This document shows, one piece after another, positions 1 to 64,000 of a stretch of DNA of 64,000 bases. How positions within the stretch are numbered: the first letter of the stretch is position 1; every line of letters begins with the position of its first letter. A program made the translations under genes and the position numbers. The notes under the pieces are model-generated. The model was not told the DNA's origin and did no database searches. It saw only the letters and a program-made list of their open reading frames with translations. The DNA is from Paenibacillus sp. FSL K6-3182. Lineage in GTDB: Bacteria; Bacillota; Bacilli; Paenibacillales; Paenibacillaceae. The stretch lies in the NCBI RefSeq assembly GCF_037976325.1, contig NZ_CP150265.1:696001-760000 (forward strand), written 5' to 3'.

Positions 1-29
1 TCGCTATCAGCTAACTGTAGGAGGTACCC

Positions 30-923
30 ATGAAAATCAAAGACGACAATTATATGAAATGGTTTAGACTCATCGCTTTTATAGTCATCCTCATTTCAAC
101 TGTAGCCTGCTTGTTTCCGTTCCTGCTCATTATATCTGCTTCTTTTACGCAAAATGAAGCCATTATAAGAGATGGCTACCATCTCATTCCAACCGTGTTT
201 TCATTTGAGGGTTATGCGACGGTGTTCCGTTTTCCGAAGCAGGTATTGCAAGCCTATGGCGTCACCACGCTAACCACGGTTATCGGGACGACGCTTGGAT
301 TGTTCCTGATGACGATGGCTGGATACGTCCTGCAGCGCAAGGATTTCAAATATCGAAATTTCTTTGCTTTTATGATTTATTTCACAACGCTGTTTGGCGG
401 CGGACTGGTGCCTTGGTACATCCTAATGACCAAGTATTTGAAGCTGACTGACAAGCTTGAAGTGTTGATATTGCCGGGTCTTATGACGCCTTTCCTTATT
501 ATTCTGATGAAAAACTTTATCCGCTCCGCAGTACCGGATGAGGTTATTGAATCGGCAAAAATTGACGGCGCAAACGACTTCACCATATATAGCCGGATTG
601 TGCTTCAGCTGTCGATGCCCGGCATCGCAACCGTAGGTTTGTTCCTGGCGCTTCATTATTGGAATGACTGGTTCACTTCCTCGTTGTTTATTAACGACAC
701 GACGAAGTACCAGCTGCAATATTACTTGTACAACGTTATTAATGCGATGAGCTTCGTTGCGCAAATGGGCTCGGGAACTGGCGTCTCGCTAGGCTCCGAC
801 ATGCCGACAGAATCAACGAAGATGGCGATGTCCATTATCGTTACAGGACCAATCCTGTTCCTGTATCCGTTCGTGCAGCGTTATTTTGTAAAAGGATTGA
901 CGATTGGTGCGGTTAAAGGTTAG
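30..923 (+). CDS. Carbohydrate ABC transporter permease, LplC/YtcP type
   Basis: Inner permease subunit of a CUT1-type sugar importer. The 297-residue protein shows about six hydrophobic helices, the first near residues 12-35. The MalG/LplC-type EAA loop reads ESAKIDGANDFTIYSRIVLQ near residue 175, and it docks on the ATPase in this family. The C-terminus ends GLTIGAVKG, typical of the subfamily. A ribosome site (AGGAGG) lies 6-7 bases before the ATG. The next gene, 70 bases on, encodes the binding lipoprotein. The partner permease is expected just left of the window. The substrate cannot be read from sequence; relatives handle oligosaccharides. Function confidence is high at family level. 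Confidence 0.93.
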   Translation: MKIKDDNYMKWFRLIAFIVILISTVACLFPFLLIISASFTQNEAIIRDGYHLIPTVFSFEGYATVFRFPKQVLQAYGVTTLTTVIGTTLGLFLMTMAGYVLQRKDFKYRNFFAFMIYFTTLFGGGLVPWYILMTKYLKLTDKLEVLILPGLMTPFLIILMKNFIRSAVPDEVIESAKIDGANDFTIYSRIVLQLSMPGIATVGLFLALHYWNDWFTSSLFINDTTKYQLQYYLYNVINAMSFVAQMGSGTGVSLGSDMPTESTKMAMSIIVTGPILFLYPFVQRYFVKGLTIGAVKG

Positions 924-993
924 AACTAGACAAGGGATCAATCATTCCACGTTTAGCTAACATAGATAAGAACTTATTAAAGGGAGGATTCAC

Positions 994-2595
994 ATGACTA
1001 AGAAAGCAGCAAAAGCGGTCTCCATGTTTCTATCCATCATCGTGCTTATTACAGTACTAGCAGCTTGCGGATCGAATAACAATGGAAACAGCGGCAGTAG
1101 CGCCACCGATGCTCCAAAAGACACAGAGGGTACAACTAACGAAGGCGCAACGAATGAGGGCGGCGAAAAATCAGGTATCGATACGTCGAAAAAAGTGGAA
1201 TTGCAATTTTATATGTTAGGCGATGCTCCTAAAGATATCGCTTCTATTCAAGAGCAAGTCAACAAAATGGCATTGGAAGATTTGAATGCTACCGTTAAAT
1301 TCAACTATACGTCTTGGACAGATTGGGATCAAAAGTACAAGCTATTGCTTGGATCTGGCCAACAGGTTGACTTGATCTTCACAGCGGATTGGACGCAATA
1401 CCAATCGTACGCGAAGAAAGGCGCTTTCCAAGCGCTCGACAAGATTCTTCCCGTGGCAGCGCCTACGCTTAACTCATACGTGCCAGCAGATATGTGGGAA
1501 GCTGTAAAAATCGACGGTCAAATCTACACGGTTCCAGCTACGTACAAGGAGTATGTAACGGATGGTTTTGTATGGCGTGAAGATCTTCGCGAGAAATACA
1601 ATCTGCCTACTCCTGTAGATATTGCAACGTTTGAGCAATACCTAGATGGAATCAAGAAAAATGAACCGACGGTTACACCGCTTTCGATGAACTCGGATGT
1701 GAAAACAAACCTAATGGATCGTTTCATTGGTATTTCTCACTCTCCAGTTGGTGCGCTGCCATACGGTATCGGCATCGACTATGCAACACCTAATGAAGTA
1801 CATTCCTACTGGGGTTCAGATGAGCAAGTTCAAGATTTGACGGTAATGAAGCGTTGGCAGGATAACGGCTACATGGTGAAAAACGTGCTGGCTGTTAAAG
1901 ATACGCTGCAGGATCAAATCACAAGCGGCAAAGCTGCAGCAATTATTGGGGACAACCCGACTCGCTATAATGATATGGTTATCAAAATTCAAGCAACTCA
2001 CCCGGATTGGAAGCTGGGCTACCACCCATTCCCAAAAACAAATGGAATTGCAACGCCAGTTCACCCGATCCACAACGGATTCGCTATTCCAGCTAGCAGC
2101 AAAAACGCTGAGCGCGCGCTTGCGTTCTACGAGAAGCTGGTTACGGACAAACGCTACAACATGCTTACGCAATACGGTGTAGAAGGCAAAAACTATGAAG
2201 TAAAAGACGGTTATTACTCGATGATCGGCGATTCGAACTCGAACGGCTTTCCTCGTGAGGGAATGAACGGTTGGGCTTGGAGAAACCCTGAGTACATGCT
2301 GTTCGACAAAAACTATGATGGCGTAAAAGCGATCTTCGACGAGCTTGATAAAATTCAAGTACCTGATAAATTCACAGGTTTCGCAGAAGATTACACACCA
2401 TACCAAGCAGAGAGAGCAGCACTTGAGCAAGTCGAGAAACAATACTTGTTCCCGCTGAATGCAGGTCTCGTGAAAAACGTAGAAGATGGCGTGAAAACGT
2501 TCATGGAAAAAGCAAAACAAGCAGGCCTTGAGAAAATTCAAGCGGAATACACGAAACAATGGCAAGCGTATGTTACGGAGCAAGGCATTGAATAA
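994..2595 (+). CDS. Extracellular sugar-binding lipoprotein (DUF3502-type)
   Basis: Solute-binding component of the importer whose permease precedes it. The 533-residue protein begins with a lipoprotein signal and a lipobox ending LAAC near residue 25, so it should be acylated and held on the outer face of the membrane. A Ser/Gly/Asn/Thr/Glu-rich linker follows (about residues 27-65). The body is a family 1 binding protein, and its Glu/Lys-rich C-terminal third resembles the DUF3502 region seen with LplB/LplC transporters. AGGGAGG precedes the ATG. A strong terminator follows, so it closes the operon. Substrate unknown. Confidence 0.92.
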   Translation: MTKKAAKAVSMFLSIIVLITVLAACGSNNNGNSGSSATDAPKDTEGTTNEGATNEGGEKSGIDTSKKVELQFYMLGDAPKDIASIQEQVNKMALEDLNATVKFNYTSWTDWDQKYKLLLGSGQQVDLIFTADWTQYQSYAKKGAFQALDKILPVAAPTLNSYVPADMWEAVKIDGQIYTVPATYKEYVTDGFVWREDLREKYNLPTPVDIATFEQYLDGIKKNEPTVTPLSMNSDVKTNLMDRFIGISHSPVGALPYGIGIDYATPNEVHSYWGSDEQVQDLTVMKRWQDNGYMVKNVLAVKDTLQDQITSGKAAAIIGDNPTRYNDMVIKIQATHPDWKLGYHPFPKTNGIATPVHPIHNGFAIPASSKNAERALAFYEKLVTDKRYNMLTQYGVEGKNYEVKDGYYSMIGDSNSNGFPREGMNGWAWRNPEYMLFDKNYDGVKAIFDELDKIQVPDKFTGFAEDYTPYQAERAALEQVEKQYLFPLNAGLVKNVEDGVKTFMEKAKQAGLEKIQAEYTKQWQAYVTEQGIE

Positions 2596-2607
2596 GACCG
2601 TTTAAGA

Positions 2608-2647
2608 AAACAGATCATTCCTCTTAGGAGGATGATCTGTTTTTTTG
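2608..2647 (+). terminator. Rho-independent terminator of sugar ABC operon
   Basis: The arms AACAGATCAT and ATGATCTGTT, with an inner CCTC/GAGG stem and a TTAG loop, are followed by seven T. It sits 12 bases after the binding-protein stop codon and also lies between convergent genes. Confidence 0.9.
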
Positions 2648-2658
2648 TTATAGCTAAT

Positions 2659-3639
2659 CTATTCTAATGTTTCAGCATGACCCGCCAATTGAAGCAGTTC
2701 ATCAACAACAATGCTTGGCTGATAGCTATGAAGGGAATGGGAGCTGCCTTTCACGATGGTTTGCTTGCCGGAAACAGACCATGAAGGAAGCGCTGCTTCA
2801 CTGTCTGCCCATGACTGATCGTCGTCCAGCTTGCCAAAATAGTCCGCAGTCAATACAGTAATGGGAATTTTCAGCGGTTTTCCTCCCTCAAGCACCATTT
2901 TGGCATTCTCTCGGCTTTGGCTCATTTCATCCGTCATATTTCGGTTTCCAGTCCTTAGCAGCAAGGCTTTGCGGTTTAATTCCTTCAGCTCCTCCGGCAA
3001 TAGCTTCTCCCCGTTGCTTTCATCGGATAGCCATTTTACGAAGCCATCCACATGATACAAAGCCCGCAGTATGCCAAATGTCCGGAGTCCTTTTTGCATC
3101 CAAGGAATAAGAGTAAGCTCCGGGCTGGAATTGTAATATTCAGGGCTTCCGCCCTCAATTAGTAGAATACCTTTCACTTCTTCTGGAAAACGTTGTGCAT
3201 ACCGGATGGTTTCCAGAGAGCCCATTGAATGGGCGGCAAAAATATAAGGTGGCTTCTGCCCAGAGACCTGAAGCAGCTCATGAATCTCGTCGGTAATCAT
3301 GTTGATGTCCCGCTTTTTGTCTGTCGTATCACTGTATCCGTAACCGAAACGGTCATAGACCGCAATCTTTACATGCTGCTTCAGTCCGTCATATAAAGGA
3401 TAAAAATCAGCGTAGGGATTCGGCGTTCCCCACCCTGAAGCAAAGACGATTGTTGTATCACCTATACCTTCCGAATAGAGATGCATTTTGCTGCCTGCTA
3501 CATTATACAGTTTCCCGGTAGGTCTATATGTTTTTCGGTCCTGCTTGGAACCGTACCATTGATAAGCGGCTCCGAGACCTGCCAGCACCACAAGAATGAC
3601 GAGCAGGGAAAACATAATTTTGCGAACAAACCTCCACAT
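2659..3639 (-). CDS. Membrane-anchored alpha/beta hydrolase
   Basis: Alpha/beta-fold hydrolase of 326 residues. An N-terminal hydrophobic helix (residues 8-26) should anchor or export it. The oxyanion region FASGWG is near residue 66, and the nucleophile elbow AAHSMGS puts Ser138 as the catalytic residue. Asp in LTADYFG and His in GSSHSLHSY late in the protein are plausible triad partners. It stands alone between two terminators and converges on the sugar operon. The substrate cannot be inferred; lipase, esterase and haloalkane-dehalogenase relatives all share this fold. Confidence 0.85.
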   Translation of the reverse strand: MWRFVRKIMFSLLVILVVLAGLGAAYQWYGSKQDRKTYRPTGKLYNVAGSKMHLYSEGIGDTTIVFASGWGTPNPYADFYPLYDGLKQHVKIAVYDRFGYGYSDTTDKKRDINMITDEIHELLQVSGQKPPYIFAAHSMGSLETIRYAQRFPEEVKGILLIEGGSPEYYNSSPELTLIPWMQKGLRTFGILRALYHVDGFVKWLSDESNGEKLLPEELKELNRKALLLRTGNRNMTDEMSQSRENAKMVLEGGKPLKIPITVLTADYFGKLDDDQSWADSEAALPSWSVSGKQTIVKGSSHSLHSYQPSIVVDELLQLAGHAETLE

Positions 3640-3757
3640 GTTTAGCTTCTCCTTCTATATAAAAATTACCATATTTATCTAATATATAGAGATCTAAAAC
3701 AATTTAAAACGGACTTTAGTAAAGGAGATGCCCCGTCTTTGGTCTGGTCAGCTGACT

Positions 3758-3822
3758 GTAAGAGCTAAGTGACGTAATGTAGTATGGAAGAATTGAATTC
3801 ATCGCCATGTAGGCTTTATGCA
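3758..3822. repeat. Half copy of dispersed hairpin repeat (copy 1)
   Basis: Bases 3780-3820 match the left arm of the recurrent repeat (TAGTATGGAAGAATTGAAT, then CATCGCCATGTAGGC). The upstream bases GTAAGAGCTAAG also match the segment before copy 3. The right arm is missing, and an unrelated terminator hairpin follows instead. Confidence 0.7.
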
Positions 3823-3828
3823 GAGAAA

Positions 3829-3868
3829 GAGCTCGATTCCGAAGTGGAATCGAGCTCGTTTTTTTTAA
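3829..3868. terminator. Terminator hairpin (GAGCTCGATTCC stem)
   Basis: The arms GAGCTCGATTCC and GGAATCGAGCTC have a 5-base loop and eight following T on the plus strand. It sits downstream of deoD (minus) and upstream of the hydrolase, fused to a half copy of the dispersed repeat. Confidence 0.8.
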
Positions 3869-3921
3869 TCCAATGTATAGATTGATGAGCTGTGACAGGT
3901 TTCTGATTGTTAGTAAAAGAT

Positions 3922-4626
3922 CTATTTAGCTACGGTTTCTAGTGCGACTTCAATCATATCGTTGAAGGTCGTTTGTCTCTCTTGTGCAGTCGTTTGTTCT
4001 CCAGTGAGAATATGATCACTTACCGTTAGGAGGCTGAGACCTTTTACGCCGAATTTAACTGTTAAATAATAAAGTGCGGCTGTTTCCATTTCTACTGCCA
4101 ATACGCCATGGCGGCCTAGCTTGGTCACGGCATCTTTGTCTTCTGTGTAGAAAACATCAGAAGATAGCACGTTACCTACGCGAAGGTTAAGGCCTTTGGC
4201 CTCTCCAATTTCATAAGCGGTCTTAATTAGATCAAAGTTTCCAATCTGAGGGAAGTCAAACCCAGGGAATTGGTTGCGAATGATAGCCGAATCGGTAGCC
4301 GCTGCTTGCGCAATAAGAACATCGCGGAGATTCACATCATTTTGAATAGCGCCGCATGTTCCGATACGAACGAGATTTTTGGCACCATAATCGTTGATCA
4401 ATTCTTGAATATATATGGACGCAGAAGGCATACCCATTCCTGTACCTTGAATCGATACTCGGTTGCCCTTATATGTGCCTGTAAAGCCTAACATGCCACG
4501 TACATTGTTGTAACAGACGACATTTTCGAGGAAGGTCTCCGCAATATACTTTGCACGCAGCGGATCTCCAGGTAATAAGACGGATTCTGCAATTTCGCCA
4601 ATCTTTGCTTCAATATGAAAACTCAT
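3922..4626 (-). CDS. deoD: Purine nucleoside phosphorylase DeoD-type
   Basis: Cleaves purine (deoxy)ribonucleosides with phosphate to base plus (deoxy)ribose-1-phosphate, a cytoplasmic hexameric enzyme in the family. It has 234 residues, the usual length. Visible signatures are the phosphate-site [11 protein letters not shown] near residue 20, RIGTCGAI near 87, VEMETAALY near 179 and the catalytic Asp in SDHILTGE. The start is placed at the ATG reading MSFHIEAK, preceded by TTGGAGGG; an in-frame upstream ATG has no ribosome site. A Crp-type palindrome lies about 100 bases upstream and the Crp/Fnr gene is next to it. DeoB, which takes the sugar phosphate product, is 1 kb away. Confidence 0.95.
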
Positions 4627-4649
4627 GTGAATTCCCTCCAATGTTTCTT

Positions 4650-4676
4650 ATCGTGCATCACAAAAAAGAATGCACG
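4650..4676 (-). other. Short hairpin in deoD leader
   Basis: The arms CGTGCAT and ATGCACG are separated by 11 bases that include an A run (T run on the deoD strand). It lies between the likely deoD promoter and the ribosome site. The role is unknown; it could be an operator or an mRNA structure. Confidence 0.4.
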
Positions 4677-4727
4677 AGAATCATAGCATGATTCGATATC
4701 CACATTATGTTAAAGGGATTACTATAC

Positions 4728-4749
4728 TTTTGTGAACTGGTTCACAAAA
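4728..4749. promoter_or_regulatory. Crp/Fnr-type operator upstream of deoD
   Basis: A perfect inverted repeat has 10-bp arms TTTTGTGAAC and GTTCACAAAA around TG, containing TGTGA-N6-TCACA. It is centred about 65 bases upstream of the likely start point of deoD (minus-strand -10 TATGAT at 4680-4685), a class I activator distance. The adjacent Crp/Fnr gene is the obvious candidate binder. Confidence 0.75.
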
Positions 4750-4812
4750 TAACTGTTAGCGCAGTAACGGAAATAAAGCGCTGTCATTTGTATTATTAGG
4801 TGCACGGCATCG

Positions 4813-5529
4813 TTAAATGTTATTCCACTTACGCATTGCAGGAAGCTCTTCTGTTTCATTACAGATCGATTCTATCATTTCCTTATCAAGGAGGTATAAG
4901 TACTTATCACGAATGTCGATCAGTCCTTCGGCTTGAAACTCACCCAGCGTTTTGGAGATGGATTCTCGCGTCACTCCGAGCATGTTGGCGAATAAGGATT
5001 GATTAATTTTTAAATCGATTTTGTATGCGTTATCACTGGCGACTCCATAGTTGTAATAGAGATCCATAATGAGATTAACTACTTTTCCACGTACGTCATG
5101 GAAGGTCAAATAACGAATCATGCGATTGAGCATCCGAGTTCGCTCTACAAGAATTTTGTAAGCGTTTCGCAGGATGGAAGGATATTGATCCACGAGCTGC
5201 AGGAAATCCCGTTTTGACAGCAGCCAAACGTTGACGTCTTCTAAGGCTTCTATGGATGAGATCCGATGATTGTCGCTGGAGAGGGCTTCTACTTCTCCAA
5301 TGATATCACCGGCACTAGTAATACTCAGAACGACTTCTTTTCCTTCGTACATGCGATAAATCTTGATCATACCTGAGCGAATAAGATAAACCTCGTCACT
5401 TTGGTCATTTTCAAACATTAGAACATGATTCTTCTTGAACCGTCGTTCTTTGAGCAATGGGGTTATTTTTTGCAATTCATCCTTAGGAATGTCCGAGAAA
5501 ATCGAGATGTCTGAGATGTTGTCGATCAT
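4813..5529 (-). CDS. Crp/Fnr family transcriptional regulator
   Basis: The 238-residue protein has an N-terminal cyclic-nucleotide-binding-like beta barrel (about residues 8-125, with GDIIGEVEALS at the usual phosphate-binding-cassette place) and a long dimer helix. The C-terminal winged helix has recognition helix GVTRESISKTLGEF. The Arg-Glu pair there matches the residues with which Crp reads TGTGA. The start is set at MIDNIS, behind GAAAGGAAAA. No Fnr-type N-terminal cysteine cluster is seen, so an iron-sulfur oxygen sensor is unlikely. Its position between deoD and deoB, and the palindrome just downstream, suggest control of nucleoside catabolism. The effector is unknown. Confidence 0.88.
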   Translation of the reverse strand: MIDNISDISIFSDIPKDELQKITPLLKERRFKKNHVLMFENDQSDEVYLIRSGMIKIYRMYEGKEVVLSITSAGDIIGEVEALSSDNHRISSIEALEDVNVWLLSKRDFLQLVDQYPSILRNAYKILVERTRMLNRMIRYLTFHDVRGKVVNLIMDLYYNYGVASDNAYKIDLKINQSLFANMLGVTRESISKTLGEFQAEGLIDIRDKYLYLLDKEMIESICNETEELPAMRKWNNI

Positions 5530-5671
5530 AAGAATTTTCCTTTCGCATTTCAATATTTAAGCAACTCTTAGGTAAGAGATTGCGAAACGGCTAGAAACGT
5601 ATTGTAGCATGGATTGAGTGGAAAATAGCAATGCATGGCCTTAGCTTTTTTTTGAGAAATGAGGTGTATTT

Positions 5672-6871
5672 ATGAAATTCGAGCGGATAAGCGTGATTGT
5701 GCTGGATAGTGTTGGTATCGGTGAATTACCGGACGCTGCAGCTTTCGGAGACGAAGGCAGCCACACCTTAGGACATATTTGCGAGCAAGTACCGGACATG
5801 AAGTTACCAAATCTTACAGCTATGGGTCTAGGTAATATTGCACCACTGGCTACCATCTTGAAAGCGGATAAACCTCAAGCATGTTATGGCAAGATGGCGG
5901 AGGTATCGGTAGGCAAAGATACGATGACGGGTCATTGGGAACTCATGGGACTCGAAGTAAAGGTGCCCTTTCAAGTTTATTCCGATGGATTTCCAGCGGA
6001 GTTGATTGAGAAGTTCGAAGCCTTGACCGGTCGCAAGGTGATTGGAAACAAGCCGGCTTCTGGAACTGAAATTTTGGACGAGTATGGAGAAGAGCAGCTC
6101 CGAACGGGCGCATGGATTGTTTATACTTCCGGAGACAGCGTATTCCAAATCGCAGCTCATGAGGATGTTATTCCATTAAATGAGCTATATCATGCATGTG
6201 AAATTGCGCGTGAGCTAACTTTGAATGATCCTTATGTAGTTGGCCGAGTCATAGCAAGGCCTTACATCGGTGAGCCGGGAGCTTATAAACGTACACCTAA
6301 TCGGCATGATTATGCACTCAAGCCTTTTGGAGAAACCGTGCTTGATCATCTGAAAAATGAAGGCCTCGATGTTATTTCGGTGGGGAAGATCAACGATATT
6401 TTCACAGGGCAAGGAATCAATGAATCCTATCCAACAAAGAGCAATTTGGATGGCATCAAGGCAACGATCAAGCTGCTTAATCGGCCTTTCCACGGATTGT
6501 TATTCACAAACTTAGTTGATTTTGATTCTTTATATGGCCATCGTCGCGATCCTAAAGGATACGCTGCCTGCCTTGAAGAGTTCGATCAGTATGTACCAGA
6601 GCTTATGCAGCAAATGGGGGGCAACGATTTACTTATCATTACGGCTGATCACGGCAACGACCCAACTGCGCCAGGAACGGATCATACCCGTGAATACGTA
6701 CCTATCTTGATCTACAGCCCATCGTTAGCAAAGGATAGCATTTCTATAGGCATAAGAAACACATTTGCTGATTTAGCTGCAACGATTGCAGAAAATTTCA
6801 TGGTCACTAAACCAGCTATCGGGGAAAGCTTCTTGGAATTGTTAGTAAATCAAACCAATAACGAGGAATAA
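5672..6871 (+). CDS. deoB: Phosphopentomutase DeoB
   Basis: Interconverts (deoxy)ribose-1-phosphate and (deoxy)ribose-5-phosphate, linking nucleoside phosphorolysis to central metabolism. The 399-residue length fits the family (alkaline-phosphatase superfamily, two metal ions). Visible are the N-terminal metal aspartate in [13 protein letters not shown], the phospho-threonine region [13 protein letters not shown] near residue 86, and the late metal motifs ADHGNDPT and TDHTREYVP. The start ATG follows GAGGTG. Only 20 bases separate it from the BMP lipoprotein, so salvage and uptake are probably co-transcribed. No promoter could be assigned with certainty in the 140 bases upstream. Confidence 0.96.
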
Positions 6872-6891
6872 AACATTAGGGGGAATTTACA

Positions 6892-7929
6892 ATGAAAAAA
6901 ACAATGAAAGCATTATTGCCTTTAATACTGATTTTTACGTTAGTGATAACAGCATGCGGTCAAAAAAGCGATACGGGTAACGCAGGGGCTGCAGGTACAG
7001 ATAATAAACAAGAGCTTAAAAAGCTGAAAGTCGGAATGGTTACTGACCTTGGCAGTGTAAATGACAAATCCTTTAACCAAAGTGCTTGGGAAGCGTTGCA
7101 GAAATTAAAGAAGGACTTTGGTTTTGAAGTGAAGTACCTGGAACCAAAAACAGATGGCGATGTTGTTCCTAACTTAAATCAATTTGTTAAAGCAAACTAT
7201 GATTTAACATGGGCAACAGCCTTTACTTTAGCTGATGCAGTAACACAGCTATCCAAAGAAAATCCAGATAAGATGTTTGGAATTGTCGATTCTGACCTTG
7301 TGCTGCCGAATGTAGCAGCTATCTCTTTTAAAGAGCAAGAAGGCTCATTCCTTGTTGGTGTTATCGCTGGTTTAACGACAAAAACAAATAAAATCGGCTT
7401 TATCGGCGGCATGGATATTCCCGTTATTAAACGATTTGAAGCGGGCTTCCGCGAAGGAATAAAAGCTGTAAATCCAGATGCAAAATTAATCGTTAACTAT
7501 ACAGGGCTATTCAACCGGGTAGATATGGGGAAATCTGCAGCTTCTACCATCTATAACGATGGTGCAGATATCATATTCCATGCAGCAGGACTAACAGGCA
7601 ATGGTGTATTTAATGAAGCGAAGGAACGGAACAGCAAGGGCGGAAAGGTATGGGTCATTGGCGTGGATAAAGATCAATCTTTAACTTTCGGAGATGATGT
7701 TACATTAACTTCGATGATCAAAAAAGTAGATGAGGCTGTTTACCAAGCTTCAAAAAAATTAGCTGAAGGTGATTTCCCGGCGGGTAAAGTGACATTAATG
7801 GGCCTCAAAGAAAATGGAGTCGATATTGCTCCAAATTCGAAAACTAATGTAGCGCCGGAAGTTCTTGCTAAGGTCGAGGAATATCGCACGAAAATCATCA
7901 ATGGTGAGATCGTCGTACCGGAAAAATAA
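6892..7929 (+). CDS. BMP-family nucleoside-binding lipoprotein
   Basis: Substrate-binding component of a nucleoside ABC importer (Bmp/Med family, like NupN of Bacillus and PnrA of Treponema). The 345-residue protein has a signal peptide with lipobox VITAC near residue 22. The family opening KVGMVTDLGSVNDKSFNQSAWE follows at residues 46-67, with GFIGGMDIPVIKRFEAGF near 165 and the ligand-region VIGVDKDQ near 255. It starts 20 bases after deoB behind a GGGGG-type ribosome site. A large hairpin separates it from the ATPase gene, which could keep the binding protein in excess. Likely ligands are purine nucleosides, judged from the neighbours. Confidence 0.93.
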   Translation: MKKTMKALLPLILIFTLVITACGQKSDTGNAGAAGTDNKQELKKLKVGMVTDLGSVNDKSFNQSAWEALQKLKKDFGFEVKYLEPKTDGDVVPNLNQFVKANYDLTWATAFTLADAVTQLSKENPDKMFGIVDSDLVLPNVAAISFKEQEGSFLVGVIAGLTTKTNKIGFIGGMDIPVIKRFEAGFREGIKAVNPDAKLIVNYTGLFNRVDMGKSAASTIYNDGADIIFHAAGLTGNGVFNEAKERNSKGGKVWVIGVDKDQSLTFGDDVTLTSMIKKVDEAVYQASKKLAEGDFPAGKVTLMGLKENGVDIAPNSKTNVAPEVLAKVEEYRTKIINGEIVVPEK

Positions 7930-7935
7930 TGCGAT

Positions 7936-7988
7936 TTCGTCCCCTCTTCTATCATTGTCCTTGATAGAGTGAGGGGACGAATATTTTG
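7936..7988 (+). terminator. Intercistronic stem-loop between binding protein and ATPase
   Basis: The arms TCGTCCCCTC and GAGGGGACGA, with an inner CTATCA/TGATAG stem, are followed by ATATTTT. It lies inside the operon, so it probably acts as a partial terminator or mRNA-stabilising end that lowers expression of the downstream transporter genes. Confidence 0.7.
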
Positions 7989-8001
7989 GGGAGGGTCTTA
8001 T

Positions 8002-9537
8002 ATGACTAAGACAGATGTCGTGTTAGAGCTGAAAGGGATAACCAAAAGATTCCCCGGCGTAGTCGCTAATGATTCGATTAGCTTGCAGCTAAAGCGTGGA
8101 GAAATTCATGCTTTGCTCGGGGAAAATGGATCAGGGAAATCCACCCTAATGAGTATCGTATTCGGATTATATCAGCCAGACGAAGGCGAGATTCATGTAA
8201 ATGGGAAGCATGAGCTGATGGATAGTCCAAACAAGGCGATCGAGCTCGGGATTGGGATGGTACATCAGCATTTTAAATTGGTAGAGCCGTTTACGGTAAC
8301 GGAAAATATCATTCTCGGGATGGAACCCAAAAAGGGTATGAAGATTGATATTAAAGGGGCAAGTAAAAAGGTTAAAGAACTATCTGAACGTTATAAGCTT
8401 GATGTTGATCCAATGGCAACCATCGAATCGATCAGTGTAGGGATGCAGCAGCGCGTAGAAATTTTAAAAACACTATACCGCGGAGCAGATATTCTAATCT
8501 TTGATGAGCCTACTGCTGTGTTAACGCCACAAGAGATCACAGAATTACTGGCTATTATGAAGCGTCTTGTCGCTGAGGGCAAATCTATTATCCTCATTAC
8601 TCATAAGCTTAAGGAAATTATGGAAATAGCAGATACTTGCACCATTATTCGGCGCGGTAAGCGGATTGAAAGTGTGGAAGTCGCATCGAGCGATGCGCAG
8701 CAATTAGCGGAAAAAATGGTCGGCAAAGAAGTTAATTTTAAAACTGCAAAAAGAGCAGCTAACCCGAAAAAAGCGTTATTAGAAGTGAAAAATTTGGTGG
8801 TTACAGGCAGTAACGGCAAGGCCGCTGTTAATAATCTCAGCTTCTCCGTACGGGCGGGCGAGATTGTCGGTATTGCTGGTGTAGACGGCAATGGCCAGTC
8901 TGAGTTAATTGAAGCTTTAACGGGTATGCAAAGCATACGTTCAGGTGAAATTTGGCTGCAAGGCAAAAGCATCGCCAATCTTGCTCCGCGTACGATTTCT
9001 GAAGCGGGAATGTCACATATTCCGCAGGATCGGCATAAACATGGACTCGTTCTGGACTTTTCTGTCAGTGAAAATACAATTTTGCAAACGTATTATCAAC
9101 CAGAAATAAGCAAGCATGGTTTTATTAATAAGAAAACGATGGATGACATGGCAACGCGGTTAGTGAACGAGTTCGATATACGCACACCGGGCATTGATAC
9201 ATTCGTTCGTTCAATGTCAGGAGGAAACCAACAAAAAATCATTATCGCACGCGAAATCGATAAAAATCCGCAGGTCTTGATTGCGGCTCAGCCTACGAGA
9301 GGGCTGGACGTAGGGGCGATTGAATTTGTGCATCAGCAGTTAATCGCAGAACGTGATCAAGGCAAGGCTGTTTTGCTGATTTCGTTTGAGCTGGATGAAA
9401 TACTCAATGTAGCAGACCGTATTCTGGTCCTATTCGGTGGACAAATTGTTGGAGAAACCACGCCAGAAACAACAAATGATCAGCAATTAGGAATGATGAT
9501 GGCAGGCAAGCATGAAGGAGAAGGCATCCATGAATAA
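8002..9537 (+). CDS. Nucleoside ABC transporter ATPase, two-domain (NupO-like)
   Basis: Energy-coupling subunit with two ABC domains in one 511-residue chain, the sugar/nucleoside (RbsA/NupO) layout. Domain 1 shows Walker A GENGSGKST near residue 40, ISVGMQQRVEI as signature and IFDEPTAVLTP as Walker B. Domain 2 shows GVDGNGQSELIEAL in place of a normal Walker A, MSGGNQQKIIIARE and AAQPTRGLDVGA. The degenerate second site is normal for this family. The start is the ATG behind GGGGAGGG, not the upstream in-frame ATG. It overlaps the next permease gene by 8 bases, so the two are translationally linked. Confidence 0.93.
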   Translation: MTKTDVVLELKGITKRFPGVVANDSISLQLKRGEIHALLGENGSGKSTLMSIVFGLYQPDEGEIHVNGKHELMDSPNKAIELGIGMVHQHFKLVEPFTVTENIILGMEPKKGMKIDIKGASKKVKELSERYKLDVDPMATIESISVGMQQRVEILKTLYRGADILIFDEPTAVLTPQEITELLAIMKRLVAEGKSIILITHKLKEIMEIADTCTIIRRGKRIESVEVASSDAQQLAEKMVGKEVNFKTAKRAANPKKALLEVKNLVVTGSNGKAAVNNLSFSVRAGEIVGIAGVDGNGQSELIEALTGMQSIRSGEIWLQGKSIANLAPRTISEAGMSHIPQDRHKHGLVLDFSVSENTILQTYYQPEISKHGFINKKTMDDMATRLVNEFDIRTPGIDTFVRSMSGGNQQKIIIAREIDKNPQVLIAAQPTRGLDVGAIEFVHQQLIAERDQGKAVLLISFELDEILNVADRILVLFGGQIVGETTPETTNDQQLGMMMAGKHEGEGIHE

Positions 9538-10600
9538 AATAATGAGTATTTTCAAACGGGAATCTGCACTTATCCCTCTTGTTGCCATTGTTATGGGTTT
9601 GCTATTAGGCGCCATTATTATGTGGATTGGCGGGTACGATCCCGTGCTGGCCTATAAATCGCTAATCGAAAAAATATTTGGCAGCCGTTACGATTTTGGA
9701 GAAGCTATGCGTACGATTGTACCGCTTATGATGAGCGGCTTGGCCGTAGCGATCGCTTTTCGTTCTGGCATGTTTAATATTGGCGTAGACGGTCAGATTA
9801 TTATGGGATCGCTCGGCGCCTTAATTGTAGGCACACAGTTTAGTCTGCCACCTGTGCTGCATGCGCTGCTGGCTGTTCTAGTTGGCGCCTTGCTTGGCGG
9901 AATGTGGGGAGCGCTAGTGGGTTATATTAAGGCAAAACGTGGTATTAATGAAGTGATTACCAGCATCATGCTTAATTTTATTGCGCTTTATTTGGCGAAT
10001 TATATTATTCGGACGTTCATCCCGCAAGCAGGTACACAACGATCTGCCTTGATTCATGAATCCGCGAGTATTCAGATTAGCTGGCTCTCAGAGCTGATGG
10101 ATGGCGCACGTATCCACTGGGGATTTGTGATTGCGATTGTTGCGGTTATTTTTTACCACATCTATTTAACCAAGACCACATGGGGTTATGAGCTGCGGGC
10201 AGTTGGGCTTAATTCTGATGCTGCAAAATATGCAGGAATGAAGGTTTCGAATGTTATGGTTCGTACCATGTTTATTTCAGGCGTATTTGGCGGTTTGATT
10301 GGTACCTTTGAAGTGTTAGGCGTGTTCAACTATGTGGCTATCAACTCGGTTTCATCTGGTCTAGGTTTTGATGGTATAGCTGTAGCTTTGCTTGGCGGCA
10401 ATAGCGCACTTGGCGTATTCCTCTCCGCGTCTCTCATTGGGAGCCTTACCTATGGTTCACAAGGCATGAGCTTTGGTGCAGAGGTGCCAGGCGAAATTAT
10501 TCGGATGATTATTGCATTTATTATCTTTTTTGTTGCTGCACCAGGCATCGTTAAGTTGCTTTTCCGGACGATTAAACTAAAATCAAAGAAGAAGGTGTGA
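9530..10600 (+). CDS. Nucleoside ABC transporter permease (NupP-like)
   Basis: Membrane subunit of 356 residues with about eight to ten hydrophobic helices and the BPD_transp_2 motif GMFNIGVDGQIIMGSLGA near residue 78. EVITSIMLNFIALYLANYI follows, both typical of the branched-chain-amino-acid/nucleoside permease class. The start is the ATG preceded by AAGGAG, which lies inside the ATPase gene. An upstream in-frame ATG has no ribosome site. It pairs with the next permease to form the channel. Confidence 0.92.
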   Translation: MNKIMSIFKRESALIPLVAIVMGLLLGAIIMWIGGYDPVLAYKSLIEKIFGSRYDFGEAMRTIVPLMMSGLAVAIAFRSGMFNIGVDGQIIMGSLGALIVGTQFSLPPVLHALLAVLVGALLGGMWGALVGYIKAKRGINEVITSIMLNFIALYLANYIIRTFIPQAGTQRSALIHESASIQISWLSELMDGARIHWGFVIAIVAVIFYHIYLTKTTWGYELRAVGLNSDAAKYAGMKVSNVMVRTMFISGVFGGLIGTFEVLGVFNYVAINSVSSGLGFDGIAVALLGGNSALGVFLSASLIGSLTYGSQGMSFGAEVPGEIIRMIIAFIIFFVAAPGIVKLLFRTIKLKSKKKV

Positions 10601-10603
10601 CAG

Positions 10604-11557
10604 ATGGAGGTAATTGGCAATTTACTAAATGGGACGCTCGTATTCTCAACTGCCCTTATCTTTGCTGCACTCGGTGGACTCATTTCCGAACGCTCAGGAG
10701 TCATTAATATTGGACTGGAAGGGTTTATGGTATCGGGAGCCTTCTTCTCTGCAATAACGACTCATTATGCGGAGATAGCGGGCTTTGGCGGTTTCTCCCC
10801 TTGGTTAGGCTTGCTTGGAGCCTTCCTATTTACCATTATTTTTTCTAGCATTCATGCGGTCGCCTCGATTACATTTAAGGCGAATCAGGTTGTAAGCGGG
10901 GTTGTTATCAATATTCTCGCAGCAAGCTCAACGTTCTTTTTCGTAAAATTACTTTTTGACGGCTCAGCAGAAACACCGCTTCTAACGACTGTATTTCATA
11001 AGGTGACGATTCCTTATTTAAGCGACATTCCGTTCATTGGCAATGTGTTCTTCAATGCCTATCCGACTACGTATATTGCCATTGCATTAGTCATCGCCCT
11101 ATTTTCTTATTTGTTTAAGACCTCAGGTGGACTAAGGCTTCGTTCTGTTGGTGAACATCCAAGCGCAGCAGACACGGTTGGAATAAAAGTAAATCGCACA
11201 CGCTATATCGCTGTTATTTTAAGCGGATCACTTGCAGCTCTTGGCGGAGCAACGATTGTACTTACCTCAAATGGTAACTTTGCTTTTAATACCATTTCAG
11301 GACAAGGCTATATTGCGCTTGCGGCTGTTATTTTTGGAAAATGGAATCCGATTGGCGTGATGCTTGCTTCACTATTTTTTGGCTTAGCCCAAGCAGCAAA
11401 GGACCAATTGCAAATCTTTGATTTTGCTGCTAGCATTCCAAATGAGTTCTTCTATATGTTTCCATACGTCTTAACATTACTCGTATTAATTGGAGCAGTA
11501 GGGAAAGCTCGTTCACCCAAAGCATTAGGGGAACCCTATGATGTTGGGAAACGATAA
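10604..11557 (+). CDS. Nucleoside ABC transporter permease (NupQ-like)
   Basis: Second membrane subunit of the nucleoside importer. The 317-residue protein has about eight helices and the family motif ERSGVINIGLEGFMVSGAFF near residue 29, which parallels the IGVDGQ motif of the first permease. It starts three bases after the NupP-like stop codon with a GAAGGTG ribosome site, so the four transporter genes form one operon. NupQ of Bacillus transports guanosine; the exact substrate range here is inferred. Confidence 0.92.
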   Translation: MEVIGNLLNGTLVFSTALIFAALGGLISERSGVINIGLEGFMVSGAFFSAITTHYAEIAGFGGFSPWLGLLGAFLFTIIFSSIHAVASITFKANQVVSGVVINILAASSTFFFVKLLFDGSAETPLLTTVFHKVTIPYLSDIPFIGNVFFNAYPTTYIAIALVIALFSYLFKTSGGLRLRSVGEHPSAADTVGIKVNRTRYIAVILSGSLAALGGATIVLTSNGNFAFNTISGQGYIALAAVIFGKWNPIGVMLASLFFGLAQAAKDQLQIFDFAASIPNEFFYMFPYVLTLLVLIGAVGKARSPKALGEPYDVGKR

Positions 11558-11572
11558 AAGGTGGTTATACAC

Positions 11573-12859
11573 TTGGGAAGTCGATTGCAGAAAATGTTCC
11601 ATATTGAAAAAGAAAACACGACGGTACGTACGGAGTTAGTTGCAGGAACAACTTCATTTATGACGGTTGCCTATATCATTGCGGTCAATGGAGCCATCTT
11701 GCAGCTAGCCGGCATGCCTTATGAAGCAGCTACGATTGTTACAGTAATCTGCTCTTTTATCGGTTGTATGCTGATGGCGCTTTGGGCGAAGTCACCGTTA
11801 ATTCTCGTGCCTGGGATGGGAGACAATGCATTTTTTGTTTTCACATTGGTATTCTCGTTAGGACTTACGTGGCAGCAAGCACTTGCAGCAGTATTTTTGG
11901 CGGGTATTGTATTTATGTTAACTGCGGTAACGAAAGGGGCCGACTATTTATCGCGCTCGATCCCGACGTCGATGATTAACGCCATGACCGCCGGTATTGG
12001 TCTTTTTATTGCTTTTCTAGGCTTGAAAAATGGGGGGATCATCGTTGCGAGCGAAGGAACTTTCGTTACTTTGGCTAAGCTGAGTGATCCTTATGCCCTA
12101 ACGACGATATTGACTTTATTGATTGCGATTCCGCTTTTCATGCGAAATGTAAAAGGCAGCTTTTTAATTGCTATTATCGCAGGTACAGGCATTGGTGCGC
12201 TGCTTGGTATCGTCGATTTTTCAACATTACGTGATTTTAGTATTTCCTTTAATGGGTACGGAGAGTTGTTTTTTGCCTTGGACTTTAGCGGGATCGGCAC
12301 GCTTAATTTTTGGACAGCCGTTTTTTCGCTATCGATGGTCATTATTTTTCAAAATATGGGCGCCCAGCTTGGGATGCTTCCAGACAAGGCGAAGTTCCGC
12401 AGGTCTTTTCAGGCTAACTCTGTATCGGTTATAAGTGCAGGTCTTCTGGGTTGTAGTCCGATGACGACAGCAGCTGAGTCTGCAACAGGCATTGCATCAG
12501 GCGGGAGAACGGGGCTAACCTCATTTACAACGGGAATTTTGTTTATTCCTGCTTTGTTTATGATTCCGCTTTTCAAAATAATCCCAAACAGTGCAATTGC
12601 GCCTGTACTCATCATTGTTGGCTGTCTTATGTTCCAGAGCATTAAGGAGATTCCGTTCAACGATTTTACAGAAGCTTTTCCTGCTTATCTGATGATGGCA
12701 ATTATGCCGCTATCCTTTAGTATCGCGAACGGGATTGCGTTTGGTTTCATTGCCTACCCAATTCTGAAGCTGGTCACAGGCCGAAGAAAAGAAGTATCGA
12801 TAACGATGTACGTCATCGCATTTTTCTTCTTGCTTTATTTTATTTTGGGATCGATTTAA
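11573..12859 (+). CDS. NCS2 family purine (adenine/guanine/hypoxanthine-type) permease
   Basis: Proton-coupled nucleobase transporter of the AzgA-like NCS2 branch (PbuG/PbuO relatives), about 428 residues with 10-12 predicted membrane helices. Family marks include ELVAGTTSFMTVAYIIAVN near the N-terminus, LVPGMGDNAFFVFTLV near residue 80 and GCSPMTTAAESATGIASGGR near 300. The TTG start is chosen because AAAGGTGG lies 8 bases before it; a GTG 12 bases upstream lacks a ribosome site. It follows the Nup-like operon by a few bases, so the unit imports both nucleosides and free bases. A dispersed-repeat hairpin downstream probably ends transcription. Confidence 0.92.
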   Translation: MGSRLQKMFHIEKENTTVRTELVAGTTSFMTVAYIIAVNGAILQLAGMPYEAATIVTVICSFIGCMLMALWAKSPLILVPGMGDNAFFVFTLVFSLGLTWQQALAAVFLAGIVFMLTAVTKGADYLSRSIPTSMINAMTAGIGLFIAFLGLKNGGIIVASEGTFVTLAKLSDPYALTTILTLLIAIPLFMRNVKGSFLIAIIAGTGIGALLGIVDFSTLRDFSISFNGYGELFFALDFSGIGTLNFWTAVFSLSMVIIFQNMGAQLGMLPDKAKFRRSFQANSVSVISAGLLGCSPMTTAAESATGIASGGRTGLTSFTTGILFIPALFMIPLFKIIPNSAIAPVLIIVGCLMFQSIKEIPFNDFTEAFPAYLMMAIMPLSFSIANGIAFGFIAYPILKLVTGRRKEVSITMYVIAFFFLLYFILGSI

Positions 12860-12879
12860 GATGGAATTGTGGAAAAAGT

Positions 12880-12966
12880 GGAGATACGATATGTAGGATT
12901 TAAATACATCGCTAAGTAGGCAATAGGCCTTGAGCGGTGTATTTTTTTATGTTCTGAATCAACAGG
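12880..12966. repeat. Dispersed hairpin repeat (copy 2), terminator-like
   Basis: ATGTAGGATTTAAATACATC begins the hairpin, whose arms are AAATACATCGCT and AGCGGTGTATTT. Seven T follow, then GAATCAACAG, a one-box form of the TCAAC flank. It probably terminates the nucleoside operon. Confidence 0.8.
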
Positions 12967-13063
12967 GAGCTATTGCTTAAGCTAGAGTCGTATCGGCGTC
13001 TCAACAGCGCTATAATATGGATATAAGATGTAATACGAAAAACGTTACGAGGAGGCTTAGCCG

Positions 13064-14305
13064 ATGAGTGGACTGTTGGAGCGTCTTCGCAAGGGTTATG
13101 GTAAAAAGCTCGTTTCGCTGCATGCTTGGAACGGCTGGATTGTCGTTATTTTGGCACTAACAGGGCTTATACTGGTGGGCGGCTTCTGGCGCGGCGTTCT
13201 TGGGGAGGTTCGCGTTTGGATAAAGTGGGCACATGTCGTTGTCGGTATAGCATCCATCCTGCCTGTTGTCTATTATCTGGCGCTGGCGGGCAAGCATTGG
13301 AAGCAGCTGAAGCAAAAACCATGGCAAAGATTTAATGTACTTGTCGTGTTAGGCTTATTGCTGGGCTGGTTCGGATCGGGCGTGCTGCTATGGCAGTTTA
13401 GAGCCGTCGGGCCAAGCGTGTCTAATGTGGCATTAGTCATTCATGATCTCCTTACATGGGTTGGTCTTCCTTATATCATTTATCATTCCATCACGCGGGT
13501 CAAATGGCTGAAAGAGCCGAATCGCCGTACCGTCAAAAACGAGCAGAAGGAAGAGGGCGTCATCCATCCAGCGGGAGCGCCTCAGCCGGTGTATACGCGC
13601 AAAGCGTTCATTCGCGGTGCAATTGGCATAGGTTTGGCTGTTACGATCGGGCCTTCTTTTCTGAAATGGCTCGGGAACTCGCTTGGAAGTGTAGGGGGAA
13701 GCCAGAGCATCGATAAGCTGATCGAAAATGATGCAAATATGCTTCTGCCAGCCCCGCAGCCGCTGCCTGCTTCAGCCCCGCCAACGGGTGGAGGAGCTGT
13801 TGGACAGTTCCGTGTATACACGGTAACGCCGATTCCCTCTTATACAAATGCGGATTGGAACTTTACGATAGACGGGTTAGTCGATAAGACATTTAAGTGG
13901 GATTGGAAACAGTTTGTGGCGCTGAAGCGAACGGTGCAGGTCAGTGATTTTCACTGTGTGACCGGTTGGTCCGTTTACAAAAACACGTGGGAGGGTATTC
14001 CACTTAAAGAATTGCTGAAAATGGCGGGTGTGCAGTCCGGTGCGGAGACGGTGAAGCTTTACTCGGGTGATGGCGTATATACAGATACCCTTACACTTGA
14101 GCAGGCCGACATGGATGATGTAATGGTGGCGGTCATGCATGATGGGAAGCCGATCCCGAGTGATCTCGGCGGACCGGTTCGTCTCATTGTGCCGAAAATG
14201 TATGCCTATAAGTCCGTAAAATGGTTAAACCGAATTGAGCTGATTAAAGGCGAGCATGTGGGGTACTGGGAAGCTCGTGGATATGCGAACGATGCGTGGG
14301 TGTAG
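13064..14305 (+). CDS. Membrane cytochrome b-like / molybdopterin oxidoreductase fusion
   Basis: The 413-residue protein joins two modules. Residues about 15-150 hold four hydrophobic helices with spaced histidines (LHAWNGW, WAHVVVG, IHDLLTW, YHSITR), as in di-heme cytochrome b561/thiosulfate-reductase gamma types. A further helix follows at about 183-203. From about residue 260 on there is a sulfite-oxidase/YedY-type molybdopterin domain with FHCVTGWS. Cys298 is the expected Mo ligand, and GGPVRLIVPKMYAYKS is a family mark. The second domain should face outward. RKAFIRG before the helix recalls a weak Tat motif. Start ATG follows GAGGAGG. Substrate and electron partner unknown. Confidence 0.85.
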   Translation: MSGLLERLRKGYGKKLVSLHAWNGWIVVILALTGLILVGGFWRGVLGEVRVWIKWAHVVVGIASILPVVYYLALAGKHWKQLKQKPWQRFNVLVVLGLLLGWFGSGVLLWQFRAVGPSVSNVALVIHDLLTWVGLPYIIYHSITRVKWLKEPNRRTVKNEQKEEGVIHPAGAPQPVYTRKAFIRGAIGIGLAVTIGPSFLKWLGNSLGSVGGSQSIDKLIENDANMLLPAPQPLPASAPPTGGGAVGQFRVYTVTPIPSYTNADWNFTIDGLVDKTFKWDWKQFVALKRTVQVSDFHCVTGWSVYKNTWEGIPLKELLKMAGVQSGAETVKLYSGDGVYTDTLTLEQADMDDVMVAVMHDGKPIPSDLGGPVRLIVPKMYAYKSVKWLNRIELIKGEHVGYWEARGYANDAWV

Positions 14306-14440
14306 TTTTTTTGTACTATTTTACAGGTAATCCAACCTCTATAATGCACGTTGGTGATATGATCAGGGTAGATAGATATGGTATAAACGGAGTGAATAGC
14401 TGCTATAGAATGAAATATGGTGACGGGGAAGGTGCTGTTA

Positions 14441-15298
14441 TTGAGTAATGGGAGTATTTTGCATCAGACATTTACGTTGGAGCTGGACCCGGGAGTGTAT
14501 GTAAGAGGCGATATAAGAGTGAAGGAAGATGGGGGACGCAAACCGGTCCTCCTCTTTGTGCATGGTTTTAAAGGGTTCAAGGATTGGGCGTTCTTCCCTT
14601 ATGCAGCCGAGCAATTCGCGGGTCAGGACTTTGCGGTAATTACGTTCAACTTTTCGTTTAACGGCGTTAATGAACATGATTTTGACGAGCTGGATAAGTT
14701 CGGGATGAACACCTACACGCAGGAGCAAAAGGATTTGTCAGCTGTGCTTGCAGCATTGCTCGAGGGCAAACTTCCGCTTGATGAACAGATGGATAAGCAG
14801 CAAATTTTCATAGTAGGGCATAGCCGCGGCGGAGGGAATAGCGTAATATTCGCAGCCGAGCATCCTGAAATTCGCGGCGTAGTAACATGGAACGGAATAG
14901 CGAAGGCAAATCTGTTTGGAGAAGATTTCCGCGAGCAGGTATTGCGGGATGGGGTAGGCTATGTGACGAATGCAAGGACAAAGCAGGAAATGCCGATTAA
15001 CGCTGCGTTTTTTGAGGATTTGGATCGGAATCGAATGCGCTTCGCTATCACAGCTAAAGCGGCGTCACTTCGAACGCCTGTGTTATTCATTCAAGGAACG
15101 GGGGATGCTGGGCGATTGCTTACAGGATACTATCTGCTCCAAGCTGCTGCTCCGCAGCATCGTTTTTCACCGCTGGAAGGAGCGAACCATACTTTTGGAG
15201 CGGTGCATCCTTTTGCAGGGACGACGGATGATTTGGAGAAGGCGATTGAAATAACGGGAGCGTTTTTTGCTTTGTTGCTGCAGCGACCGTCGGAGTGA
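14441..15298 (+). CDS. Alpha/beta hydrolase (dienelactone-hydrolase-like)
   Basis: About 285 residues, alpha/beta fold. The oxyanion loop FVHGFKGFKDWAFF is near residue 40, and the nucleophile elbow IVGHSRGGGN puts Ser near residue 127. A late Asp (GTGDAGRLL) and His (EGANHTFGAVHPF) complete a plausible triad. The TTG start is preferred because GGGGAAGG lies 8 bases before it; an ATG 24 bases upstream has no ribosome site. It precedes the sulfurtransferase by about 100 bases in the same direction. Similar to peptidase/esterase-type single-domain hydrolases; substrate unknown. Confidence 0.82.
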   Translation: MSNGSILHQTFTLELDPGVYVRGDIRVKEDGGRKPVLLFVHGFKGFKDWAFFPYAAEQFAGQDFAVITFNFSFNGVNEHDFDELDKFGMNTYTQEQKDLSAVLAALLEGKLPLDEQMDKQQIFIVGHSRGGGNSVIFAAEHPEIRGVVTWNGIAKANLFGEDFREQVLRDGVGYVTNARTKQEMPINAAFFEDLDRNRMRFAITAKAASLRTPVLFIQGTGDAGRLLTGYYLLQAAAPQHRFSPLEGANHTFGAVHPFAGTTDDLEKAIEITGAFFALLLQRPSE

Positions 15299-15401
15299 TA
15301 GTGCGGAGTGTCTTGATGAAGAGAGCGATAGATGATCATCAAGAAATGATTGATATGCGAGCGGCAGCACTATTTTAGAAATAGTAGAGGAGATGGATGA
15401 G

Positions 15402-16250
15402 ATGACCTATTTTAAAAAAGCGGATTGGGTGCTGGAGCAGCTTGGTGTGAATGGTACGGTAATTGTGGATGCGCGCTACGCGCTTAACGATTCCGAGGCG
15501 GGTAAGCGAGCGTATACAGAAGCTCATATTCCCGGTGCTTATTACTTGAATCTAAGCGAGGATCTCTCCAGTCCAAAGCGTCCGAATGGAGAAGGCGGTC
15601 GTCATCCATTGCCGGAGCCGCGGGTGCTAGCAGATATTCTTGAACGGATTGGCATTGGCAATCATATGACAGTTATCGCATATGACGATCAAGGCGGCGC
15701 GATGGCATCCCGTCTGCGCTGGCTGCTGCAATGGCTTGGGCATGATGGACAAGTCTATTTAATAGAGGGCGGATTCGCAGGCTGGCAAGCGGCGGGATAT
15801 CCGGTTAGCAAGGATGTCCCTTCTTTAATAGAAGGAATTAAATTTAATGTAAACGTTCGTGATGAGATGCTTGTTAGCCAAGCTGATGTAAAGGCTCGAG
15901 TTGGCAAAGTGGGAACGGTGGTCATCGATTCCCGTGAAGCCCCTCGCTATCGCGGCGAAGTAGAACCGCTTGATCCTAAGGCTGGGCATATTCCAGGCGC
16001 GATCAATCGATTCTGGAACGAAGGCAAACGCGCCGACGGCAGCTGGAAATCACCAGAGGAGCAGAAGCTTCGCTTCAACGGATTATCGCAGGACGATGAG
16101 ATTATCGTGTACTGCGGCTCAGGCGTGACGGCTACGCCGAACGTATTCGCATTGCAAGACGCAGGCTTCCGCAATGTGAAGCTGTATGCGGGGAGTTGGA
16201 GTGATTGGAGTTCCAGTAAGGAGAATCCGGTTGCGGTAGGGGAAGAGTAA
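15402..16250 (+). CDS. Thiosulfate/3-mercaptopyruvate sulfurtransferase (copy 1)
   Basis: Two rhodanese domains in 282 residues, the standard length for SseA/TST enzymes that move sulfane sulfur to thiol acceptors. The N-terminal domain is inactive-type (AYDDQGGAMASRLRW). The second domain carries the linker DSREAPRYRGEVEP and the active loop YCGSGVTATPN with catalytic Cys238. The ATG at 15402 is chosen for its AGAGGAG at correct spacing; the ATG 9 bases earlier abuts the ribosome site. A paralogue lies at 35117-35971, and three orphan copies of this gene's 3' end occur in the following 12 kb. The stop is followed at once by dispersed repeat copy 3. Confidence 0.92.
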   Translation: MTYFKKADWVLEQLGVNGTVIVDARYALNDSEAGKRAYTEAHIPGAYYLNLSEDLSSPKRPNGEGGRHPLPEPRVLADILERIGIGNHMTVIAYDDQGGAMASRLRWLLQWLGHDGQVYLIEGGFAGWQAAGYPVSKDVPSLIEGIKFNVNVRDEMLVSQADVKARVGKVGTVVIDSREAPRYRGEVEPLDPKAGHIPGAINRFWNEGKRADGSWKSPEEQKLRFNGLSQDDEIIVYCGSGVTATPNVFALQDAGFRNVKLYAGSWSDWSSSKENPVAVGEE

Positions 16251-16375
16251 GAGCTGAGAGGTGTATAGTAGTATGGATGATTTGAATACATCGCTATGTA
16301 GGGCATCTGCCTTCGGCGATGTATTTTTTATGATCAGAGTCAACACGGAATCAACATTCGCTCTCCGAAAATACT
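16246..16375. repeat. Dispersed hairpin repeat (copy 3)
   Basis: It begins at the sulfurtransferase stop. TAGTATGGATGATTTGAA leads into the arms AATACATCGC and GCGATGTATT with six T, then AGTCAACACGGAATCAACA (two TCAAC boxes) and a conserved GAAAATACTTTC tail. It probably ends sulfurtransferase transcription. Confidence 0.85.
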
Positions 16376-16886
16376 TTCATGAAGCTCCGGGACAAACGTA
16401 CGTTTGCATGCTCTCAGATACATTGTACAGCACTCGCGCATGCACATCCTCGCTGATACATGTACACAAAGAAGGTCGGCAGTCCTCCTCTTTAGAGAGG
16501 TTCTGACCCCTCTTTATGTAAAATAAGAAATTGCTACATTGCGTTTCACTTCGGTCATACAGACATAGAGTCAACAAATTTCACAGCGTTACAAACCAAT
16601 CAACAGAAAATCAACGAATGTATTAATCAGGACGTAGTTATTATATTTGGTTTATATCACAATTCTTCTTTAATGGAGATGTTGCAGAGAGTGACTTGCG
16701 AGTAAAGCTATTTTTTAGTACACACTGAGACTGACTAAAATTTTCACTCAGGCGTAAGGAGTTATTTCTTCAATACATAGTTCAAATATCATGCTACATT
16801 CAATTTCAAATAGTTGTAAAATATCCAGTATTATTTGTTGGATTCGCGATTTATATGTGATTTTATAAAAGGATGGAAGAGGTAAT
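16376..16886. other. Intergenic region, no gene recognised
   Basis: AT-rich DNA between repeat copy 3 and a degraded reading frame. It has scattered short inverted repeats (ACGTACGT near 16396) and one further GAGTCAACAA box near 16568. No reading frame with a ribosome site and coding-like composition was found. Confidence 0.4.
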
Positions 16887-17084
16887 TTGGACTGGTTAAC
16901 TTTTGTTTCAGAGATACTAAAAACATTGGCTTGGCCTATATCTGTTTAGGTAATTAATGACTTCTGGCTACTTGCTGAAGAAGCATTGCGAAACTTAGCT
17001 GAGAAGAACCAGCTTAGGAGTATGAATAGGCCACCAGTTCAAATACTAAGAGATTTATATGATAAGGAACGAAGCAGTACATAA
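16887..17084 (+). pseudogene. Degraded small membrane-protein gene
   Basis: A TTG start behind GGAAGAGG opens a frame reading LDWLTFVSEILKTLAWPISV, a membrane-helix start seen in small hypothetical proteins. An in-frame TAG follows at 16947, and the same frame then continues for 45 codons with an amphipathic, coding-like stretch (WLLAEEALRNLAEKNQLRS). This looks like a gene with an internal deletion plus a nonsense mutation. Product and function unknown. Confidence 0.4.
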
Positions 17085-17492
17085 CAATGCATTTAGTGTT
17101 AGTCCGAGTAAATCTAATGAGTAAATAAATTTGTCCTTCCGTGTTCTAGTTGGTTTTAATAATTTACTTGATGAAAGAAAACTAGGATAGTTTATTGGAA
17201 GAAAGTGAATAAATTACAGGCAAGGGAAATACCGCCTAGCAAAGATTCAATTAATAAAGATTCATCTTTATGTGTGAGTTTATTTTCTCTTAGCTGTCGT
17301 ACTTTATTCTACAATCCGTAGGGTGAAAATGCAATTAAAGAAGACCACTCCCTGAAGAAGTGGCCATTTGTCTATATGCTGAAGTGTAATCCTTGATACG
17401 TCAATCTTTTAAAAATATGTAGAATTTAATTCATATTTTTTGCTTCTCTATCATAACAAATTGATTTAATAGGTTTACTTGTGGGGAAGATA

Positions 17493-18215
17493 TTACTTTT
17501 TCTTACCAACAAATATATAATGAAAATTACTGTACAAGTCGAACATCTTTTGGTCAAAATAACCTACTGTCACCGGTTCAAAAGTATCAAAAAGCTGACA
17601 TAAATCCTCTTCATCCTTAACGGTGTAAATTAATTCTTTTACTCCATTTAGTCTATGAGCTTTGTCATCTATAGAAATTTCGTAAATTCTTTCATGATGT
17701 ATCTTTTTTAGATGGTGAGTAATGTAATAGTTTTGTGGTCCCATCATCGTAAAGAAAACATACCCTCCGGGCTTAAGGATTCGATTTAATTCCGAACATA
17801 CAGATTTGAGATGTTGTTCTGTAGGCAAGTAGTATAGAACTTGGTTAGATAAGATGAAATCAAAGTGATTATCAGGGAAATCTAAAGTGGTTGTATCAGG
17901 TTTAATCAAAGAAAAATTATTAATAAGTGACTCGTCAATGTTATTCATTTGAAGATTTCTTGCAACTAAATTTTTAAATGATGGGGCTACGTCGACACCA
18001 TTAACAGAATATCCTTTCTGCATGAAGAAAGCTGCATTATTCCCTGAGCCGCACCCATAATCCAGCACTTTCCCACCCGAAGGAATGTTGTTCTTTAAGA
18101 ACATATTATGGAATCTAATAACCCAATCTGCAGGATATCGTAAAAAAGCTTCCTCTTTCTCATATAAATTTTCATAATTATTGCTATTTACTTCAAAAAC
18201 TTCATTTAGTTTCAT
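17493..18215 (-). CDS. Class I SAM-dependent methyltransferase
   Basis: The 240-residue protein has motif I VLDYGCGSGNNAAFF near residue 50, the acidic loop VNGVDVAP, and motif IV-like FDFILSNQVLYYLP near 127. LNRILKPGGYVFFTM follows, the usual small-molecule methyltransferase order. Start ATG sits behind AAGGAAG. The gene is clearly AT-richer than the sulfurtransferase next door, and it lies alone between an intact sulfurtransferase 3' end and an orphan copy of that end, so it was probably acquired. The substrate cannot be inferred. Confidence 0.88.
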   Translation of the reverse strand: MKLNEVFEVNSNNYENLYEKEEAFLRYPADWVIRFHNMFLKNNIPSGGKVLDYGCGSGNNAAFFMQKGYSVNGVDVAPSFKNLVARNLQMNNIDESLINNFSLIKPDTTTLDFPDNHFDFILSNQVLYYLPTEQHLKSVCSELNRILKPGGYVFFTMMGPQNYYITHHLKKIHHERIYEISIDDKAHRLNGVKELIYTVKDEEDLCQLFDTFEPVTVGYFDQKMFDLYSNFHYIFVGKKK

Positions 18216-19186
18216 TGATACACTTCCTTAAACATAATATTATGGTTATAACAGTATACTATAATAAGTAAAAAAATTAAACAACATAGATTAATCTGTC
18301 TATTCAAATGCAGCCTGTTGCAATGTGTTTGTGTCTTAAAACGGCAATTCGGAACAGGACTTTATATAGAAAGTACATTATAAGATATAGGCCGAATAGC
18401 ATTACGTTCGAATAGCCTCAAAACCTGTTCAGCTATAATTTGCGGCTTATGAGGCAGGAGGAGGGATGGCCGCTGGCGGTCGAAGTAACAGGGAGAGTGT
18501 GTCCCTGTATTATGTCAGGGAGAGAGAATACATGCTCTTGGAGCCGTCCAGCTCAGAGGCTACAAGATGGTAAAGTGAGTTCGGGAACAAAGTACAGAGG
18601 TTCGTTATCCACGGCGGGTTAGGCGACCAACAAAAGTTTGCATAATCGACCTCGGGTCGTTCAGGGATGAGCTGGGGCAGCATTTCTGGCGTGGTTGAGA
18701 CGTAAAAGCGTAAGTATGGCGTGCGGCGTAAGCCCGAAGTCTTTACGGTAAGGCACGGTGTGAGAAGCGTAAAAAGCGTAAACTCTGAGTACATGCCTTT
18801 TTGAAGCTATGTATGCTTTGATGCATTTATTTTTAGATATACATATTTATATTTACTCTTTTTACTCCTTTTACGCTATCCTTTCTGGTGCGGTCTCTAG
18901 GATATCTGTATGTTTTACTCTCGTTTACGCCAAAATCTGTATTTGGTGGGGGAGCTTCTTTCCTGCCATCTGCCGAGCAACTTGGGCTGTACATGCATTC
19001 GCAAGCCGTGTTCCTTTGTCTCCGAACCAATGGCGCTGGCGTGCCGAGTGCTGAGCTTTTGGACTTCGCGGCGGAAGCAACGCCCCAAGATCGCTGTCAT
19101 CAACGGCACAATGAGACCAGAAAATCTTGTTGCTCTGTACATGCTCAGAGTTCCTTCCATGAAACCATTTTCATATGACACATGAC
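18216..19186. other. Intergenic region, no gene recognised
   Basis: About 970 bases. An AT-rich promoter-like part serves the methyltransferase. A GC-richer part (18450-18800) with repeated GCGTAAG-type words and a T-rich part (18830-18930) follow. A 35-codon frame from the ATG at 18466 has a good ribosome site (GGAGGAGGG), but its sequence resembles no known peptide. The mixed composition suggests remnants of older insertions. Confidence 0.4.
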
Positions 19187-19243
19187 AGCTGGAGTGATTG
19201 GAGCTCCAGTCCTGAAAATCCTATTGCCACTGGCGACGAGTAG
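19187..19243 (+). pseudogene. Orphan 3' end of a sulfurtransferase gene (remnant 1)
   Basis: The frame reads SWSDWSSSPENPIATGDE then stop, nearly the same as the last residues of the intact sulfurtransferase (SWSDWSSSKENPVAVGEE). No upstream part of the gene is present. A dispersed hairpin repeat follows, just as after the intact genes. Confidence 0.85.
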
Positions 19244-19252
19244 AACGCTTAA

Positions 19253-19375
19253 TCAGCATAGTAGTATGCAACTTAGAGTACATCGCCTATGTGGCGATGT
19301 ACTTCTTTGCGTTGTGATTTGGGGCTTCGAAGTCAACACGGAGTCAACAATTAATTGCTGAAAGTACTTTGCAAA
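19253..19375. repeat. Dispersed hairpin repeat (copy 4)
   Basis: TAGTATGCAACTTAGAG leads into the arms AGTACATCGCC and GGCGATGTACT with a 5-base loop. Then come AGTCAACACGGAGTCAACAA and the conserved GAAAGTACTTTGC tail. It follows sulfurtransferase remnant 1. Confidence 0.85.
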
Positions 19376-19556
19376 GTTTTTATTGTACATCTCGAATCAA
19401 GTATGCAAAAATCGCCGATGATATGATCAAAAGGAAAGGAGGGAGGCTTTTCAGCTCACCCCTACTGCCTACCAAAAAGCTCCCCGGCCTATTCCGTTGG
19501 CTATTAGTCAGGAGGTATTCTCGCCTTATCATTATTTGATCAAGGAGTGAGATATG

Positions 19557-19628
19557 ATGAATAAGGTACATTTACAACGGCAGAGACCAAAGTCGAGTTC
19601 ATTCCAGCGCTTTTATGAGGGCAGTTGA
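19557..19628 (+). CDS. Candidate leader ORF 1 upstream of ABC-F gene
   Basis: A 23-codon frame starting ATG (alternative ATG 3 bases earlier) behind AAGGAG. It is rich in Gln, Arg, Lys and Ser. Its TGA overlaps the ribosome site of the next small frame, an arrangement that would couple translation of the two. No homology is recognised; it could be a chance frame or the remnant of a longer gene. Confidence 0.35.
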   Translation: MNKVHLQRQRPKSSSFQRFYEGS

Positions 19629-19637
19629 GGAGGTAGC

Positions 19638-19685
19638 ATGGAACTTTGCCCCCCGCCCAGGGATGGGAATACAAATCAATTGTAG
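19638..19685 (+). CDS. Candidate leader peptide with Pro-Pro-Pro
   Basis: A 15-codon frame MELCPPPRDGNTNQL behind a strong GAGGAGG at correct spacing, ending about 100 bases before the ABC-F start. Three consecutive prolines are a known ribosome-stalling motif. ABC-F genes are often controlled by stalling on leader frames, so attenuation is plausible but unproven. Confidence 0.4.
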   Translation: MELCPPPRDGNTNQL

Positions 19686-19787
19686 TTGATTGTAAACAGT
19701 GTTACTCTAACAAAGGTAAACTCAAAACCTATGCTCTTCAATACATCCAATAATAGTCACCATTTCAGTTATAAGAAAGGTAATACT

Positions 19788-21527
19788 ATGATAAAAGTTG
19801 ATAACTTATCCTTCTCATTTCCGCAAAAAGAACTATATAAAAACATTTCGTTTACGTTAGAAGAGGCACAACACTGTGCTTTTATAGGAACAAGTGGCAG
19901 TGGGAAAAGTACATTGATAGATATACTGATGGATCCAGAAAGATATTTGTTCGAGGGCAAATTAGAAATAGATCCGACTTGCAAAATAGGGTATGTAAGT
20001 CAATTTTCACAACTAGACAAAACGAAAGAAACAACAGTTTTTGAATATATAGGGGAAAAATTTATTAAGATACAAAATGAAATAACATCTATTTGTACTG
20101 AAATGGAAACATCATCGGATATTGATTCGTTATTAGAACAGTATCAATTAGCTTTAGACGCATTTGATGCAATCGGTGGGGATGATTTTGAAAGCAACAT
20201 TAATAAGAAACTAAATCAAGCAAACCTCATGAAGCTAAAAGATGTTAGGGTATCTGACCTGAGTGGCGGAGAATTCAAACTTATTCAAGTGATGAAGGAA
20301 ATGCTTAATAGTCCAGACTTAATGATTATGGACGAACCAGATGTGTTTTTAGATTTTGATAACCTAAATGCGCTTAAAAATCTTATTAATTCTCACAAAG
20401 GAATACTGCTAGTTGTTACGCACAACCGATATCTATTGAATCATTGTTTCAACAAAATTATACACCTTGAAAACACGGAGATCCAAGAGTTTGATGGGCG
20501 ATATATTGATTATAACTTCTCATTACTTCAGACTAAAGTTGAGTTGCAAGAACTCGCAATCGCTGATGATGAAGAAATTAAGAGAAACGATAAAACAATC
20601 GTTAATCTTAGAGTTATCGCAACTTATAATTCACATGCATCTAGAGGGAAAGCGTTAAAAGCTAGAGTTAGGTTTCAAGAAAGATTGGAAGCGCGTAGAA
20701 TTAAAATGCCATTTGTCGCTATTAAGCAACCGAATATTAGTTTTGGTATTGATAATGAAATTGAAGACACCATTGTTGTAAATGTTAATAATTATAGTGT
20801 TGCCTTTGATGAGTTGCTTTTAGACAATGTTAACTTTGAGATAAAATCGACAGATAAAGTAGCCATTATTGGTGCGAACGGTACCGGGAAAACGACTTTA
20901 CTCCGAGATATCTTTAAAAATAATCATGAATCAATTGAAATAAATGCTGATGTTAAAGTGGCTTATTTAAGTCAGATTCAAGGCGAAATGCTAAAGGATT
21001 CTAATACCATACTAGAAGAATTCATCGATGCTGGGTTTAAAACTTATGATGAGGTTAGATCGTATCTTTCAAACTATGGTTTTGAAGGAGAAATCGTTAA
21101 TCAAAAGATAGAAGCTTTATCTGGTGGAGAAAAAAACTTGCTTCAATTAGCTAAAGTTTCAGCCAGTAAAGCAAACGTATTGCTTCTTGATGAACCGACA
21201 AGCCATTTAGACACCTATACACAAATCGCACTGGAGAAAGCCATTGAAGACTATAAAGGCGCGATTCTCATGATTTCTCACGATTTCTATACTGTTGTAA
21301 ATGGTATGGATTATGTTTTAATCATTGACGATAAGTCGATTAGAAAAATGAGTATGCCAGAATTTAGACAGATGATTTATGCTAGTCATTTTGATAAAGG
21401 CTATCTTGAAGCTGAACAAAATAAAAAATCAGTTGAAATGAAAATAGAATTGGCTTTAAAAGATACTAATTTTGAACTTGCAAAAGTATTGGTTGATGAA
21501 CTTGAAGAGCTGATTAAGTTGCTTTAA
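19788..21527 (+). CDS. ABC-F family ATPase (ribosome-acting, possible resistance factor)
   Basis: The 579-residue soluble protein has two ABC domains and no membrane helices, so it acts on the ribosome rather than as a transporter. Domain 1 has Walker A GTSGSGKST (residues 34-42), signature LSGGEFKLIQV and Walker B LMIMDEPDVFLD. Domain 2 has GANGTGKTT near 362, LSGGEKNLLQL and LLLDEPTSHLD. Between them lies a charged linker rich in Lys/Arg, the part that reaches the ribosome in this family. The start is the ATG behind AAGAAAGG; an in-frame ATG 102 bases upstream has no ribosome site. The gene is strongly AT-rich, hence probably transferred. It may protect ribosomes from an antibiotic or resolve stalls; which one cannot be told. 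Confidence 0.88.
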   Translation: MIKVDNLSFSFPQKELYKNISFTLEEAQHCAFIGTSGSGKSTLIDILMDPERYLFEGKLEIDPTCKIGYVSQFSQLDKTKETTVFEYIGEKFIKIQNEITSICTEMETSSDIDSLLEQYQLALDAFDAIGGDDFESNINKKLNQANLMKLKDVRVSDLSGGEFKLIQVMKEMLNSPDLMIMDEPDVFLDFDNLNALKNLINSHKGILLVVTHNRYLLNHCFNKIIHLENTEIQEFDGRYIDYNFSLLQTKVELQELAIADDEEIKRNDKTIVNLRVIATYNSHASRGKALKARVRFQERLEARRIKMPFVAIKQPNISFGIDNEIEDTIVVNVNNYSVAFDELLLDNVNFEIKSTDKVAIIGANGTGKTTLLRDIFKNNHESIEINADVKVAYLSQIQGEMLKDSNTILEEFIDAGFKTYDEVRSYLSNYGFEGEIVNQKIEALSGGEKNLLQLAKVSASKANVLLLDEPTSHLDTYTQIALEKAIEDYKGAILMISHDFYTVVNGMDYVLIIDDKSIRKMSMPEFRQMIYASHFDKGYLEAEQNKKSVEMKIELALKDTNFELAKVLVDELEELIKLL

Positions 21528-21696
21528 ATGAAAACCCTTTGTTTGAAATGATTACAAGAATCAATTTGTTGTACTGGGAATTATCGCTACTCTGGAACCA
21601 CCCAACTAGAAAGTGAAGTCAGTAACAGCGAATATTGCTAAAGTGAATTAGTCCGAGTTCAACGATGAAACATGATGTTGGTGGAAATGCATTAAT

Positions 21697-21735
21697 AAAA
21701 AGACACTGATGGATAGAATCTCAGTGTCTTTTTAC
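21697..21735 (+). terminator. Terminator downstream of ABC-F gene
   Basis: The arms AAAAAGACACTGA and TCAGTGTCTTTTT surround an 11-base loop; the right arm supplies the T run. Confidence 0.85.
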
Positions 21736-21795
21736 TGGATTGGTTTCTTGATAGCTCTTGCCGTGGTCAGTGGTTCACTTACAGTAACTTAACGA

Positions 21796-21904
21796 CAAAT
21801 AAGCCGCCATGCAGCCCGAGGGTCATGGCGGCTTATTGTTTTTATTCGAATTCAACCTCATGTCAACAACGCCGTTCTGACATTTGCCTTGAAAGTACTT
21901 ACGT
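21796..21904. repeat. Divergent member of dispersed hairpin repeat (copy 9)
   Basis: The hairpin arms AATAAGCCGCCATG and CATGGCGGCTTATT differ from the usual TACATCGCC stem, but the layout is kept. The flank TTCAACCTCATGTCAACAA and a GAAAGTACTTAC tail match copies 3 and 4. This keeps base pairing while changing sequence. Confidence 0.6.
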
Positions 21905-21906
21905 AA

Positions 21907-22281
21907 TTATAGAAAATTAACCTTGACTATATCCCTGCCGATGAGAGTTCCCCAACGGTCATAAACCGATGCATCGATATTGTAAGTTCCGCCTGCCAGC
22001 ACGAGCTTTGTACTATTTGTTAACGTATGATGAATGTCGTATCCGCTGGTCGGCACGTTGAGCAAACCCGAATAGTAGGTCCTTGATCCGTTGTTTATCT
22101 CCTGTATGCGGAACTCGTACTGGTAACCTCCGGTCGGCTTTGTAATACCGATATAATCCGGAACCGCGCCGAAGCTATTCGGATACGGGTTAAACACAAA
22201 GACCCCATTGGCCGCGCTCGCTTGGGAAGCGATCCCGAGCAGCAAACCGATGACCATGACAAGCGAAAATATCTTCTTCAT
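21907..22281 (-). CDS. Small secreted protein, unknown function
   Basis: 124 residues with a clear signal peptide (residues 1-23, cleavage after SQASA). The mature part of about 100 residues is rich in Tyr, Gly, Asn and Thr, with beta-strand-like alternation (YEFRIQEINNGSRTYYSG, KLVLAGGTYNIDASVYD). No cysteines are seen. Start ATG follows AGGAGG. The family is not recognised; a small immunoglobulin-like or matrix-type secreted domain is possible. It stands alone, with the divergent repeat hairpin just beyond its stop. Confidence 0.65.
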   Translation of the reverse strand: MKKIFSLVMVIGLLLGIASQASAANGVFVFNPYPNSFGAVPDYIGITKPTGGYQYEFRIQEINNGSRTYYSGLLNVPTSGYDIHHTLTNSTKLVLAGGTYNIDASVYDRWGTLIGRDIVKVNFL

Positions 22282-22370
22282 TATTCATTCCTCCTAGTAA
22301 GGTTCGTCTTACCCGTTCCGGCCGAAATGGGTATGTACCTTTGCAGAGAGCTCTCGCAATGAATATATCA

Positions 22371-23111
22371 TCAATTAACAGAAGTAACTATATTTAGAAT
22401 CTTGAATTGTATGTCTATTTCTATCGGATTTTTTTCTATTAAAAGAAGGTTGCCCATCCCGAGACTTAATGCAGCAAACGCGGTAAACAGATGTACTCTC
22501 ATAAAGTTAGCCAGATTGAAGCGGCTTTCTGGAGAACGAACGAACAGCGGACGACCTTTTGCAAGCCCGGTAATGTTCTCGCCTGAATAGTAGCCGTAGC
22601 TCAGCAAGCCGCCGCCATCAGCGTCTGCTTCCAGCGCTTTGTTGAACAGGATGCTGAATAACTGGTTCATATCGGCTTTTAACCCCATTGCTTCATAAAA
22701 TTCACGGAACAAGCCGAGCCATGCATTTATATCGTTGGAGCAGTTGTTAGTAAGAATCATGCCGACAGGGCTGCCATCAGGTGTAGTCACGATGTCAATC
22801 TCAGGGTAAACCGTGGACAAATCTTTCTCCAGTACAATCATGGCAAAAATCGACGTACCTACCGAAATGTTGCCATTACGCTTTTTTACACTATTCGTAG
22901 CGACCATGCCTGTTCCGGCATCGCCTTCTTGAGGACATAGCGGAATACCTGCTTGCAGGCTGCCTGATGGATCTAATAGTCGGGCACCAGCTTCATTGAG
23001 ATAACCAGCATGTTCACCAGCAGTATAAACTTTAGGTAAAATATCTTTAAGATTCCAAGGGTAGCCTTTATCGAATTTTTCCAGTTTATACAATAAATGA
23101 GCAAGTAAACC
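22371..23111 (-). pseudogene. Fragment of FGGY-family carbohydrate kinase gene
   Basis: An internal piece of a xylulokinase-like kinase. YPWNLKDILPKVYTAGEHAGYLNEAG, the phosphate region EGDAGTGMVATNSVKKRNGNISVGTSIFAMIVLEK, CSNDINAWLGLFREF and a degenerating VHLFTAFAALSLGMG are recognisable. About 200 N-terminal residues are missing: homology runs a little upstream of the TTG at 23093 and then ends at a stop. The C-terminal third is lost as well, ending in unrelated residues. It cannot encode an active kinase. It shows that this locus has been rearranged. Confidence 0.8.
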
Positions 23112-23400
23112 ACTGTCAATAGTTTAGGTACAAAGAATTACTGAATTAAGGAAGTCCACATGGAATTTGGATACAGAAGCTGGTTTGTTCCACTTTTGAC
23201 CGTTCACACTCCTTTTAAACTCTAACTATCTTATTTCGTAGTGACTACCATGGAGCAACTATCCTTACCACAACTCACGTTCACGAAAAGGGTTCAGGGT
23301 TTTAAGTCACGAATATGATAGATGTACCAAAAATTTCTATAGCTGGTTTGGTGAACTAGGATTAAAGAGAAATATCATAGAAATAAGTAGGTGAGGCATA
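23112..23400. other. Intergenic region, no gene recognised
   Basis: AT-rich sequence between the kinase fragment and the phosphotransferase gene. No convincing promoter, hairpin or reading frame was found. Confidence 0.4.
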
Positions 23401-24207
23401 GTGACTCAGGAAGAAGTGTTAAAAGGCGGAAATGTTAATCACATTGTCCGTAGGGAAAATACTGTTCTCCGTCCCACAGGTTATTGGAGCCCGTGTGTTC
23501 ATGAGCTTCTTAAACATCTAGAGAAGCAAGGCTTTGAGGGAGCACCAAGTTTTCTCGGAATCGACGATTCTGATCGTGAAATACTAACATTCATTTCAGG
23601 GGAAGTTCCAGGGAATGAGTACCCTGAGCTTGAGCCTTACATGTGGTCGGATGAAACGCTTGTAGGTTTAGCACGTCTTTTACGCCAGTTTCATGATGCG
23701 ACTGCAGGATCAACTCTCATGACGAAGAGCAAATGGCAGCTTAGTTATGTCAATGAACGTGAGCACGAAGTGATATGCCATAATGACGCTGCATTGTACA
23801 ATGTGGTCTTTCAAAAGGGGATTCCTGTGGGGCTCATTGATTTTGATATGGCTGGTCCAGGTCCACGTATGTGGGACATTGCTTATTCACTCTATACATC
23901 GGTTCCGCTTGCGAGCTTCGAGCCTGACCATTCTTCGGGAAAAACGGTGAAGTACCAATCGGATATACACGCTACGGAGCGCCGTAAACGAATTCATTTG
24001 TTTTTTGAATCGTATGGAACTCCCGTCCCCAATGAACTGAGTCAGTGGATTATTCAACGATTGACTACAATGTGCGATACGTTGAGAAATGGCGCTGCCG
24101 AAGGGAATCTTGCCTTTAAAAAAATGGTTGATGAGGGACACTTGGCTCACTATGAGAGCGAGATTCGATTTGTAGCAGATCATTTCAATGATTGGATAAA
24201 GAACTAA
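23401..24207 (+). CDS. APH-like phosphotransferase
   Basis: The 268-residue protein is related to aminoglycoside/choline phosphotransferases (protein-kinase fold). The catalytic loop ICHNDAALYNVVF near residue 124 has the His-x-Asp-x(4)-Asn pattern, and the magnesium motif IDFDMAGPGPRMWDIAY follows. The nucleotide-binding N-lobe is short. The GTG start follows GGTGAGG. The substrate is unknown; many members act on metabolites, so antibiotic resistance should not be assumed. Two weak hairpins downstream may terminate it. A relative with a different sequence lies at 32671. Confidence 0.82.
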   Translation: MTQEEVLKGGNVNHIVRRENTVLRPTGYWSPCVHELLKHLEKQGFEGAPSFLGIDDSDREILTFISGEVPGNEYPELEPYMWSDETLVGLARLLRQFHDATAGSTLMTKSKWQLSYVNEREHEVICHNDAALYNVVFQKGIPVGLIDFDMAGPGPRMWDIAYSLYTSVPLASFEPDHSSGKTVKYQSDIHATERRKRIHLFFESYGTPVPNELSQWIIQRLTTMCDTLRNGAAEGNLAFKKMVDEGHLAHYESEIRFVADHFNDWIKN

Positions 24208-24250
24208 ATATTATGCTAACAGTTCACGATAAAACATATCGAGATCAAAG

Positions 24251-24283
24251 AAAGGGCCACCCCGCAAAAGGATGGCCTTAAAA
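24251..24283 (+). terminator. Possible terminator after phosphotransferase
   Basis: The imperfect arms GGGCCACCC and GGATGGCC with a short A-rich loop are followed by TTAAAAC. There is no clean T run, so the call is tentative. Confidence 0.4.
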
Positions 24284-24314
24284 CTTGCCGTTATAGATAT
24301 TGCAGTGAACCGTA

Positions 24315-24344
24315 TCAAAGGCACCTAGTCGGGTGCCTTTTGAT
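24315..24344. terminator. Bidirectional terminator by TetR gene
   Basis: The arms CAAAGGCACC and GGGTGCCTTTTG surround TAGTC at the end of the minus-strand TetR gene. T-rich sequence lies on both sides. Confidence 0.7.
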
Positions 24345-24946
24345 TATTTTCCTACATACTTAACCGAATAAATATGCGTTTTCGTTAAATCAATCACTTC
24401 CTGGATAAATCCCTCCCGAGATTCCTTGAAATCAGTCTTGATCCAATTCAGAATGAGTCCGTAAAAGCCATAGGCTGTATAACGCTTAAAATAATCCATG
24501 TTGACGGGGATGTTATTAATCGTTTCAAAAATAAATTGTTCCTTATAGATCTTTAGAATGGTTTGAGGGAATCCCGTGTGCAATCCTGGTAAAGTATCAT
24601 CGTATTTTATCAGCTCAAAAAAATCCCGGTGTTGATAAATGTAGGAAACGATATTAAAGGACGGTGCGTTGAGTCTTTCCGTGTATACTTTGTGTCCAGG
24701 AACATATGGTTTTCCTACGGAATCTTCCAACCCCTGAAACATAGAAGTAAGTAAATCTTCAGCTAATTTAATTTTATCTTGGTAATGTACATAGAAAGTA
24801 CTACGGTTATAGGAGGCTGTATCTACAATGTCCTTTACAGAAACGAGATGGTAACCCTTCTCTTTTATTAGTTTTATAAAGGCTGATTTTAGATGTTCTT
24901 CTGTTCGATTTCTTCGCTCAGATGTCACGTTTTGTTCATCACTCAT
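24344..24946 (-). CDS. TetR/AcrR family transcriptional regulator
   Basis: The 200-residue protein has an N-terminal helix-turn-helix (about residues 12-58: TEEHLKSAFIKLIKEKGYHLVSVKDIVDTASYNRSTFYVHYQDK in short) and an all-helical ligand domain that ends with an extended tail. RSTFYVHYQDK is the classic TetR recognition end. Start ATG follows GAGGAGAT. It is divergent from the SDR gene. The 200-base gap between them contains a TGTCTA/TAGACA inverted repeat, so this regulator probably controls itself and the oxidoreductase. The inducer is unknown. Confidence 0.88.
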   Translation of the reverse strand: MSDEQNVTSERRNRTEEHLKSAFIKLIKEKGYHLVSVKDIVDTASYNRSTFYVHYQDKIKLAEDLLTSMFQGLEDSVGKPYVPGHKVYTERLNAPSFNIVSYIYQHRDFFELIKYDDTLPGLHTGFPQTILKIYKEQFIFETINNIPVNMDYFKRYTAYGFYGLILNWIKTDFKESREGFIQEVIDLTKTHIYSVKYVGK

Positions 24947-24984
24947 AAAAATATCTCCTCGTAAAAAGACGATTTTGATGTAAG

Positions 24985-25001
24985 TGTCTACTAGTTAGAC
25001 A
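24985..25001. promoter_or_regulatory. Likely TetR operator between tetR-like and SDR genes
   Basis: A palindrome with arms TGTCTA and TAGACA around CTAGT lies in the divergent intergenic region, 39 bases before the TetR start and about 150 before the SDR start. Confidence 0.55.
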
Positions 25002-25147
25002 TATATTAATACTTTAATGATTGTTAAATGTGAACAAAAAACTACAATTAAGATGAGAACAAAATAGTACAAATATTTTATTAATGAATGTTAATTAATA
25101 AAAACACAAATAGTACTATTAAAAATATTGTACTGGAGGATTCATCG

Positions 25148-25885
25148 ATGGGCAAACTACAAAACAAGGTAGCTGTGATTACTGGGGGAGCATCCGGAAT
25201 CGGTGCAGCTACAGCACGTTTATTCGTTTTAGAAGGAGCCAAAGTGGTTCTTGTTGATTTAAATGAAGAAAAAGGAAAGGCGTTCGAGAACGAGTTAAAG
25301 GCGCTTAATGCTGAAGCATTATTTATTAAAGCAAATATTACAAGTGAAGAAGAAGTCGCCAATATCTTCAAACAAACCGTTGAAGCCTTCGGCAAAGTGG
25401 ATGTTGTATTCAACAATGCAGGGATTGGGCGCGTTCATCCTTCGCATGATTTGGAGTACTCCGAGTGGCGCAACACAGTAAATGTCGACTTGGATGGCGT
25501 CTTCCTGGTAGCACGTGAAGCCATCCGCGAAATGTTAAAAATGGGCGGAGGTACGATAGTAAATACGGCGTCTATGTACGGCTGGGTTGGTTCGCCCGGC
25601 TCGGCAGCCTATAATGCGGCAAAAGGCGGCGTGATTAATTTGACTCGCTCTCTTGCTCTTGAATATGCAGAACAAAATATCCGCATTAACTCATTATGCC
25701 CAGGTTTCATTGACACACCCATTATTCCCGAAGAAAGTAAACAAGTATTAGCCGGACTCACTCCGATGAAGCGCCTCGGTAAAGCGGAAGAAATGGCAAA
25801 AGCCGTACTTTTCATGGCATGCGATGACTCATCATTTATGACTGGAAATAGCTTAACCGTTGATGGCGGATATACAGCTCAATAA
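25148..25885 (+). CDS. Short-chain dehydrogenase/reductase
   Basis: The 245-residue classical SDR has the nucleotide motif TGGASGIGAATA (residues 12-23), NNAG near 89, and a Ser/Tyr/Lys active site in NTASMYGWVGSPGSAAYNAAKGG. It ends with the family close MTGNSLTVDGGYTAQ. The start is the ATG behind CTGGAGGA; an upstream in-frame ATG is ignored. Asp near residue 37 after the second strand (VVLVDLNEE) suggests NAD over NADP. It is divergent from the TetR gene. A broken second SDR gene lies just downstream. Substrate unknown. Confidence 0.9.
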   Translation: MGKLQNKVAVITGGASGIGAATARLFVLEGAKVVLVDLNEEKGKAFENELKALNAEALFIKANITSEEEVANIFKQTVEAFGKVDVVFNNAGIGRVHPSHDLEYSEWRNTVNVDLDGVFLVAREAIREMLKMGGGTIVNTASMYGWVGSPGSAAYNAAKGGVINLTRSLALEYAEQNIRINSLCPGFIDTPIIPEESKQVLAGLTPMKRLGKAEEMAKAVLFMACDDSSFMTGNSLTVDGGYTAQ

Positions 25886-25934
25886 CAGTTCTAAACATGC
25901 AGTGATTAGCATGACCAAAGTTTCAAGCTCAAAA

Positions 25935-26093
25935 ATGGGAAAATTAGTAGAAAGAGTAGCCGTTATTACATGAGCGGCTCAAGGCATGGGCGCTATGCAT
26001 GCACATGAATTTGTCGAAGAGGATGCAAAGGGTTGGCGTCATAGACATCAAAAGCAGGCCGGCCAACAGCTGGCAGATGAGCTAGGCAGATAG
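25935..26093 (+). pseudogene. Broken SDR gene start
   Basis: The frame begins MGKLVERVAVIT, then a TGA replaces the first Gly of the nucleotide-binding motif. It resumes AAQGMGAMHAHEFVEEDAK, after which a +1-type shift is needed to read VGVIDIK. The gene breaks off into the sulfurtransferase remnant. This is a second SDR paralogue inactivated by nonsense, frameshift and truncation. Confidence 0.75.
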
Positions 26094-26096
26094 ATT

Positions 26097-26135
26097 TCTT
26101 ACAGTGAGAATTCTATTGCGACTGGGGAAGAGTAG
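26097..26135 (+). pseudogene. Orphan 3' end of a sulfurtransferase gene (remnant 2)
   Basis: The frame SYSENSIATGEE then stop matches the C-terminal end of the sulfurtransferases (compare SKENPVAVGEE and SPENPIATGDE). It is fused directly to the broken SDR gene and followed by the dispersed repeat. Confidence 0.75.
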
Positions 26136-26149
26136 AAGGCTTAAGCAGA

Positions 26150-26200
26150 CATATAGTATGTAATTTGGAGTACATCGCTCATGTGGCGATGTACTCTTTT
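26150..26200. repeat. Dispersed hairpin repeat (copy 5)
   Basis: ATAGTATGTAATTTGGAG leads into the arms GAGTACATCGC and GCGATGTACTC with a 7-base loop. The TCAAC flank is not preserved. It follows sulfurtransferase remnant 2. Confidence 0.8.
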
Positions 26201-26266
26201 GCTTGTATTCCATATTCAGGCCCTACCTCACGCGCGAGAAGCAACGGGAATATCCCTCGAGTAGTC

Positions 26267-27307
26267 CTAAAATCGGGAGAGTCGACAGGGGTCTAATTCA
26301 CTTCTAGATTCCCGATCGAGTATTTCACTTGCAGCCAGATGCGCAATCAACGGCGCCAGCGTAATCGCAGAATGCATCACCGTCAGATAAAGTCCCTTTA
26401 TGTGATCGTGGAAGCCCACGATCGGATAGCCGTCTTCAGGCATGGGTCTCATCCCGACCTTTATACTTTCCAGTTCCAGTTGATTTCCGTCCTTCAGACT
26501 GCGACGCAGCGTGTCGAACGCTCGCTTACCGACCGCCTCGGGTCCGTTTTCCTCCGACTCGTCGATATAATCTTCCGCAGCCAACAGTATATGATCTGTC
26601 AGTTGACGCGCTTCAAATTGTGCATTTGAGATTAATGTGCGTATCAGTTTATTCGTAGTTTTCATCTGAATTAGAATGGAAGGCGACGACGTTACCGGCA
26701 CGTGATAACCTAACGGGGCGCAAAGTTCGGGTATGCCTGTACCTGCGGCCAATACCACGACATCCGACTCCAGAAAACCCTTGGACGTATGGATGCCGAC
26801 TAAGCGGGAATTTTCTTGCTGCAGCTGTGTGACGTTGGTGCCAAGCTGAATCTTTGCTCCGTACTCCCGCGCTTTGCTGAGCAACAGCTCCGTTACCCCT
26901 ATAGGGTCCACTGCACCTTCTTCGCTGACAAACATTGCTTCATCCGGATATTCCTTCAGATTCGGCTCCAATGCTTCAAGCTGCTCTCGGTTTAATTTTT
27001 GAAAGTGGAGTTGCTCCCTTAGGGGCGGAGTGCCCCAAGTCAGCGCTCCATGCCAATGAATGTTCAGTTCAGGCAGCTCTTGCTGAAGCGCATGATATTC
27101 TTCCAAAGCTGCATCGTACAAATGCCAGTATTCTGGAGCCACCCTATGAGTCGTATGTATCCAGGCAAAAGATTTTTCAGTGACTTCACGCGCCGCGGCG
27201 GGGTGTTGTTCTATTACGGTTACATCTTGATTTCGTTTAGCCAGATGATAGGCCATTGACGCCCCGACAATCCCTGCGCCAATAATCACGATTTTTTGTT
27301 TATTCAA
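26267..27307 (-). CDS. FAD-dependent amino acid oxidase-like protein (DAO family)
   Basis: The 346-residue flavoprotein has the Rossmann FAD motif IVIIGAGIVGASMAYHLAKR at residues 4-23, followed by VTVIEQHP. Later come VVVLAAGTGIPELC and the C-terminal GMRPMPEDGYPIVGF, typical of DadA/ThiO/glycine-oxidase relatives. It should oxidise a secondary or primary amine to an imine, giving hydrogen peroxide. The substrate is unknown. TTG start behind GGGGGAG. It is flanked by sulfurtransferase remnants on both sides and so may form one inserted module. Confidence 0.87.
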   Translation of the reverse strand: MNKQKIVIIGAGIVGASMAYHLAKRNQDVTVIEQHPAAAREVTEKSFAWIHTTHRVAPEYWHLYDAALEEYHALQQELPELNIHWHGALTWGTPPLREQLHFQKLNREQLEALEPNLKEYPDEAMFVSEEGAVDPIGVTELLLSKAREYGAKIQLGTNVTQLQQENSRLVGIHTSKGFLESDVVVLAAGTGIPELCAPLGYHVPVTSSPSILIQMKTTNKLIRTLISNAQFEARQLTDHILLAAEDYIDESEENGPEAVGKRAFDTLRRSLKDGNQLELESIKVGMRPMPEDGYPIVGFHDHIKGLYLTVMHSAITLAPLIAHLAASEILDRESRSELDPCRLSRF

Positions 27308-27376
27308 TTATGACTCCCCCTCTATCACCCTAGTGTAACATAGGCGTTATAATAATCAGACGTTATAACATATTCA

Positions 27377-27415
27377 GGCAGTTGGAGTTATTGGAGTTCT
27401 GTAGAGGGGAATCCG
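27377..27415 (+). pseudogene. Orphan 3' end of a sulfurtransferase gene (remnant 3)
   Basis: The frame GSWSYWSSVEGNP corresponds to the conserved GSWSDWSSSKENP near the end of the intact gene. The final residues and stop have decayed, and no hairpin repeat follows. Confidence 0.6.
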
Positions 27416-27576
27416 TTTGTTTGGGGGCTGCAGCACTCATCGATTTTCATGAAAACGGTTCCAAAAGGCTAAGAATGACTGGAAAAGTTTAAAAATGTCT
27501 CACTACATACTAGGTTACTCATACGGTAAGCTAGTAGTAGTCCTTATATTTACAATTCTTCCATTATGAATACTTA

Positions 27577-27640
27577 GGGGTGATGTTGGAATCCTCTTCG
27601 CTGTCTGGTTGCCAAGCAAGCTAATGGTATAAGCCGAACC
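27577..27640 (+). ncRNA. Possible decayed c-di-AMP (ydaO-type) riboswitch 3' half
   Basis: GGGGTGATG, then AGCTAATGGTATAAGC, recalls the ydaO/yuaA class elements GGGGTGAAT and AGCTAACCTCGTAAGC. It lies just before the ribosome site of a secreted glycoside hydrolase, a usual target of this class. The conserved 5' half could not be aligned, so this is only a suggestion. Confidence 0.28.
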
Positions 27641-27662
27641 TAAGAAATGGGAGGTAACAATT

Positions 27663-29480
27663 ATGCGTAAAAGGTTTATAAGTTTGTTCTTGTCAGTAAC
27701 GATGCTGCTGTCCGTCCTTATCGGATTCAATTCCTCTACATCAGCCGCGGATCCAATCATCAGTTCTGGAAATCCCATTTTCACTAGTATTTTCACCGCC
27801 GACCCTTCTGCTCGAGTGTGGAATGACGGACGTATTTACGTGTACGCGTCACACGATATCTTTCCTTCCAGAGGAAGCGATTTGATGGATAAATATCATG
27901 TCTTCTCGTCGGACAATATGGTCGACTGGGTGGACGAAGGAGAGATCCTGAGCGCGGACGATGTGCCGTGGGGACGGCCGGAAGGGGGCTTTATGTGGGC
28001 TCCGGATGCCGCATACAAGAACGGAACCTACTACTACTATTTTCCGCATCCTAGCGATACGAATTGGAATAGCTCTTGGAAGATCGGCGTGGCAACAAGT
28101 GACAAGCCCGCCAAGGATTTTGAGGTTCAAGGGTATATACAGGGGCTTCCTGGCAGCAATTTGATTGATCCTAACGTATTCCGCGACGACAACGGAACCT
28201 ATTACCTGTATGCCGGGGGAGGAGGTGCCAGCTACGGGATGAAGCTTGGTGCCGACATGATGTCGATAGATGGTCCCGTCAAGCAGTTCACTGAGCTGGA
28301 GGATTTCCACGAGGCTACTTGGGTGTTCAAGCGGGGGAGCATTTATTATTTAATGTACTCCGATAACAATCCTGGCGCGAACCGGATGAGGTACGCCACC
28401 AGCAGCAATCCGCTTGGACCATGGACCAACCGCGGCGTCATACTGGATCCGGTATTCGGCAGTGAAACTTCGCATGGGTCCGTTGTGGAATACAAGGGGA
28501 ACTGGTATATGTTTTATCATAATGCGAAAATCTCCTCTAACGGTACGCTGCGCTCCGTCGCCGTGGATCGGTTGTATTTCAATTCCGACGGGACAATCCA
28601 AAAGGTCATACAGACGTCCGAAGGAGTACCGGCTGTTGGACCGCGCTCCACCGCTACCGAGATCAAGTACTACGATTTAATTAACGAAAGCTTTGACGCA
28701 TATACACAGAAAACGGAGTATGCCATGAATATGAGCAACGTATCCATAGGAGGAGGGGCGACCCGATCCGGTGCAAATGTTGAAAATATGCATACTCAAG
28801 GCTCCTACATTCAGTTGAATGGAATCAACGGCGGCGCAGGCGGGAAGGCGCTTCTAACCGTACTCTATTCTTCCGGGGACAGCGGGTCAGCCTTTAAGGT
28901 AGATGCGAGCGGCGACACGGCCGGAGACGGTTATTTTCTTTCCCTGCCTGGAACGGGAGGGTGGGGCAATTATACCGGTCGAACCAATCGTCTAATCGAT
29001 TTGAATTCGGGCACGAACAATCAAATCCGGCTAAGCGGCGGTATGGGAGGAGTCAACGTATCGCGCGTCATCGTATCCTTGATCCCGCAAACGTCGCAGG
29101 AAGCGGAATATCCGATGAGCGGAACTAACGTGTCCGTAGGGGGAGGGGCGACGAAGTCGGGCGGAAACATTGAAAATATGCATATCCCGGGCTCCTACTT
29201 CGAGCTGACTGGGGTTGGCGGTGGGTTGGGTGGCCAAAAGCTTTTAACCGTGGTTTATGCTTCAGCGGACGCCCAAACAACCTTTAAAGTGAACGCCAGC
29301 GGCGACCTGTCGGGGAACGGCTATTCGCTTACTTTGCCTGGCACGGGAGGCTGGAGTGCCTACACCGGTCGGGCCAGCCGCATCATCGATTTGAATACAG
29401 GCAACAGCAACGTTATTCGGGTGAGCGGCGGCATGGGCGGAGCTAACGTGAGCCGAGTCATCATCTCGTCCATTCCGTAA
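27663..29480 (+). CDS. Secreted GH43 glycoside hydrolase with two C-terminal repeat modules
   Basis: 605 residues. A signal peptide (1-29) precedes a five-bladed-propeller GH43-type catalytic domain (about 35-330). Expected acids are Asp47 in TADPSARVW, Asp near 169 in LIDPNVFRDDNGTYYLYAG and Glu268 in GSETSHGSVVEYKGNWYMFYH. Such enzymes cut arabinose- or xylose-containing polysaccharides. Two tandem modules of about 120 residues follow (350-473 and 479-605). They share SxGGGAT(R/K)SG, ENMH, LTV(L/V)Y, FKV(D/N)ASGD and LPGTGGW, so they are a duplicated CBM-like domain. ATG behind GGGAGG. It stands alone; no sugar transporter is near. Confidence 0.88.
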   Translation: MRKRFISLFLSVTMLLSVLIGFNSSTSAADPIISSGNPIFTSIFTADPSARVWNDGRIYVYASHDIFPSRGSDLMDKYHVFSSDNMVDWVDEGEILSADDVPWGRPEGGFMWAPDAAYKNGTYYYYFPHPSDTNWNSSWKIGVATSDKPAKDFEVQGYIQGLPGSNLIDPNVFRDDNGTYYLYAGGGGASYGMKLGADMMSIDGPVKQFTELEDFHEATWVFKRGSIYYLMYSDNNPGANRMRYATSSNPLGPWTNRGVILDPVFGSETSHGSVVEYKGNWYMFYHNAKISSNGTLRSVAVDRLYFNSDGTIQKVIQTSEGVPAVGPRSTATEIKYYDLINESFDAYTQKTEYAMNMSNVSIGGGATRSGANVENMHTQGSYIQLNGINGGAGGKALLTVLYSSGDSGSAFKVDASGDTAGDGYFLSLPGTGGWGNYTGRTNRLIDLNSGTNNQIRLSGGMGGVNVSRVIVSLIPQTSQEAEYPMSGTNVSVGGGATKSGGNIENMHIPGSYFELTGVGGGLGGQKLLTVVYASADAQTTFKVNASGDLSGNGYSLTLPGTGGWSAYTGRASRIIDLNTGNSNVIRVSGGMGGANVSRVIISSIP

Positions 29481-29926
29481 ACATGAGTCCGCTAAAATAA
29501 AAAAATAATTGCTTAATCAATAAGCAGGATGGGGGCTGTGACAGGTTACTGGTTAGTGACCTGTTGCGGCCCTCTTTGGGCCTCTTTGGGCTTTCCGTTC
29601 AACAGGTTACAAACAAAGCAAGAAGTGAGTAGTCGCTCAGAAGGTTCGGAGTCAGCCATAGTTTAGCAGTCGGGTCAGGTGGTTGTTGAACGCTTGTCGC
29701 TTTTGCTACCGTCCTTTCACGAACAGACGCAAACTTTCTTGCGAAGCAAGAGTTCGACCGCCATTGACGCCAAAGGGATGGCGTCGATGATCGGTTTACT
29801 ATTCTGATTTATTATTAAAAAATCCAAGCGGGCAAGGTAGCAAGCAAATAGCTTCATTAAAATTAAGCAAGTGTTGTAATCGAGAGTGGGCGGCAACGCA
29901 ATTATCCTTAAAAAAGCTACGCTCTA
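29481..29926. other. Intergenic region with small hairpins
   Basis: It holds CTGTGACAGGTTACTGGTTA near 29536, a word also seen near 3890 and in part near 33517. A GGCCTCTTTG tandem lies near 29570, and a hairpin ATTGACGCC/GGCGTCGAT at 29763-29791 beyond the SecA stop. No gene is recognised. Confidence 0.4.
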
Positions 29927-32203
29927 TCAAATTTTTGACCACCCGAATACCGGCCGCAAAATCTTGCGAATATAATAAGCCATTATTGTCATTGGAGTCC
30001 ATGAGCTGCGTTTGTTCTGGATGTATTGATCGTTGATAATATAAGTCCGAGTGGAAGTAGGGCTCTTCAGACCAAACGTTTCCCACTTCGCCGGATCATT
30101 CGAACCTTCGAGCCTTACAAGCATATTCTCCGACTCACTATTTATTTTAGCCGGAATTTGCTCGTAGGCTTGGGCGATTTGCACATGAAATTCGTCGATC
30201 GGATTGCGGCTAGCAAGGCTCTCCAAGTGGATGCCTTCGCGAATGTAAGAAACGTATGCCAGATGGTCAGCCCAGAACTCGTCGATATAAAAAAGTCGTA
30301 CCCGCTGCTCCGAAGGGCTCATCGGCTTCTCGCCTTTCAAAATTTCGAGCCTCTCCTCGTATAGAATTCGCCTCTGATCCTCCACCATATCCGAATAACA
30401 GTTCAGTTCCTGGCGGATATGAAAGTTTTGACCCATAGCAACGCGCTGAATATGCGCGATTTTGCTGCGGAGCCCCGGCTTTTCGAGAGCCTCATCCTGC
30501 CTCAGATTGCGAAACGCTTTATCGATGCCGAACTGAAGCAGCAACTCGTCCTCCAAGCTTACGAAAATTACGGAAGCTCCCGGGTCGCCTTGGCGGCCAG
30601 AACGCCCGCGCAGTTGGTCGTCGATCCGCACGCTTTCGTTCACATGTGTGCCAATCACGTACAGCCCACCCAGCTTGGCGACAGCTTCTGCTTGCATGGG
30701 GTTGCCTCCGCCGAGCCGAATGTCGACGCCACGGCCTGCCATATTGGTAGACACCGTTACGGCGCCGATTTCTCCTGCTTTGGCTATGATCTCGGCTTCT
30801 TTTGCGTCGTTTTTTGCATTCAGAACATGGCAAGGAACATCGGCAACCGCTAGCGCCTCCGCCAGCATGTCAGATTCCTCGACGCTTGACGTACCAATGA
30901 GAATCGGACGACCCGTCGCATGGACGGATATGATTTCTTTTACAAGTGCCTTGAGTTTGGCATCTTTATGAGTATAAATCCGGTAGGGATGGTCGATCCG
31001 TATGTTTGGCCGGTTCGGCATGATTTGTACGACTTGCAGCGCATAAATATCTTCGAATTCCATTGCGGAGGCGTAAGCGGTAGCCGTCATTCCGCAAATC
31101 TTCGGATATAGGCTAAGGAAGTGTTGAAGAGTGATTGTCCCGAGAATTTCCCCGCCGGATATCGACTGCAGCCCTTCTTTGGCCGCAAGTGCAGCTTGCA
31201 GCCCATCCGGCAAATGCCTGTTCTCCGCCACGCGGCCGGTATATTCGTCGATCAGCTCGATTTTACCGTTCCGGACGATATAATCGACGTCTTTTTTCAA
31301 TAACAATTCCACATGCAGCGCGCAATTTAATGACGTTAACAAATGACTATTATGGCTATCGTACAAATTGCCGCATCCGAGCAGCGACTCCGCTTTCGCA
31401 GAACCTGCTTCATTTAAATATACGTTCCGCTCGAACTCGTCGAAGTCGTAATGCTCTACTTGCTCGAGGTGCCGAGCCACTTCTGCGAAACGAATGCCGT
31501 CGTTGCTGGAAGAGCCCGACTCGCCAGCGATGACTAGCGGCACCCTCGCTTCGTCGAGAAGCAGTGAATCCGCTTCGTCGACGATGACGTAGTGGAAAGG
31601 ACGATGTACGGTATCGGCTTCGCCCAGTGCGATCGTGTCTCGCAAATAATCGAATCCCGCCTCCTTGGCTGTAACATAGGTTATATCCGCGGCGTACGCT
31701 TCGCGTTTCTCGGACAGGTTCATGCCCGCTTGAACCGAGTTTATAGTTAACCCTAGGAAACGATAGATTGGGCCCATCCACTCCGCATCTCGATTTGCCA
31801 AATAGTCGTTAAAAGTCAGCACATGAACGCCTTCGCCTGTCAGCGCATTTAGATAAGCAGGCATAACAGCAGAGAGTGTTTTTCCTTCACCGGTATGCTG
31901 CTCGATCAAAAATCTCTCGTGAAGAGCGATGGCAGCGATAATCTGAACATCGTAAGGCTGTAATCCGAGTGTTCTTTTCGCTGTCTCACAGACTAACGCA
32001 TAAGCATCGATAAGCAGCTCATCCAAAGGCGTACCCGATTTTGCTTTCTCTCTTAGCCGGAGGGATTCCGCTTGAAGCTGCCCATCGTCCCATGCTTCCA
32101 AATTCCGTTTCCTAATGAGCTCCACTTTGTCCTGATAGACTTGCAGTTTATGCTGAGTATCGCGGTCTTTGAATTTTTGCATCAGCTTGGCGGCTATATT
32201 CAT
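29927..32203 (-). CDS. secA2: SecA-family preprotein translocase ATPase (second-type, SecA2-like)
   Basis: The 758-residue motor of the Sec export pathway has Walker A GEGKT (residues 105-109), DEAD box VIVDEADSLLLDEAR (209-212), the preprotein-crosslinking region with RTGRVAENR-type sequence, helicase TNMAGRGVDIRLG and DQLRGRSGRQGDPG near residue 530. It is shorter than housekeeping SecA (about 840) and lacks the C-terminal zinc motif CxCxSGx(8)CH, ending in a basic tail. This fits an accessory SecA. No SecY2 or adhesin substrate is in the window. ATG behind GGGGAGA. It could also be a reduced or replacement SecA of the organism. Confidence 0.87.
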   Translation of the reverse strand: MNIAAKLMQKFKDRDTQHKLQVYQDKVELIRKRNLEAWDDGQLQAESLRLREKAKSGTPLDELLIDAYALVCETAKRTLGLQPYDVQIIAAIALHERFLIEQHTGEGKTLSAVMPAYLNALTGEGVHVLTFNDYLANRDAEWMGPIYRFLGLTINSVQAGMNLSEKREAYAADITYVTAKEAGFDYLRDTIALGEADTVHRPFHYVIVDEADSLLLDEARVPLVIAGESGSSSNDGIRFAEVARHLEQVEHYDFDEFERNVYLNEAGSAKAESLLGCGNLYDSHNSHLLTSLNCALHVELLLKKDVDYIVRNGKIELIDEYTGRVAENRHLPDGLQAALAAKEGLQSISGGEILGTITLQHFLSLYPKICGMTATAYASAMEFEDIYALQVVQIMPNRPNIRIDHPYRIYTHKDAKLKALVKEIISVHATGRPILIGTSSVEESDMLAEALAVADVPCHVLNAKNDAKEAEIIAKAGEIGAVTVSTNMAGRGVDIRLGGGNPMQAEAVAKLGGLYVIGTHVNESVRIDDQLRGRSGRQGDPGASVIFVSLEDELLLQFGIDKAFRNLRQDEALEKPGLRSKIAHIQRVAMGQNFHIRQELNCYSDMVEDQRRILYEERLEILKGEKPMSPSEQRVRLFYIDEFWADHLAYVSYIREGIHLESLASRNPIDEFHVQIAQAYEQIPAKINSESENMLVRLEGSNDPAKWETFGLKSPTSTRTYIINDQYIQNKRSSWTPMTIMAYYIRKILRPVFGWSKI

Positions 32204-32670
32204 AGGAATTTAATCTCCCCTCGGTAGAAATTCGTTTAGTTTTGGATAATATTTGTACTGATCTGTCACCTAATAGGTTTAAATCTACTTCATATAAGCA
32301 AAACCATATACTGCACTTAGTTATTGGTTAGAAAATATTGTAATTTGTCCATTGCAAAATGTAAATAATATATTGCATTCCAGTGGCGAGAGTGTCTAAA
32401 AATACTTTGATTAAGCTTCGTGTTGAGTACGAATATAGTACATACTTTATCCTCCTAAATTTGTTCGCTTTCAACTAGCTGCAAAACTCGATGGCATTTT
32501 GGTGGGCAGATTCCCTTTTTAAGTAGTCAATATGCTCAGCAATGAATGGAATACTATCGTCTCTATTTTTATATTTTCAGGTTAATGGAAGCGTGGTATT
32601 ATAACGAATAATAGGTTTAATTTCAATTATTTTACAAAATCAGATTGGATAAAGGGGGTAACGCTTTATT
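32204..32670. other. Intergenic region between divergent genes
   Basis: AT-rich spacer holding the promoters of secA2-like (minus) and the APH-like gene (plus). A TATTATAA element near 32596 is a plausible -10 for the plus-strand gene. No reading frame or hairpin stands out. Confidence 0.35.
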
Positions 32671-33510
32671 ATGCTAGGCAAATGCATAGGCATTGGCTCC
32701 AGTTGTGAGGTGCATGAGTGGGGCGAAGAGGGAAAAGTAGTAAAGTTGTTTCATGCTGGCACACCATTGGAAGCTGTTCAGCTCGAATATCGGAACAGTT
32801 CTGCTGCTTGGGCCAGCGGACTACCGGCAGCGCGCCCGTTCGAGCAAGTCGAGTGGGATAACCGCCTTGGTATCGTCTTCGAGAAAGTAGTCGGATCGAC
32901 ATTCGTGAATCGTTTTTTTGAACAACTGCATGCTTTTCATGAAATTGATTTTGACGATGTAGACAGCGATTTAAGGAAATTTGCTCGCGTCCTGTATAAC
33001 ATTCATAAAGGAGACATCAGCGGGATCGTTACTGAGCAAAAGGAGCATTTGAAGGTAATCATCGGTAGACCCTCCTTGCTGACGGAAGACGAAATAACTG
33101 CCCTCCATGCTTATGTGGATCAGTTGCCTAATAAACGAATGCTATGCCACGGCGACACGAACGTCAATAATCTCATTTTACGAGAAGGTATACCAGTTAT
33201 GATTGATTGGATGCATACCGTAATCGGCAACCCGGCGGCGGATATCGCGGAAGTTTGCGTGACAATCCTGTATGCTGTGTTGCCCCCAGAAACGCCGCCT
33301 GACGTTAACGCATTCTTTGAATTCTCGCGGCAGACAGCTTACCGTATATTCGTCGATGAATATTGCAAGCTGTCTGGCGTGACAGAAGATGAAATATTCC
33401 CTTGGTACGTTCCAGTCGCCGCTCGTCAGCTCGCATCGGGTGCCTTATCAGACGTACAAGCGGAAAAGCTTGTTGCTTTGATTAGGGATAAGCTCAGTAT
33501 CGTGCTTTAG
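32671..33510 (+). CDS. APH-like phosphotransferase
   Basis: 279 residues, protein-kinase-like fold. The N-lobe GKCIGIGSSCEVHEW with VVKLF supplies the ATP loop and lysine. The catalytic loop MLCHGDTNVNNLIL near residue 158 and the magnesium motif VMIDWMHTVIGNPAADIAEVCVTIL are complete. An AAAGGGGGT ribosome site precedes the ATG. The native substrate is unknown; this branch is common as single genes in soil Bacillota and often unrelated to drug resistance. The N-lobe is better preserved than in the other phosphotransferase at 23401. Confidence 0.85.
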   Translation: MLGKCIGIGSSCEVHEWGEEGKVVKLFHAGTPLEAVQLEYRNSSAAWASGLPAARPFEQVEWDNRLGIVFEKVVGSTFVNRFFEQLHAFHEIDFDDVDSDLRKFARVLYNIHKGDISGIVTEQKEHLKVIIGRPSLLTEDEITALHAYVDQLPNKRMLCHGDTNVNNLILREGIPVMIDWMHTVIGNPAADIAEVCVTILYAVLPPETPPDVNAFFEFSRQTAYRIFVDEYCKLSGVTEDEIFPWYVPVAARQLASGALSDVQAEKLVALIRDKLSIVL

Positions 33511-33690
33511 CGAAGAGGGCTGTAACAGGTTAAGGACAAGTTTACGATTGGATGTCATTTTCAGAGCATGATTGCAAGCTAGAGTGTTATTATTCTACCG
33601 GCTGACAATACATGTGTATAAAATATTACAGAAAATTATGGTAATATAGTTTTAATAGATTACCATTTTAATTTATGGAGGCGCTTACTT

Positions 33691-34851
33691 ATGGACCAAC
33701 AGTTGCAGCAAGAGGGGTACTTCGGGGAATTCGGAGGAAGCTTCGTTCCACCGGAATTGCAGGAAGTGCTAAACTATTTGAGCGAGCAATTTTACAAGTT
33801 CAGGGAAGATCCGGACTTTCAGGAAGAGCTCAGCTATTACCTGCGTGAATATGTTGGCCGCAAGAGCCCGCTCACATATGCGGAGAGGCTGTCCAAATCA
33901 TGGGGAGGACCCAAGATCTACTTAAAGCGTGAGGATCTGAACCATACTGGTGCGCATAAGATCAACAACGCCATTGGCCAGATCCTGCTAGCCAAGCGAA
34001 TGGGCGCCAAGCGGATTATCGCCGAGACTGGTGCTGGTCAGCACGGAGTTGCGACAGCAACGGCTTGTGCAATGTTTAATATGGAATGTGTCATCTACAT
34101 GGGAGCAGAAGATATGCGCCGTCAGGCGCTTAACGTGTTCCGGATGGAACTGCTCGGTGCTACTGTTGTACCGGTTGATAAGGGTCAGGGTCGACTGAAG
34201 GACGCTGTGGACGAAGCATTGGGCGATCTGGTTCGCAATTATAAAAATACGTTTTACTTGCTCGGTTCTGCGGTTGGTCCACATCCGTTTCCGACGATGG
34301 TCAAGCATTTTCAAGCGGTCATCAGTGAAGAGTCAAAGCAGCAGATTTTGGAGAAGGAAGGTCGTTTGCCTGATGCGGTAGTAGCCTGTGCGGGCGGCGG
34401 CAGCAATGCGATTGGCGCATTCGCTCATTACATCGACGAGCCGAGCGTTCGCTTAATCGGCGTTGAACCCGATCAAGCACCGACCTTAACGGAAGGCGTT
34501 CCGGGCATGATTCACGGCTTCAAATGCTTGGTACTGCTGGACGAGGAAGGAGAGCCGCGGAAGACGTATTCAATCGCCGCGGGGCTCGATTATCCGGGTA
34601 TCGGGCCGGAGCATAGCCATTTGAAGGTGACTGGACGCGCCGAATATGCGACGGTTACCAATGAGGAAGTGCTGGAAGCATTCCAAGAACTTTCTCGTAC
34701 GGAAGGAATTATCCCTGCCTTGGAGAGCGCGCACGCGGTTGCCTATGCCAAGAAGCTGGCGCCAACGATGGATCAAGAACAGATCTTGATCATTAACCTT
34801 TCCGGACGTGGAGACAAAGATGTCGAGCAAGTATTTCAGATGATTAAATAA
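33691..34851 (+). CDS. trpB: Tryptophan synthase beta chain, stand-alone
   Basis: PLP enzyme that joins indole and serine to give tryptophan. At 386 residues, normal TrpB1 length, it has the Schiff-base lysine K90 in [14 protein letters not shown], the phosphate loop [10 protein letters not shown] near 234, and [14 protein letters not shown]. Start ATG follows GGAGG. No trpA or other trp gene is adjacent, and a strong terminator follows, so this is a solitary copy. Either it is a second trpB that scavenges indole, or the trp operon here is split. No trp leader or TRAP-type repeat was seen upstream. Confidence 0.95.
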
Positions 34852-34943
34852 TAACAAACGTCGGCTGCATCTATGCAAGATCGGCTGCGGTACGATGAAA
34901 ACAATCACGATTATATCGATGTAATCTAGAATTTGGAATAGCA

Positions 34944-34986
34944 GACCGGGAGCCTCCAAAGTGGAGAGACTCCCGGTCTTTGTTAT
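34944..34986 (+). terminator. Terminator downstream of trpB
   Basis: The arms GACCGGGAG and CTCCCGGTC, with an inner CTCC/GGAG pairing, are followed by TTTGTT. Confidence 0.85.
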
Positions 34987-35116
34987 ATAATTGGCAGAAG
35001 CGCTCCATTGAAGATTGGAATCACACCATATACTATAGATATGAAGGCTAATAGAGCAATCTAAGGCTAAAGGTTCCATAATGGATTACATAAATGAACG
35101 AAAGAGGCGAGTCAAA

Positions 35117-35971
35117 ATGAATAACATCGTGTCGTTGGAATGGCTAAAGGAGAAACTCGGTGAGCCGAAACTCGTCATCGCGGATTGCCGTTTTCGTTTG
35201 GACGATCCCGATGCGGGGCTCAGAGCGTATGAGGAGTCCCATATTCCGGGGGCTGTTTATATGGATCTGGAGAAGGATCTATCCGGTGAGGTCGAGGAAT
35301 ATGGCGGACGCCATCCGCTTCCCGATATTTTTGCAATGACAGTGACGTTCGGCAGGACGGGCATAAGCAATGATTCGATTGTGGTCGCTTATGACGATCA
35401 AGGCGGAGCGATGGCTTCCCGGCTGTGGTGGCTGCTGAAGTATATGGGGCATGAGCAGGTCTATGTGCTGGACAAAGGCTTCTCTGCTTGGGTCAAAGAA
35501 GGGTTGCCTGTATCAACCGAGAACAAAGTGGTACAGCCTGCGACATACCTTGCAACGGTTCAGCACAATATGCTAGTTGAAATGGATGAGGTTAGGGAGC
35601 TGCTTGGCAGCGAGGGAGTAACGCTTATTGACTCGCGCGAAGCTCCACGCTACCGCGGAGAGGTCGAGCCGATCGACCGCGTCGCAGGCCACATTCCAGG
35701 CGCGATTAATCGTTTCTGGAAAGAGGGTCTAACGGAATCCGGCGCTTGGAAGGACGTCACCGCTCAAACTGATCGGTTCCATGATCTGGACAAGAACGGC
35801 GAGCTGATCGTGTATTGCGGATCAGGCGTCACAGCCACGCCAAACGTCATTGCGCTGCAGGAAGCAGGCTTCACGAAAGTGCGCTTGTATGCGGGAAGCT
35901 GGAGTGATTGGATTAGTTTCTCTAACAACCCCATCGCCATCGGGGACGAAGAAGAACGGTTAGAAGAATAG
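35117..35971 (+). CDS. Thiosulfate/3-mercaptopyruvate sulfurtransferase (copy 2)
   Basis: A 284-residue paralogue of the enzyme at 15402-16250, with the same two-rhodanese layout: AYDDQGGAMASRLWW in the first domain, DSREAPRYRGEVEP and the active loop YCGSGVTATPN (Cys234) in the second. The start is the ATG behind AAAGAGGCGA; an in-frame ATG 36 bases upstream lacks a ribosome site. Its C-terminal tail (GDEEERLEE) is a little longer than in copy 1. Dispersed repeat copy 6 follows directly, as copy 3 does after the first gene. The partial redundancy of two such enzymes may mean different sulfur donors. Confidence 0.92.
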   Translation: MNNIVSLEWLKEKLGEPKLVIADCRFRLDDPDAGLRAYEESHIPGAVYMDLEKDLSGEVEEYGGRHPLPDIFAMTVTFGRTGISNDSIVVAYDDQGGAMASRLWWLLKYMGHEQVYVLDKGFSAWVKEGLPVSTENKVVQPATYLATVQHNMLVEMDEVRELLGSEGVTLIDSREAPRYRGEVEPIDRVAGHIPGAINRFWKEGLTESGAWKDVTAQTDRFHDLDKNGELIVYCGSGVTATPNVIALQEAGFTKVRLYAGSWSDWISFSNNPIAIGDEEERLEE

Positions 35972-36062
35972 CAGTAATTATTCGATGAATACATCGCCAT
36001 GCAGCTTGTAAGCTGCGGCGATGTATTTTTATATCGTGAACTCAACACGAGGTCAACAAATG
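35966..36062. repeat. Dispersed hairpin repeat (copy 6)
   Basis: The arms AATACATCGCC and GGCGATGTATT, with an inner GCAGCTT/AAGCTGC stem, are followed by five T. Then comes ACTCAACACGAGGTCAACAA, the two-box flank. Confidence 0.85.
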
Positions 36063-36405
36063 GATTTCGAACGATGAAATGAATTATTTTCAGAGACCTA
36101 GCGTACACTCTTATTCATCCTAAATACACAAAGATACCGGACTCTTCGCCCGTAATTGCCCAGCGTCTTGATTAGACAACGTGACGTTTGTATGATATGG
36201 TGTGGTTTACAGATAGGCATTCTACTTTCCGAAGTGGGGTGCCTTCCTGTATATTTACGGAGGTTTTACATTAAATGTATTGTGCCGTAATCGGCAGAAC
36301 ATGGAGGTGGTGATGCTATGTTTCGCTCTTTATCCCCAATCGGGGAAGATTCAGCGACTAAGGAACAAGCGCAAAGATCTTTTAATAAAGAGGAGAGAGT
36401 TAAGC

Positions 36406-36951
36406 ATGACAACATTTATGCAAGCAGAGAAACGTACACATTTGAATACATCAGGGCTTCGTAATCTACGTAAATCAGGTCGTCTGCCTGGTATTGTGTT
36501 TGGTAGGAATGTAGAAAATAAGATGGTTCATATTTCAACGATAGAATTTCATAAGTGGTTGAAGCAAGGTGCATCTGGTTTTATCGATATACAGCTTGAC
36601 GGGAAAGATTCGGTGTCCGTATTGCTTGAGGATCTCCAGCGAGATCCGGTAACGCGTGACTTGATTCATGTTGATTTCCAGCAAGTGCAGAATAACGAAA
36701 TCGTATGCACAAAGATTCCAGTAAAATTCATAGGCAAGCCAATTGGATTGAAGCAGGGCGGGATTGTACAACTTCAGTCCGAGTTTATTGAGGTAGAAGC
36801 ATTGCCAAGGCATTTGCCGTCGGTGATAGAATATGATATCAGCGGCATGAATATCGGTGAATCCGTCTATGTGAAGGATTTGGATTTGTCATCAGAAGTT
36901 ACACTTATTTCCGGTAAAAACGAGTTTCTCGTATCTGTAGTGAAGCCTTAA
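36406..36951 (+). CDS. ctc: 50S ribosomal protein L25 / general stress protein Ctc
   Basis: The 181-residue protein has the L25 domain at residues 1-90 (TFMQAEKRT, RNLRKSGRLPGIVFGRN), which binds 5S rRNA, followed by a TL5/Ctc-type C-terminal beta domain (HVDFQQVQNNEI to the end). The start is the ATG behind AAGAGGAGAG; the frame is open further upstream but without a matching ribosome site. The C-terminal domain is shorter than in long Ctc (about 200 residues). The 5' region holds a hairpin with arms AGGCA and TGCCT at 36217-36246 of unknown role. A strong terminator follows. Confidence 0.92.
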   Translation: MTTFMQAEKRTHLNTSGLRNLRKSGRLPGIVFGRNVENKMVHISTIEFHKWLKQGASGFIDIQLDGKDSVSVLLEDLQRDPVTRDLIHVDFQQVQNNEIVCTKIPVKFIGKPIGLKQGGIVQLQSEFIEVEALPRHLPSVIEYDISGMNIGESVYVKDLDLSSEVTLISGKNEFLVSVVKP

Positions 36952-36976
36952 CTCATCCTATTAGGCTTCAACTATT

Positions 36977-37023
36977 AAAAACACGTCGTATCTGCAGCTT
37001 ACCTGCTGGTACGACGTGTTTTT
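36977..37023 (+). terminator. Terminator downstream of L25/Ctc
   Basis: The arms AAAAACACGTCGTA and TACGACGTGTTTTT have a 19-base loop that itself pairs (GCAG/CTGC). Confidence 0.9.
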
Positions 37024-37132
37024 GCGTAATTTGACATCTTCCTCCCGTTCTTAAGGACCATTGACGGCGCTTGCAGATTATCCCCATAATAGAAAAAGGT
37101 GTTACATAAATTTACAGTTGGGAGAGGGTAAA

Positions 37133-37726
37133 ATGTCCAAACGCGTGCTTATTCTAACGGGCGACGGTGCAGAGGTTCTGGAGGTTTATTATCCATTCTA
37201 TCGGTTGAAGGAAGAGGGCTACGAGGCTGTGATCGCTTCGCCGAGAAAGAAGACATTGAATACGGTATGCCACGACTTCATCGAGGGATGGGATACTTAT
37301 TCGGAGAAGCCAGCTCATCTGCTGCCGTCTGATATAGCCTTTGCGGACGTGGAGCCTGCTGACTACGATGCCTTGATCATCCCAGGCGGACGCGCTCCTG
37401 AGTTCATACGTAACGATCAAGATCTTCCGCGAATTGTCCAGCATTTTCTGGATGCGGACAAGCCTGTAGGCGCGATTTGTCACGGCGCTCAGGTATTCCT
37501 GGCGCTGCCCGATCGTTCCTACTTCAAAGGCAGAACGTTAACGGCATACAATGCGTGCAAGCTGGAAGTCGAATCACTCGGCGCAGAATATGCTAGCGAG
37601 ACACTGCATGTAGACGGAAATTTGGTATCGGGCCACGCATGGCCTGATCTCCCTGGATTTATGCGGGAATTTCTAAATCTGCTTGGCCGGACGTCGAACA
37701 AGGAACTAACCTCAACCACGAACTAA
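37133..37726 (+). CDS. DJ-1/PfpI family protein
   Basis: The 197-residue protein has a class I glutamine-amidotransferase-like fold. The nucleophile elbow VGAICHGAQVFLA puts Cys near residue 109, with the acidic partner in LILTGDGAEVLEVYYPFYR and IPGGRAPEFIR near 77. Relatives are PfpI/YhbO-type proteins with glyoxalase, deglycase-like or unknown stress roles. The start is the ATG behind GGGAGAGGG; the upstream in-frame ATG is not used. A terminator follows. Confidence 0.9.
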   Translation: MSKRVLILTGDGAEVLEVYYPFYRLKEEGYEAVIASPRKKTLNTVCHDFIEGWDTYSEKPAHLLPSDIAFADVEPADYDALIIPGGRAPEFIRNDQDLPRIVQHFLDADKPVGAICHGAQVFLALPDRSYFKGRTLTAYNACKLEVESLGAEYASETLHVDGNLVSGHAWPDLPGFMREFLNLLGRTSNKELTSTTN

Positions 37727-37787
37727 TTCGTAATACAGCGAATATGCGTTGCCTTTCAAGTGTCGGCCTTGCATACGAATAGAAGAA

Positions 37788-37818
37788 GGAAAAGACACCG
37801 TTGGGGTGTCTTTTTTTG
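37788..37818 (+). terminator. Terminator downstream of PfpI-like gene
   Basis: The arms AAAGACACC and GGGTGTCTTT around GTTG are followed by a T run. Confidence 0.88.
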
Positions 37819-37854
37819 ATATATGCACGCCTAGCCAGCGATAAGCAGGTGCTG

Positions 37855-37960
37855 AGAGGCGTAACAGTATGAATGATTTAAATACATCGCCATGTGGGCT
37901 TAATGCTCTAGGCGATGTATTTTTTTGTGCTTGGAATCAATACAAAGCCGACGGGAAAAT
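37855..37960. repeat. Dispersed hairpin repeat (copy 7)
   Basis: ACAGTATGAATGATTTAA leads into the arms AATACATCGCC and GGCGATGTATT with seven T, then GGAATCAATAC, a worn TCAAC flank. Confidence 0.82.
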
Positions 37961-38070
37961 TGGAATATATTCATGAAATGCTCCTAACAGAGCACATGCT
38001 CATAAACTATAAACTTTTAGTAGAGAATATGATGTCTGGTTACTTACAAAAGGAGGCTGTCAGCAGTAAT

Positions 38071-38107
38071 TTGACTAACGGCAGATTGTAAATGATAATT
38101 GTTATCA
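38071..38107 (+). promoter_or_regulatory. Promoter with overlapping Fur-like box
   Basis: The -35 TTGACT and the -10 GATAAT are separated by exactly 17 bases. The -10 lies inside TGATAATTGTTATCA, which matches the 7-1-7 Fur/PerR-type palindrome at 14 of 15 positions. Binding there would block the promoter. It serves the AraC-type regulator at 38225. Confidence 0.7.
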
Positions 38108-38224
38108 ATAACGTGAAAATAGATGAAAGTCCTCATGCTCACCTTTCTGTATTCCAGCGGACACAGAATATACAACGATCATTCGAGATTAACGGTCAAT
38201 TACTATTGAAATGAGGTAAGCAAA

Positions 38225-39052
38225 GTGAAAATCGACATTGATCAGTTAGCAGAGCATCTGGCACACACTCCTTTTCAAGTACAAGGAGTATATCGATACG
38301 CTAGAAATCCAGGCGTGCCTCACGCCGACTATACAGATTCTTTTCCTGGATTTGTGTTTCCTCTTACAGGAAAAATACAATTTCAATTTAATGACACGCC
38401 TTATATCTTTTCGCCAGGAAAAGTTGTACATGGGGCTGCAAAAATGAAACTAGGCCAAAAAGTGTTTGGTGAAACGGACTGGGAATATATCTTAGTTTTA
38501 TACCGGATATGTAACTCGGAACTAGAAGAGTCAAGCTTTTCTCATCAGCATTTCGAATTATTAACAGGGCAGTCCCCTCGTCTAAATGAATTAATTATGC
38601 GTCTTTGGCGTGTTTATAATCAGCGTGGAGGCATTTCAAAGTTTCAGACCGAGATGCTGTTCCGCGATGTACTGAATGAAGCCTTATTATGTGTTGATAA
38701 TAGGCAAAATAGCTGTGAATCACATACTTTATTCGAACGGGTATCTCATTATATTCAAGAATACTATTATCAAAGTCTTACAATAGTATCGCTTGCAGAA
38801 CAGAATAACGTTAATCGCAATCGACTTTCTTATGTGTTTAGAAGGCATGCAGGTATGGGGCCTGCACAATATTTATTAAAATATCGTATAAACATGGCGC
38901 AAGAAATGTTATTTACAAGTGATGCACCTGTACAACAAATTGCGGAAACTGTTGGATTTGCTGACCCTTTTTATTTTAGTAGAGTGTTCAAAAAGCAAAT
39001 AGGTATTGCTCCCACTGAATATCGAGAGAAATTCATCAATAATCCAAGCTAG
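38225..39052 (+). CDS. AraC family transcriptional regulator
   Basis: The 275-residue protein has an N-terminal cupin-like sensing domain (about 15-120: FPGFVFPLTGKIQFQFNDTPYIFSPG in part) and two C-terminal helix-turn-helix motifs (about 175-270). These include SLAEQNNVNRNRLSYVFRRHAG and IAETVGFADPFYFSRVFKKQIGIAPTEYR. The GTG start follows ATGAGGTAAG. The promoter carries a Fur-like box, so it may respond to iron, as the Btr-type AraC regulators of siderophore uptake do. No siderophore genes are adjacent. A cupin gene follows in the same direction. Confidence 0.9.
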   Translation: MKIDIDQLAEHLAHTPFQVQGVYRYARNPGVPHADYTDSFPGFVFPLTGKIQFQFNDTPYIFSPGKVVHGAAKMKLGQKVFGETDWEYILVLYRICNSELEESSFSHQHFELLTGQSPRLNELIMRLWRVYNQRGGISKFQTEMLFRDVLNEALLCVDNRQNSCESHTLFERVSHYIQEYYYQSLTIVSLAEQNNVNRNRLSYVFRRHAGMGPAQYLLKYRINMAQEMLFTSDAPVQQIAETVGFADPFYFSRVFKKQIGIAPTEYREKFINNPS

Positions 39053-39185
39053 TTTCAATAAGCATCCATTCAAATCAAAATATGACTTTACTATAATAAT
39101 GGAAACGGAGATAAGCGCTTTATTACATCTGAGTGCCTGTTCACTGTATGGGCATATTGGAAATTCGAAAAAAGGAGGGGCTAAT

Positions 39186-39548
39186 ATCCATTATCAAGCT
39201 ATAAATCTGAATGAGAAGCTATCTAAATTCAACGACTATTGGTCTCTGAAAGTCATTGGCGAAATGAATGACTACCAATTTAAGCTTATTAAGATTGCAG
39301 GGGATTATGAATGGCACGTTCATGAAGATACCGATAAGGTATTTATCGCACTTGAAGGGGAGATGATCCTTGACTTTCGTGATGGCCAAGTGATAATTTC
39401 CAAGGGTGAAATGTTTATTGTTCCGAGGGGAATAGAGATGAAGCCTTCCGCTGAAAAGGAATGCCATATCATGCTGGTGGAGCCTAAAAGCGTTATAAAC
39501 ACTGGCAATACGGAGTCCGAATTAACAGCAGCCGATACATGGATCTAG
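39186..39548 (+). CDS. Cupin-domain protein, probable AUC start
   Basis: Single-domain cupin of about 120 residues with the metal motif HVHEDTDKVFIALEGEMILDF near residue 36 and the second motif FIVPRGIEMKPSA. One metal-binding His (usually H-K-P) is replaced by Met in the second motif. Homologous proteins of this kind begin just before YQAINLNEKL. Here a perfect AAAGGAGG lies 7 bases before an ATC codon at that point, with no ATG/GTG/TTG in range. The only in-frame ATGs are at 39006 and 39099 and lack ribosome sites. Either translation starts at AUC or the start was lost. Function unknown; it may be co-transcribed with the AraC gene. Confidence 0.75.
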   Translation: MHYQAINLNEKLSKFNDYWSLKVIGEMNDYQFKLIKIAGDYEWHVHEDTDKVFIALEGEMILDFRDGQVIISKGEMFIVPRGIEMKPSAEKECHIMLVEPKSVINTGNTESELTAADTWI

Positions 39549-39726
39549 TGCTTGTTACTAGTACGAGCTAATTTAAGAGAATATGTTTCTTGCGCCAATT
39601 CATGGGAGTGATGAGGTGGTAAACCTTACTCGGGATGGCTTAATTTCCAGTGGGATTTGCTGTACTAAGACAGCCTGACTGGGAGATTTGCTTAATAGAA
39701 ATGTCGTGTTTAATCTTTGTCTCTAC

Positions 39727-39761
39727 AATGAAGGACACCCAATTAGGGTGTCCTTCATTTC
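39727..39761. terminator. Bidirectional terminator between cupin and nitroreductase genes
   Basis: The arms AATGAAGGACACCC and GGGTGTCCTTCATT surround AATTA, between convergent genes. Confidence 0.88.
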
Positions 39762-39846
39762 GCTTTATAGATGTTAAGATGAACTTTTAACTAGTTCTTC
39801 CTGTTTATAAGCGACTTGCTTATTTAAGTTTTATTTTGAACAATGA

Positions 39847-40485
39847 TTATCTCCAAAATGTAATTTTGTCAGAGCTTAATCGAACGGATTCATGTCCTTC
39901 TTCCTTTGCTTTTCCTATTGAAATAATCATGACTGGAACATAGCGCTCTTCATCTAAATCAAATGCTTTAGCTACCTGGTCAACTTCAAATCCTGCCATT
40001 GGATTCGTATCATACCCATGTGCACGAGCTACTAGCATTAACTGCATGGCAAAGAGGCTGCTATCGACCTTTGCAACTTCAACTTTCATTTCCTTTGGTA
40101 GAGTTGGATACATCGATAGAATGGTTGCGACTTGACTATCGCGTACTTCAGCTGGCATTTTTCCTTGTTCCACGGCAGTATTGTAAATTTCTTCAACATA
40201 TAAATAGCTTTGGGTATCACCAAAAATTAATAACATGGCAGATGAAGTATCGTTTTGTACAGTATTGAAACGTACAAGGGGTCTTAATTTCTCTTTTCCT
40301 TCCGGAGTATCAACTACAAGTACACGCCAAGGCTGCATATTCGCAGAGGAAGGAGCAAGACTGGCTTCCGCAATCATTTCGCTTATCTCTTCTTTTGATA
40401 TTTTAATGCTCTCATCATAATTACGCACAGAACGTCTTCCCGTAACTATACTGGTGAAATTGTTATTTTGAATGTGGTTAAACAT
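39847..40485 (-). CDS. Nitroreductase family protein
   Basis: The 212-residue FMN-dependent NAD(P)H oxidoreductase has the N-terminal flavin motif GRRSVRNYDESIKISKEEI. It also has EASLAPSSANMQPWRVLVVD and a C-terminal ISIGKAKEEGHES, the usual order for NfsA/NfrA-like proteins. The start is the ATG behind AAAGGAGAG; an upstream in-frame ATG is not used. It is divergent from a MerR regulator across 120 bases that contain a perfect palindrome, so it is the likely target. The physiological substrate may be a quinone, nitro or aldehyde compound. Confidence 0.92.
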   Translation of the reverse strand: MFNHIQNNNFTSIVTGRRSVRNYDESIKISKEEISEMIAEASLAPSSANMQPWRVLVVDTPEGKEKLRPLVRFNTVQNDTSSAMLLIFGDTQSYLYVEEIYNTAVEQGKMPAEVRDSQVATILSMYPTLPKEMKVEVAKVDSSLFAMQLMLVARAHGYDTNPMAGFEVDQVAKAFDLDEERYVPVMIISIGKAKEEGHESVRLSSDKITFWR

Positions 40486-40560
40486 AGAATCTCTCCTTTT
40501 GATAACATAAGGTTTTTTTGACATTAAGTATGTCGTTCGTTATCATAATTGCATTATGAA

Positions 40561-40580
40561 CTATAAACCAAGGTTTATAG
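40561..40580. promoter_or_regulatory. MerR-type operator between nitroreductase and merR-like genes
   Basis: The arms CTATAAACC and GGTTTATAG around AA lie between -35 TTGCAT and a weak -10 TTTATA with a 19-base spacer. That long spacer with a central palindrome is the hallmark of MerR-activated promoters. Confidence 0.65.
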
Positions 40581-40605
40581 CAAATAAATAAAGCGAGGCC
40601 ATAAG

Positions 40606-40965
40606 ATGAAAATAAATGATGTTTCAAAATTAACGGATCTGCCTATATCAACCTTGAGATTCTACGAACGTAAGAATCTAATTCCGGACACATTTGTTAA
40701 AAGAGATGCAAATAATTATCGTATGTATACTGAGGAAATTGTTGAATTTCTAGAAGATGTAAAGGCACTTTTATCCGTAGGATTTTCGGTAGAAGAGTTG
40801 AGTTTACTAGTAAATCAAGAACTTAATTTATCATACGAGGTAAAGAAAAAAATAGTTGAACAAAAAATTAAAGAAATTGAAGATATTCAGAAGCGATTAA
40901 AAAAGTCGAAAAATTTTCTGCAAGCAACCTTGGAAGGAAAAGCGAATTTTCAAACGAAGTGTTAA
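40606..40965 (+). CDS. MerR family transcriptional regulator
   Basis: The 119-residue protein has an N-terminal winged helix (MKINDVSKLTDLPISTLRFYERKNLIP), the wing region NNYRMYTEEIVEFLEDVKALLSVGFSVEEL, and a long coiled-coil dimer helix (residues 80-115). A single Cys at the C-terminal end (residue 119) is not enough to call metal sensing. Divergent partner of the nitroreductase gene. This resembles the small AdhR-like MerR regulators that respond to aldehydes or electrophiles; the signal here is unknown. Confidence 0.9.
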   Translation: MKINDVSKLTDLPISTLRFYERKNLIPDTFVKRDANNYRMYTEEIVEFLEDVKALLSVGFSVEELSLLVNQELNLSYEVKKKIVEQKIKEIEDIQKRLKKSKNFLQATLEGKANFQTKC

Positions 40966-40983
40966 TGCTGTTGAGAGTCTAAA

Positions 40984-41047
40984 ATAGTATGAATGATTTG
41001 AATACATCACCATGTAGGCCGCGTGCCTTGGGTGATGTATTTTTGCG
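40984..41047. repeat. Dispersed hairpin repeat (copy 8)
   Basis: ATAGTATGAATGATTTGAA leads into the arms AATACATCACC and GGTGATGTATT with five T. The paired C-to-T/G-to-A change relative to other copies keeps the stem (ATCACC with GGTGAT). The TCAAC flank is lost. Confidence 0.82.
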
Positions 41048-41234
41048 TTCGAAAGCTCCTCGCTGCATCGTTCGATAAAGCGCTATCGAGGTTAGATATA
41101 TTAGTGTAAACCTTAAATATTATTAAAGGTTTCTTAAGGAATTAGAAAAAGACGATTTAAAGTGCCGTGTTATAATGAAAAATCACATGAGAATAAGACA
41201 GTACGATTTTGTGTTCGATATGAGGAGGAATATT

Positions 41235-42665
41235 GTGAGCATTACAGATATGTTCAATTACTTACGCTTTCTGGGATTGCCAGTGGTCATTGTAGTTGGA
41301 GTCGAGCTGCTGCTTATTGCAGGTTATTATACATTTTATTATCGCAAAAGAAGGCGAGAGGAAGAGCCCTGGCTGCCTATGAGCAAGCTTATACTCGGTG
41401 CGCTTTTCATCGGTTATATTGTTTTTGTTCTCCAGTTGACCGTTATCGGCCGAGGTACGTCACATTTCTTGGAAATGAACTTATATCCTTTCGGTGGCTA
41501 CATTGAAGCATGGCAAAAATATTCGCTAAGAGAGTTTCAGAACGGCATTTTTAATATTTTAATGTTTGTGCCATTGGGGATTTTGCTGCCATGTTTGAGT
41601 TACAAGTTTAGAGCGTTCAAACCGCTTCTTCTTGTTGTTGTATGTGCAACATTAGCTATCGAAACGTATCAGACGCTTACTGGCGCAGGTCTATTTGAGG
41701 TTGATGATCTTATTAACAATACACTTGGCGGCATTATGGGCTACCAGTTGTATAGACTTGCTGCTTCTATCATTGAGCACAAAAAAGTTAAGATCAAGAG
41801 CCTGCTGGGCAATCTGTCCATCCCCATAGCAATCGGTTTGATGTTTTGTGCAATGAGTATCGTCTACAATCAGCAGGAGTTTGGTCAACTAGCCATTAAT
41901 TCATATCACAAATGGAATATGAAAGGCGTTGAGCTTAGCGCTTCACTCACGTTAAGCCCAGAACCAAATGCTGCAGCGGTATACAAAAGAGTCGTAAATA
42001 ATGATGAAATCGCAGCTCCGCTGCGGCAAAAACTAGAATTGACCGAGCTAAGCGTCAAGAAGTGGGGAAGTGATCGTGAAAGTGTGTTAACGAGCAATAG
42101 CGGAATACACTACACGTTATTTCAATCCAAAGAGGGAAACTGGTCGTTAACTGAAAATGATTACGTCCCAGCGCAAGACTCGCTAATTAATCCGAATTCT
42201 ATGTTAGAGAAGGCGAAAACGATTGCGGATGATTTGGGCTTACCTACCGAGAAGGCTGAATTGCGAGGAGTAGATGACGGTGAGTATGCATGGTCACTCT
42301 CGCAGATTCCTGGAATGAACGAGGATTATTGGACAGGCGATTTCTCCATTGGCCTAAAAGAGGATGGCAGCATCTACGCGATCAATAGCGGAATTAAGCA
42401 CAATCTGTTTGTGCGGACGATGGATCTATTATCTCCAGCCGAAGTATATAAACGCATAGAGGATGGGGAATTTCAGCAGCTGCAAAGAAATGCCTTATTA
42501 ACAAAGGATCAGCTTGAAATAAAAAAGGGTGACCATCTAGAAATAAAAGGAATAGAACTAATCTATATGTATGATTCAAAAGACTTTTATCGGCCTGTAT
42601 ACCAGGTTAATGGAACATATAATGGAGATCCCAATTGGTTTACCTTGATTGATGCAAAGAATTAA
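41235..42665 (+). CDS. VanZ-domain membrane protein with extracellular C-terminal region
   Basis: 476 residues. The first part, to about residue 180, holds five hydrophobic helices with VanZ-family motifs (LQLTVIGRG, NILMFVPLGILLPCL, ETYQTLTGAGLFEVDDLINNTLGGIMGYQLY). After a further helix near 190-210, a soluble domain of about 260 residues follows. It is rich in Asn, Asp, Glu and Lys and resembles two PepSY/YcdB-type units. The GTG start is set by GAGGAGG. VanZ proteins are linked to teicoplanin resistance in one case, but most have no known job. A TATAAT box lies 60 bases upstream. Confidence 0.82.
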   Translation: MSITDMFNYLRFLGLPVVIVVGVELLLIAGYYTFYYRKRRREEEPWLPMSKLILGALFIGYIVFVLQLTVIGRGTSHFLEMNLYPFGGYIEAWQKYSLREFQNGIFNILMFVPLGILLPCLSYKFRAFKPLLLVVVCATLAIETYQTLTGAGLFEVDDLINNTLGGIMGYQLYRLAASIIEHKKVKIKSLLGNLSIPIAIGLMFCAMSIVYNQQEFGQLAINSYHKWNMKGVELSASLTLSPEPNAAAVYKRVVNNDEIAAPLRQKLELTELSVKKWGSDRESVLTSNSGIHYTLFQSKEGNWSLTENDYVPAQDSLINPNSMLEKAKTIADDLGLPTEKAELRGVDDGEYAWSLSQIPGMNEDYWTGDFSIGLKEDGSIYAINSGIKHNLFVRTMDLLSPAEVYKRIEDGEFQQLQRNALLTKDQLEIKKGDHLEIKGIELIYMYDSKDFYRPVYQVNGTYNGDPNWFTLIDAKN

Positions 42666-42733
42666 AAAAGCTGGTTTGGGCTTATTTTATTTTAATCTAT
42701 ATCCCTGAAAGCATATCTCAGGAAGCTTTATAA

Positions 42734-42795
42734 AAGGGTACCCATACAATGGACATTTTTAAAAGAATGTTTAGCGTAGGGGTACCTTTTTGTAG
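42734..42795. terminator. Long-stem terminator between VanZ-like and aac(3)-like genes
   Basis: The outer arms AAAAGGGTACC and GGTACCTTTTT surround an inner ACATT/AATGT stem. It lies between convergent genes. Confidence 0.65.
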
Positions 42796-42821
42796 CTAGA
42801 GTGATTAGTGGGGGCGAGCCG

Positions 42822-43625
42822 TCACGCTCTATTTTTCTCCATCCAAGGCACGGTCCAGTCGATCAGGGGTCTTACTTCCATAAATCGCACATCAGCATTT
42901 CCTACTTTATGAATTTTTATATTTTTTTGTTGATCATATTCCTTTCCTAATCTACTAAAATCTTCGTCGTCGACTGCTTGAGTAGAATAAGTAACCCACG
43001 TTCTCTTGCCATCAATCATGATTGCACTGCTCTCATCTGCAAATCTTTTGGAAGAAAAATTTGCTCTCGTTTCCGCTAAATGCAGGGATGTATTTTTTTC
43101 ATAGCCAACACCAAGTAATAGTACATGTCCATCTAATTTATACAATTTATCTACAGGGGAGCCGCTGCCAAAAATATTGCTTAAATCATGTTTTTCAGTT
43201 ACATATTCCGCGTGTTTCCCTACTGCTGCTATCGACCTTGCCGGGTGATCAGACCTTTTGGCCCCTGGCCACTGTCTAAACATTTCAGCCACGGCACCCA
43301 TACCAATGGCAGGTGTTATTTCTTTATCATATGCGGGCCAGTTTTCTCGAATAATAGGCCACCATTCCTTCGGTTCATTCCAATGAACTCCAGTAGAGGG
43401 ATCAAGGTTTTTCCATGTCTGAGAAGGCATCATCAATGTTCCTTCTTTTCCTACGATTTCAAGAAGTGACCTAATCAATGTTTCAGCCCCGCCTACAACA
43501 AATCCCAAGCTTTTTAATGAAGTATGTACGAATATGGTTTGCCCTTCCGTTAATCCGCAGTTTTTGAACTGTGTAATTAAATCCTCTTTCGTTAAAATCA
43601 TTCTCGTTTCTTCGTTTCCAGTCAT
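42822..43625 (-). CDS. AAC(3)-family N-acetyltransferase
   Basis: The 267-residue protein of the antibiotic 3-N-acetyltransferase (Yokd) family uses acetyl-CoA. Family marks are HTSLKSLGFVVGGAETLI near residue 33, LMMPSQTW, the core PARSIAAVGKHAEYVT with the RSxHPxxS-like SDHPARS, and LLLGVGYEKNTSLHLAE with the expected catalytic His region. ATG behind GGAGG. A promoter at 43745-43773 and a hairpin with a T-rich tail in the 110-base leader suggest attenuation. It may confer aminoglycoside resistance, but related YokD proteins have other or unknown substrates. Confidence 0.88.
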   Translation of the reverse strand: MTGNEETRMILTKEDLITQFKNCGLTEGQTIFVHTSLKSLGFVVGGAETLIRSLLEIVGKEGTLMMPSQTWKNLDPSTGVHWNEPKEWWPIIRENWPAYDKEITPAIGMGAVAEMFRQWPGAKRSDHPARSIAAVGKHAEYVTEKHDLSNIFGSGSPVDKLYKLDGHVLLLGVGYEKNTSLHLAETRANFSSKRFADESSAIMIDGKRTWVTYSTQAVDDEDFSRLGKEYDQQKNIKIHKVGNADVRFMEVRPLIDWTVPWMEKNRA

Positions 43626-43656
43626 TGTGCATCCTCCATTTCATTTGGAAAACAAA

Positions 43657-43684
43657 ATAACCCCGCTACAGGTAGCGGGGTTGT
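43657..43684 (-). promoter_or_regulatory. Leader hairpin (attenuator candidate) of aac(3)-like gene
   Basis: The arms AACCCCGCTA and TAGCGGGGTT around a 4-base loop are followed on the minus strand by ATTTTGTTTT. It lies only about 30 bases before the ribosome site, with no room for a promoter in between, so transcription of the gene must pass it. A six-codon frame MLFWQC ends 5 bases before the stem. Confidence 0.6.
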
Positions 43685-43744
43685 CTCTAGCATTGCCAGA
43701 AAAGCATAGCCCTTGAATTACTCAAAATGGAATTATTTTTCAAT

Positions 43745-43773
43745 AGTATATCAACAAAAATGACAGTCTACAA
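43745..43773 (-). promoter_or_regulatory. Likely promoter of aac(3)-like gene
   Basis: On the minus strand, TTGTAG and TATACT are separated by exactly 17 bases. This predicts a leader of about 110 bases. Confidence 0.6.
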
Positions 43774-43807
43774 TGGTCAGCAGAAAAAAATGCTCTTCAA
43801 TTTAATT

Positions 43808-43844
43808 ATCATAGAATACATCGACAAATAGGCTGCAGTATTCG
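43808..43844. repeat. Possible worn copy of dispersed repeat (copy 10)
   Basis: GAATACATCGACAAATAGGC followed by TGCAGTATTC resembles the left arm and a decayed right arm. It sits at the end of the DUF4386 gene. Weak. Confidence 0.35.
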
Positions 43845-43845
43845 T

Positions 43846-44556
43846 TTATGGCCGTCTTTTTGCTGCGGATAAATGTGCAATTGCAGCCCCATTAAACCCT
43901 TTAGCAATAAGCCATACTGCTAAAATCATTTCATTCGCCGCTACAGGAAGGGACATTAGTGCGCCCCAAACGGAAAGCTGAGAAAATACGCCGAACATTT
44001 CCAACAATGCTGCAATGAAAACAAGAGCTGCCCCTGTCATCCCCAATAGGGAGATAAAACGCGGTACAAGCCTGGATTGATAGAAGATATAGCTGTACAT
44101 CATTGTATTGATCCCCAGCATGAAGTTAGGACCGAGTAGGAATGTCCAGTTGTGAACGGAATGCAATAAAGTGCCCGAGGCTTGGAAGGAAGCCACGTTC
44201 GAGGCGCCTGATGCTACATACTCCTGGCTCAAGGTTAACAGGGACAGCACGCTGACGATGCCGATAGTAATAATAACGGCTTCCATAAACCGAAAGCAAA
44301 CATGGCCGAGCGCGATACTTTCATTATACCTACGCAAGAATGGAAACATAATGATGGATGTGCCAACCGCTGAAACGACAAGAATTAATTCCATCAACGC
44401 GCCTAGAATTACTTGGTTGGCGTGCTCAGCACCGGTTACCAAGTAATCGGGATCATTGAGGATCGGGTCGTACAATATAAGTCCAATGATTGACGAAACC
44501 GCCGCAAGGATAAACAGTACGCCCACGACTTTCGCAGCTAACTTGGCTGATCTCAT
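43846..44556 (-). CDS. DUF4386 family membrane protein
   Basis: The 236-residue protein has six to seven hydrophobic helices spread over nearly its full length. The opening KLAAKVVGVLFILAAVSSIIG and the central LLHSVHNWTFLLGPNFMLGINTMMYSYIFYQSRLVPRFIS are characteristic of DUF4386, whose function is unknown. ATG behind GGAGG. It lies 21 bases after the XRE regulator and forms the third gene of a minus-strand unit with that regulator and a small membrane protein. Confidence 0.87.
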   Translation of the reverse strand: MRSAKLAAKVVGVLFILAAVSSIIGLILYDPILNDPDYLVTGAEHANQVILGALMELILVVSAVGTSIIMFPFLRRYNESIALGHVCFRFMEAVIITIGIVSVLSLLTLSQEYVASGASNVASFQASGTLLHSVHNWTFLLGPNFMLGINTMMYSYIFYQSRLVPRFISLLGMTGAALVFIAALLEMFGVFSQLSVWGALMSLPVAANEMILAVWLIAKGFNGAAIAHLSAAKRRP

Positions 44557-44577
44557 ATTTAACCTCCATCTATTTCA

Positions 44578-44796
44578 TTACTGATGTTCTCCGTAGAAAA
44601 AAACCTCTTCCAAATGCAGGTTGAAGGCATGAGCGATACGAAAAGCTAGCTCCAGAGAGGGAGAGTAGTTGCCCTTTTCCAGTGCTACGATGGTTTGTCT
44701 GGTTACGCCCACCTTGTCAGCCAACTGCTGCTGCGTCATTTCGTCATGGTTGAATCGTAATTTGCGAATGTGATTGCCGACAAGATTTTTACTCAT
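44578..44796 (-). CDS. Small XRE-family regulator
   Basis: The 72-residue single helix-turn-helix protein (HIRKLRFNHDEMTQQQLADKVGVTRQTIVALEKGNYSPSLELAFRIAHAF) ends HLEEVFFYGEHQ. This matches the YozG/short-XRE type that is usually encoded next to a small membrane protein, as here. Its ribosome site GGAGAGGAG lies in the end of the preceding gene, with one base between stop and start, so the two are translated together. It probably represses its own operon. Confidence 0.92.
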   Translation of the reverse strand: MSKNLVGNHIRKLRFNHDEMTQQQLADKVGVTRQTIVALEKGNYSPSLELAFRIAHAFNLHLEEVFFYGEHQ

Positions 44797-44797
44797 C

Positions 44798-45244
44798 TTA
44801 AACTCCTCTCCGATAATGATACAGTTTCGTCACAGAACCGGTGATATCGGAAATGAATCCCGAGACAATCAAGATGACGAACATCACCTGTACTGGCTGC
44901 TCAATGACGAGCGATCCCATGGCTAGAAGAAAGCCGAGGATAAATACGAAAAAACCGTTTCGATTCGCCTTCAATTCGATGTGTTTATCTAGTTCGTCCG
45001 CGAACGTTGGCTCCTTTTCCCCAGTTGTGATTCTAAAAATGATGTTGAAAACAATGCTGATCACGATATGTGCGAGGATGGAAACTAAAGTCAGGACGAG
45101 GACGAAAGAACCCCAATACCGAAAGGTTTCTGACATATCCATTCCATCTGCCGGATATTGCACGTACTTGTACGCGCTAAAAGAAATGAATATGAGGATG
45201 GCGCTGAAGATAGATACGATACTTTTCTTCTCTTGATAGGTCAA
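44798..45244 (-). CDS. Small membrane protein paired with XRE regulator
   Basis: 148 residues with four hydrophobic helices (about residues 10-30, 45-70, 97-113, 118-138) and a charged cytoplasmic stretch EKEPTFADELDKHIELKANRNG between the second and third. This pattern (DUF2178-like) is common beside short XRE regulators. The TTG start is chosen because AGGAGG lies 8 bases before it; the GTG nine bases upstream overlaps that ribosome site. Function unknown. Confidence 0.8.
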   Translation of the reverse strand: MTYQEKKSIVSIFSAILIFISFSAYKYVQYPADGMDMSETFRYWGSFVLVLTLVSILAHIVISIVFNIIFRITTGEKEPTFADELDKHIELKANRNGFFVFILGFLLAMGSLVIEQPVQVMFVILIVSGFISDITGSVTKLYHYRRGV

Positions 45245-45426
45245 GCCGTTCACCTCCTATAGAATAAATTTTACAAGTTAAGTTTTATATACATAATGTA
45301 TTAAAAACCATTCATAATGTCAAGTTTATTTTACATTAAAAGTGGAATTGACGGGATTAGCTATGCGGGGTCATTCGGTCAAATGATGATGAGGTGCGAG
45401 AAAAGTTATAAATATTCACAGAAAAA

Positions 45427-45483
45427 TAGTTGCAATAGCATTCTATATTTCATATACTGACATTAGTTGCAATGACATACTAT
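45427..45483 (+). promoter_or_regulatory. marR-like promoter with two tandem operator-like repeats
   Basis: TTGCAA and TATACT are separated by 17 bases. Two similar boxes, TAGTTGCAATAGCATTCTAT and TAGTTGCAATGACATACTAT, start 37 bases apart. One covers the -35 and the other the start region, a layout suited to autorepression. Confidence 0.6.
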
Positions 45484-45490
45484 TTAAGGG

Positions 45491-45964
45491 GTGAGAAAAC
45501 TGAGCGAATATAGGAAGCTGGCTGAGAAGCATGAATCGGAATCTCACGGACAATATATTTCTGCCATCTACCGCCATATGCAAGTCTTGATATCAGCGGA
45601 GCTGGCACCTTATCGAATCGGCAGCGGGCAGTATATTTTCCTAATGGCCATAGCATCTCAGCAGCCCATTACTCAAAAAGCTTTAAGCGAGAAGCTGCTT
45701 ATTGATAAGACGACTACCGCTAAGGCGATTGCAAAGCTAGAAGCAGAAGGATACGTGCGCAGGGAAGTTGATCCCGAGGATAACCGCTATCAGCAGCTTT
45801 ATTTGACAGAATCGGCACAGGACGTGGTACCGAAAGTACAGGAAGCGTTAGACAGGGTAAAGAGTAGAACCAAGCAGGGAATTTCCGATGAGGAATATGA
45901 TCTATTTATAAGCCTGTTGAAGGTTGTGCTTAGCAATCTGAGCAGGCAGGATGAAATGATGTAA
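45491..45964 (+). CDS. MarR family transcriptional regulator
   Basis: The 157-residue winged-helix dimer has ISAELAPYRIGSGQYIFLMAI, ITQKALSEKLLIDKTTTAKAIAKLEAEGYVRREVDPEDNRYQQLYLTESA (recognition helix and wing), and C-terminal dimer helices. The GTG at 45491 overlaps the ribosome site AAGGGGTG. A CTG nine bases further on (MSEYRKLAEKHE) sits at correct spacing and may be the real start. It precedes the VOC-family gene and may regulate it along with itself. Confidence 0.9.
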   Translation: MRKLSEYRKLAEKHESESHGQYISAIYRHMQVLISAELAPYRIGSGQYIFLMAIASQQPITQKALSEKLLIDKTTTAKAIAKLEAEGYVRREVDPEDNRYQQLYLTESAQDVVPKVQEALDRVKSRTKQGISDEEYDLFISLLKVVLSNLSRQDEMM

Positions 45965-46038
45965 TGAAAAATGTCACATAAGCAATTGAAATTACAAATG
46001 CAGCGTATGACCAAACGAACCTTGGGAGGGTGCAAAGG

Positions 46039-46407
46039 ATGATAGCATATCCGTTTATCGTAGTGGACAACTGCAAGGAGGAAATGAAGTATTATCAAAG
46101 CGTTTTTGGCGGCGAGATTGCGATTCTACGCAAGCAAGGGGAAGAGGTACTCAATGCGGACCTGCAAGTGGGGGATGCAATCCTTAAGTTTGCAGATACT
46201 CAAGCAGCGAAACCTGAGCTGATGGGTGATTATGTAAGAGTCTTTCTGAAAATCGAGACGGAGGAGGCTTATCGAGGAATTTACAATGAATTTGCCTCCA
46301 GCGGGACAGTTAATACGGAAATATATGAAGCTCCATTTAACGGCCTGCTGGCTATCGTTACCGACCGGAACGGCATATGCTGGGTGTTGTCCTTTTATCG
46401 AAGCTAA
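46039..46407 (+). CDS. VOC-superfamily (glyoxalase/PhnB-like) protein
   Basis: The 122-residue single VOC domain (paired beta-alpha-beta-beta-beta units) opens MIAYPFIVVDNCKEEMKYYQSVFGGEI, typical of PhnB-like proteins, and ends with a TDRNGICWVLSF motif. Metal ligands are not all obvious. The ATG at 46039 is chosen since GGGAGG lies 9 bases before it. It follows the MarR gene by 75 bases and its stop overlaps the next start (TAATG). Substrate unknown; some relatives give antibiotic or electrophile tolerance. Confidence 0.85.
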   Translation: MIAYPFIVVDNCKEEMKYYQSVFGGEIAILRKQGEEVLNADLQVGDAILKFADTQAAKPELMGDYVRVFLKIETEEAYRGIYNEFASSGTVNTEIYEAPFNGLLAIVTDRNGICWVLSFYRS

Positions 46408-47078
46408 TGTTAGATAATTGGGAATGGAACGTTATTGTTCACTCTGTGGAACGGGAAGAAATCTTCTTTGCCCCAAATACTGATGGGCAGGTGCAGGCAC
46501 AGGGCTATCGGCTACATGTTAATACGGATCTGTCAGCAGAGCTACGTGCGCAGGATCAGGTTCGAATGACTGTTGGCGAATTAGGTAAACCCGACTGGGC
46601 TGCTTTTATCGGAACGGTAGTGGATTGCAGTCCTGATTCCATCCTGCTTTATACGAGTCCCCAATATGAGTCAAGTCTAATGAACACAAGGCAGCTTGAA
46701 CGCCTATTCTCACCGCTCACTTCTATAGAGGGAGCCCATAGTGTTATTGATAAGTTCGGTTTTTTCCCTCCGTTTCATTACGATGAAATAACAAAGGTCC
46801 GCATTGAAGCTGCAGGACTGCATGGCAATCAGAAAAACTTGTATGTAACGATCAGACATACATCCGCAGGTGGGCTGGAGCAGCCTATTGCTTTGTATTT
46901 CGAAGACATCCAGCATGAGAAAATAAGTCCCGCCGAGGAGTGCAATATCTGTTTGCAGCTGAGTCTCGCCTATGAAGGCGATCAGATTCGCGTCGAATTG
47001 GATGCCGTGTCTGGGTTTGAAGCATCGTTTCTATGCCGAAAAATGATTGTTCAATTTCATGATGAGAGTATGAGCTGA
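46407..47078 (+). CDS. Hypothetical protein with Imm50-like C-terminal half
   Basis: 223 residues. The N-terminal half (about 1-95) is beta-rich and not recognised. The C-terminal half contains IEGAHSVIDKFGFFPPFHYDEITKVRIE, which resembles the Imm50 pattern (G...L...FG.WPSFHDAEV..I.L) of polymorphic-toxin immunity proteins, and ends with a paired-strand region. The start is an ATG overlapping the VOC stop (TAATG); another ATG 30 bases earlier is possible. No toxin gene is adjacent. A hairpin terminator follows. Confidence 0.7.
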   Translation: MLDNWEWNVIVHSVEREEIFFAPNTDGQVQAQGYRLHVNTDLSAELRAQDQVRMTVGELGKPDWAAFIGTVVDCSPDSILLYTSPQYESSLMNTRQLERLFSPLTSIEGAHSVIDKFGFFPPFHYDEITKVRIEAAGLHGNQKNLYVTIRHTSAGGLEQPIALYFEDIQHEKISPAEECNICLQLSLAYEGDQIRVELDAVSGFEASFLCRKMIVQFHDESMS

Positions 47079-47102
47079 GAAACCTCATAGGTCAGACACT
47101 GA

Positions 47103-47149
47103 AAATACAGTGCATAATGGATCTTTGATTCATATGCGCTGTATTTTTT
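47103..47149 (+). terminator. Terminator after Imm50-like gene
   Basis: The arms AAATACAGTGCATA and TATGCGCTGTATTT are followed by T. The outline is close to the dispersed repeat, but the stem sequence differs. Confidence 0.8.
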
Positions 47150-47348
47150 GATGCCTAAAAACAAATTTTGCTAAGGTCAGGTCTAACTTTCATCGTTATG
47201 ATCATGAAGGATCATGCAGCAGGGCTTCATGTAACACTTTTTCCATTGCCATACTTTCGCCATGTTCAGGAGCATTCTGCTCAGACATAATTCAGTTATA
47301 AGTACAGAAGTTAGTTTGTTTTATAGCTGTCTTTAAGGAGGAATGGGC

Positions 47349-48275
47349 ATGTTTAATAAAACGGTGGCGCTTCAACCTTTTGCTGATATTTCTGCGTATA
47401 CGGATGGTTTCAAGATTGTCTCGGCACAAATTGGCTCCGATGGCTGCATGTATGTTTTGCTCATTAACGAGATCCCCGTTCGGGAACGAGGCATGTTCGT
47501 CCAAACGGTTCTAAGGAAAACATATACCTACAAGGTACTGCTCGTAGAAAAAGATTATGTTGATGAAGTGGTGATTGCGGATCAACATTTCAATTATCAT
47601 TATGTCCAGCCGCTTCATAATCGTCTACTGTTAGTCGGAGCGCGCTGCTCTTACTATGGGGTAGGCAAATATGACCTGAACGCTAAAGTGTGTGATTTTA
47701 AAGGGAATACGATCCGAGAGTTTTTGCTTGGAGACGGCATTCAAAGTGTTCAGGTGACGGAGAAAGGGATTATTTGGACCAGTTATTTCGACGAAGGCGT
47801 GTTTGGAAACAACGGTTGGGATAAACCTATAGGTGCGCAAGGTCTTCTGGCTTGGGATGAGAACGGCAACAAATTGTATGAGGACCAAGTGTCGGATATC
47901 GCCGATTGTTATGCTTTGAATGCAGTTAACGATGAGGAAGTTTGGTTTTATTATTATACGGACTTTTTGCTGGGCTGTATTTCCGGCGGAATCGAGCAGC
48001 CCAAGGTTATCTTTATAAATCCTGAGATTTCCGGCTCTTCGGGGTTTTGTACGGATGGTTATCACTTTCTGTTCGATGGCGGCTACGGAAAACACTCAAC
48101 TTATATTCTTAAGAAAAATGAAAAACCGGGGAGCTTATCCGCAGGGTGCCGGATCCATTTTCTGAATGAAAAAGGCGAGCCGCTTGTCCCGTTAACACAG
48201 GATTTTCGAGAGAATCGAGTGCTTTTCAGTGAAGGAAGCTTGTTGTACCTGGTGTCGGTTGAAGAAGTGGTTTAG
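47349..48275 (+). CDS. Hypothetical protein, beta-propeller-like
   Basis: 308 residues without signal peptide or membrane helix. It has repeated strand-rich units with LLVGARCSYYGVGKYDLNAKV, GLLAWDENGNKLYED and CRIHFLNEKGEPLVPL, suggesting a WD40/YncE-like propeller. No catalytic motif was found. The ATG at 47349 has AAGGAGG 7 bases upstream; an ATG 6 bases earlier abuts the ribosome site. It precedes the BlaI/BlaR1-like pair but has its own spacing. Family not recognised. Confidence 0.7.
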   Translation: MFNKTVALQPFADISAYTDGFKIVSAQIGSDGCMYVLLINEIPVRERGMFVQTVLRKTYTYKVLLVEKDYVDEVVIADQHFNYHYVQPLHNRLLLVGARCSYYGVGKYDLNAKVCDFKGNTIREFLLGDGIQSVQVTEKGIIWTSYFDEGVFGNNGWDKPIGAQGLLAWDENGNKLYEDQVSDIADCYALNAVNDEEVWFYYYTDFLLGCISGGIEQPKVIFINPEISGSSGFCTDGYHFLFDGGYGKHSTYILKKNEKPGSLSAGCRIHFLNEKGEPLVPLTQDFRENRVLFSEGSLLYLVSVEEVV

Positions 48276-48294
48276 CCTTGCTCTCCTATTTTCA

Positions 48295-48350
48295 TTGACT
48301 AATCTGGTTTATAGTTATAAACTCATTACAAAGGTTTACGATTATAAACC
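48295..48350 (+). promoter_or_regulatory. blaI-like promoter with two palindromic operators
   Basis: A -35 TTGACT lies 17 bases before TAAACT. Two palindromes, GGTTTATAGTTATAAACT and GGTTTACGATTATAAACC, start 27 bases apart and cover the -10 and the transcript start. The paired layout matches BlaI/MecI-type autorepression. Confidence 0.72.
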
Positions 48351-48367
48351 AGATAGGGGAGGTTATT

Positions 48368-48730
48368 ATGAGTAACTTGAAGCTGTGTGAAAGTGATTAT
48401 CGCTTTATGCTAGTTGTGTGGGAGAGCGAGCCGGTGGCATCCGGAAGACTGGTAACTCTTTGTTTAGAGAAACTCGGGTGGAAGAAGCCAACCACCTATA
48501 CCGTGCTTCGGAAAATGTGTGAAAAAGGACTTCTTAAAAATGAGGATACAATTGTAAGCTCCATTATTCCAAAAGAGCAGATTCAGGCGTACGAAAGCGA
48601 GCATTTTATTGAGCGGGCTTTTGAGGGCTCGCTGCCCCAGTTTCTTGTTTCTTTTTTCGGCAATAAAGCTCTCTCCAATAAGGAAGCTGATGAGCTAAAG
48701 CGTCTAATTGATGAGCATAAGGAGGGTTGA
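48368..48730 (+). CDS. BlaI/MecI/CopY family repressor
   Basis: The 120-residue winged helix opens LCESDYRFMLVVWESEPVASGRLVTLCLEKLGWKKPTTYTVLRKMCEKGLL, the BlaI family pattern. A C-terminal dimerisation region (EHFIERAFEGSLPQFLVSFFGNKALSNKEADELKRLI) follows; this family is cleaved there on signalling. Its gene overlaps or abuts the BlaR1-like gene, so the two form one operon under the two palindromes upstream. No beta-lactamase or PBP gene is nearby, so the regulated target lies elsewhere. Confidence 0.92.
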   Translation: MSNLKLCESDYRFMLVVWESEPVASGRLVTLCLEKLGWKKPTTYTVLRKMCEKGLLKNEDTIVSSIIPKEQIQAYESEHFIERAFEGSLPQFLVSFFGNKALSNKEADELKRLIDEHKEG

Positions 48731-48732
48731 GT

Positions 48733-50685
48733 ATGGAAATGTTGTTTCTAAAAATACTCAATATGTCCCTCACTGCGTCTTATGTCATTATCGCCGTGCT
48801 TCTCATCCGTCTGCTGTTGAAACGGGCACCAAAAAAATATTCCTATTTGCTATGGGCGATTGTACTGTTCCGCCTTGTTTGTCCGGTGTCTATTTCCTCT
48901 GAGCTCAGCCTCTTTAATGCTCCCCCCTTTGATATGACCGCAGCGCAAAAGAGCGGCGAAGCGGCACTGAGCTATGTCCCAGCGGACATCGGCTATATGG
49001 AGAAGCCGGGAATGACGGTAGGCATACCGACCGTAAATGTCATGATAAGCGACACGCTGCCGCAAGCTAACCCGACTGCTAGCGTAAATCCTTTGCAAAT
49101 ATGGATACAAATCGGTACAGTTCTTTGGCGTTTAGGTGTTCTTGCGCTGCTTGTTTACAGCTTGGTGACCTATTTCCGATTGAAACGCCGCATGGCTACA
49201 GCGGTCCTACTGGATAAACATATATTCGAGTCCGACAACATCCGGTCGCCATTTATTCTCGGCTTTATCAAACCGCGAATTTATATTCCCTTTGGGCTTC
49301 AGGAGCAAGAACGAGTCTACATTCTGAAGCATGAAGCCTACCATTTAAAGAGGAAAGATCACTTAATCAAGCCGCTTGCCTTTGTGGTTCTTGCTTTTCA
49401 CTGGTTTAATCCGCTTGCTTGGCTTGCCTTTATATTAATGGCCAAAGACATGGAGATGAGCTGCGATGAAAAGGTGCTATCGGAGACGGGTTCGGGAATC
49501 GCGAAGGATTATTGCACGTCATTGCTAGCCTTTGCGGCAAACCGTCGCTTACCGTCTGCTAGTCCGCTAGCCTTTGGAGAGACAGGCATCCGTGAGCGCG
49601 TCAAAAATATACTACGCTTTAAGACGCCAAAAAAACGGGTGATCGTATTCTCAGCCGCTGCTTGTATAATTGCTGTTGCCGTCTGTGCAACGAATCCAAT
49701 CGTGAATGGGGCGTTGCAAGAGACTGGAGAACCGCATGGCAGCTATCGCTTTGAAGAACAGGTGTATATGAATTTACTGAGCTCGTTTGTAGCTGTCGAT
49801 GGGTTTAAGGAGTACTATACATTTACCGAAAACTCGCTTATTATAACCGACGGAGCCGGCAATCAACAGAAAATGAAGGCTGTTTATGAACGGAAGGCTT
49901 TAGATGTGCAAAAGTTTAATGAAAGCTTTATGCCTAGCATTAATGTTCCTAATATTTTAGGCTATAAAGAAAGATATGAATACGTACTAACAGATTCGGC
50001 CGTTGATCCTGAATATCGTCTTTTTCTACTGGATGATGAGGTGTGGCTGGCAAAAACAAATAAGGATAACGTCAATACTCTAAAGAGCGAATACATTTGG
50101 AGCATCTACAAAATTTCGAAGCTAGACGAGGAGATAGTAGAATCGGAATCTATAGTGGGAACTCAGAACGGTGTTGATGCTTTTTTAGCTTTGCAAAAGG
50201 ATTTTAATTCAGGCTACGACACAGATAAGTGTTATAACATCACACCGCAATCTATTAGTGAAAACTCTGAGTATAGTATTTTCAAATATGACAAATCTGC
50301 CGCATCATTTTTGTTATATAAGGGAGTTGTGTATCCTCTTGGCGAGTGGTTTGGCGGGCTAGGCGTAATCAGCATGGCTCTAGCCGATCTGGATAACGAC
50401 GGGGATTCCGAATTGTATTTTACATACTCATGGGGTTCTGGCCTTCATCGCTCTCATGCGGCTTATTTTAACCCGTCTACCAAACAAATTGTAACCTTAC
50501 CCTACACAAATATGAATAAGGACATGACCCTCGTGGATCATGGTGACGGCAGTCTATCTCTATATGGGGCAGACATATCAAATCTAATAGATTTTGCTCA
50601 TTTCGATAAGAAGAAATCGGATTTTATATCGGATATTGTTTATGAGAAAGGACAGATCTTATTAGGTGCAGCAGCTAATGAGTAA
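48733..50685 (+). CDS. BlaR1-like M56 metallopeptidase with novel C-terminal region
   Basis: The 650-residue sensor-protease has helices near residues 14-30, 38-55, 128-148 and 212-235. The zinc site is HEAYH (His200, Glu201, His204), with ELSCDE-like MEMSCDEKVL. A fifth helix at about 310-328 leads to an outside domain of about 320 residues. That domain is not a penicillin-binding fold: no SxxK/SDN/KTG set was seen. It contains ALADLDNDGDSELYFTYSWGSG, an FG-GAP/calcium-loop-like motif. So the signal is probably not a beta-lactam. The ATG is set by AAGGAGGG. On sensing, the protease should cleave or trigger loss of the BlaI-like repressor. Confidence 0.87.
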   Translation: MEMLFLKILNMSLTASYVIIAVLLIRLLLKRAPKKYSYLLWAIVLFRLVCPVSISSELSLFNAPPFDMTAAQKSGEAALSYVPADIGYMEKPGMTVGIPTVNVMISDTLPQANPTASVNPLQIWIQIGTVLWRLGVLALLVYSLVTYFRLKRRMATAVLLDKHIFESDNIRSPFILGFIKPRIYIPFGLQEQERVYILKHEAYHLKRKDHLIKPLAFVVLAFHWFNPLAWLAFILMAKDMEMSCDEKVLSETGSGIAKDYCTSLLAFAANRRLPSASPLAFGETGIRERVKNILRFKTPKKRVIVFSAAACIIAVAVCATNPIVNGALQETGEPHGSYRFEEQVYMNLLSSFVAVDGFKEYYTFTENSLIITDGAGNQQKMKAVYERKALDVQKFNESFMPSINVPNILGYKERYEYVLTDSAVDPEYRLFLLDDEVWLAKTNKDNVNTLKSEYIWSIYKISKLDEEIVESESIVGTQNGVDAFLALQKDFNSGYDTDKCYNITPQSISENSEYSIFKYDKSAASFLLYKGVVYPLGEWFGGLGVISMALADLDNDGDSELYFTYSWGSGLHRSHAAYFNPSTKQIVTLPYTNMNKDMTLVDHGDGSLSLYGADISNLIDFAHFDKKKSDFISDIVYEKGQILLGAAANE

Positions 50686-51270
50686 AGACGAAGACGAACG
50701 CAATGATAGGTATTATGAAAGCCTCATAGGCATAGAAGGTAGAAGCTCAGATCACGATAATTGAGGATGCAGCTTTCACTGCTATAATGCAATTTCCATC
50801 TCAAAATCATTTTTCTAACGAACCGTATTGCCCTTATTGTGCATTAAAGTACAACTATTTCATATTAACGAACCTGGATAACGTTATAACATGCTTTATT
50901 AGGTGTTATGAGCTGTTTATCTCGAATTAACGATTCTGGAGTTCATTACAATTTTAATCGACTACCAATGGCATAAATAAGAGCTATAAGGTTCGTAAGC
51001 TATAGGAATAGTAAGAGAAGGAAATCCTTCTGGGTAAGCTCATCAAAAAACAAAGCTGGGTCTGTTCCAAGTGTAGGTAATTCTACTTTTGGGATAGCCC
51101 TTTTTTAAATTAAAGAATGGCGATAAGGTACGAAAAAAGACTAATCGTTCTCTATTTTCGTTTATTTCATACCTTTGTTCTACTTTGAATAAGCAAAAAT
51201 ATTCATGTTTATGTCAGCGTTTACATCGTATCTAGGTTCGGGTAAAGTGATGGAATAAGGGGGATCGCAT
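50686..51270. other. Intergenic region with one terminator
   Basis: AT-rich, with no reading frame of interest. A hairpin with T tail sits at 51058-51108, and the yhhN-like promoter region follows. Short inverted words (ATAACGTTAT near 50880) are the only other structure. Confidence 0.45.
51057..51110 (+). terminator. Terminator hairpin with T6 tail
   Basis: The arms GGGTCTGTTCCAA and TTGGGATAGCCC (with mismatches) and an inner GTAG/CTAC stem are followed by six T. Confidence 0.65.
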
Positions 51271-51981
51271 ATGCGTAGAAGTTGGCTGCTGGGACTTATT
51301 ATGTGTACAGGTTTAATTCATCTTGCGACGTTATCAGTGGACAGTACGGTGCTGCATTGGATATTCAAGCTTCTGCCAATGGCACTCATTATTACGCTCG
51401 TTGCTCGCAGTGTACCAGATGGACGTGACCAAGCGGTTTATAGGAAGCTGATTCTGACAGGGCTGCTGTTTAGCCTATTGGGAGATGCGTTTCTACTGCT
51501 TCCCGATGATCCTTGGTTTGTGTTCGGATTGGGTGCATTTCTAACGGGGCATTTGTTTTATGTGGCTGCAATGGTTACTGGTTGGTTTAAGCAGCAATCG
51601 CGAATGAGCTGGTATGGTGTGCTTGCAGGCTTTATTATCGTCATTTACTCGGTGCTGCTGGGCAGTCGCTTTTATGAGCGTATTTCGGGGGATGAAAGCT
51701 TAAGCGGGTTATGGATTCCCGTCGTTGTCTACATTACCGTTATTGGAGCGATGTGCTTTACGGCAATTATGAGCCGCAATGCGTTTGCGATTGTTGGTGC
51801 GATCCTATTCGTTGCATCGGACTCGATACTTGCTTGGAATAAGTTTGTCGCAGATGTTCCTTATTCAGGTCTCCTTATTATGTCTACTTACTTCGCAGCT
51901 CAATTGTTGATTGCTTCAAGTGTACAGAAGGTCAAGAATGTTGGAGCGGCGGCCGCTAAGCCTAAGAACATCCCTCTGTGA
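51271..51981 (+). CDS. YhhN-family membrane protein (lysoplasmalogenase-like)
   Basis: The 236-residue protein has eight hydrophobic helices, the YhhN/TMEM86 outline. The marks GLLFSLLGDAFLLLPDDPWFVFGLGAFLTGHLFYV and AIVGAILFVASDSILAWNKF carry the conserved acidic residues (GDAFL, SDSILAWN) thought to form the active site of lysoplasmalogenase. Activity in bacteria is little tested, so the substrate is uncertain. ATG behind GGGGGA. Confidence 0.87.
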   Translation: MRRSWLLGLIMCTGLIHLATLSVDSTVLHWIFKLLPMALIITLVARSVPDGRDQAVYRKLILTGLLFSLLGDAFLLLPDDPWFVFGLGAFLTGHLFYVAAMVTGWFKQQSRMSWYGVLAGFIIVIYSVLLGSRFYERISGDESLSGLWIPVVVYITVIGAMCFTAIMSRNAFAIVGAILFVASDSILAWNKFVADVPYSGLLIMSTYFAAQLLIASSVQKVKNVGAAAAKPKNIPL

Positions 51982-52009
51982 TTAAGAATACGAACTTGAT
52001 GATTGTGAA

Positions 52010-52324
52010 TCAAATTGGATCGAGAACAGGTGTCGCCTGACACCTGATCCAAAAGCGCTTGCGGTCGTAGGAGATCCCACATGAACAGCGATGAGTACCG
52101 AAAAGCGAGTTATAGGATGGAGGGAACTCGCGATTTACACGGCGAACCTCGCGCGAGAACTCTCTGCTATCCCTTGGAACTCTACGCAGCTTGTTGGCCT
52201 TTGCTTGGGTATCGATATGTGCTCCGGGAGGAACGAACCGATTGGGGGCAATTAGACGTTTGGAGTTGTTTATCTTAGTGTTATTGTTGAATAATGGTTT
52301 CCAAAGCTTAACATTATTCCCCAT
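52010..52324 (-). CDS. Hypothetical small basic protein (uncertain)
   Basis: A 104-residue frame with a strong ribosome site (GAGGAG, 8 bases before ATG). Residues 1-60 are Lys/Arg/Asn-rich without a known motif. The last dozen residues are encoded by the inverted repeat at 52015-52052, so the natural C-terminus may have been altered by that element. Family not recognised; it could be spurious or a damaged gene. Confidence 0.35.
   Translation of the reverse strand: MGNNVKLWKPLFNNNTKINNSKRLIAPNRFVPPGAHIDTQAKANKLRRVPRDSREFSREVRRVNREFPPSYNSLFGTHRCSCGISYDRKRFWIRCQATPVLDPI
52015..52052. repeat. REP-like inverted repeat (CAGGTGTC/GACACCTG)
   Basis: The outer arms TTGGAT and ATCCAA enclose the inner arms CAGGTGTC and GACACCTG with a GCCT loop. 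There is no T tail, so it is unlike a terminator. Similar GGTGTC hairpins accompany RAYT-type transposases in many bacteria; none is seen here. Confidence 0.5.
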
Positions 52325-52448
52325 GTCTTATTCTCCTCATGAGCAGTTTATATGCCTTCCCAACCCATTGAGCTGCCTTATACACACCAAAATCTATTAA
52401 TCTCCATATGATAGTAGTAATTCTACTAATATTAAGGAGATGATAGGA

Positions 52449-52889
52449 ATGATGAGAACAGGGGGAAGCAAGAGCGGAGGAGACCGAAGCTCAGGTTGCA
52501 CATGCTCAAAGAACCGGAGCCAAGGCGATAAAAGCGAAGGCCACAAGAGTGGAGGCCACAAAAACGAAGGACATAAAAGCGAAGGCCACAAAAATGAAGG
52601 TCACAAGAGCGAAGGCCATAAATGCTGCTGCGGTAAAAGCAGTGGAAGCAACAGCAATATTTTAAAAATTCTTTTGCGAATTGGTGTAGGAACACCCAAT
52701 GTTCGGATTCATTTTGATGGAACATCGCATGTAGGCGTTTATTTGGGCATTTCAGATGGCAACGTCATTATTAATGTAAGAGGTGTCGTAGCATATATTA
52801 AAATAACTTCTATAACGGCTGTAGAGTTAGGTGTTAAAGTCAATAGAAAGTGTAAGAGAAAACAGTCGTGGAAATGCAGAAAAACATAA
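52449..52889 (+). CDS. His/Lys-rich pentapeptide-repeat protein
   Basis: 146 residues. Residues about 28-60 hold six tandem five-residue units K(S/N)(E/G)GH, encoded by a 15-base DNA repeat. They are flanked by Cys-containing stretches (SGCTCSKN and HKCCCGKSSG). The C-terminal 75 residues form a separate beta-rich domain (NVRIHFDGTSHVGVYLGISDGNVIINVRGVVAYIKITSITAVELG) with a basic end. The His and Cys content suggests metal binding or a crosslinked spore-surface protein, as in some exosporium/coat proteins. ATG behind AAGGAG. Function unknown. Confidence 0.7.
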   Translation: MMRTGGSKSGGDRSSGCTCSKNRSQGDKSEGHKSGGHKNEGHKSEGHKNEGHKSEGHKCCCGKSSGSNSNILKILLRIGVGTPNVRIHFDGTSHVGVYLGISDGNVIINVRGVVAYIKITSITAVELGVKVNRKCKRKQSWKCRKT

Positions 52890-53110
52890 GCTAAATGTGT
52901 GTACTCACTAGATATAACAACCGTACTGTTAGCAAAAAGGCCGTGCTCATTTCCTTGTTTGGGTGGCACGGTCTATTCATTATTTCTACCAATATAAACA
53001 AAAAAGGGCTAAAAGCCCTTAATGCCGTAGATATGACCCAGATGGTGTTAGTTCTCTTATTGTTATGATCGAAGCTTACTTTTTCATCACCATATAACGT
53101 GGGAAAATGA

Positions 53111-53434
53111 TTAATCTTGGGGACGAGTGCCGGGCTCCAGGCCAGTAGAAGTCGCTGTCTTAATAAGCCGGACCGATAGGTCGCTATGCAGCCGAATTTG
53201 GCAGGATAGACGAATAGCTGCATCCTCGATTCCTTTGTTGCGAAGAACTGTCGCTTCTGCCTCGCTCATCTCGCCTGCATCTCCAGAGAGAACTTCTACA
53301 GCGCATGTCGTACACTTAACGTTCCCGCCGCATCGGTGCAGGACGTCGACTCCATTATCCTCTAACATTAGCACAAGCTTTGTGCCCTCAACTGCCTGAA
53401 TGGCGTTTCTTCCTTCTACTTGAACCGTTGGCAT
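53111..53434 (-). CDS. 2Fe-2S ferredoxin, plant/adrenodoxin-like fold
   Basis: The 107-residue ferredoxin has cluster ligands Cys35, Cys41, Cys44 (CGGNVKCTTC) and Cys78 (RLSCQ). The spacing C-x5-C-x2-C...C is the adrenodoxin-like pattern seen in many Bacillota ferredoxins of unknown partner. ATG behind GAGGAGG. It lies alone, so the redox partner cannot be inferred. Confidence 0.9.
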   Translation of the reverse strand: MPTVQVEGRNAIQAVEGTKLVLMLEDNGVDVLHRCGGNVKCTTCAVEVLSGDAGEMSEAEATVLRNKGIEDAAIRLSCQIRLHSDLSVRLIKTATSTGLEPGTRPQD

Positions 53435-53599
53435 TTGCCATTCCTCCTCGAATTGTTCATCCTCATATTACCTAACCAGCTTATATTAAACCATTATCTT
53501 GTTGAATAAGTCCAATATTATAGCCCTTAACAGAACGAAGACCCACAAGAGGGGTACTTTTTTCAAAGTATCCTTCTTATGGGGAAAATGGCTAAAATA

Positions 53600-53651
53600 A
53601 AAAGAATCGTGCCCCGAAAGATCATTCATCTAACGGGGCACGATTCTTTAA
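53600..53651. terminator. Terminator downstream of fused peptide ABC ATPase
   Basis: The arms AAAGAATCGTGCCCCG and CGGGGCACGATTCTTT enclose a 17-base loop, just past the stop of the minus-strand gene. Confidence 0.88.
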
Positions 53652-53661
53652 TGTCGCCAGC

Positions 53662-55398
53662 TTAGCTGGTTGCAACGGCCACCCAGTGGCCTTTTTTCAC
53701 TTCCACGAATTCGGAGTGTTCGAGCTCGTAGGGATCAGCTTTGGCAGCTTCCTCATGCACCACCAGCTTCTTCTGTGATTCAACCTTCGGATCGGGTACT
53801 GGGATTGCCGCCAAAAGTGACTTCGTATAAGCATGGATCGGATTCGCGTAAAGCTCCTCGCTTTCGGCAAGCTCAACGATCTTCCCTTTATACATAACCG
53901 CGACGCGGTCGCTAATATGCTTCACCATCGATAAATCATGGGCGATGAACAGGTATGTCAGACCAAGCCTTTGTTGGAGCTCCTCGAGCAGCTTCACAAT
54001 CTGTGCTTGAATGGAAACGTCGAGTGCGGACAATGGCTCGTCGCAGACGATAAATTCAGGCTCTACAGCGAGCGTCCGCGCAATGCCGATCCGCTGCCGT
54101 TGGCCGCCGGAAAACTCATGCGGGTAGCGCATGGCATGAGAAGGATCTAGCCCAACCATCTCAAGCAGCTCCTCGACACGTTTCTGACGATCCCGTTTGG
54201 AGGTCGTTATTTCGTGTACGTCAAGCGCTTCGCCAATAATATCAATGATGCGAAGCCTTGGATTTAGTGAGGCGTACGGGTCTTGGAAGATCATACCCAT
54301 ATGACGTCTCATCGTCTTCATCTCCGAGCGATTTAATTGCTGAAGCGGTATTCCTTTGAAAAGCACTTCGCCGCCCGTCGCCTCATTTAAGCGAAGAATT
54401 GTGCGGCCGGTCGTTGACTTTCCGCTGCCCGATTCACCGACAACTCCGAGAGTTTCACCTGCCTGTATATCGAAGCTGATATCATTAACGGCCTTAACAA
54501 TTTGCCCTTTGCCCATATCAAAATATTGCTTCAATGAACGGACCTGCAGCAAAGGCACGCCTTCTTCCCGCTGAATAATCGCAGGGATGGGCTTCGGTTT
54601 TTTCTTCTCGTCTAAACGAGGCAATGCATGGAGAAGCTTAACAGTGTAAGGATGCTGGGGACTAGCAAAGATTTGCTCCGTTGTTCCTGTTTCGACGATT
54701 TCTCCGTCCTTCATGACGACGACGCGATCACACATGCCGGCTACGACACCTAGGTCATGCGTAATTAAAATAATGGAGGTTCCCAGCTGCTTCTGTATAT
54801 CCTTCATCTGGTTAAGGATCTGTGCCTGTATGGTAACGTCAAGCGACGTTGTCGGCTCATCTGCGATTAGCAGCGAAGGACGGCATGCTAGCGCAATGGC
54901 AATCATGACCCGCTGACGCATCCCGCCAGAGAATTCATGAGGGTACTGATGATAGCGGGCTTCGCTGTTCGGAATGCCTACTAGCTTCAACATCTCGATC
55001 GCTTCAGTACGAGCTTGCTTCTTGTCCAGCTTTTGATGCTTGATCAAGCTTTCTTCAATTTGGTTGCCGATCCGCATGGTCGGATTGAGCGATGACATGG
55101 GATCTTGAAAGATCATCCCGATATCTCTTCCGCGTATGGCTTCCATTTCTTTATCGGTTTTAAAGGCTAAATTTTGTCCTTGAAAAAGCACCTCACCGTT
55201 CTTCACCATGGAAGGGGGAGATGGCAGAAGCCTCATAATTGTACGCGCGGTAACGCTCTTTCCGCTGCCGGATTCGCCTACAATGCCGAGCGTTTCGCCT
55301 TTACGGACCTCAAAGCTGACGTGACGTACCGCTTCTATTTCTTTGTTACGGGCGAAAAAAGAAACCGATAAATCGTTAACTTGTAATAATGTATCCAT
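53662..55398 (-). CDS. Peptide/nickel-type ABC transporter ATPase, DppD-DppF fusion
   Basis: 578 residues with two complete ABC domains. Domain 1 has GESGSGKSVTA, HEFSGGMRQRVMIA and LLIADEPTTSLD. Domain 2 (from about 290) has GESGSGKSTTG, HEFSGGQRQRIGIA and FIVCDEPLSALD. Both catalytic sites look intact, unlike many single-chain pairs. Each domain is followed by an OppD/F-type extension with HPYT/HAYT motifs. The start is the ATG reading MDTLLQVNDLSVSF behind CAGGTG. It is divergent from the permease-binding protein genes across about 220 bases. It should power that transporter. Confidence 0.92.
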   Translation of the reverse strand: MDTLLQVNDLSVSFFARNKEIEAVRHVSFEVRKGETLGIVGESGSGKSVTARTIMRLLPSPPSMVKNGEVLFQGQNLAFKTDKEMEAIRGRDIGMIFQDPMSSLNPTMRIGNQIEESLIKHQKLDKKQARTEAIEMLKLVGIPNSEARYHQYPHEFSGGMRQRVMIAIALACRPSLLIADEPTTSLDVTIQAQILNQMKDIQKQLGTSIILITHDLGVVAGMCDRVVVMKDGEIVETGTTEQIFASPQHPYTVKLLHALPRLDEKKKPKPIPAIIQREEGVPLLQVRSLKQYFDMGKGQIVKAVNDISFDIQAGETLGVVGESGSGKSTTGRTILRLNEATGGEVLFKGIPLQQLNRSEMKTMRRHMGMIFQDPYASLNPRLRIIDIIGEALDVHEITTSKRDRQKRVEELLEMVGLDPSHAMRYPHEFSGGQRQRIGIARTLAVEPEFIVCDEPLSALDVSIQAQIVKLLEELQQRLGLTYLFIAHDLSMVKHISDRVAVMYKGKIVELAESEELYANPIHAYTKSLLAAIPVPDPKVESQKKLVVHEEAAKADPYELEHSEFVEVKKGHWVAVATS

Positions 55399-55615
55399 AT
55401 ATGCACCTGCAATTCTGTGGTTTTCCAATTGAGATTAGGGTAATTTAAAGAGAGATTCTTATTTATACCTGATATTCCTTATATCATGTATAATGAAAAA
55501 AAGTAAGTAACAAAGTTATAAGTTATTGACATATTCCAGTCCATAAAATAAAATCTACTATATTGATCGGAATAATGCAATTTAAAATTACTAGATGGAA
55601 AGGAAGCGGACTAGC

Positions 55616-57058
55616 TTGAAAGGGCACGCAACTGCTACGGGTAATGGCTTTGTTGATCATATCGCCGCCATCTACCGCAAAATGTTATTACATCCAGCCT
55701 ACAGTCTGCTTATATTGCTGTTAGGAGCTCCTGTATCTGCCATCGTGTATGGCGTTCATCAATATCGTAAAACCAAGTACGGCTACAAAGCAATCGCCGA
55801 GGAGACAAGGAGCAAGCTGCTTGCAACGGGGCACCGGGATAAGCTGCTTATCGAGGTTAAGGAACAGCTTGTCCGAAAGCATCGTTTCTTCGGGCAGACC
55901 GTCAGCGCAGAGCAAACCGAGCTGGAAGCGAACCGGTTGGCTGAGATCAAATTTAATGAATCGTTCAACCATGAGCTGGACAAACGGCTTGCCAGCGAGA
56001 ACGGGCTGAAGTTTTCATTTGGCGATACGTATCATGCGTTAGCCTTGAATCCGGCTTTCTTCATCTTATCACTCATTATCGGTTTTCCAATGTATGTGTT
56101 GATGGCCATTTACTCGATGCCTTACTTGAAATACGTTGCGGAACGAATCGTGATGTCAGTATTCGTTATTTTGGGCGTCGCTTTTCTCGTTTTTACAATC
56201 CTGTATATATCGCCGATGAATCCAGCGGCTAACTTATTAGGAGAGACAGCGACTGCCGAGCAGATCGCAGCCTTCAACCATCTGTACGGATTGGATCAAC
56301 CTTATCTTGTCCAGTTATGGGACACAATTAGAGGTATATTTACATTCGATCTCGGCAAGTCATTTGCAGGCAACGAGAATGTTACTGCAGCTATCGCGAA
56401 TAAATTTCCGGTGACGCTCACGTTAACGGTTATCTCGACGCTGATCGCAGTATTGATCGCTTTGCCAATCGGCATTATTTCGGCTACGAGACCGAATTCC
56501 TTTTTTGATTATACCTTTATGTTCATTGCTTTGCTCGGATTGTCGATTCCGAACTTCTGGCAGGCGCTTATATTTATTTTGAATTTCTCAATTAAGCTTC
56601 CATGGCTGCCTGCAACGTATAACCCTGAGAACTGGCTGTCTGCGATTATGCCGATTGTCGTTCTAGGCACAGGGCTAACGGCTGCCGTAGCCCGAATGAC
56701 CCGCTCATCGACGCTTGAAGTTATTCATGAGGATTACATTACGACCGCAAGGGCCAAAGGGCTTGCCCGCAAAAGTGTTATTTGGAAGCATGCCGTTGGC
56801 AACGCGCTTATCCCAATTATTACTGTCATTGGCTTGCAGTTCGGCGGTATGCTCGGGGGAGCGGCGGTTACAGAGAAGGTATTCAATATTAGCGGTATCG
56901 GCAGTTATATCGTTGATAAGCAGTTCATTCCCGACATTCCTAGCGTGATGGGCGGGGTCGTCTATACAGCCATTACCATCTCGATCGTGAATGTTATCGT
57001 CGATTTGATGTATGCGTTTTTTGATCCTCGAATCCGCTCGAAAATGAAACAATACTAA
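55616..57058 (+). CDS. Peptide ABC transporter permease (DppB-like) with N-terminal extension
   Basis: 480 residues against about 310-340 for typical DppB. Residues about 180-480 are a normal permease: [31 protein letters not shown] loop [32 protein letters not shown], ending [11 protein letters not shown]. The first 165 residues are extra: two helices (about 28-48 and 145-165) with a charged, helical, Glu/Lys-rich stretch between them. The TTG start sits 9 bases after AAAGGAAG; an ATG 21 bases upstream has no ribosome site. It forms an operon with the next two genes. Confidence 0.9.
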
Positions 57059-57072
57059 AGCAGGTGCTACTC

Positions 57073-58581
57073 TTGACGAATCCTACTATCAGCAAGCAAG
57101 AAGTCAAGTTCAGGCTGAAATCGAGCCAAGAATACAGTCAGGCAAGCTTCGCTGGCATCGTATCCCTGGCGCTTGGTCTTGTTCTTCTGCTAAACAGTTA
57201 TGTTCCCGGTGACGGGTCATTTAAGCCTGCAGTACTCATTGCAAGCATTGCATATTTTGCCTTCGCTCTGCTCGAGCTGGCGGTATGGGCGCTCATTCGA
57301 AGCGATCTTATCCGTTTTGGCGCGATCAGACGTTCCACAAGGATGCTTGGTTATGTACTGCTGTTAAGCCTTCTAACCGCGAATGTATTCGTGGCAACCA
57401 CGGCGTTCCAGCTCATCAAGCAGAAAAAAAGCGCGGCGTATACGTTAGCTGTTTATTCGCTCCTTACGACTCTGCTCGTATTCGCAGTATCAGCCCTTAA
57501 CTTGTTTAAGCCTTATGTGGCTAACGGGTTTATGATCGGTATGTTTCTATTGATCGTTGCTGCGCTCCTGCAGCTCGCAGCATTGCTGCTGGTCGCTAAG
57601 TATGCAGATCAAGCAGCGATGCCGCGCTGGATGGGAATCGTTGCTGGCATTCTTATTTTAACTTCGGTATCCGGCAACTTGTTTGCATTATTTCTAGGGT
57701 TATTATTGATTGCGAAGCTGCGGGACAAGGGGTATTCATCCGGCTCTAAGCTTGGAGAAGTTGTGGAGCGTTTGTCGAGAAGCTCGACTTCCATGCTTGG
57801 ACTGCTCTTTATCCTGTTCCTGCTCACGCTGTCCATAACCAGTTACCTGACCTTTGATTACGGCCTTGCGGTTGAGAACAACTACAGCTTAATTCTTCAG
57901 TCTCCTGAGCTGGCTTACCCGCTAGGAACGGATAACTTCGGAAGAGACCTGTTCTCTCGTATCGTCTTCGGCGCACGAATCTCTTTGGCAGTTGGCTTGT
58001 TGTCAACGCTCATCCCCGTCTTGATTGGGGGCGTTCTAGGTGCAGTCTCTGGCTATTATGGGCGGCATACGGACAATATTATTATGAGGATATTAGATAT
58101 CCTCTATGCGATTCCTGGCATTCTGCTTGCCATTGCGATTATTGCGGCATTTGGCGCAAGCACGGTCAATCTAATTTTGGCATTAAGTGTAGGTGCGATT
58201 CCAACTTATGCCCGGACAATGAGAGCTAATGTCATGCTCGTATCTACGCTGGAATATGTACAGGCTGCTAGAGCTTTCGGCTCCAGTGACCGAACTATTT
58301 TGTTCAAGCATATCGTACCTAACTCCATCGCGCCGATGATTGTAAAATCTACGCTGACGATTGGTACTGCGGTCATCTCGACCAGCAGCTTGAGTTATTT
58401 GGGGCTTGGCGTCGAACCGCATATTCCGGAGTGGGGAAATATATTAAAGCTCGGAAGCGCATATCTGGAAACGCATGCCTATACGGCTGTTTATCCGGGA
58501 CTTGCGATTATCGCGCTTGTACTCTCATTCAACTTTCTTGGCGACGGCTTGCGCGATGCGCTGGATCCGAAGCTGGATTAA
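57073..58581 (+). CDS. Peptide ABC transporter permease (DppC-like) with N-terminal membrane extension
   Basis: 502 residues against about 280-300 for DppC. Residues about 240-502 are a normal DppC-type permease with [23 protein letters not shown] and EAA loop [31 protein letters not shown]. The first 230 residues add about six hydrophobic helices in a block not seen in standard DppC. The TTG start is set by AGCAGGTG; a GTG nine bases upstream is less likely. Six bases of the preceding intergenic gap suggest tight coupling with the DppB-like gene. Confidence 0.9.
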
Positions 58582-58706
58582 ACATTTCATCCCTTTTTTA
58601 ACCTCATTCATATTCCATCGACTTCTACGTTACGAGACAGGAATGGGCGATAACTGAATGTGAGTTAACATACAAGATAAAGATAAAACAGGAGGAGACT
58701 ACTATC

Positions 58707-60539
58707 ATGAAGAACAAAGGCAAATTCGCCGCATTGTTGCTAATCAGTCTTTCGATTATGCTCAGCGGATGCAAATTAACAACAAAGAACGACGTGAAGG
58801 AATCACCAGCACCAACGCAAGGAACAGAGGCAGTCGTTGACAGTAACCCAGTAGATATAGAATTGCTTGGCATGAGCTCAAACGAGGCTGACCTTAACAT
58901 TGTTCGCGATCAGCTTACAAAAAACGGCTTTAAAGTGAAATTGAATCTACAAGCCGATTACGGCAGCTTCAAATCACAGCAGGACGCTGGCAACTATGAC
59001 ATCGCATTGTCCAGCTGGACTACCGTTACAGGTAACCCCGACTATGCAGTACGCTCGCTCTTCAAAACAGGCGGAGACTACAGCATCCTTGCTGATCCGG
59101 AAATCGATAAATTGATTGATGCGGCTGGTGCTCAAACGCCAGAAGAGTACACAGAAACGTACAAGCAATTCGAGCAGCAGCTTGTCTTTGACAAGGCTTA
59201 TATCGCGCCGCTATACAACTCCTTGAAAGCACAGGCCTTGAATCAAGACGTACTGAACAAGGATTCCGTACGCATCTCGAAGTCACGTTCCCTTCCTTGG
59301 GAAGATGTTGATTTTAAAGACACTTCAAAGCGTGCAAAAGATGCGCTAGTGCTTCAATCAACTATGCCGACACTGACGTCGCTTGATCCAATCAAAGGCA
59401 ACGACGGCTCCATCAACATTATTAATACGAATATGTATGTGCGTCTAGTGAATCTAACAGATGATGATAAAATCACTTCCGAAGGTTCCCTATCTTTGAA
59501 TCATGCGATTGCTGATGGCAATTCCGATTATTACTTTATCCTAAGAGACGATATTAATTTTGCTCAAATCAAAAACAAGCTCGCAGTAGATACTGGCGAA
59601 CGCGTTGGTGCTGACGATGTAATCTTCTCGTTGAACCGCGCGAAGGACAAAAACTCTGTACCTGACCACCGTACGTTTACTCTTCACGAGCATATCAATA
59701 ACGTAGAGCTTGTAACGGATGCTGCAGCACTAGATGCGGTTAAGGTTTCCGGTGGCAGCGACACAGTAAAAGCAGCTCTTGAAAAAGGTCTTGGTTCAAA
59801 AATTTCCGCTCTCGTATCGGATAAGAAGCAAGCGAACAACAAAGAGGGTAAATACCAAGTCGTTAAGCTTACGACGACTGAGCCTTTCCCGCAAGTACTG
59901 AACTACTTGGCTCACCAATCGGCAGGTATCGTGTCCAAGAAACAAGTAGAGAGCATCAACACGTACGATGTAGCTAAATTCGATGTGAACAAAGATATTC
60001 CTTACGGCGACCAAAATACGGTAACAGAAGGCAGCGCGTATAACAACACATTGTTTACAAGCGGTCCTTACATCCTGTCCTCCAAAAATGATTACGAGGC
60101 AATTTTCTACAAAAACCCTGCGTATATGAAGGGTACAGAAAATGAGCCGAATATCGCTAATATTAAAATCCGCTTTATCAAAGACGCAGACAGCAGCTTG
60201 TCCGCGCTCCGCAGTGGTGAGATTCACATCTACTACGGCGTATCCGAGACGAAATTTGACGTTGTGAAGGGCGACAGCAAGCTGGCGCTTCAAACCGTAC
60301 AAAGCAATGCTGTTTCTTACTTGCTGTTCAATACAAAAAATCGTCCAGTTGCAGAAAGCGCAGACCTGCGGAAAGCAGTTCTATACTCCATCAACCAGGA
60401 TGAAATCTTGGCATTCTACAATGGCAACAAGTTCAAAGCCGTTTCCACGCTTAGCCCGCTTGTGAATACAGGCATGGAGCTGAAAGCTGATCCGGCGAAA
60501 GCGAAAGAATTCCTAAACGCCTACAAAGCAAGCAAGTAA
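58707..60539 (+). CDS. SBP family 5 binding lipoprotein, apparently circularly permuted
   Basis: 610 residues. The lipobox MLSGC puts the acylated Cys at 22, followed by a 25-residue linker. Residues about 50-200 (IELLGM, IVRDQLTKNGFKVKL, YDIALSSWTTVTGNPDYAVRSLF, DPEIDKLIDAA, FDKAYIAPLYNS) match the segment normally at the C-terminus of DppA/OppA proteins. Residues about 212-600 start with the usual mature N-terminus (DALVLQSTMPTLTSLDP) and run to RKAVLYSINQDEILAFYNG and LKADPAKAKEFLNAYK, the point where the C-terminal segment should follow. This is circular permutation. ATG behind GGAGGAG. A terminator follows. Ligand unknown. Confidence 0.9.
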   Translation: MKNKGKFAALLLISLSIMLSGCKLTTKNDVKESPAPTQGTEAVVDSNPVDIELLGMSSNEADLNIVRDQLTKNGFKVKLNLQADYGSFKSQQDAGNYDIALSSWTTVTGNPDYAVRSLFKTGGDYSILADPEIDKLIDAAGAQTPEEYTETYKQFEQQLVFDKAYIAPLYNSLKAQALNQDVLNKDSVRISKSRSLPWEDVDFKDTSKRAKDALVLQSTMPTLTSLDPIKGNDGSINIINTNMYVRLVNLTDDDKITSEGSLSLNHAIADGNSDYYFILRDDINFAQIKNKLAVDTGERVGADDVIFSLNRAKDKNSVPDHRTFTLHEHINNVELVTDAAALDAVKVSGGSDTVKAALEKGLGSKISALVSDKKQANNKEGKYQVVKLTTTEPFPQVLNYLAHQSAGIVSKKQVESINTYDVAKFDVNKDIPYGDQNTVTEGSAYNNTLFTSGPYILSSKNDYEAIFYKNPAYMKGTENEPNIANIKIRFIKDADSSLSALRSGEIHIYYGVSETKFDVVKGDSKLALQTVQSNAVSYLLFNTKNRPVAESADLRKAVLYSINQDEILAFYNGNKFKAVSTLSPLVNTGMELKADPAKAKEFLNAYKASK

Positions 60540-60552
60540 CTTTTAATATTGG

Positions 60553-60599
60553 CAAGAGACTGCCTCCGGTTATCCATGATGACCGGGGCAGTCTCTTTC
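60553..60599 (+). terminator. Terminator after binding-protein gene
   Basis: The arms AGAGACTGCC and GGCAGTCTCT, with an inner CCGGT/ACCGG stem, are followed by TTT. Confidence 0.85.
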
Positions 60600-60641
60600 A
60601 CATAGGACTGCTCACACGCGAGCATAGAGGAGAGATTACGA

Positions 60642-61097
60642 ATGGCTGACACACTCAAGCCCGAAACGAAGCTTTCACAATGGGATGCCTTGATGCTGGA
60701 ATCACTGAAGGCTTACGGCTGGCCAAATGATGAACTGATTAGCAAAGTGCAGGCTGGCAATTTGCCGACAGATGAAAGTAAGTTCCATTTCGAATACACC
60801 GCATTAACCGCTTTGGCGAATGAGGAGCAAGATACTTTCGTACAAGCTGTAACAAACGGCTATCAAATCAAGTACAACACGATACGCGGCATTCACAGCT
60901 GGATACTTGTCGCACTGAAGCAAGAAGCAGAGCTTATTCTGGAGCCGGAGAACGAAGCGGTCATCGCCTACTTGTCAGAAGTGGAAGCACAGCGTCTCGC
61001 TTCCGTTCTTTCATTCGGCTGGGGCGTATCCCCTCATGAGGGGGAGCAAGATTCAGACGGTAGAGCCTCGTATAAGGTGGCACCTGTTAGAGCTTAA
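60642..61097 (+). CDS. Hypothetical protein downstream of peptide transporter
   Basis: 151 residues, soluble, mostly helical and acidic. There is no signal peptide and no known motif. Two similar Trp/Leu-rich stretches (LSQWDALMLESLKAYGWPNDELI and IRGIHSWILVALKQEAELIL) frame the middle. The ATG follows AGGAGAG. A terminator separates it from the binding-protein gene, so joint transcription would need read-through. Family not recognised. Confidence 0.7.
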   Translation: MADTLKPETKLSQWDALMLESLKAYGWPNDELISKVQAGNLPTDESKFHFEYTALTALANEEQDTFVQAVTNGYQIKYNTIRGIHSWILVALKQEAELILEPENEAVIAYLSEVEAQRLASVLSFGWGVSPHEGEQDSDGRASYKVAPVRA

Positions 61098-61225
61098 GGA
61101 TTAGCTGGTATTGTAAATGGAATAATTAATAATTATGGTTTCAGTGAACAGAATTGTGACCTATAAGAAGGATGCTTTTTTAAAAAAGTGCTTTTCTTAT
61201 AGGGTTTTGGAACGAATGTTATACC

Positions 61226-61270
61226 TATACAAGAAACCCAGTACCGCATCGGTACTGGGTTTCTTGTATA
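61226..61270. terminator. Bidirectional terminator with 20-bp perfect stem
   Basis: The 20-bp arms begin TATACAAGAAACCC and pair perfectly with a right arm ending GGGTTTCTTGTATA, around a GCATC loop. It lies between convergent genes. Confidence 0.88.
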
Positions 61271-61273
61271 ACA

Positions 61274-62479
61274 TTAAACATCTTCCCATCCGAAATAATA
61301 ATAGGGGAACCAAGAAGTCGAGACATAGACAACAGCATGGCTCTCCCTATCGAATATGAACGATATTGAATACATATTATCAGGGTTGTTAAGCTTATCA
61401 TGAATGGAAATGTCGCGGTAATTTCCGTCGTTGGTCTTCTCGTAGAAATAGGTAGCTGATTGGTCTCCATAAAAACCAAAAGTTCCATATAGGCGAAGGA
61501 CATCGAACATTGTGCTTTCTCCGAGGACAATCCCCTTATATGTACGTAATGACTGATTTGCATTGGTAAGTTCAATAGAGTCTTCATCTATTTTCCAAGA
61601 ATCAATCAACCCACCTTTGTTATAGTGAGCTGAGAATAAAGGGTAAATGTTATTATTAAAGACATCCTTATCATCCGAAACCTCGTATAGCTCCTCTATT
61701 GTTTTTTTTGAATCTCCTATCTTCACCTCAGTAAAAGGACTATTTCCAAATAAATTGAAGTCATTTCCCGTGACAGGTTCAGCGCTGAAATCTGGAATAC
61801 GCTGGACGGCTGCAGATGGTAAAGACGGTAGAAGTGTGCGATCCGATGGAGCGGTTGGCCTTTTTAATATATCCAGTACTCCTTTAAAGGAGAGTTGTCT
61901 AATCCACTGAATGGCTTCTGCTCGTGAAAAAGAGTCCTGTCCATTGAATTGCTCTGGCGTTATAGCATCACTGTTAGCCATACCGTTTCCAATGAGGTAA
62001 ACAACGGCGTCTTCACCTTCATAATGAACCCCTTGCACGGCACAAATGATTTCTGAAGCTCGCGACTTCGTGAGTGGCTCCATTCGCAGCTTATGGTTCG
62101 AAGCGCCGGATGTAGGATGATTAAAGCTCTCTGCCAGGCGATAGGGACCGTCTGTCCAATCATCATTACCCTCAGGGGAACTTGCGGATGGCAAAGCCAT
62201 ACCCAAGGCTCTATAAAGAGCTTTTAAAAACTCTGCTTCACTTATTGGCTCGTCAGGCTTTAAGCTGCTGTCAGGGTATCCATTTATAATATTTTGTGCC
62301 ATAGCCCATTGAAACAGACGCTCAGCCCAGTGTCCTTTCATTCCATAGGGCTTGATAATGAGAAAATCGTATTTTTCGTCATCTTTTTGATCCTGAGCAT
62401 TCAAATTTGCTGTTGCTGTTACCCAAAATAATGAAGATACGATGATCAGACATGTAACTATACGCTTAAACTTAAACAT
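61274..62479 (-). CDS. S-layer-homology domain protein
   Basis: 401 residues. Signal peptide (about 1-28) and an SLH motif HWAERLFQWAMAQNIINGYPDSSLKPDEPISEAEFLKALYRALG follow. A weaker second SLH-like unit (ITPEQFNGQDSFSRAEAIQWIRQLSF) completes a cell-wall-polymer binding region. The C-terminal 170 residues form a beta-rich domain with no known motif (IGDSKKTIEELYEV, GIVLGESTMFDVLRLYG, ISFIFDRESHAVVYVS). It probably sits on the cell surface. The second ATG is preferred because GGAAGG lies 9 bases before it; the first overlaps that site. Confidence 0.85.
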   Translation of the reverse strand: MFKFKRIVTCLIIVSSLFWVTATANLNAQDQKDDEKYDFLIIKPYGMKGHWAERLFQWAMAQNIINGYPDSSLKPDEPISEAEFLKALYRALGMALPSASSPEGNDDWTDGPYRLAESFNHPTSGASNHKLRMEPLTKSRASEIICAVQGVHYEGEDAVVYLIGNGMANSDAITPEQFNGQDSFSRAEAIQWIRQLSFKGVLDILKRPTAPSDRTLLPSLPSAAVQRIPDFSAEPVTGNDFNLFGNSPFTEVKIGDSKKTIEELYEVSDDKDVFNNNIYPLFSAHYNKGGLIDSWKIDEDSIELTNANQSLRTYKGIVLGESTMFDVLRLYGTFGFYGDQSATYFYEKTNDGNYRDISIHDKLNNPDNMYSISFIFDRESHAVVYVSTSWFPYYYFGWEDV

Positions 62480-62900
62480 AAAATTCATCCTTCCGAATCC
62501 AATTAAATACCGTTTTTTATATTGTTAAAAACTTCCTAATGTTATATCGGAAAGTATAGTATTTTAACTGATAGCTGCGAGTGAAAACAGCGATTTGATT
62601 TATTCTTCTTTAAACAGAATTAGATGAGGCGATGTAATGGAGTAGATTAAAATAGCTGTGGCAAGGCAAGCGGTGGGGGTCTTTCATTGGTTGCGTAAGC
62701 GTGGCGTAATGTAAACAGCTTACTCGGTTGATTTCATGGAACATAAGCAAGCTTTAAAAATATTTTGAATATTCCTTTACATGAATATTCCCGTTGTGGT
62801 ATATTCAATTCAACAAAAGGAAATACAAGGAGGGAGGCTTAAAGGATTCGATAAAGCAATGTTTGCTTTAGAAGAAGGATGAATTAATTAAATCAAGTGA
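62480..62900. other. Intergenic region with ArsR operator-promoter
   Basis: It holds promoters for two divergent genes. The only clear structure is the ArsR-type operator-promoter at 62767-62805; the rest is AT-rich without a reading frame. Confidence 0.45.
62767..62805 (+). promoter_or_regulatory. arsR-like promoter with two GAATATTC boxes
   Basis: Two perfect GAATATTC palindromes are 16 bases apart, overlapping -35 TTTACA and followed, 18 bases on, by TATATT. A spaced pair on one face of the helix suits ArsR-type autorepression. Confidence 0.5.
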
Positions 62901-63242
62901 ATGGATGTTTTTCTTATGAATGCTAACGTTATGAGTGCCTTGGCTGAGCCTAACCGCCTGCAGATTGTTGACCTATTGCGAGCGAGTCCTCTAACGGTTG
63001 GGGAGATTGCTGAAAGGCTTGGCTTACGGCAGCCCCAAGCTTCCAAGCATTTGCGCGTCCTTAGCGAGGCCGGTATTGTTGAGGTGCAGGCGATTGCTAA
63101 CCGTCGTATATACAAGCTGCGTCCTGATCCGTTTAAGGAATTAGACGCTTGGCTGGAATCATACCGACGTATGTGGGAGGAACGCTACGATCGGCTGGAC
63201 GATTATTTATTGGAGCTGCAAAACAAGGAAACAGATAAGTAA
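62901..63242 (+). CDS. ArsR family transcriptional regulator
   Basis: The 113-residue winged helix has ALAEPNRLQIVDLLRASPLTVGEIAERLGLRQPQASKHLRVLSEAGIVEVQAIANRRIYKLRPDPFKELDAWLESYR. No cysteine pair is present, so metal sensing is unlikely. This branch is commonly paired with an AHSA1-domain gene, as here. The ribosome site is weak; ATG at 62901 or 62916 are both possible. Two palindromes upstream suggest autorepression. Confidence 0.9.
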   Translation: MDVFLMNANVMSALAEPNRLQIVDLLRASPLTVGEIAERLGLRQPQASKHLRVLSEAGIVEVQAIANRRIYKLRPDPFKELDAWLESYRRMWEERYDRLDDYLLELQNKETDK

Positions 63243-63302
63243 GATTAGCAATAAGACATAAACGGATTAATGATATAAACAAATTTGAGGAGGATGTTTA
63301 TT

Positions 63303-63836
63303 ATGACTAACCCTAACCTAACTAATCAATTGGTATCTAAAGTAGAAGGCAGCACACTTATATTGGAGCGTGTGTTTCAAGCACCGCGCGAGCTTGTATT
63401 TAAAGCTTTCTCGGAGGCAGAGCATTTAAAACATTGGTGGGGACCAAAAGGCTGGACTATACCTGTATGCAACGTCGACTTTCGTCCAGGTGGAACTTGG
63501 CATTATTGCATGAAGTGTGAAGATAAGAACCAAGGCGATTTCTACGGTATGGAATCGTGGGGTAAAGCATTCTATCAGGAGATTACAGCACCGGAGCAGA
63601 TCGTCTATAGAGATTGTTTCTCGGATGCAGAAGGCAATGTTGCGGAAAATATGCCGCAAATGATGGTTACACTCGATTTTATTGAGCAAGATGGCAAGAC
63701 GAAGCTAGTTAACACCGCGAAATATGCATCGCCAGAAGCTTTGCAAACGGTGATTGATATGGGAATGATTCCAGGTATAACGCAAACGTTTGAAAACTTG
63801 GATGTTCATCTGGAAAAGCTGCAACAGAGCAATTAA
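63303..63836 (+). CDS. SRPBCC/AHSA1-domain protein
   Basis: The 177-residue START-like fold opens LILERVFQAPRELVFKAFSEAEHLKHWWGPKGWTIPVCNVDFRPGGTWHYCM and ends with a long helix (IPGITQTFENLDVHLEKL). The fold holds hydrophobic ligands in a central cavity; the ligand is not known. The ATG follows GAGGAGG at good spacing, not the earlier TTG. It is paired with the ArsR gene 60 bases upstream. Confidence 0.9.
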   Translation: MTNPNLTNQLVSKVEGSTLILERVFQAPRELVFKAFSEAEHLKHWWGPKGWTIPVCNVDFRPGGTWHYCMKCEDKNQGDFYGMESWGKAFYQEITAPEQIVYRDCFSDAEGNVAENMPQMMVTLDFIEQDGKTKLVNTAKYASPEALQTVIDMGMIPGITQTFENLDVHLEKLQQSN

Positions 63837-63957
63837 GGAATAAAGGCGTGTATTTTCACAAGAAGAATTAATAAAAATAGAAAAGAGACCGTATGATACG
63901 TCGCCTTAACTTGGGATTTTAAACTGATACTATTACCTATAAATTGTTTGGAGCTAG

Positions 63958-63998
63958 AAAAAAACAGCGTACTCAGTTACCCGAGTACGCTGTTTTCT
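63958..63998. terminator. Terminator at window end
   Basis: The arms AAAACAGCGTACTC and GAGTACGCTGTTTT have an 8-base loop, with T-rich sequence on both sides. Confidence 0.85.
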
Positions 63999-64000
63999 TC

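Follow-up and report, generated by a model that had tools for sequence, protein, structure and literature searches.

A probable natural circular permutant of the family-5 substrate-binding fold at a Gis-type importer locus of Paenibacillus

Family 5 substrate-binding proteins (SBPs; Pfam SBP_bac_5, cluster C), among them DppA, OppA, GsiB, HbpA, and NikA, make up a large family of receptors that serve importers in bacteria. A glutathione importer of Staphylococcus aureus, Gis, has been described with the gene order gisABCD-ggt, in which gisA is presumed to be divergent, and five transposon mutants, one for each of these genes, grew poorly on GSSG and GSH (PMC10355420). Mutants of the system are reported to use glutathione poorly as a source of sulfur, the defect being clearest when glutathione is low; at low GSH, growth is reported to depend solely on Gis, as tested with a gisD mutant (PMC12510641). 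In the homology search of PMC10355420, only S. aureus and its close relatives had the complete system.

Natural circular permutation is already known from SBPs of other clusters. TpMglB-2 (Tp0684) of Treponema pallidum resembles the protein described below in being a lipoprotein SBP of an ABC importer that has a permuted topology and has kept ligand binding, but it has a type I (cluster B) sugar-binding fold, belongs to another family, and has a different break point; its authors suggested the designation "Cluster Bc" and mentioned that an adaptation to anchoring might be involved (PMC4990184). Glycine betaine-binding and molybdate-binding proteins and CysB, grouped by CPSARST, are likewise cases of natural permutation among SBP-fold proteins, although they represent other SBP clusters, were found by structure, and share less than 24% identity (PMC2395249). 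In the accessible text of PMC9732360, circular permutation refers to permuted GFP only, and the stem "permut" is absent from the main text, as available, of PMC10355420, PMC12510641, PMC5020093, and PMC5727369. No report of a permuted family-5 SBP was found in the open-access literature searched.

The importer locus

The window, that is, the whole 64,000-nucleotide stretch of Paenibacillus sp. FSL K6-3182 analyzed here (contig NZ_CP150265.1, positions 696,001 to 760,000), carries a divergent double ATPase gene and an operon encoding two permeases and an SBP, which is the Gis layout:

53662..55428, minus strand: gisA-like double ATPase with two ABC_tran domains, OppD/OppF-like and fused, divergent (profile matches)
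55526..55554, plus strand: possible sigma-70-type promoter of gisBCD, TTGACA-17-TAAAAT, 11/12 (consensus scan whose overall count was not above that of shuffles)
55595..57058, plus strand: gisB-like permease of the DppB type, whose residues 1-177 are an N-terminal extension (profile matches)
57064..58581, plus strand: gisC-like permease of the DppC type with an N-terminal extension of ~229 residues containing about six hydrophobic segments (profile matches)
58690..58697, plus strand: ribosome-binding site of the SBP gene, AGGAGGAG (read in the sequence)
58707..60539, plus strand: gisD-like gene for a circularly permuted SBP_bac_5 lipoprotein of 610 aa (profile, rotation, and profile-profile comparison)
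60564..60588, plus strand: possible terminator hairpin of 11 pairs 3' of gisD (consensus scan whose overall count was not above that of shuffles)

Scans of the whole window for tRNAs and Rfam families gave no matches. The same layout, with gisA on the opposite strand to gisB, gisC, and gisD, recurs in 58 of the 59 loci examined, the lone exception being Alkaliphilus, where two separate ATPase genes run in the same direction.

The permease extensions occupy 55595-56125 (GisB) and 57064-57750 (GisC), with extra hydrophobic segments in both; GisC of the staphylococcal locus is shorter, at 390 residues. When 249 genomes of the phylum were searched with GisC, a match to the full extension was found, among the matches listed, only in the window genome and in G066, which are also the two genomes with a permuted SBP, and the remaining listed matches start at residue 155 or later, most of them after 217. 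This co-occurrence suggests that the extensions belong with the permutation.

Segment order of the receptor

The 610-residue product of the gene carries the signal peptide, lipobox, and cysteine of a bacterial lipoprotein, and its parts are arranged as follows, all on the plus strand:

58707..58772: signal peptide and lipobox (LSGC), residues 1-22, with Cys22 the expected lipid anchor (sequence)
58773..58847: low-complexity linker, residues 23-47, which connects Cys22 with the first folded segment (not covered by the SBP profile match)
58848..59321: canonical C-terminal segment, now first, residues 48-205, profile ~350-491 plus tail (PDB matches, profiles)
59301..59351: junction of the old C-terminus and old N-terminus, residues ~199-215 (gap between the two profile matches)
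59325..60518: N-terminal and middle parts of the canonical chain, now second, residues 207-604, profile 21-337 (profile and PDB matches)
60519..60539: new C-terminus directly behind the DPAKAKEFLNAY helix, followed by the stop (sequence; comparison of relatives)

SBP_bac_5 (PF00496) is the sole Pfam family matched, and the protein as a whole scores 141.4 bits against a curated cut-off of 32.4. The match falls into two stretches, and the canonical succession of N-terminal, middle, and C-terminal segments is replaced by one in which the C-terminal segment comes first: the better stretch aligns residues 269-605 with profile positions 13-275, and upstream of it bases 58881-59078 (G000:C1:754881-755078), which sit in a 645-codon open frame and by themselves reach 30.2 bits, align with positions 301-366. 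A profile built from 33 canonical family-5 SBPs of the same genome and its relatives, with the HTH-fused L006-L008 left out, gave the same picture in the native order, residues 54-184 aligning with positions 354-491 (4e-14, 48 bits) and residues 207-604 with positions 21-337 (9e-36, 119 bits). It took the place of a poorer profile of eight own-genome open reading frames, which included one wrong frame (a permease, from L005) and L006-L008 (HTH-fused as judged by eye) and with which a rotation peak was already visible.

Rotation of the sequence in silico turned the two reversed matches into one continuous match of 174 bits. In the six best rotations, whose starts fall at residues 185-215, a single match runs from profile positions 21-37 to 489-491 (173-174 bits), and the best match in each of the three worst rotations reaches 81-84 bits. 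As a control, each canonical protein was left out of the profile used to score it, and all 33 peaked at their native start or at most 24 residues from it. Profile-profile comparison likewise aligned the native order in two separate pieces (E 5e-29 and 7e-13) and the rotated order in a single piece of 458 columns (E 6e-42). In an independent collection of 72,556 plasmid records, tblastn with the native query matched 27 records, only 1 of which covered 80% or more of the query in one place, and with the rotated query it matched 530, of which 295 reached at least 80% cover. The structural relatives of the protein in the PDB include 5u4o, 3tpa, 1dpp, and 1uqw, and the SBP chain 3m8u is matched in the reversed order, query residues 226-321, 445-603, and 65-158 corresponding to chain residues 16-107, 177-337, and 369-466.

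The first-pass annotation of this DNA, made from the letters alone, had proposed such a reversal, and its reading holds up. The C-terminal-type segments that it quoted, from IVRDQLTKNGFKVKL through PLYNS, lie at residues ~65-172; the usual mature start, which it put at about 212, is found there, with D212 opening DALVLQS; and the chain does end at DPAKAKEFLNAY (residues 595-606 of 610). Two findings would have spoken against it at the level of sequence, namely, a collinear full-length profile alignment, of which none was found in the native order, and a second C-terminal segment at the chain end, which is absent (a median of 9 residues, range 0-62, follows the last match in 343 relatives). An ordinary collinear SBP with an unrelated domain added at its N-terminus could draw on the modest scores of the N-terminal segment when taken alone (48 bits with the canonical profile, 30 bits and below the cut-off with Pfam), but residues 54-184 follow the order of the canonical C-terminal profile region (354-491) and PDB SBP chains are matched in the same reversed order. 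At the level of sequence, this order, together with the lack of a C-terminal segment at the chain end, rules such an architecture out, and we consider it highly improbable.

The protein is continuous with the family after rotation, its old termini are joined, and no segment is duplicated, as expected of a circular permutant. In the profile alignments, residues ~199-215 connect the old C-terminal tail directly to the old first strand, adding hardly any linker or none, and the chain is opened in the canonical loop (profile positions ~338-353) that leads from the DPAKAKELL helix to the strand behind it. Among the 27 sequences of alignment A1 this junction does not vary in length; the linker of ~25 residues from Cys22 to the first strand varies in both length and sequence. 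Once rotated, the protein is homologous over nearly the whole chain to DppA, OppA, GsiB, HbpA, and NikA, from which it differs in segment order, in having about 19-30% identity, and in two insertions, both within residues 207-604.

With a probability of roughly 85%, then, a natural circular permutation of the family-5 (cluster C) SBP fold has produced this protein, which serves a Gis-type ABC importer as its lipid-anchored receptor, and its fold would be restored in spite of the new order. The reversed order could also be accommodated by a swapped dimer, in which the N-terminal segment of one molecule completes the fold of its neighbor; the junction, however, is short, constant in length, and joins the canonical termini nearly without a linker, which favors closure within one chain and leaves the dimer improbable.

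Relatives, distribution, and origin

Homologues with the same order, which the first-pass annotation had proposed to seek, are numerous; that they make up a conserved family with S. aureus GisD among its members had escaped that annotation. A protein search returned 1423 matches at E <= 1e-10 among 8000 candidates scored, and the permuted order is present in 344 of 346 retrieved relatives (343 by a script rule and P0117, one profile position short of that rule, by hand), the other two (L115 and L120) being fragments and none being collinear; since these relatives include near-copies and were retrieved through likeness to permuted queries, the count indicates consistency rather than frequency. 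A lipobox-like motif is present in 331 of 343 relatives. An error of assembly or annotation, as a source of the unusual order, is ruled out by this recurrence across many genomes and metagenomes, and by full-length relatives at 94-98% identity in named isolates; its probability is negligible.

The staphylococcal receptor is among these relatives. P0122, a 591-residue S. aureus protein, has the same order (canonical C-terminal part at 52-175, N-terminal part at 212-582), an 18-residue signal before its cysteine, and the lipobox LSGC followed by GVPT, in agreement with the table entries for SAUSA300_0203 in PMC5020093 and PMC5727369. In a genome encoding P0122 at 100% identity (rounded), the genes run gisA (on the opposite strand), gisB, gisC, gisD, and ggt. 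The signal, the lipobox, and the match to the published gene order indicate that P0122 is GisD, and if it is, a receptor of permuted order does its work in living cells. GisD of S. aureus shares with the window protein the permuted order, the LSGC lipobox, and a divergent gisA beside gisBCD; the window protein is 39-40% identical to two staphylococcal members, and ggt, which lies behind gisD in Staphylococcus, is not at the window locus. With GisD in the family, an assumption of standard order would misplace both the anchor and the binding-site residues of GisD. For the window protein, linear profiles return just a partial, two-piece match.

GisD-like proteins of 65-76% identity also occur beyond the S. 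aureus group (P0129 and P0135, from records named S. gallinarum and S. warneri), a wider spread in staphylococci than the distribution described in PMC10355420. In the staphylococcal genus, 11 of 81 genomes have a match (query P0122, E <= 1e-50). Three 873-residue proteins (P0124, P0125, and P0126, the last named S. aureus) join a truncated GisC permease, in frame, to a GisD that lacks the signal peptide, possibly through a deletion in those strains. The fragment L115 comes from a linear S. aureus "plasmid" record (NZ_CP077929.1) in which Gis genes occur twice, in opposite directions, flanking a broken gisD; the record looks like a chromosome fragment or an assembly artefact.

At E <= 1e-20, with three to six candidates scored per genome and the window genome included in each count, matches were found in 55 of 197 genomes at the family level, 35 of 398 at the class level, and 4 of 398 at the phylum level. 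The distribution is patchy, in that the genus of the host has 3 genomes with a match and at least 18 without in the family-level search. Hosts include Paenibacillus, Bacillus australimaris, B. xiamenensis, Lederbergia, Sporosarcina, Cytobacillus, Neobacillus, Lentibacillus, and the clostridium Alkaliphilus peptidifermentans, and one copy is on a Metabacillus plasmid. Within the same family as the host, two genes appear to be broken, one whose match is split in two pieces (L121, in G580) and one with an internal stop (G521:C5:359783-361591).

Across 13 genomes searched with the SBP_bac_5 profile, reversed two-piece matches occurred at two loci only, the window locus and its ortholog in G564. 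A rotated query, with up to four candidates scored per genome, detected no close canonical-order sister in 299 genomes; 15 had a match, comprising 2 permuted proteins, whose longer piece scored 664-870 bits, and 13 of canonical order, which scored 57-73 bits with no more than 30% identity. In a tree, 13 rotated permuted sequences fall on one side of a branch with an SH-aLRT of 100 and a long stem; as this was a quick tree in which long branches meet, it speaks for one cluster and its sister placement is unreliable. The simplest reading is a single, old permutation event, which probably would have proceeded by duplication, fusion, and trimming; no evolutionary intermediate was found. A conserved family-5 permutant can inform how circular permutants arise and persist.

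Ligand and tether

The cleft of the permuted receptor would hold a peptide-like ligand (glutathione, a related gamma-glutamyl peptide, or a short peptide), which would be passed to GisB and GisC. For the window species, glutathione or a related peptide is our best guess, and for glutathione itself the odds seem roughly even. The rival reading, that the permuted SBP of Paenibacillus binds another short peptide, an opine, or a metal chelate rather than glutathione, has slightly less than an even chance. A ggt gene would be expected in the operon after gisD, but the sole ggt match of the window genome is distant (G000:C1:7231925). Among 18 genomes with a permuted gene, ggt is adjacent in 2, both staphylococcal, and present but not adjacent in 13, with no match in the remaining 3 (G722, G751, and G936); none of the 16 non-staphylococcal genomes searched therefore has an adjacent ggt, so that outside Staphylococcus glutathione is a putative ligand. 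The genes 3' of gisD also differ among the ten loci listed, when compared by length and position only. Against the rival stand the layout held in common with gisABCD and the many positions at which the Paenibacillus and staphylococcal proteins do not vary.

One residue bears on both sides of this question. At Trp+3 the window protein has Val107, invariant in alignments A1 and A2, in place of the Asp of DppA (chain 5f1q) and of L001, an SBP of the same genome. The Asp of DppA we take to be the binder of the peptide amino group. The replacement suggests that ligand recognition is probably unlike that of Dpp and Opp, in keeping with a ligand of another kind, but Asp is not universal at this position in the family, being Arg in 3tpa and Ala in 5u4o.

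In the proposed permutant, the lipid tether would no longer enter lobe I but lobe II, in its domain III, at a point just ahead of a strand and loop which, in DppA-like proteins, form part of the lining of the ligand site. The family is in this respect a natural experiment on whether the lobe that bears the tether matters for transport. It is a tentative further idea, which we hold to be less probable than not by a clear step, that Gis-type importers form a distinct architectural class in which the lobe II tether co-evolved with the extra N-terminal membrane segments of the two permeases, with a cycle of docking or delivery unlike that of Dpp and Opp.

Two further features lie 3' of gisD in the window. 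The protein of 151 aa encoded at 60642-61097 matches no Pfam or NCBIfam family significantly; in 38 of 59 loci gisD is likewise followed by a homologue of it, all in records titled Paenibacillus or Paenibacillaceae apart from Bacillus sp. FJAT-28004. At 62901-63836 there is an ArsR-like regulator gene followed by one for an SRPBCC/AHSA1-like protein (named by eye), and a similar pair is found 3' of gisD on the Metabacillus plasmid (L116).
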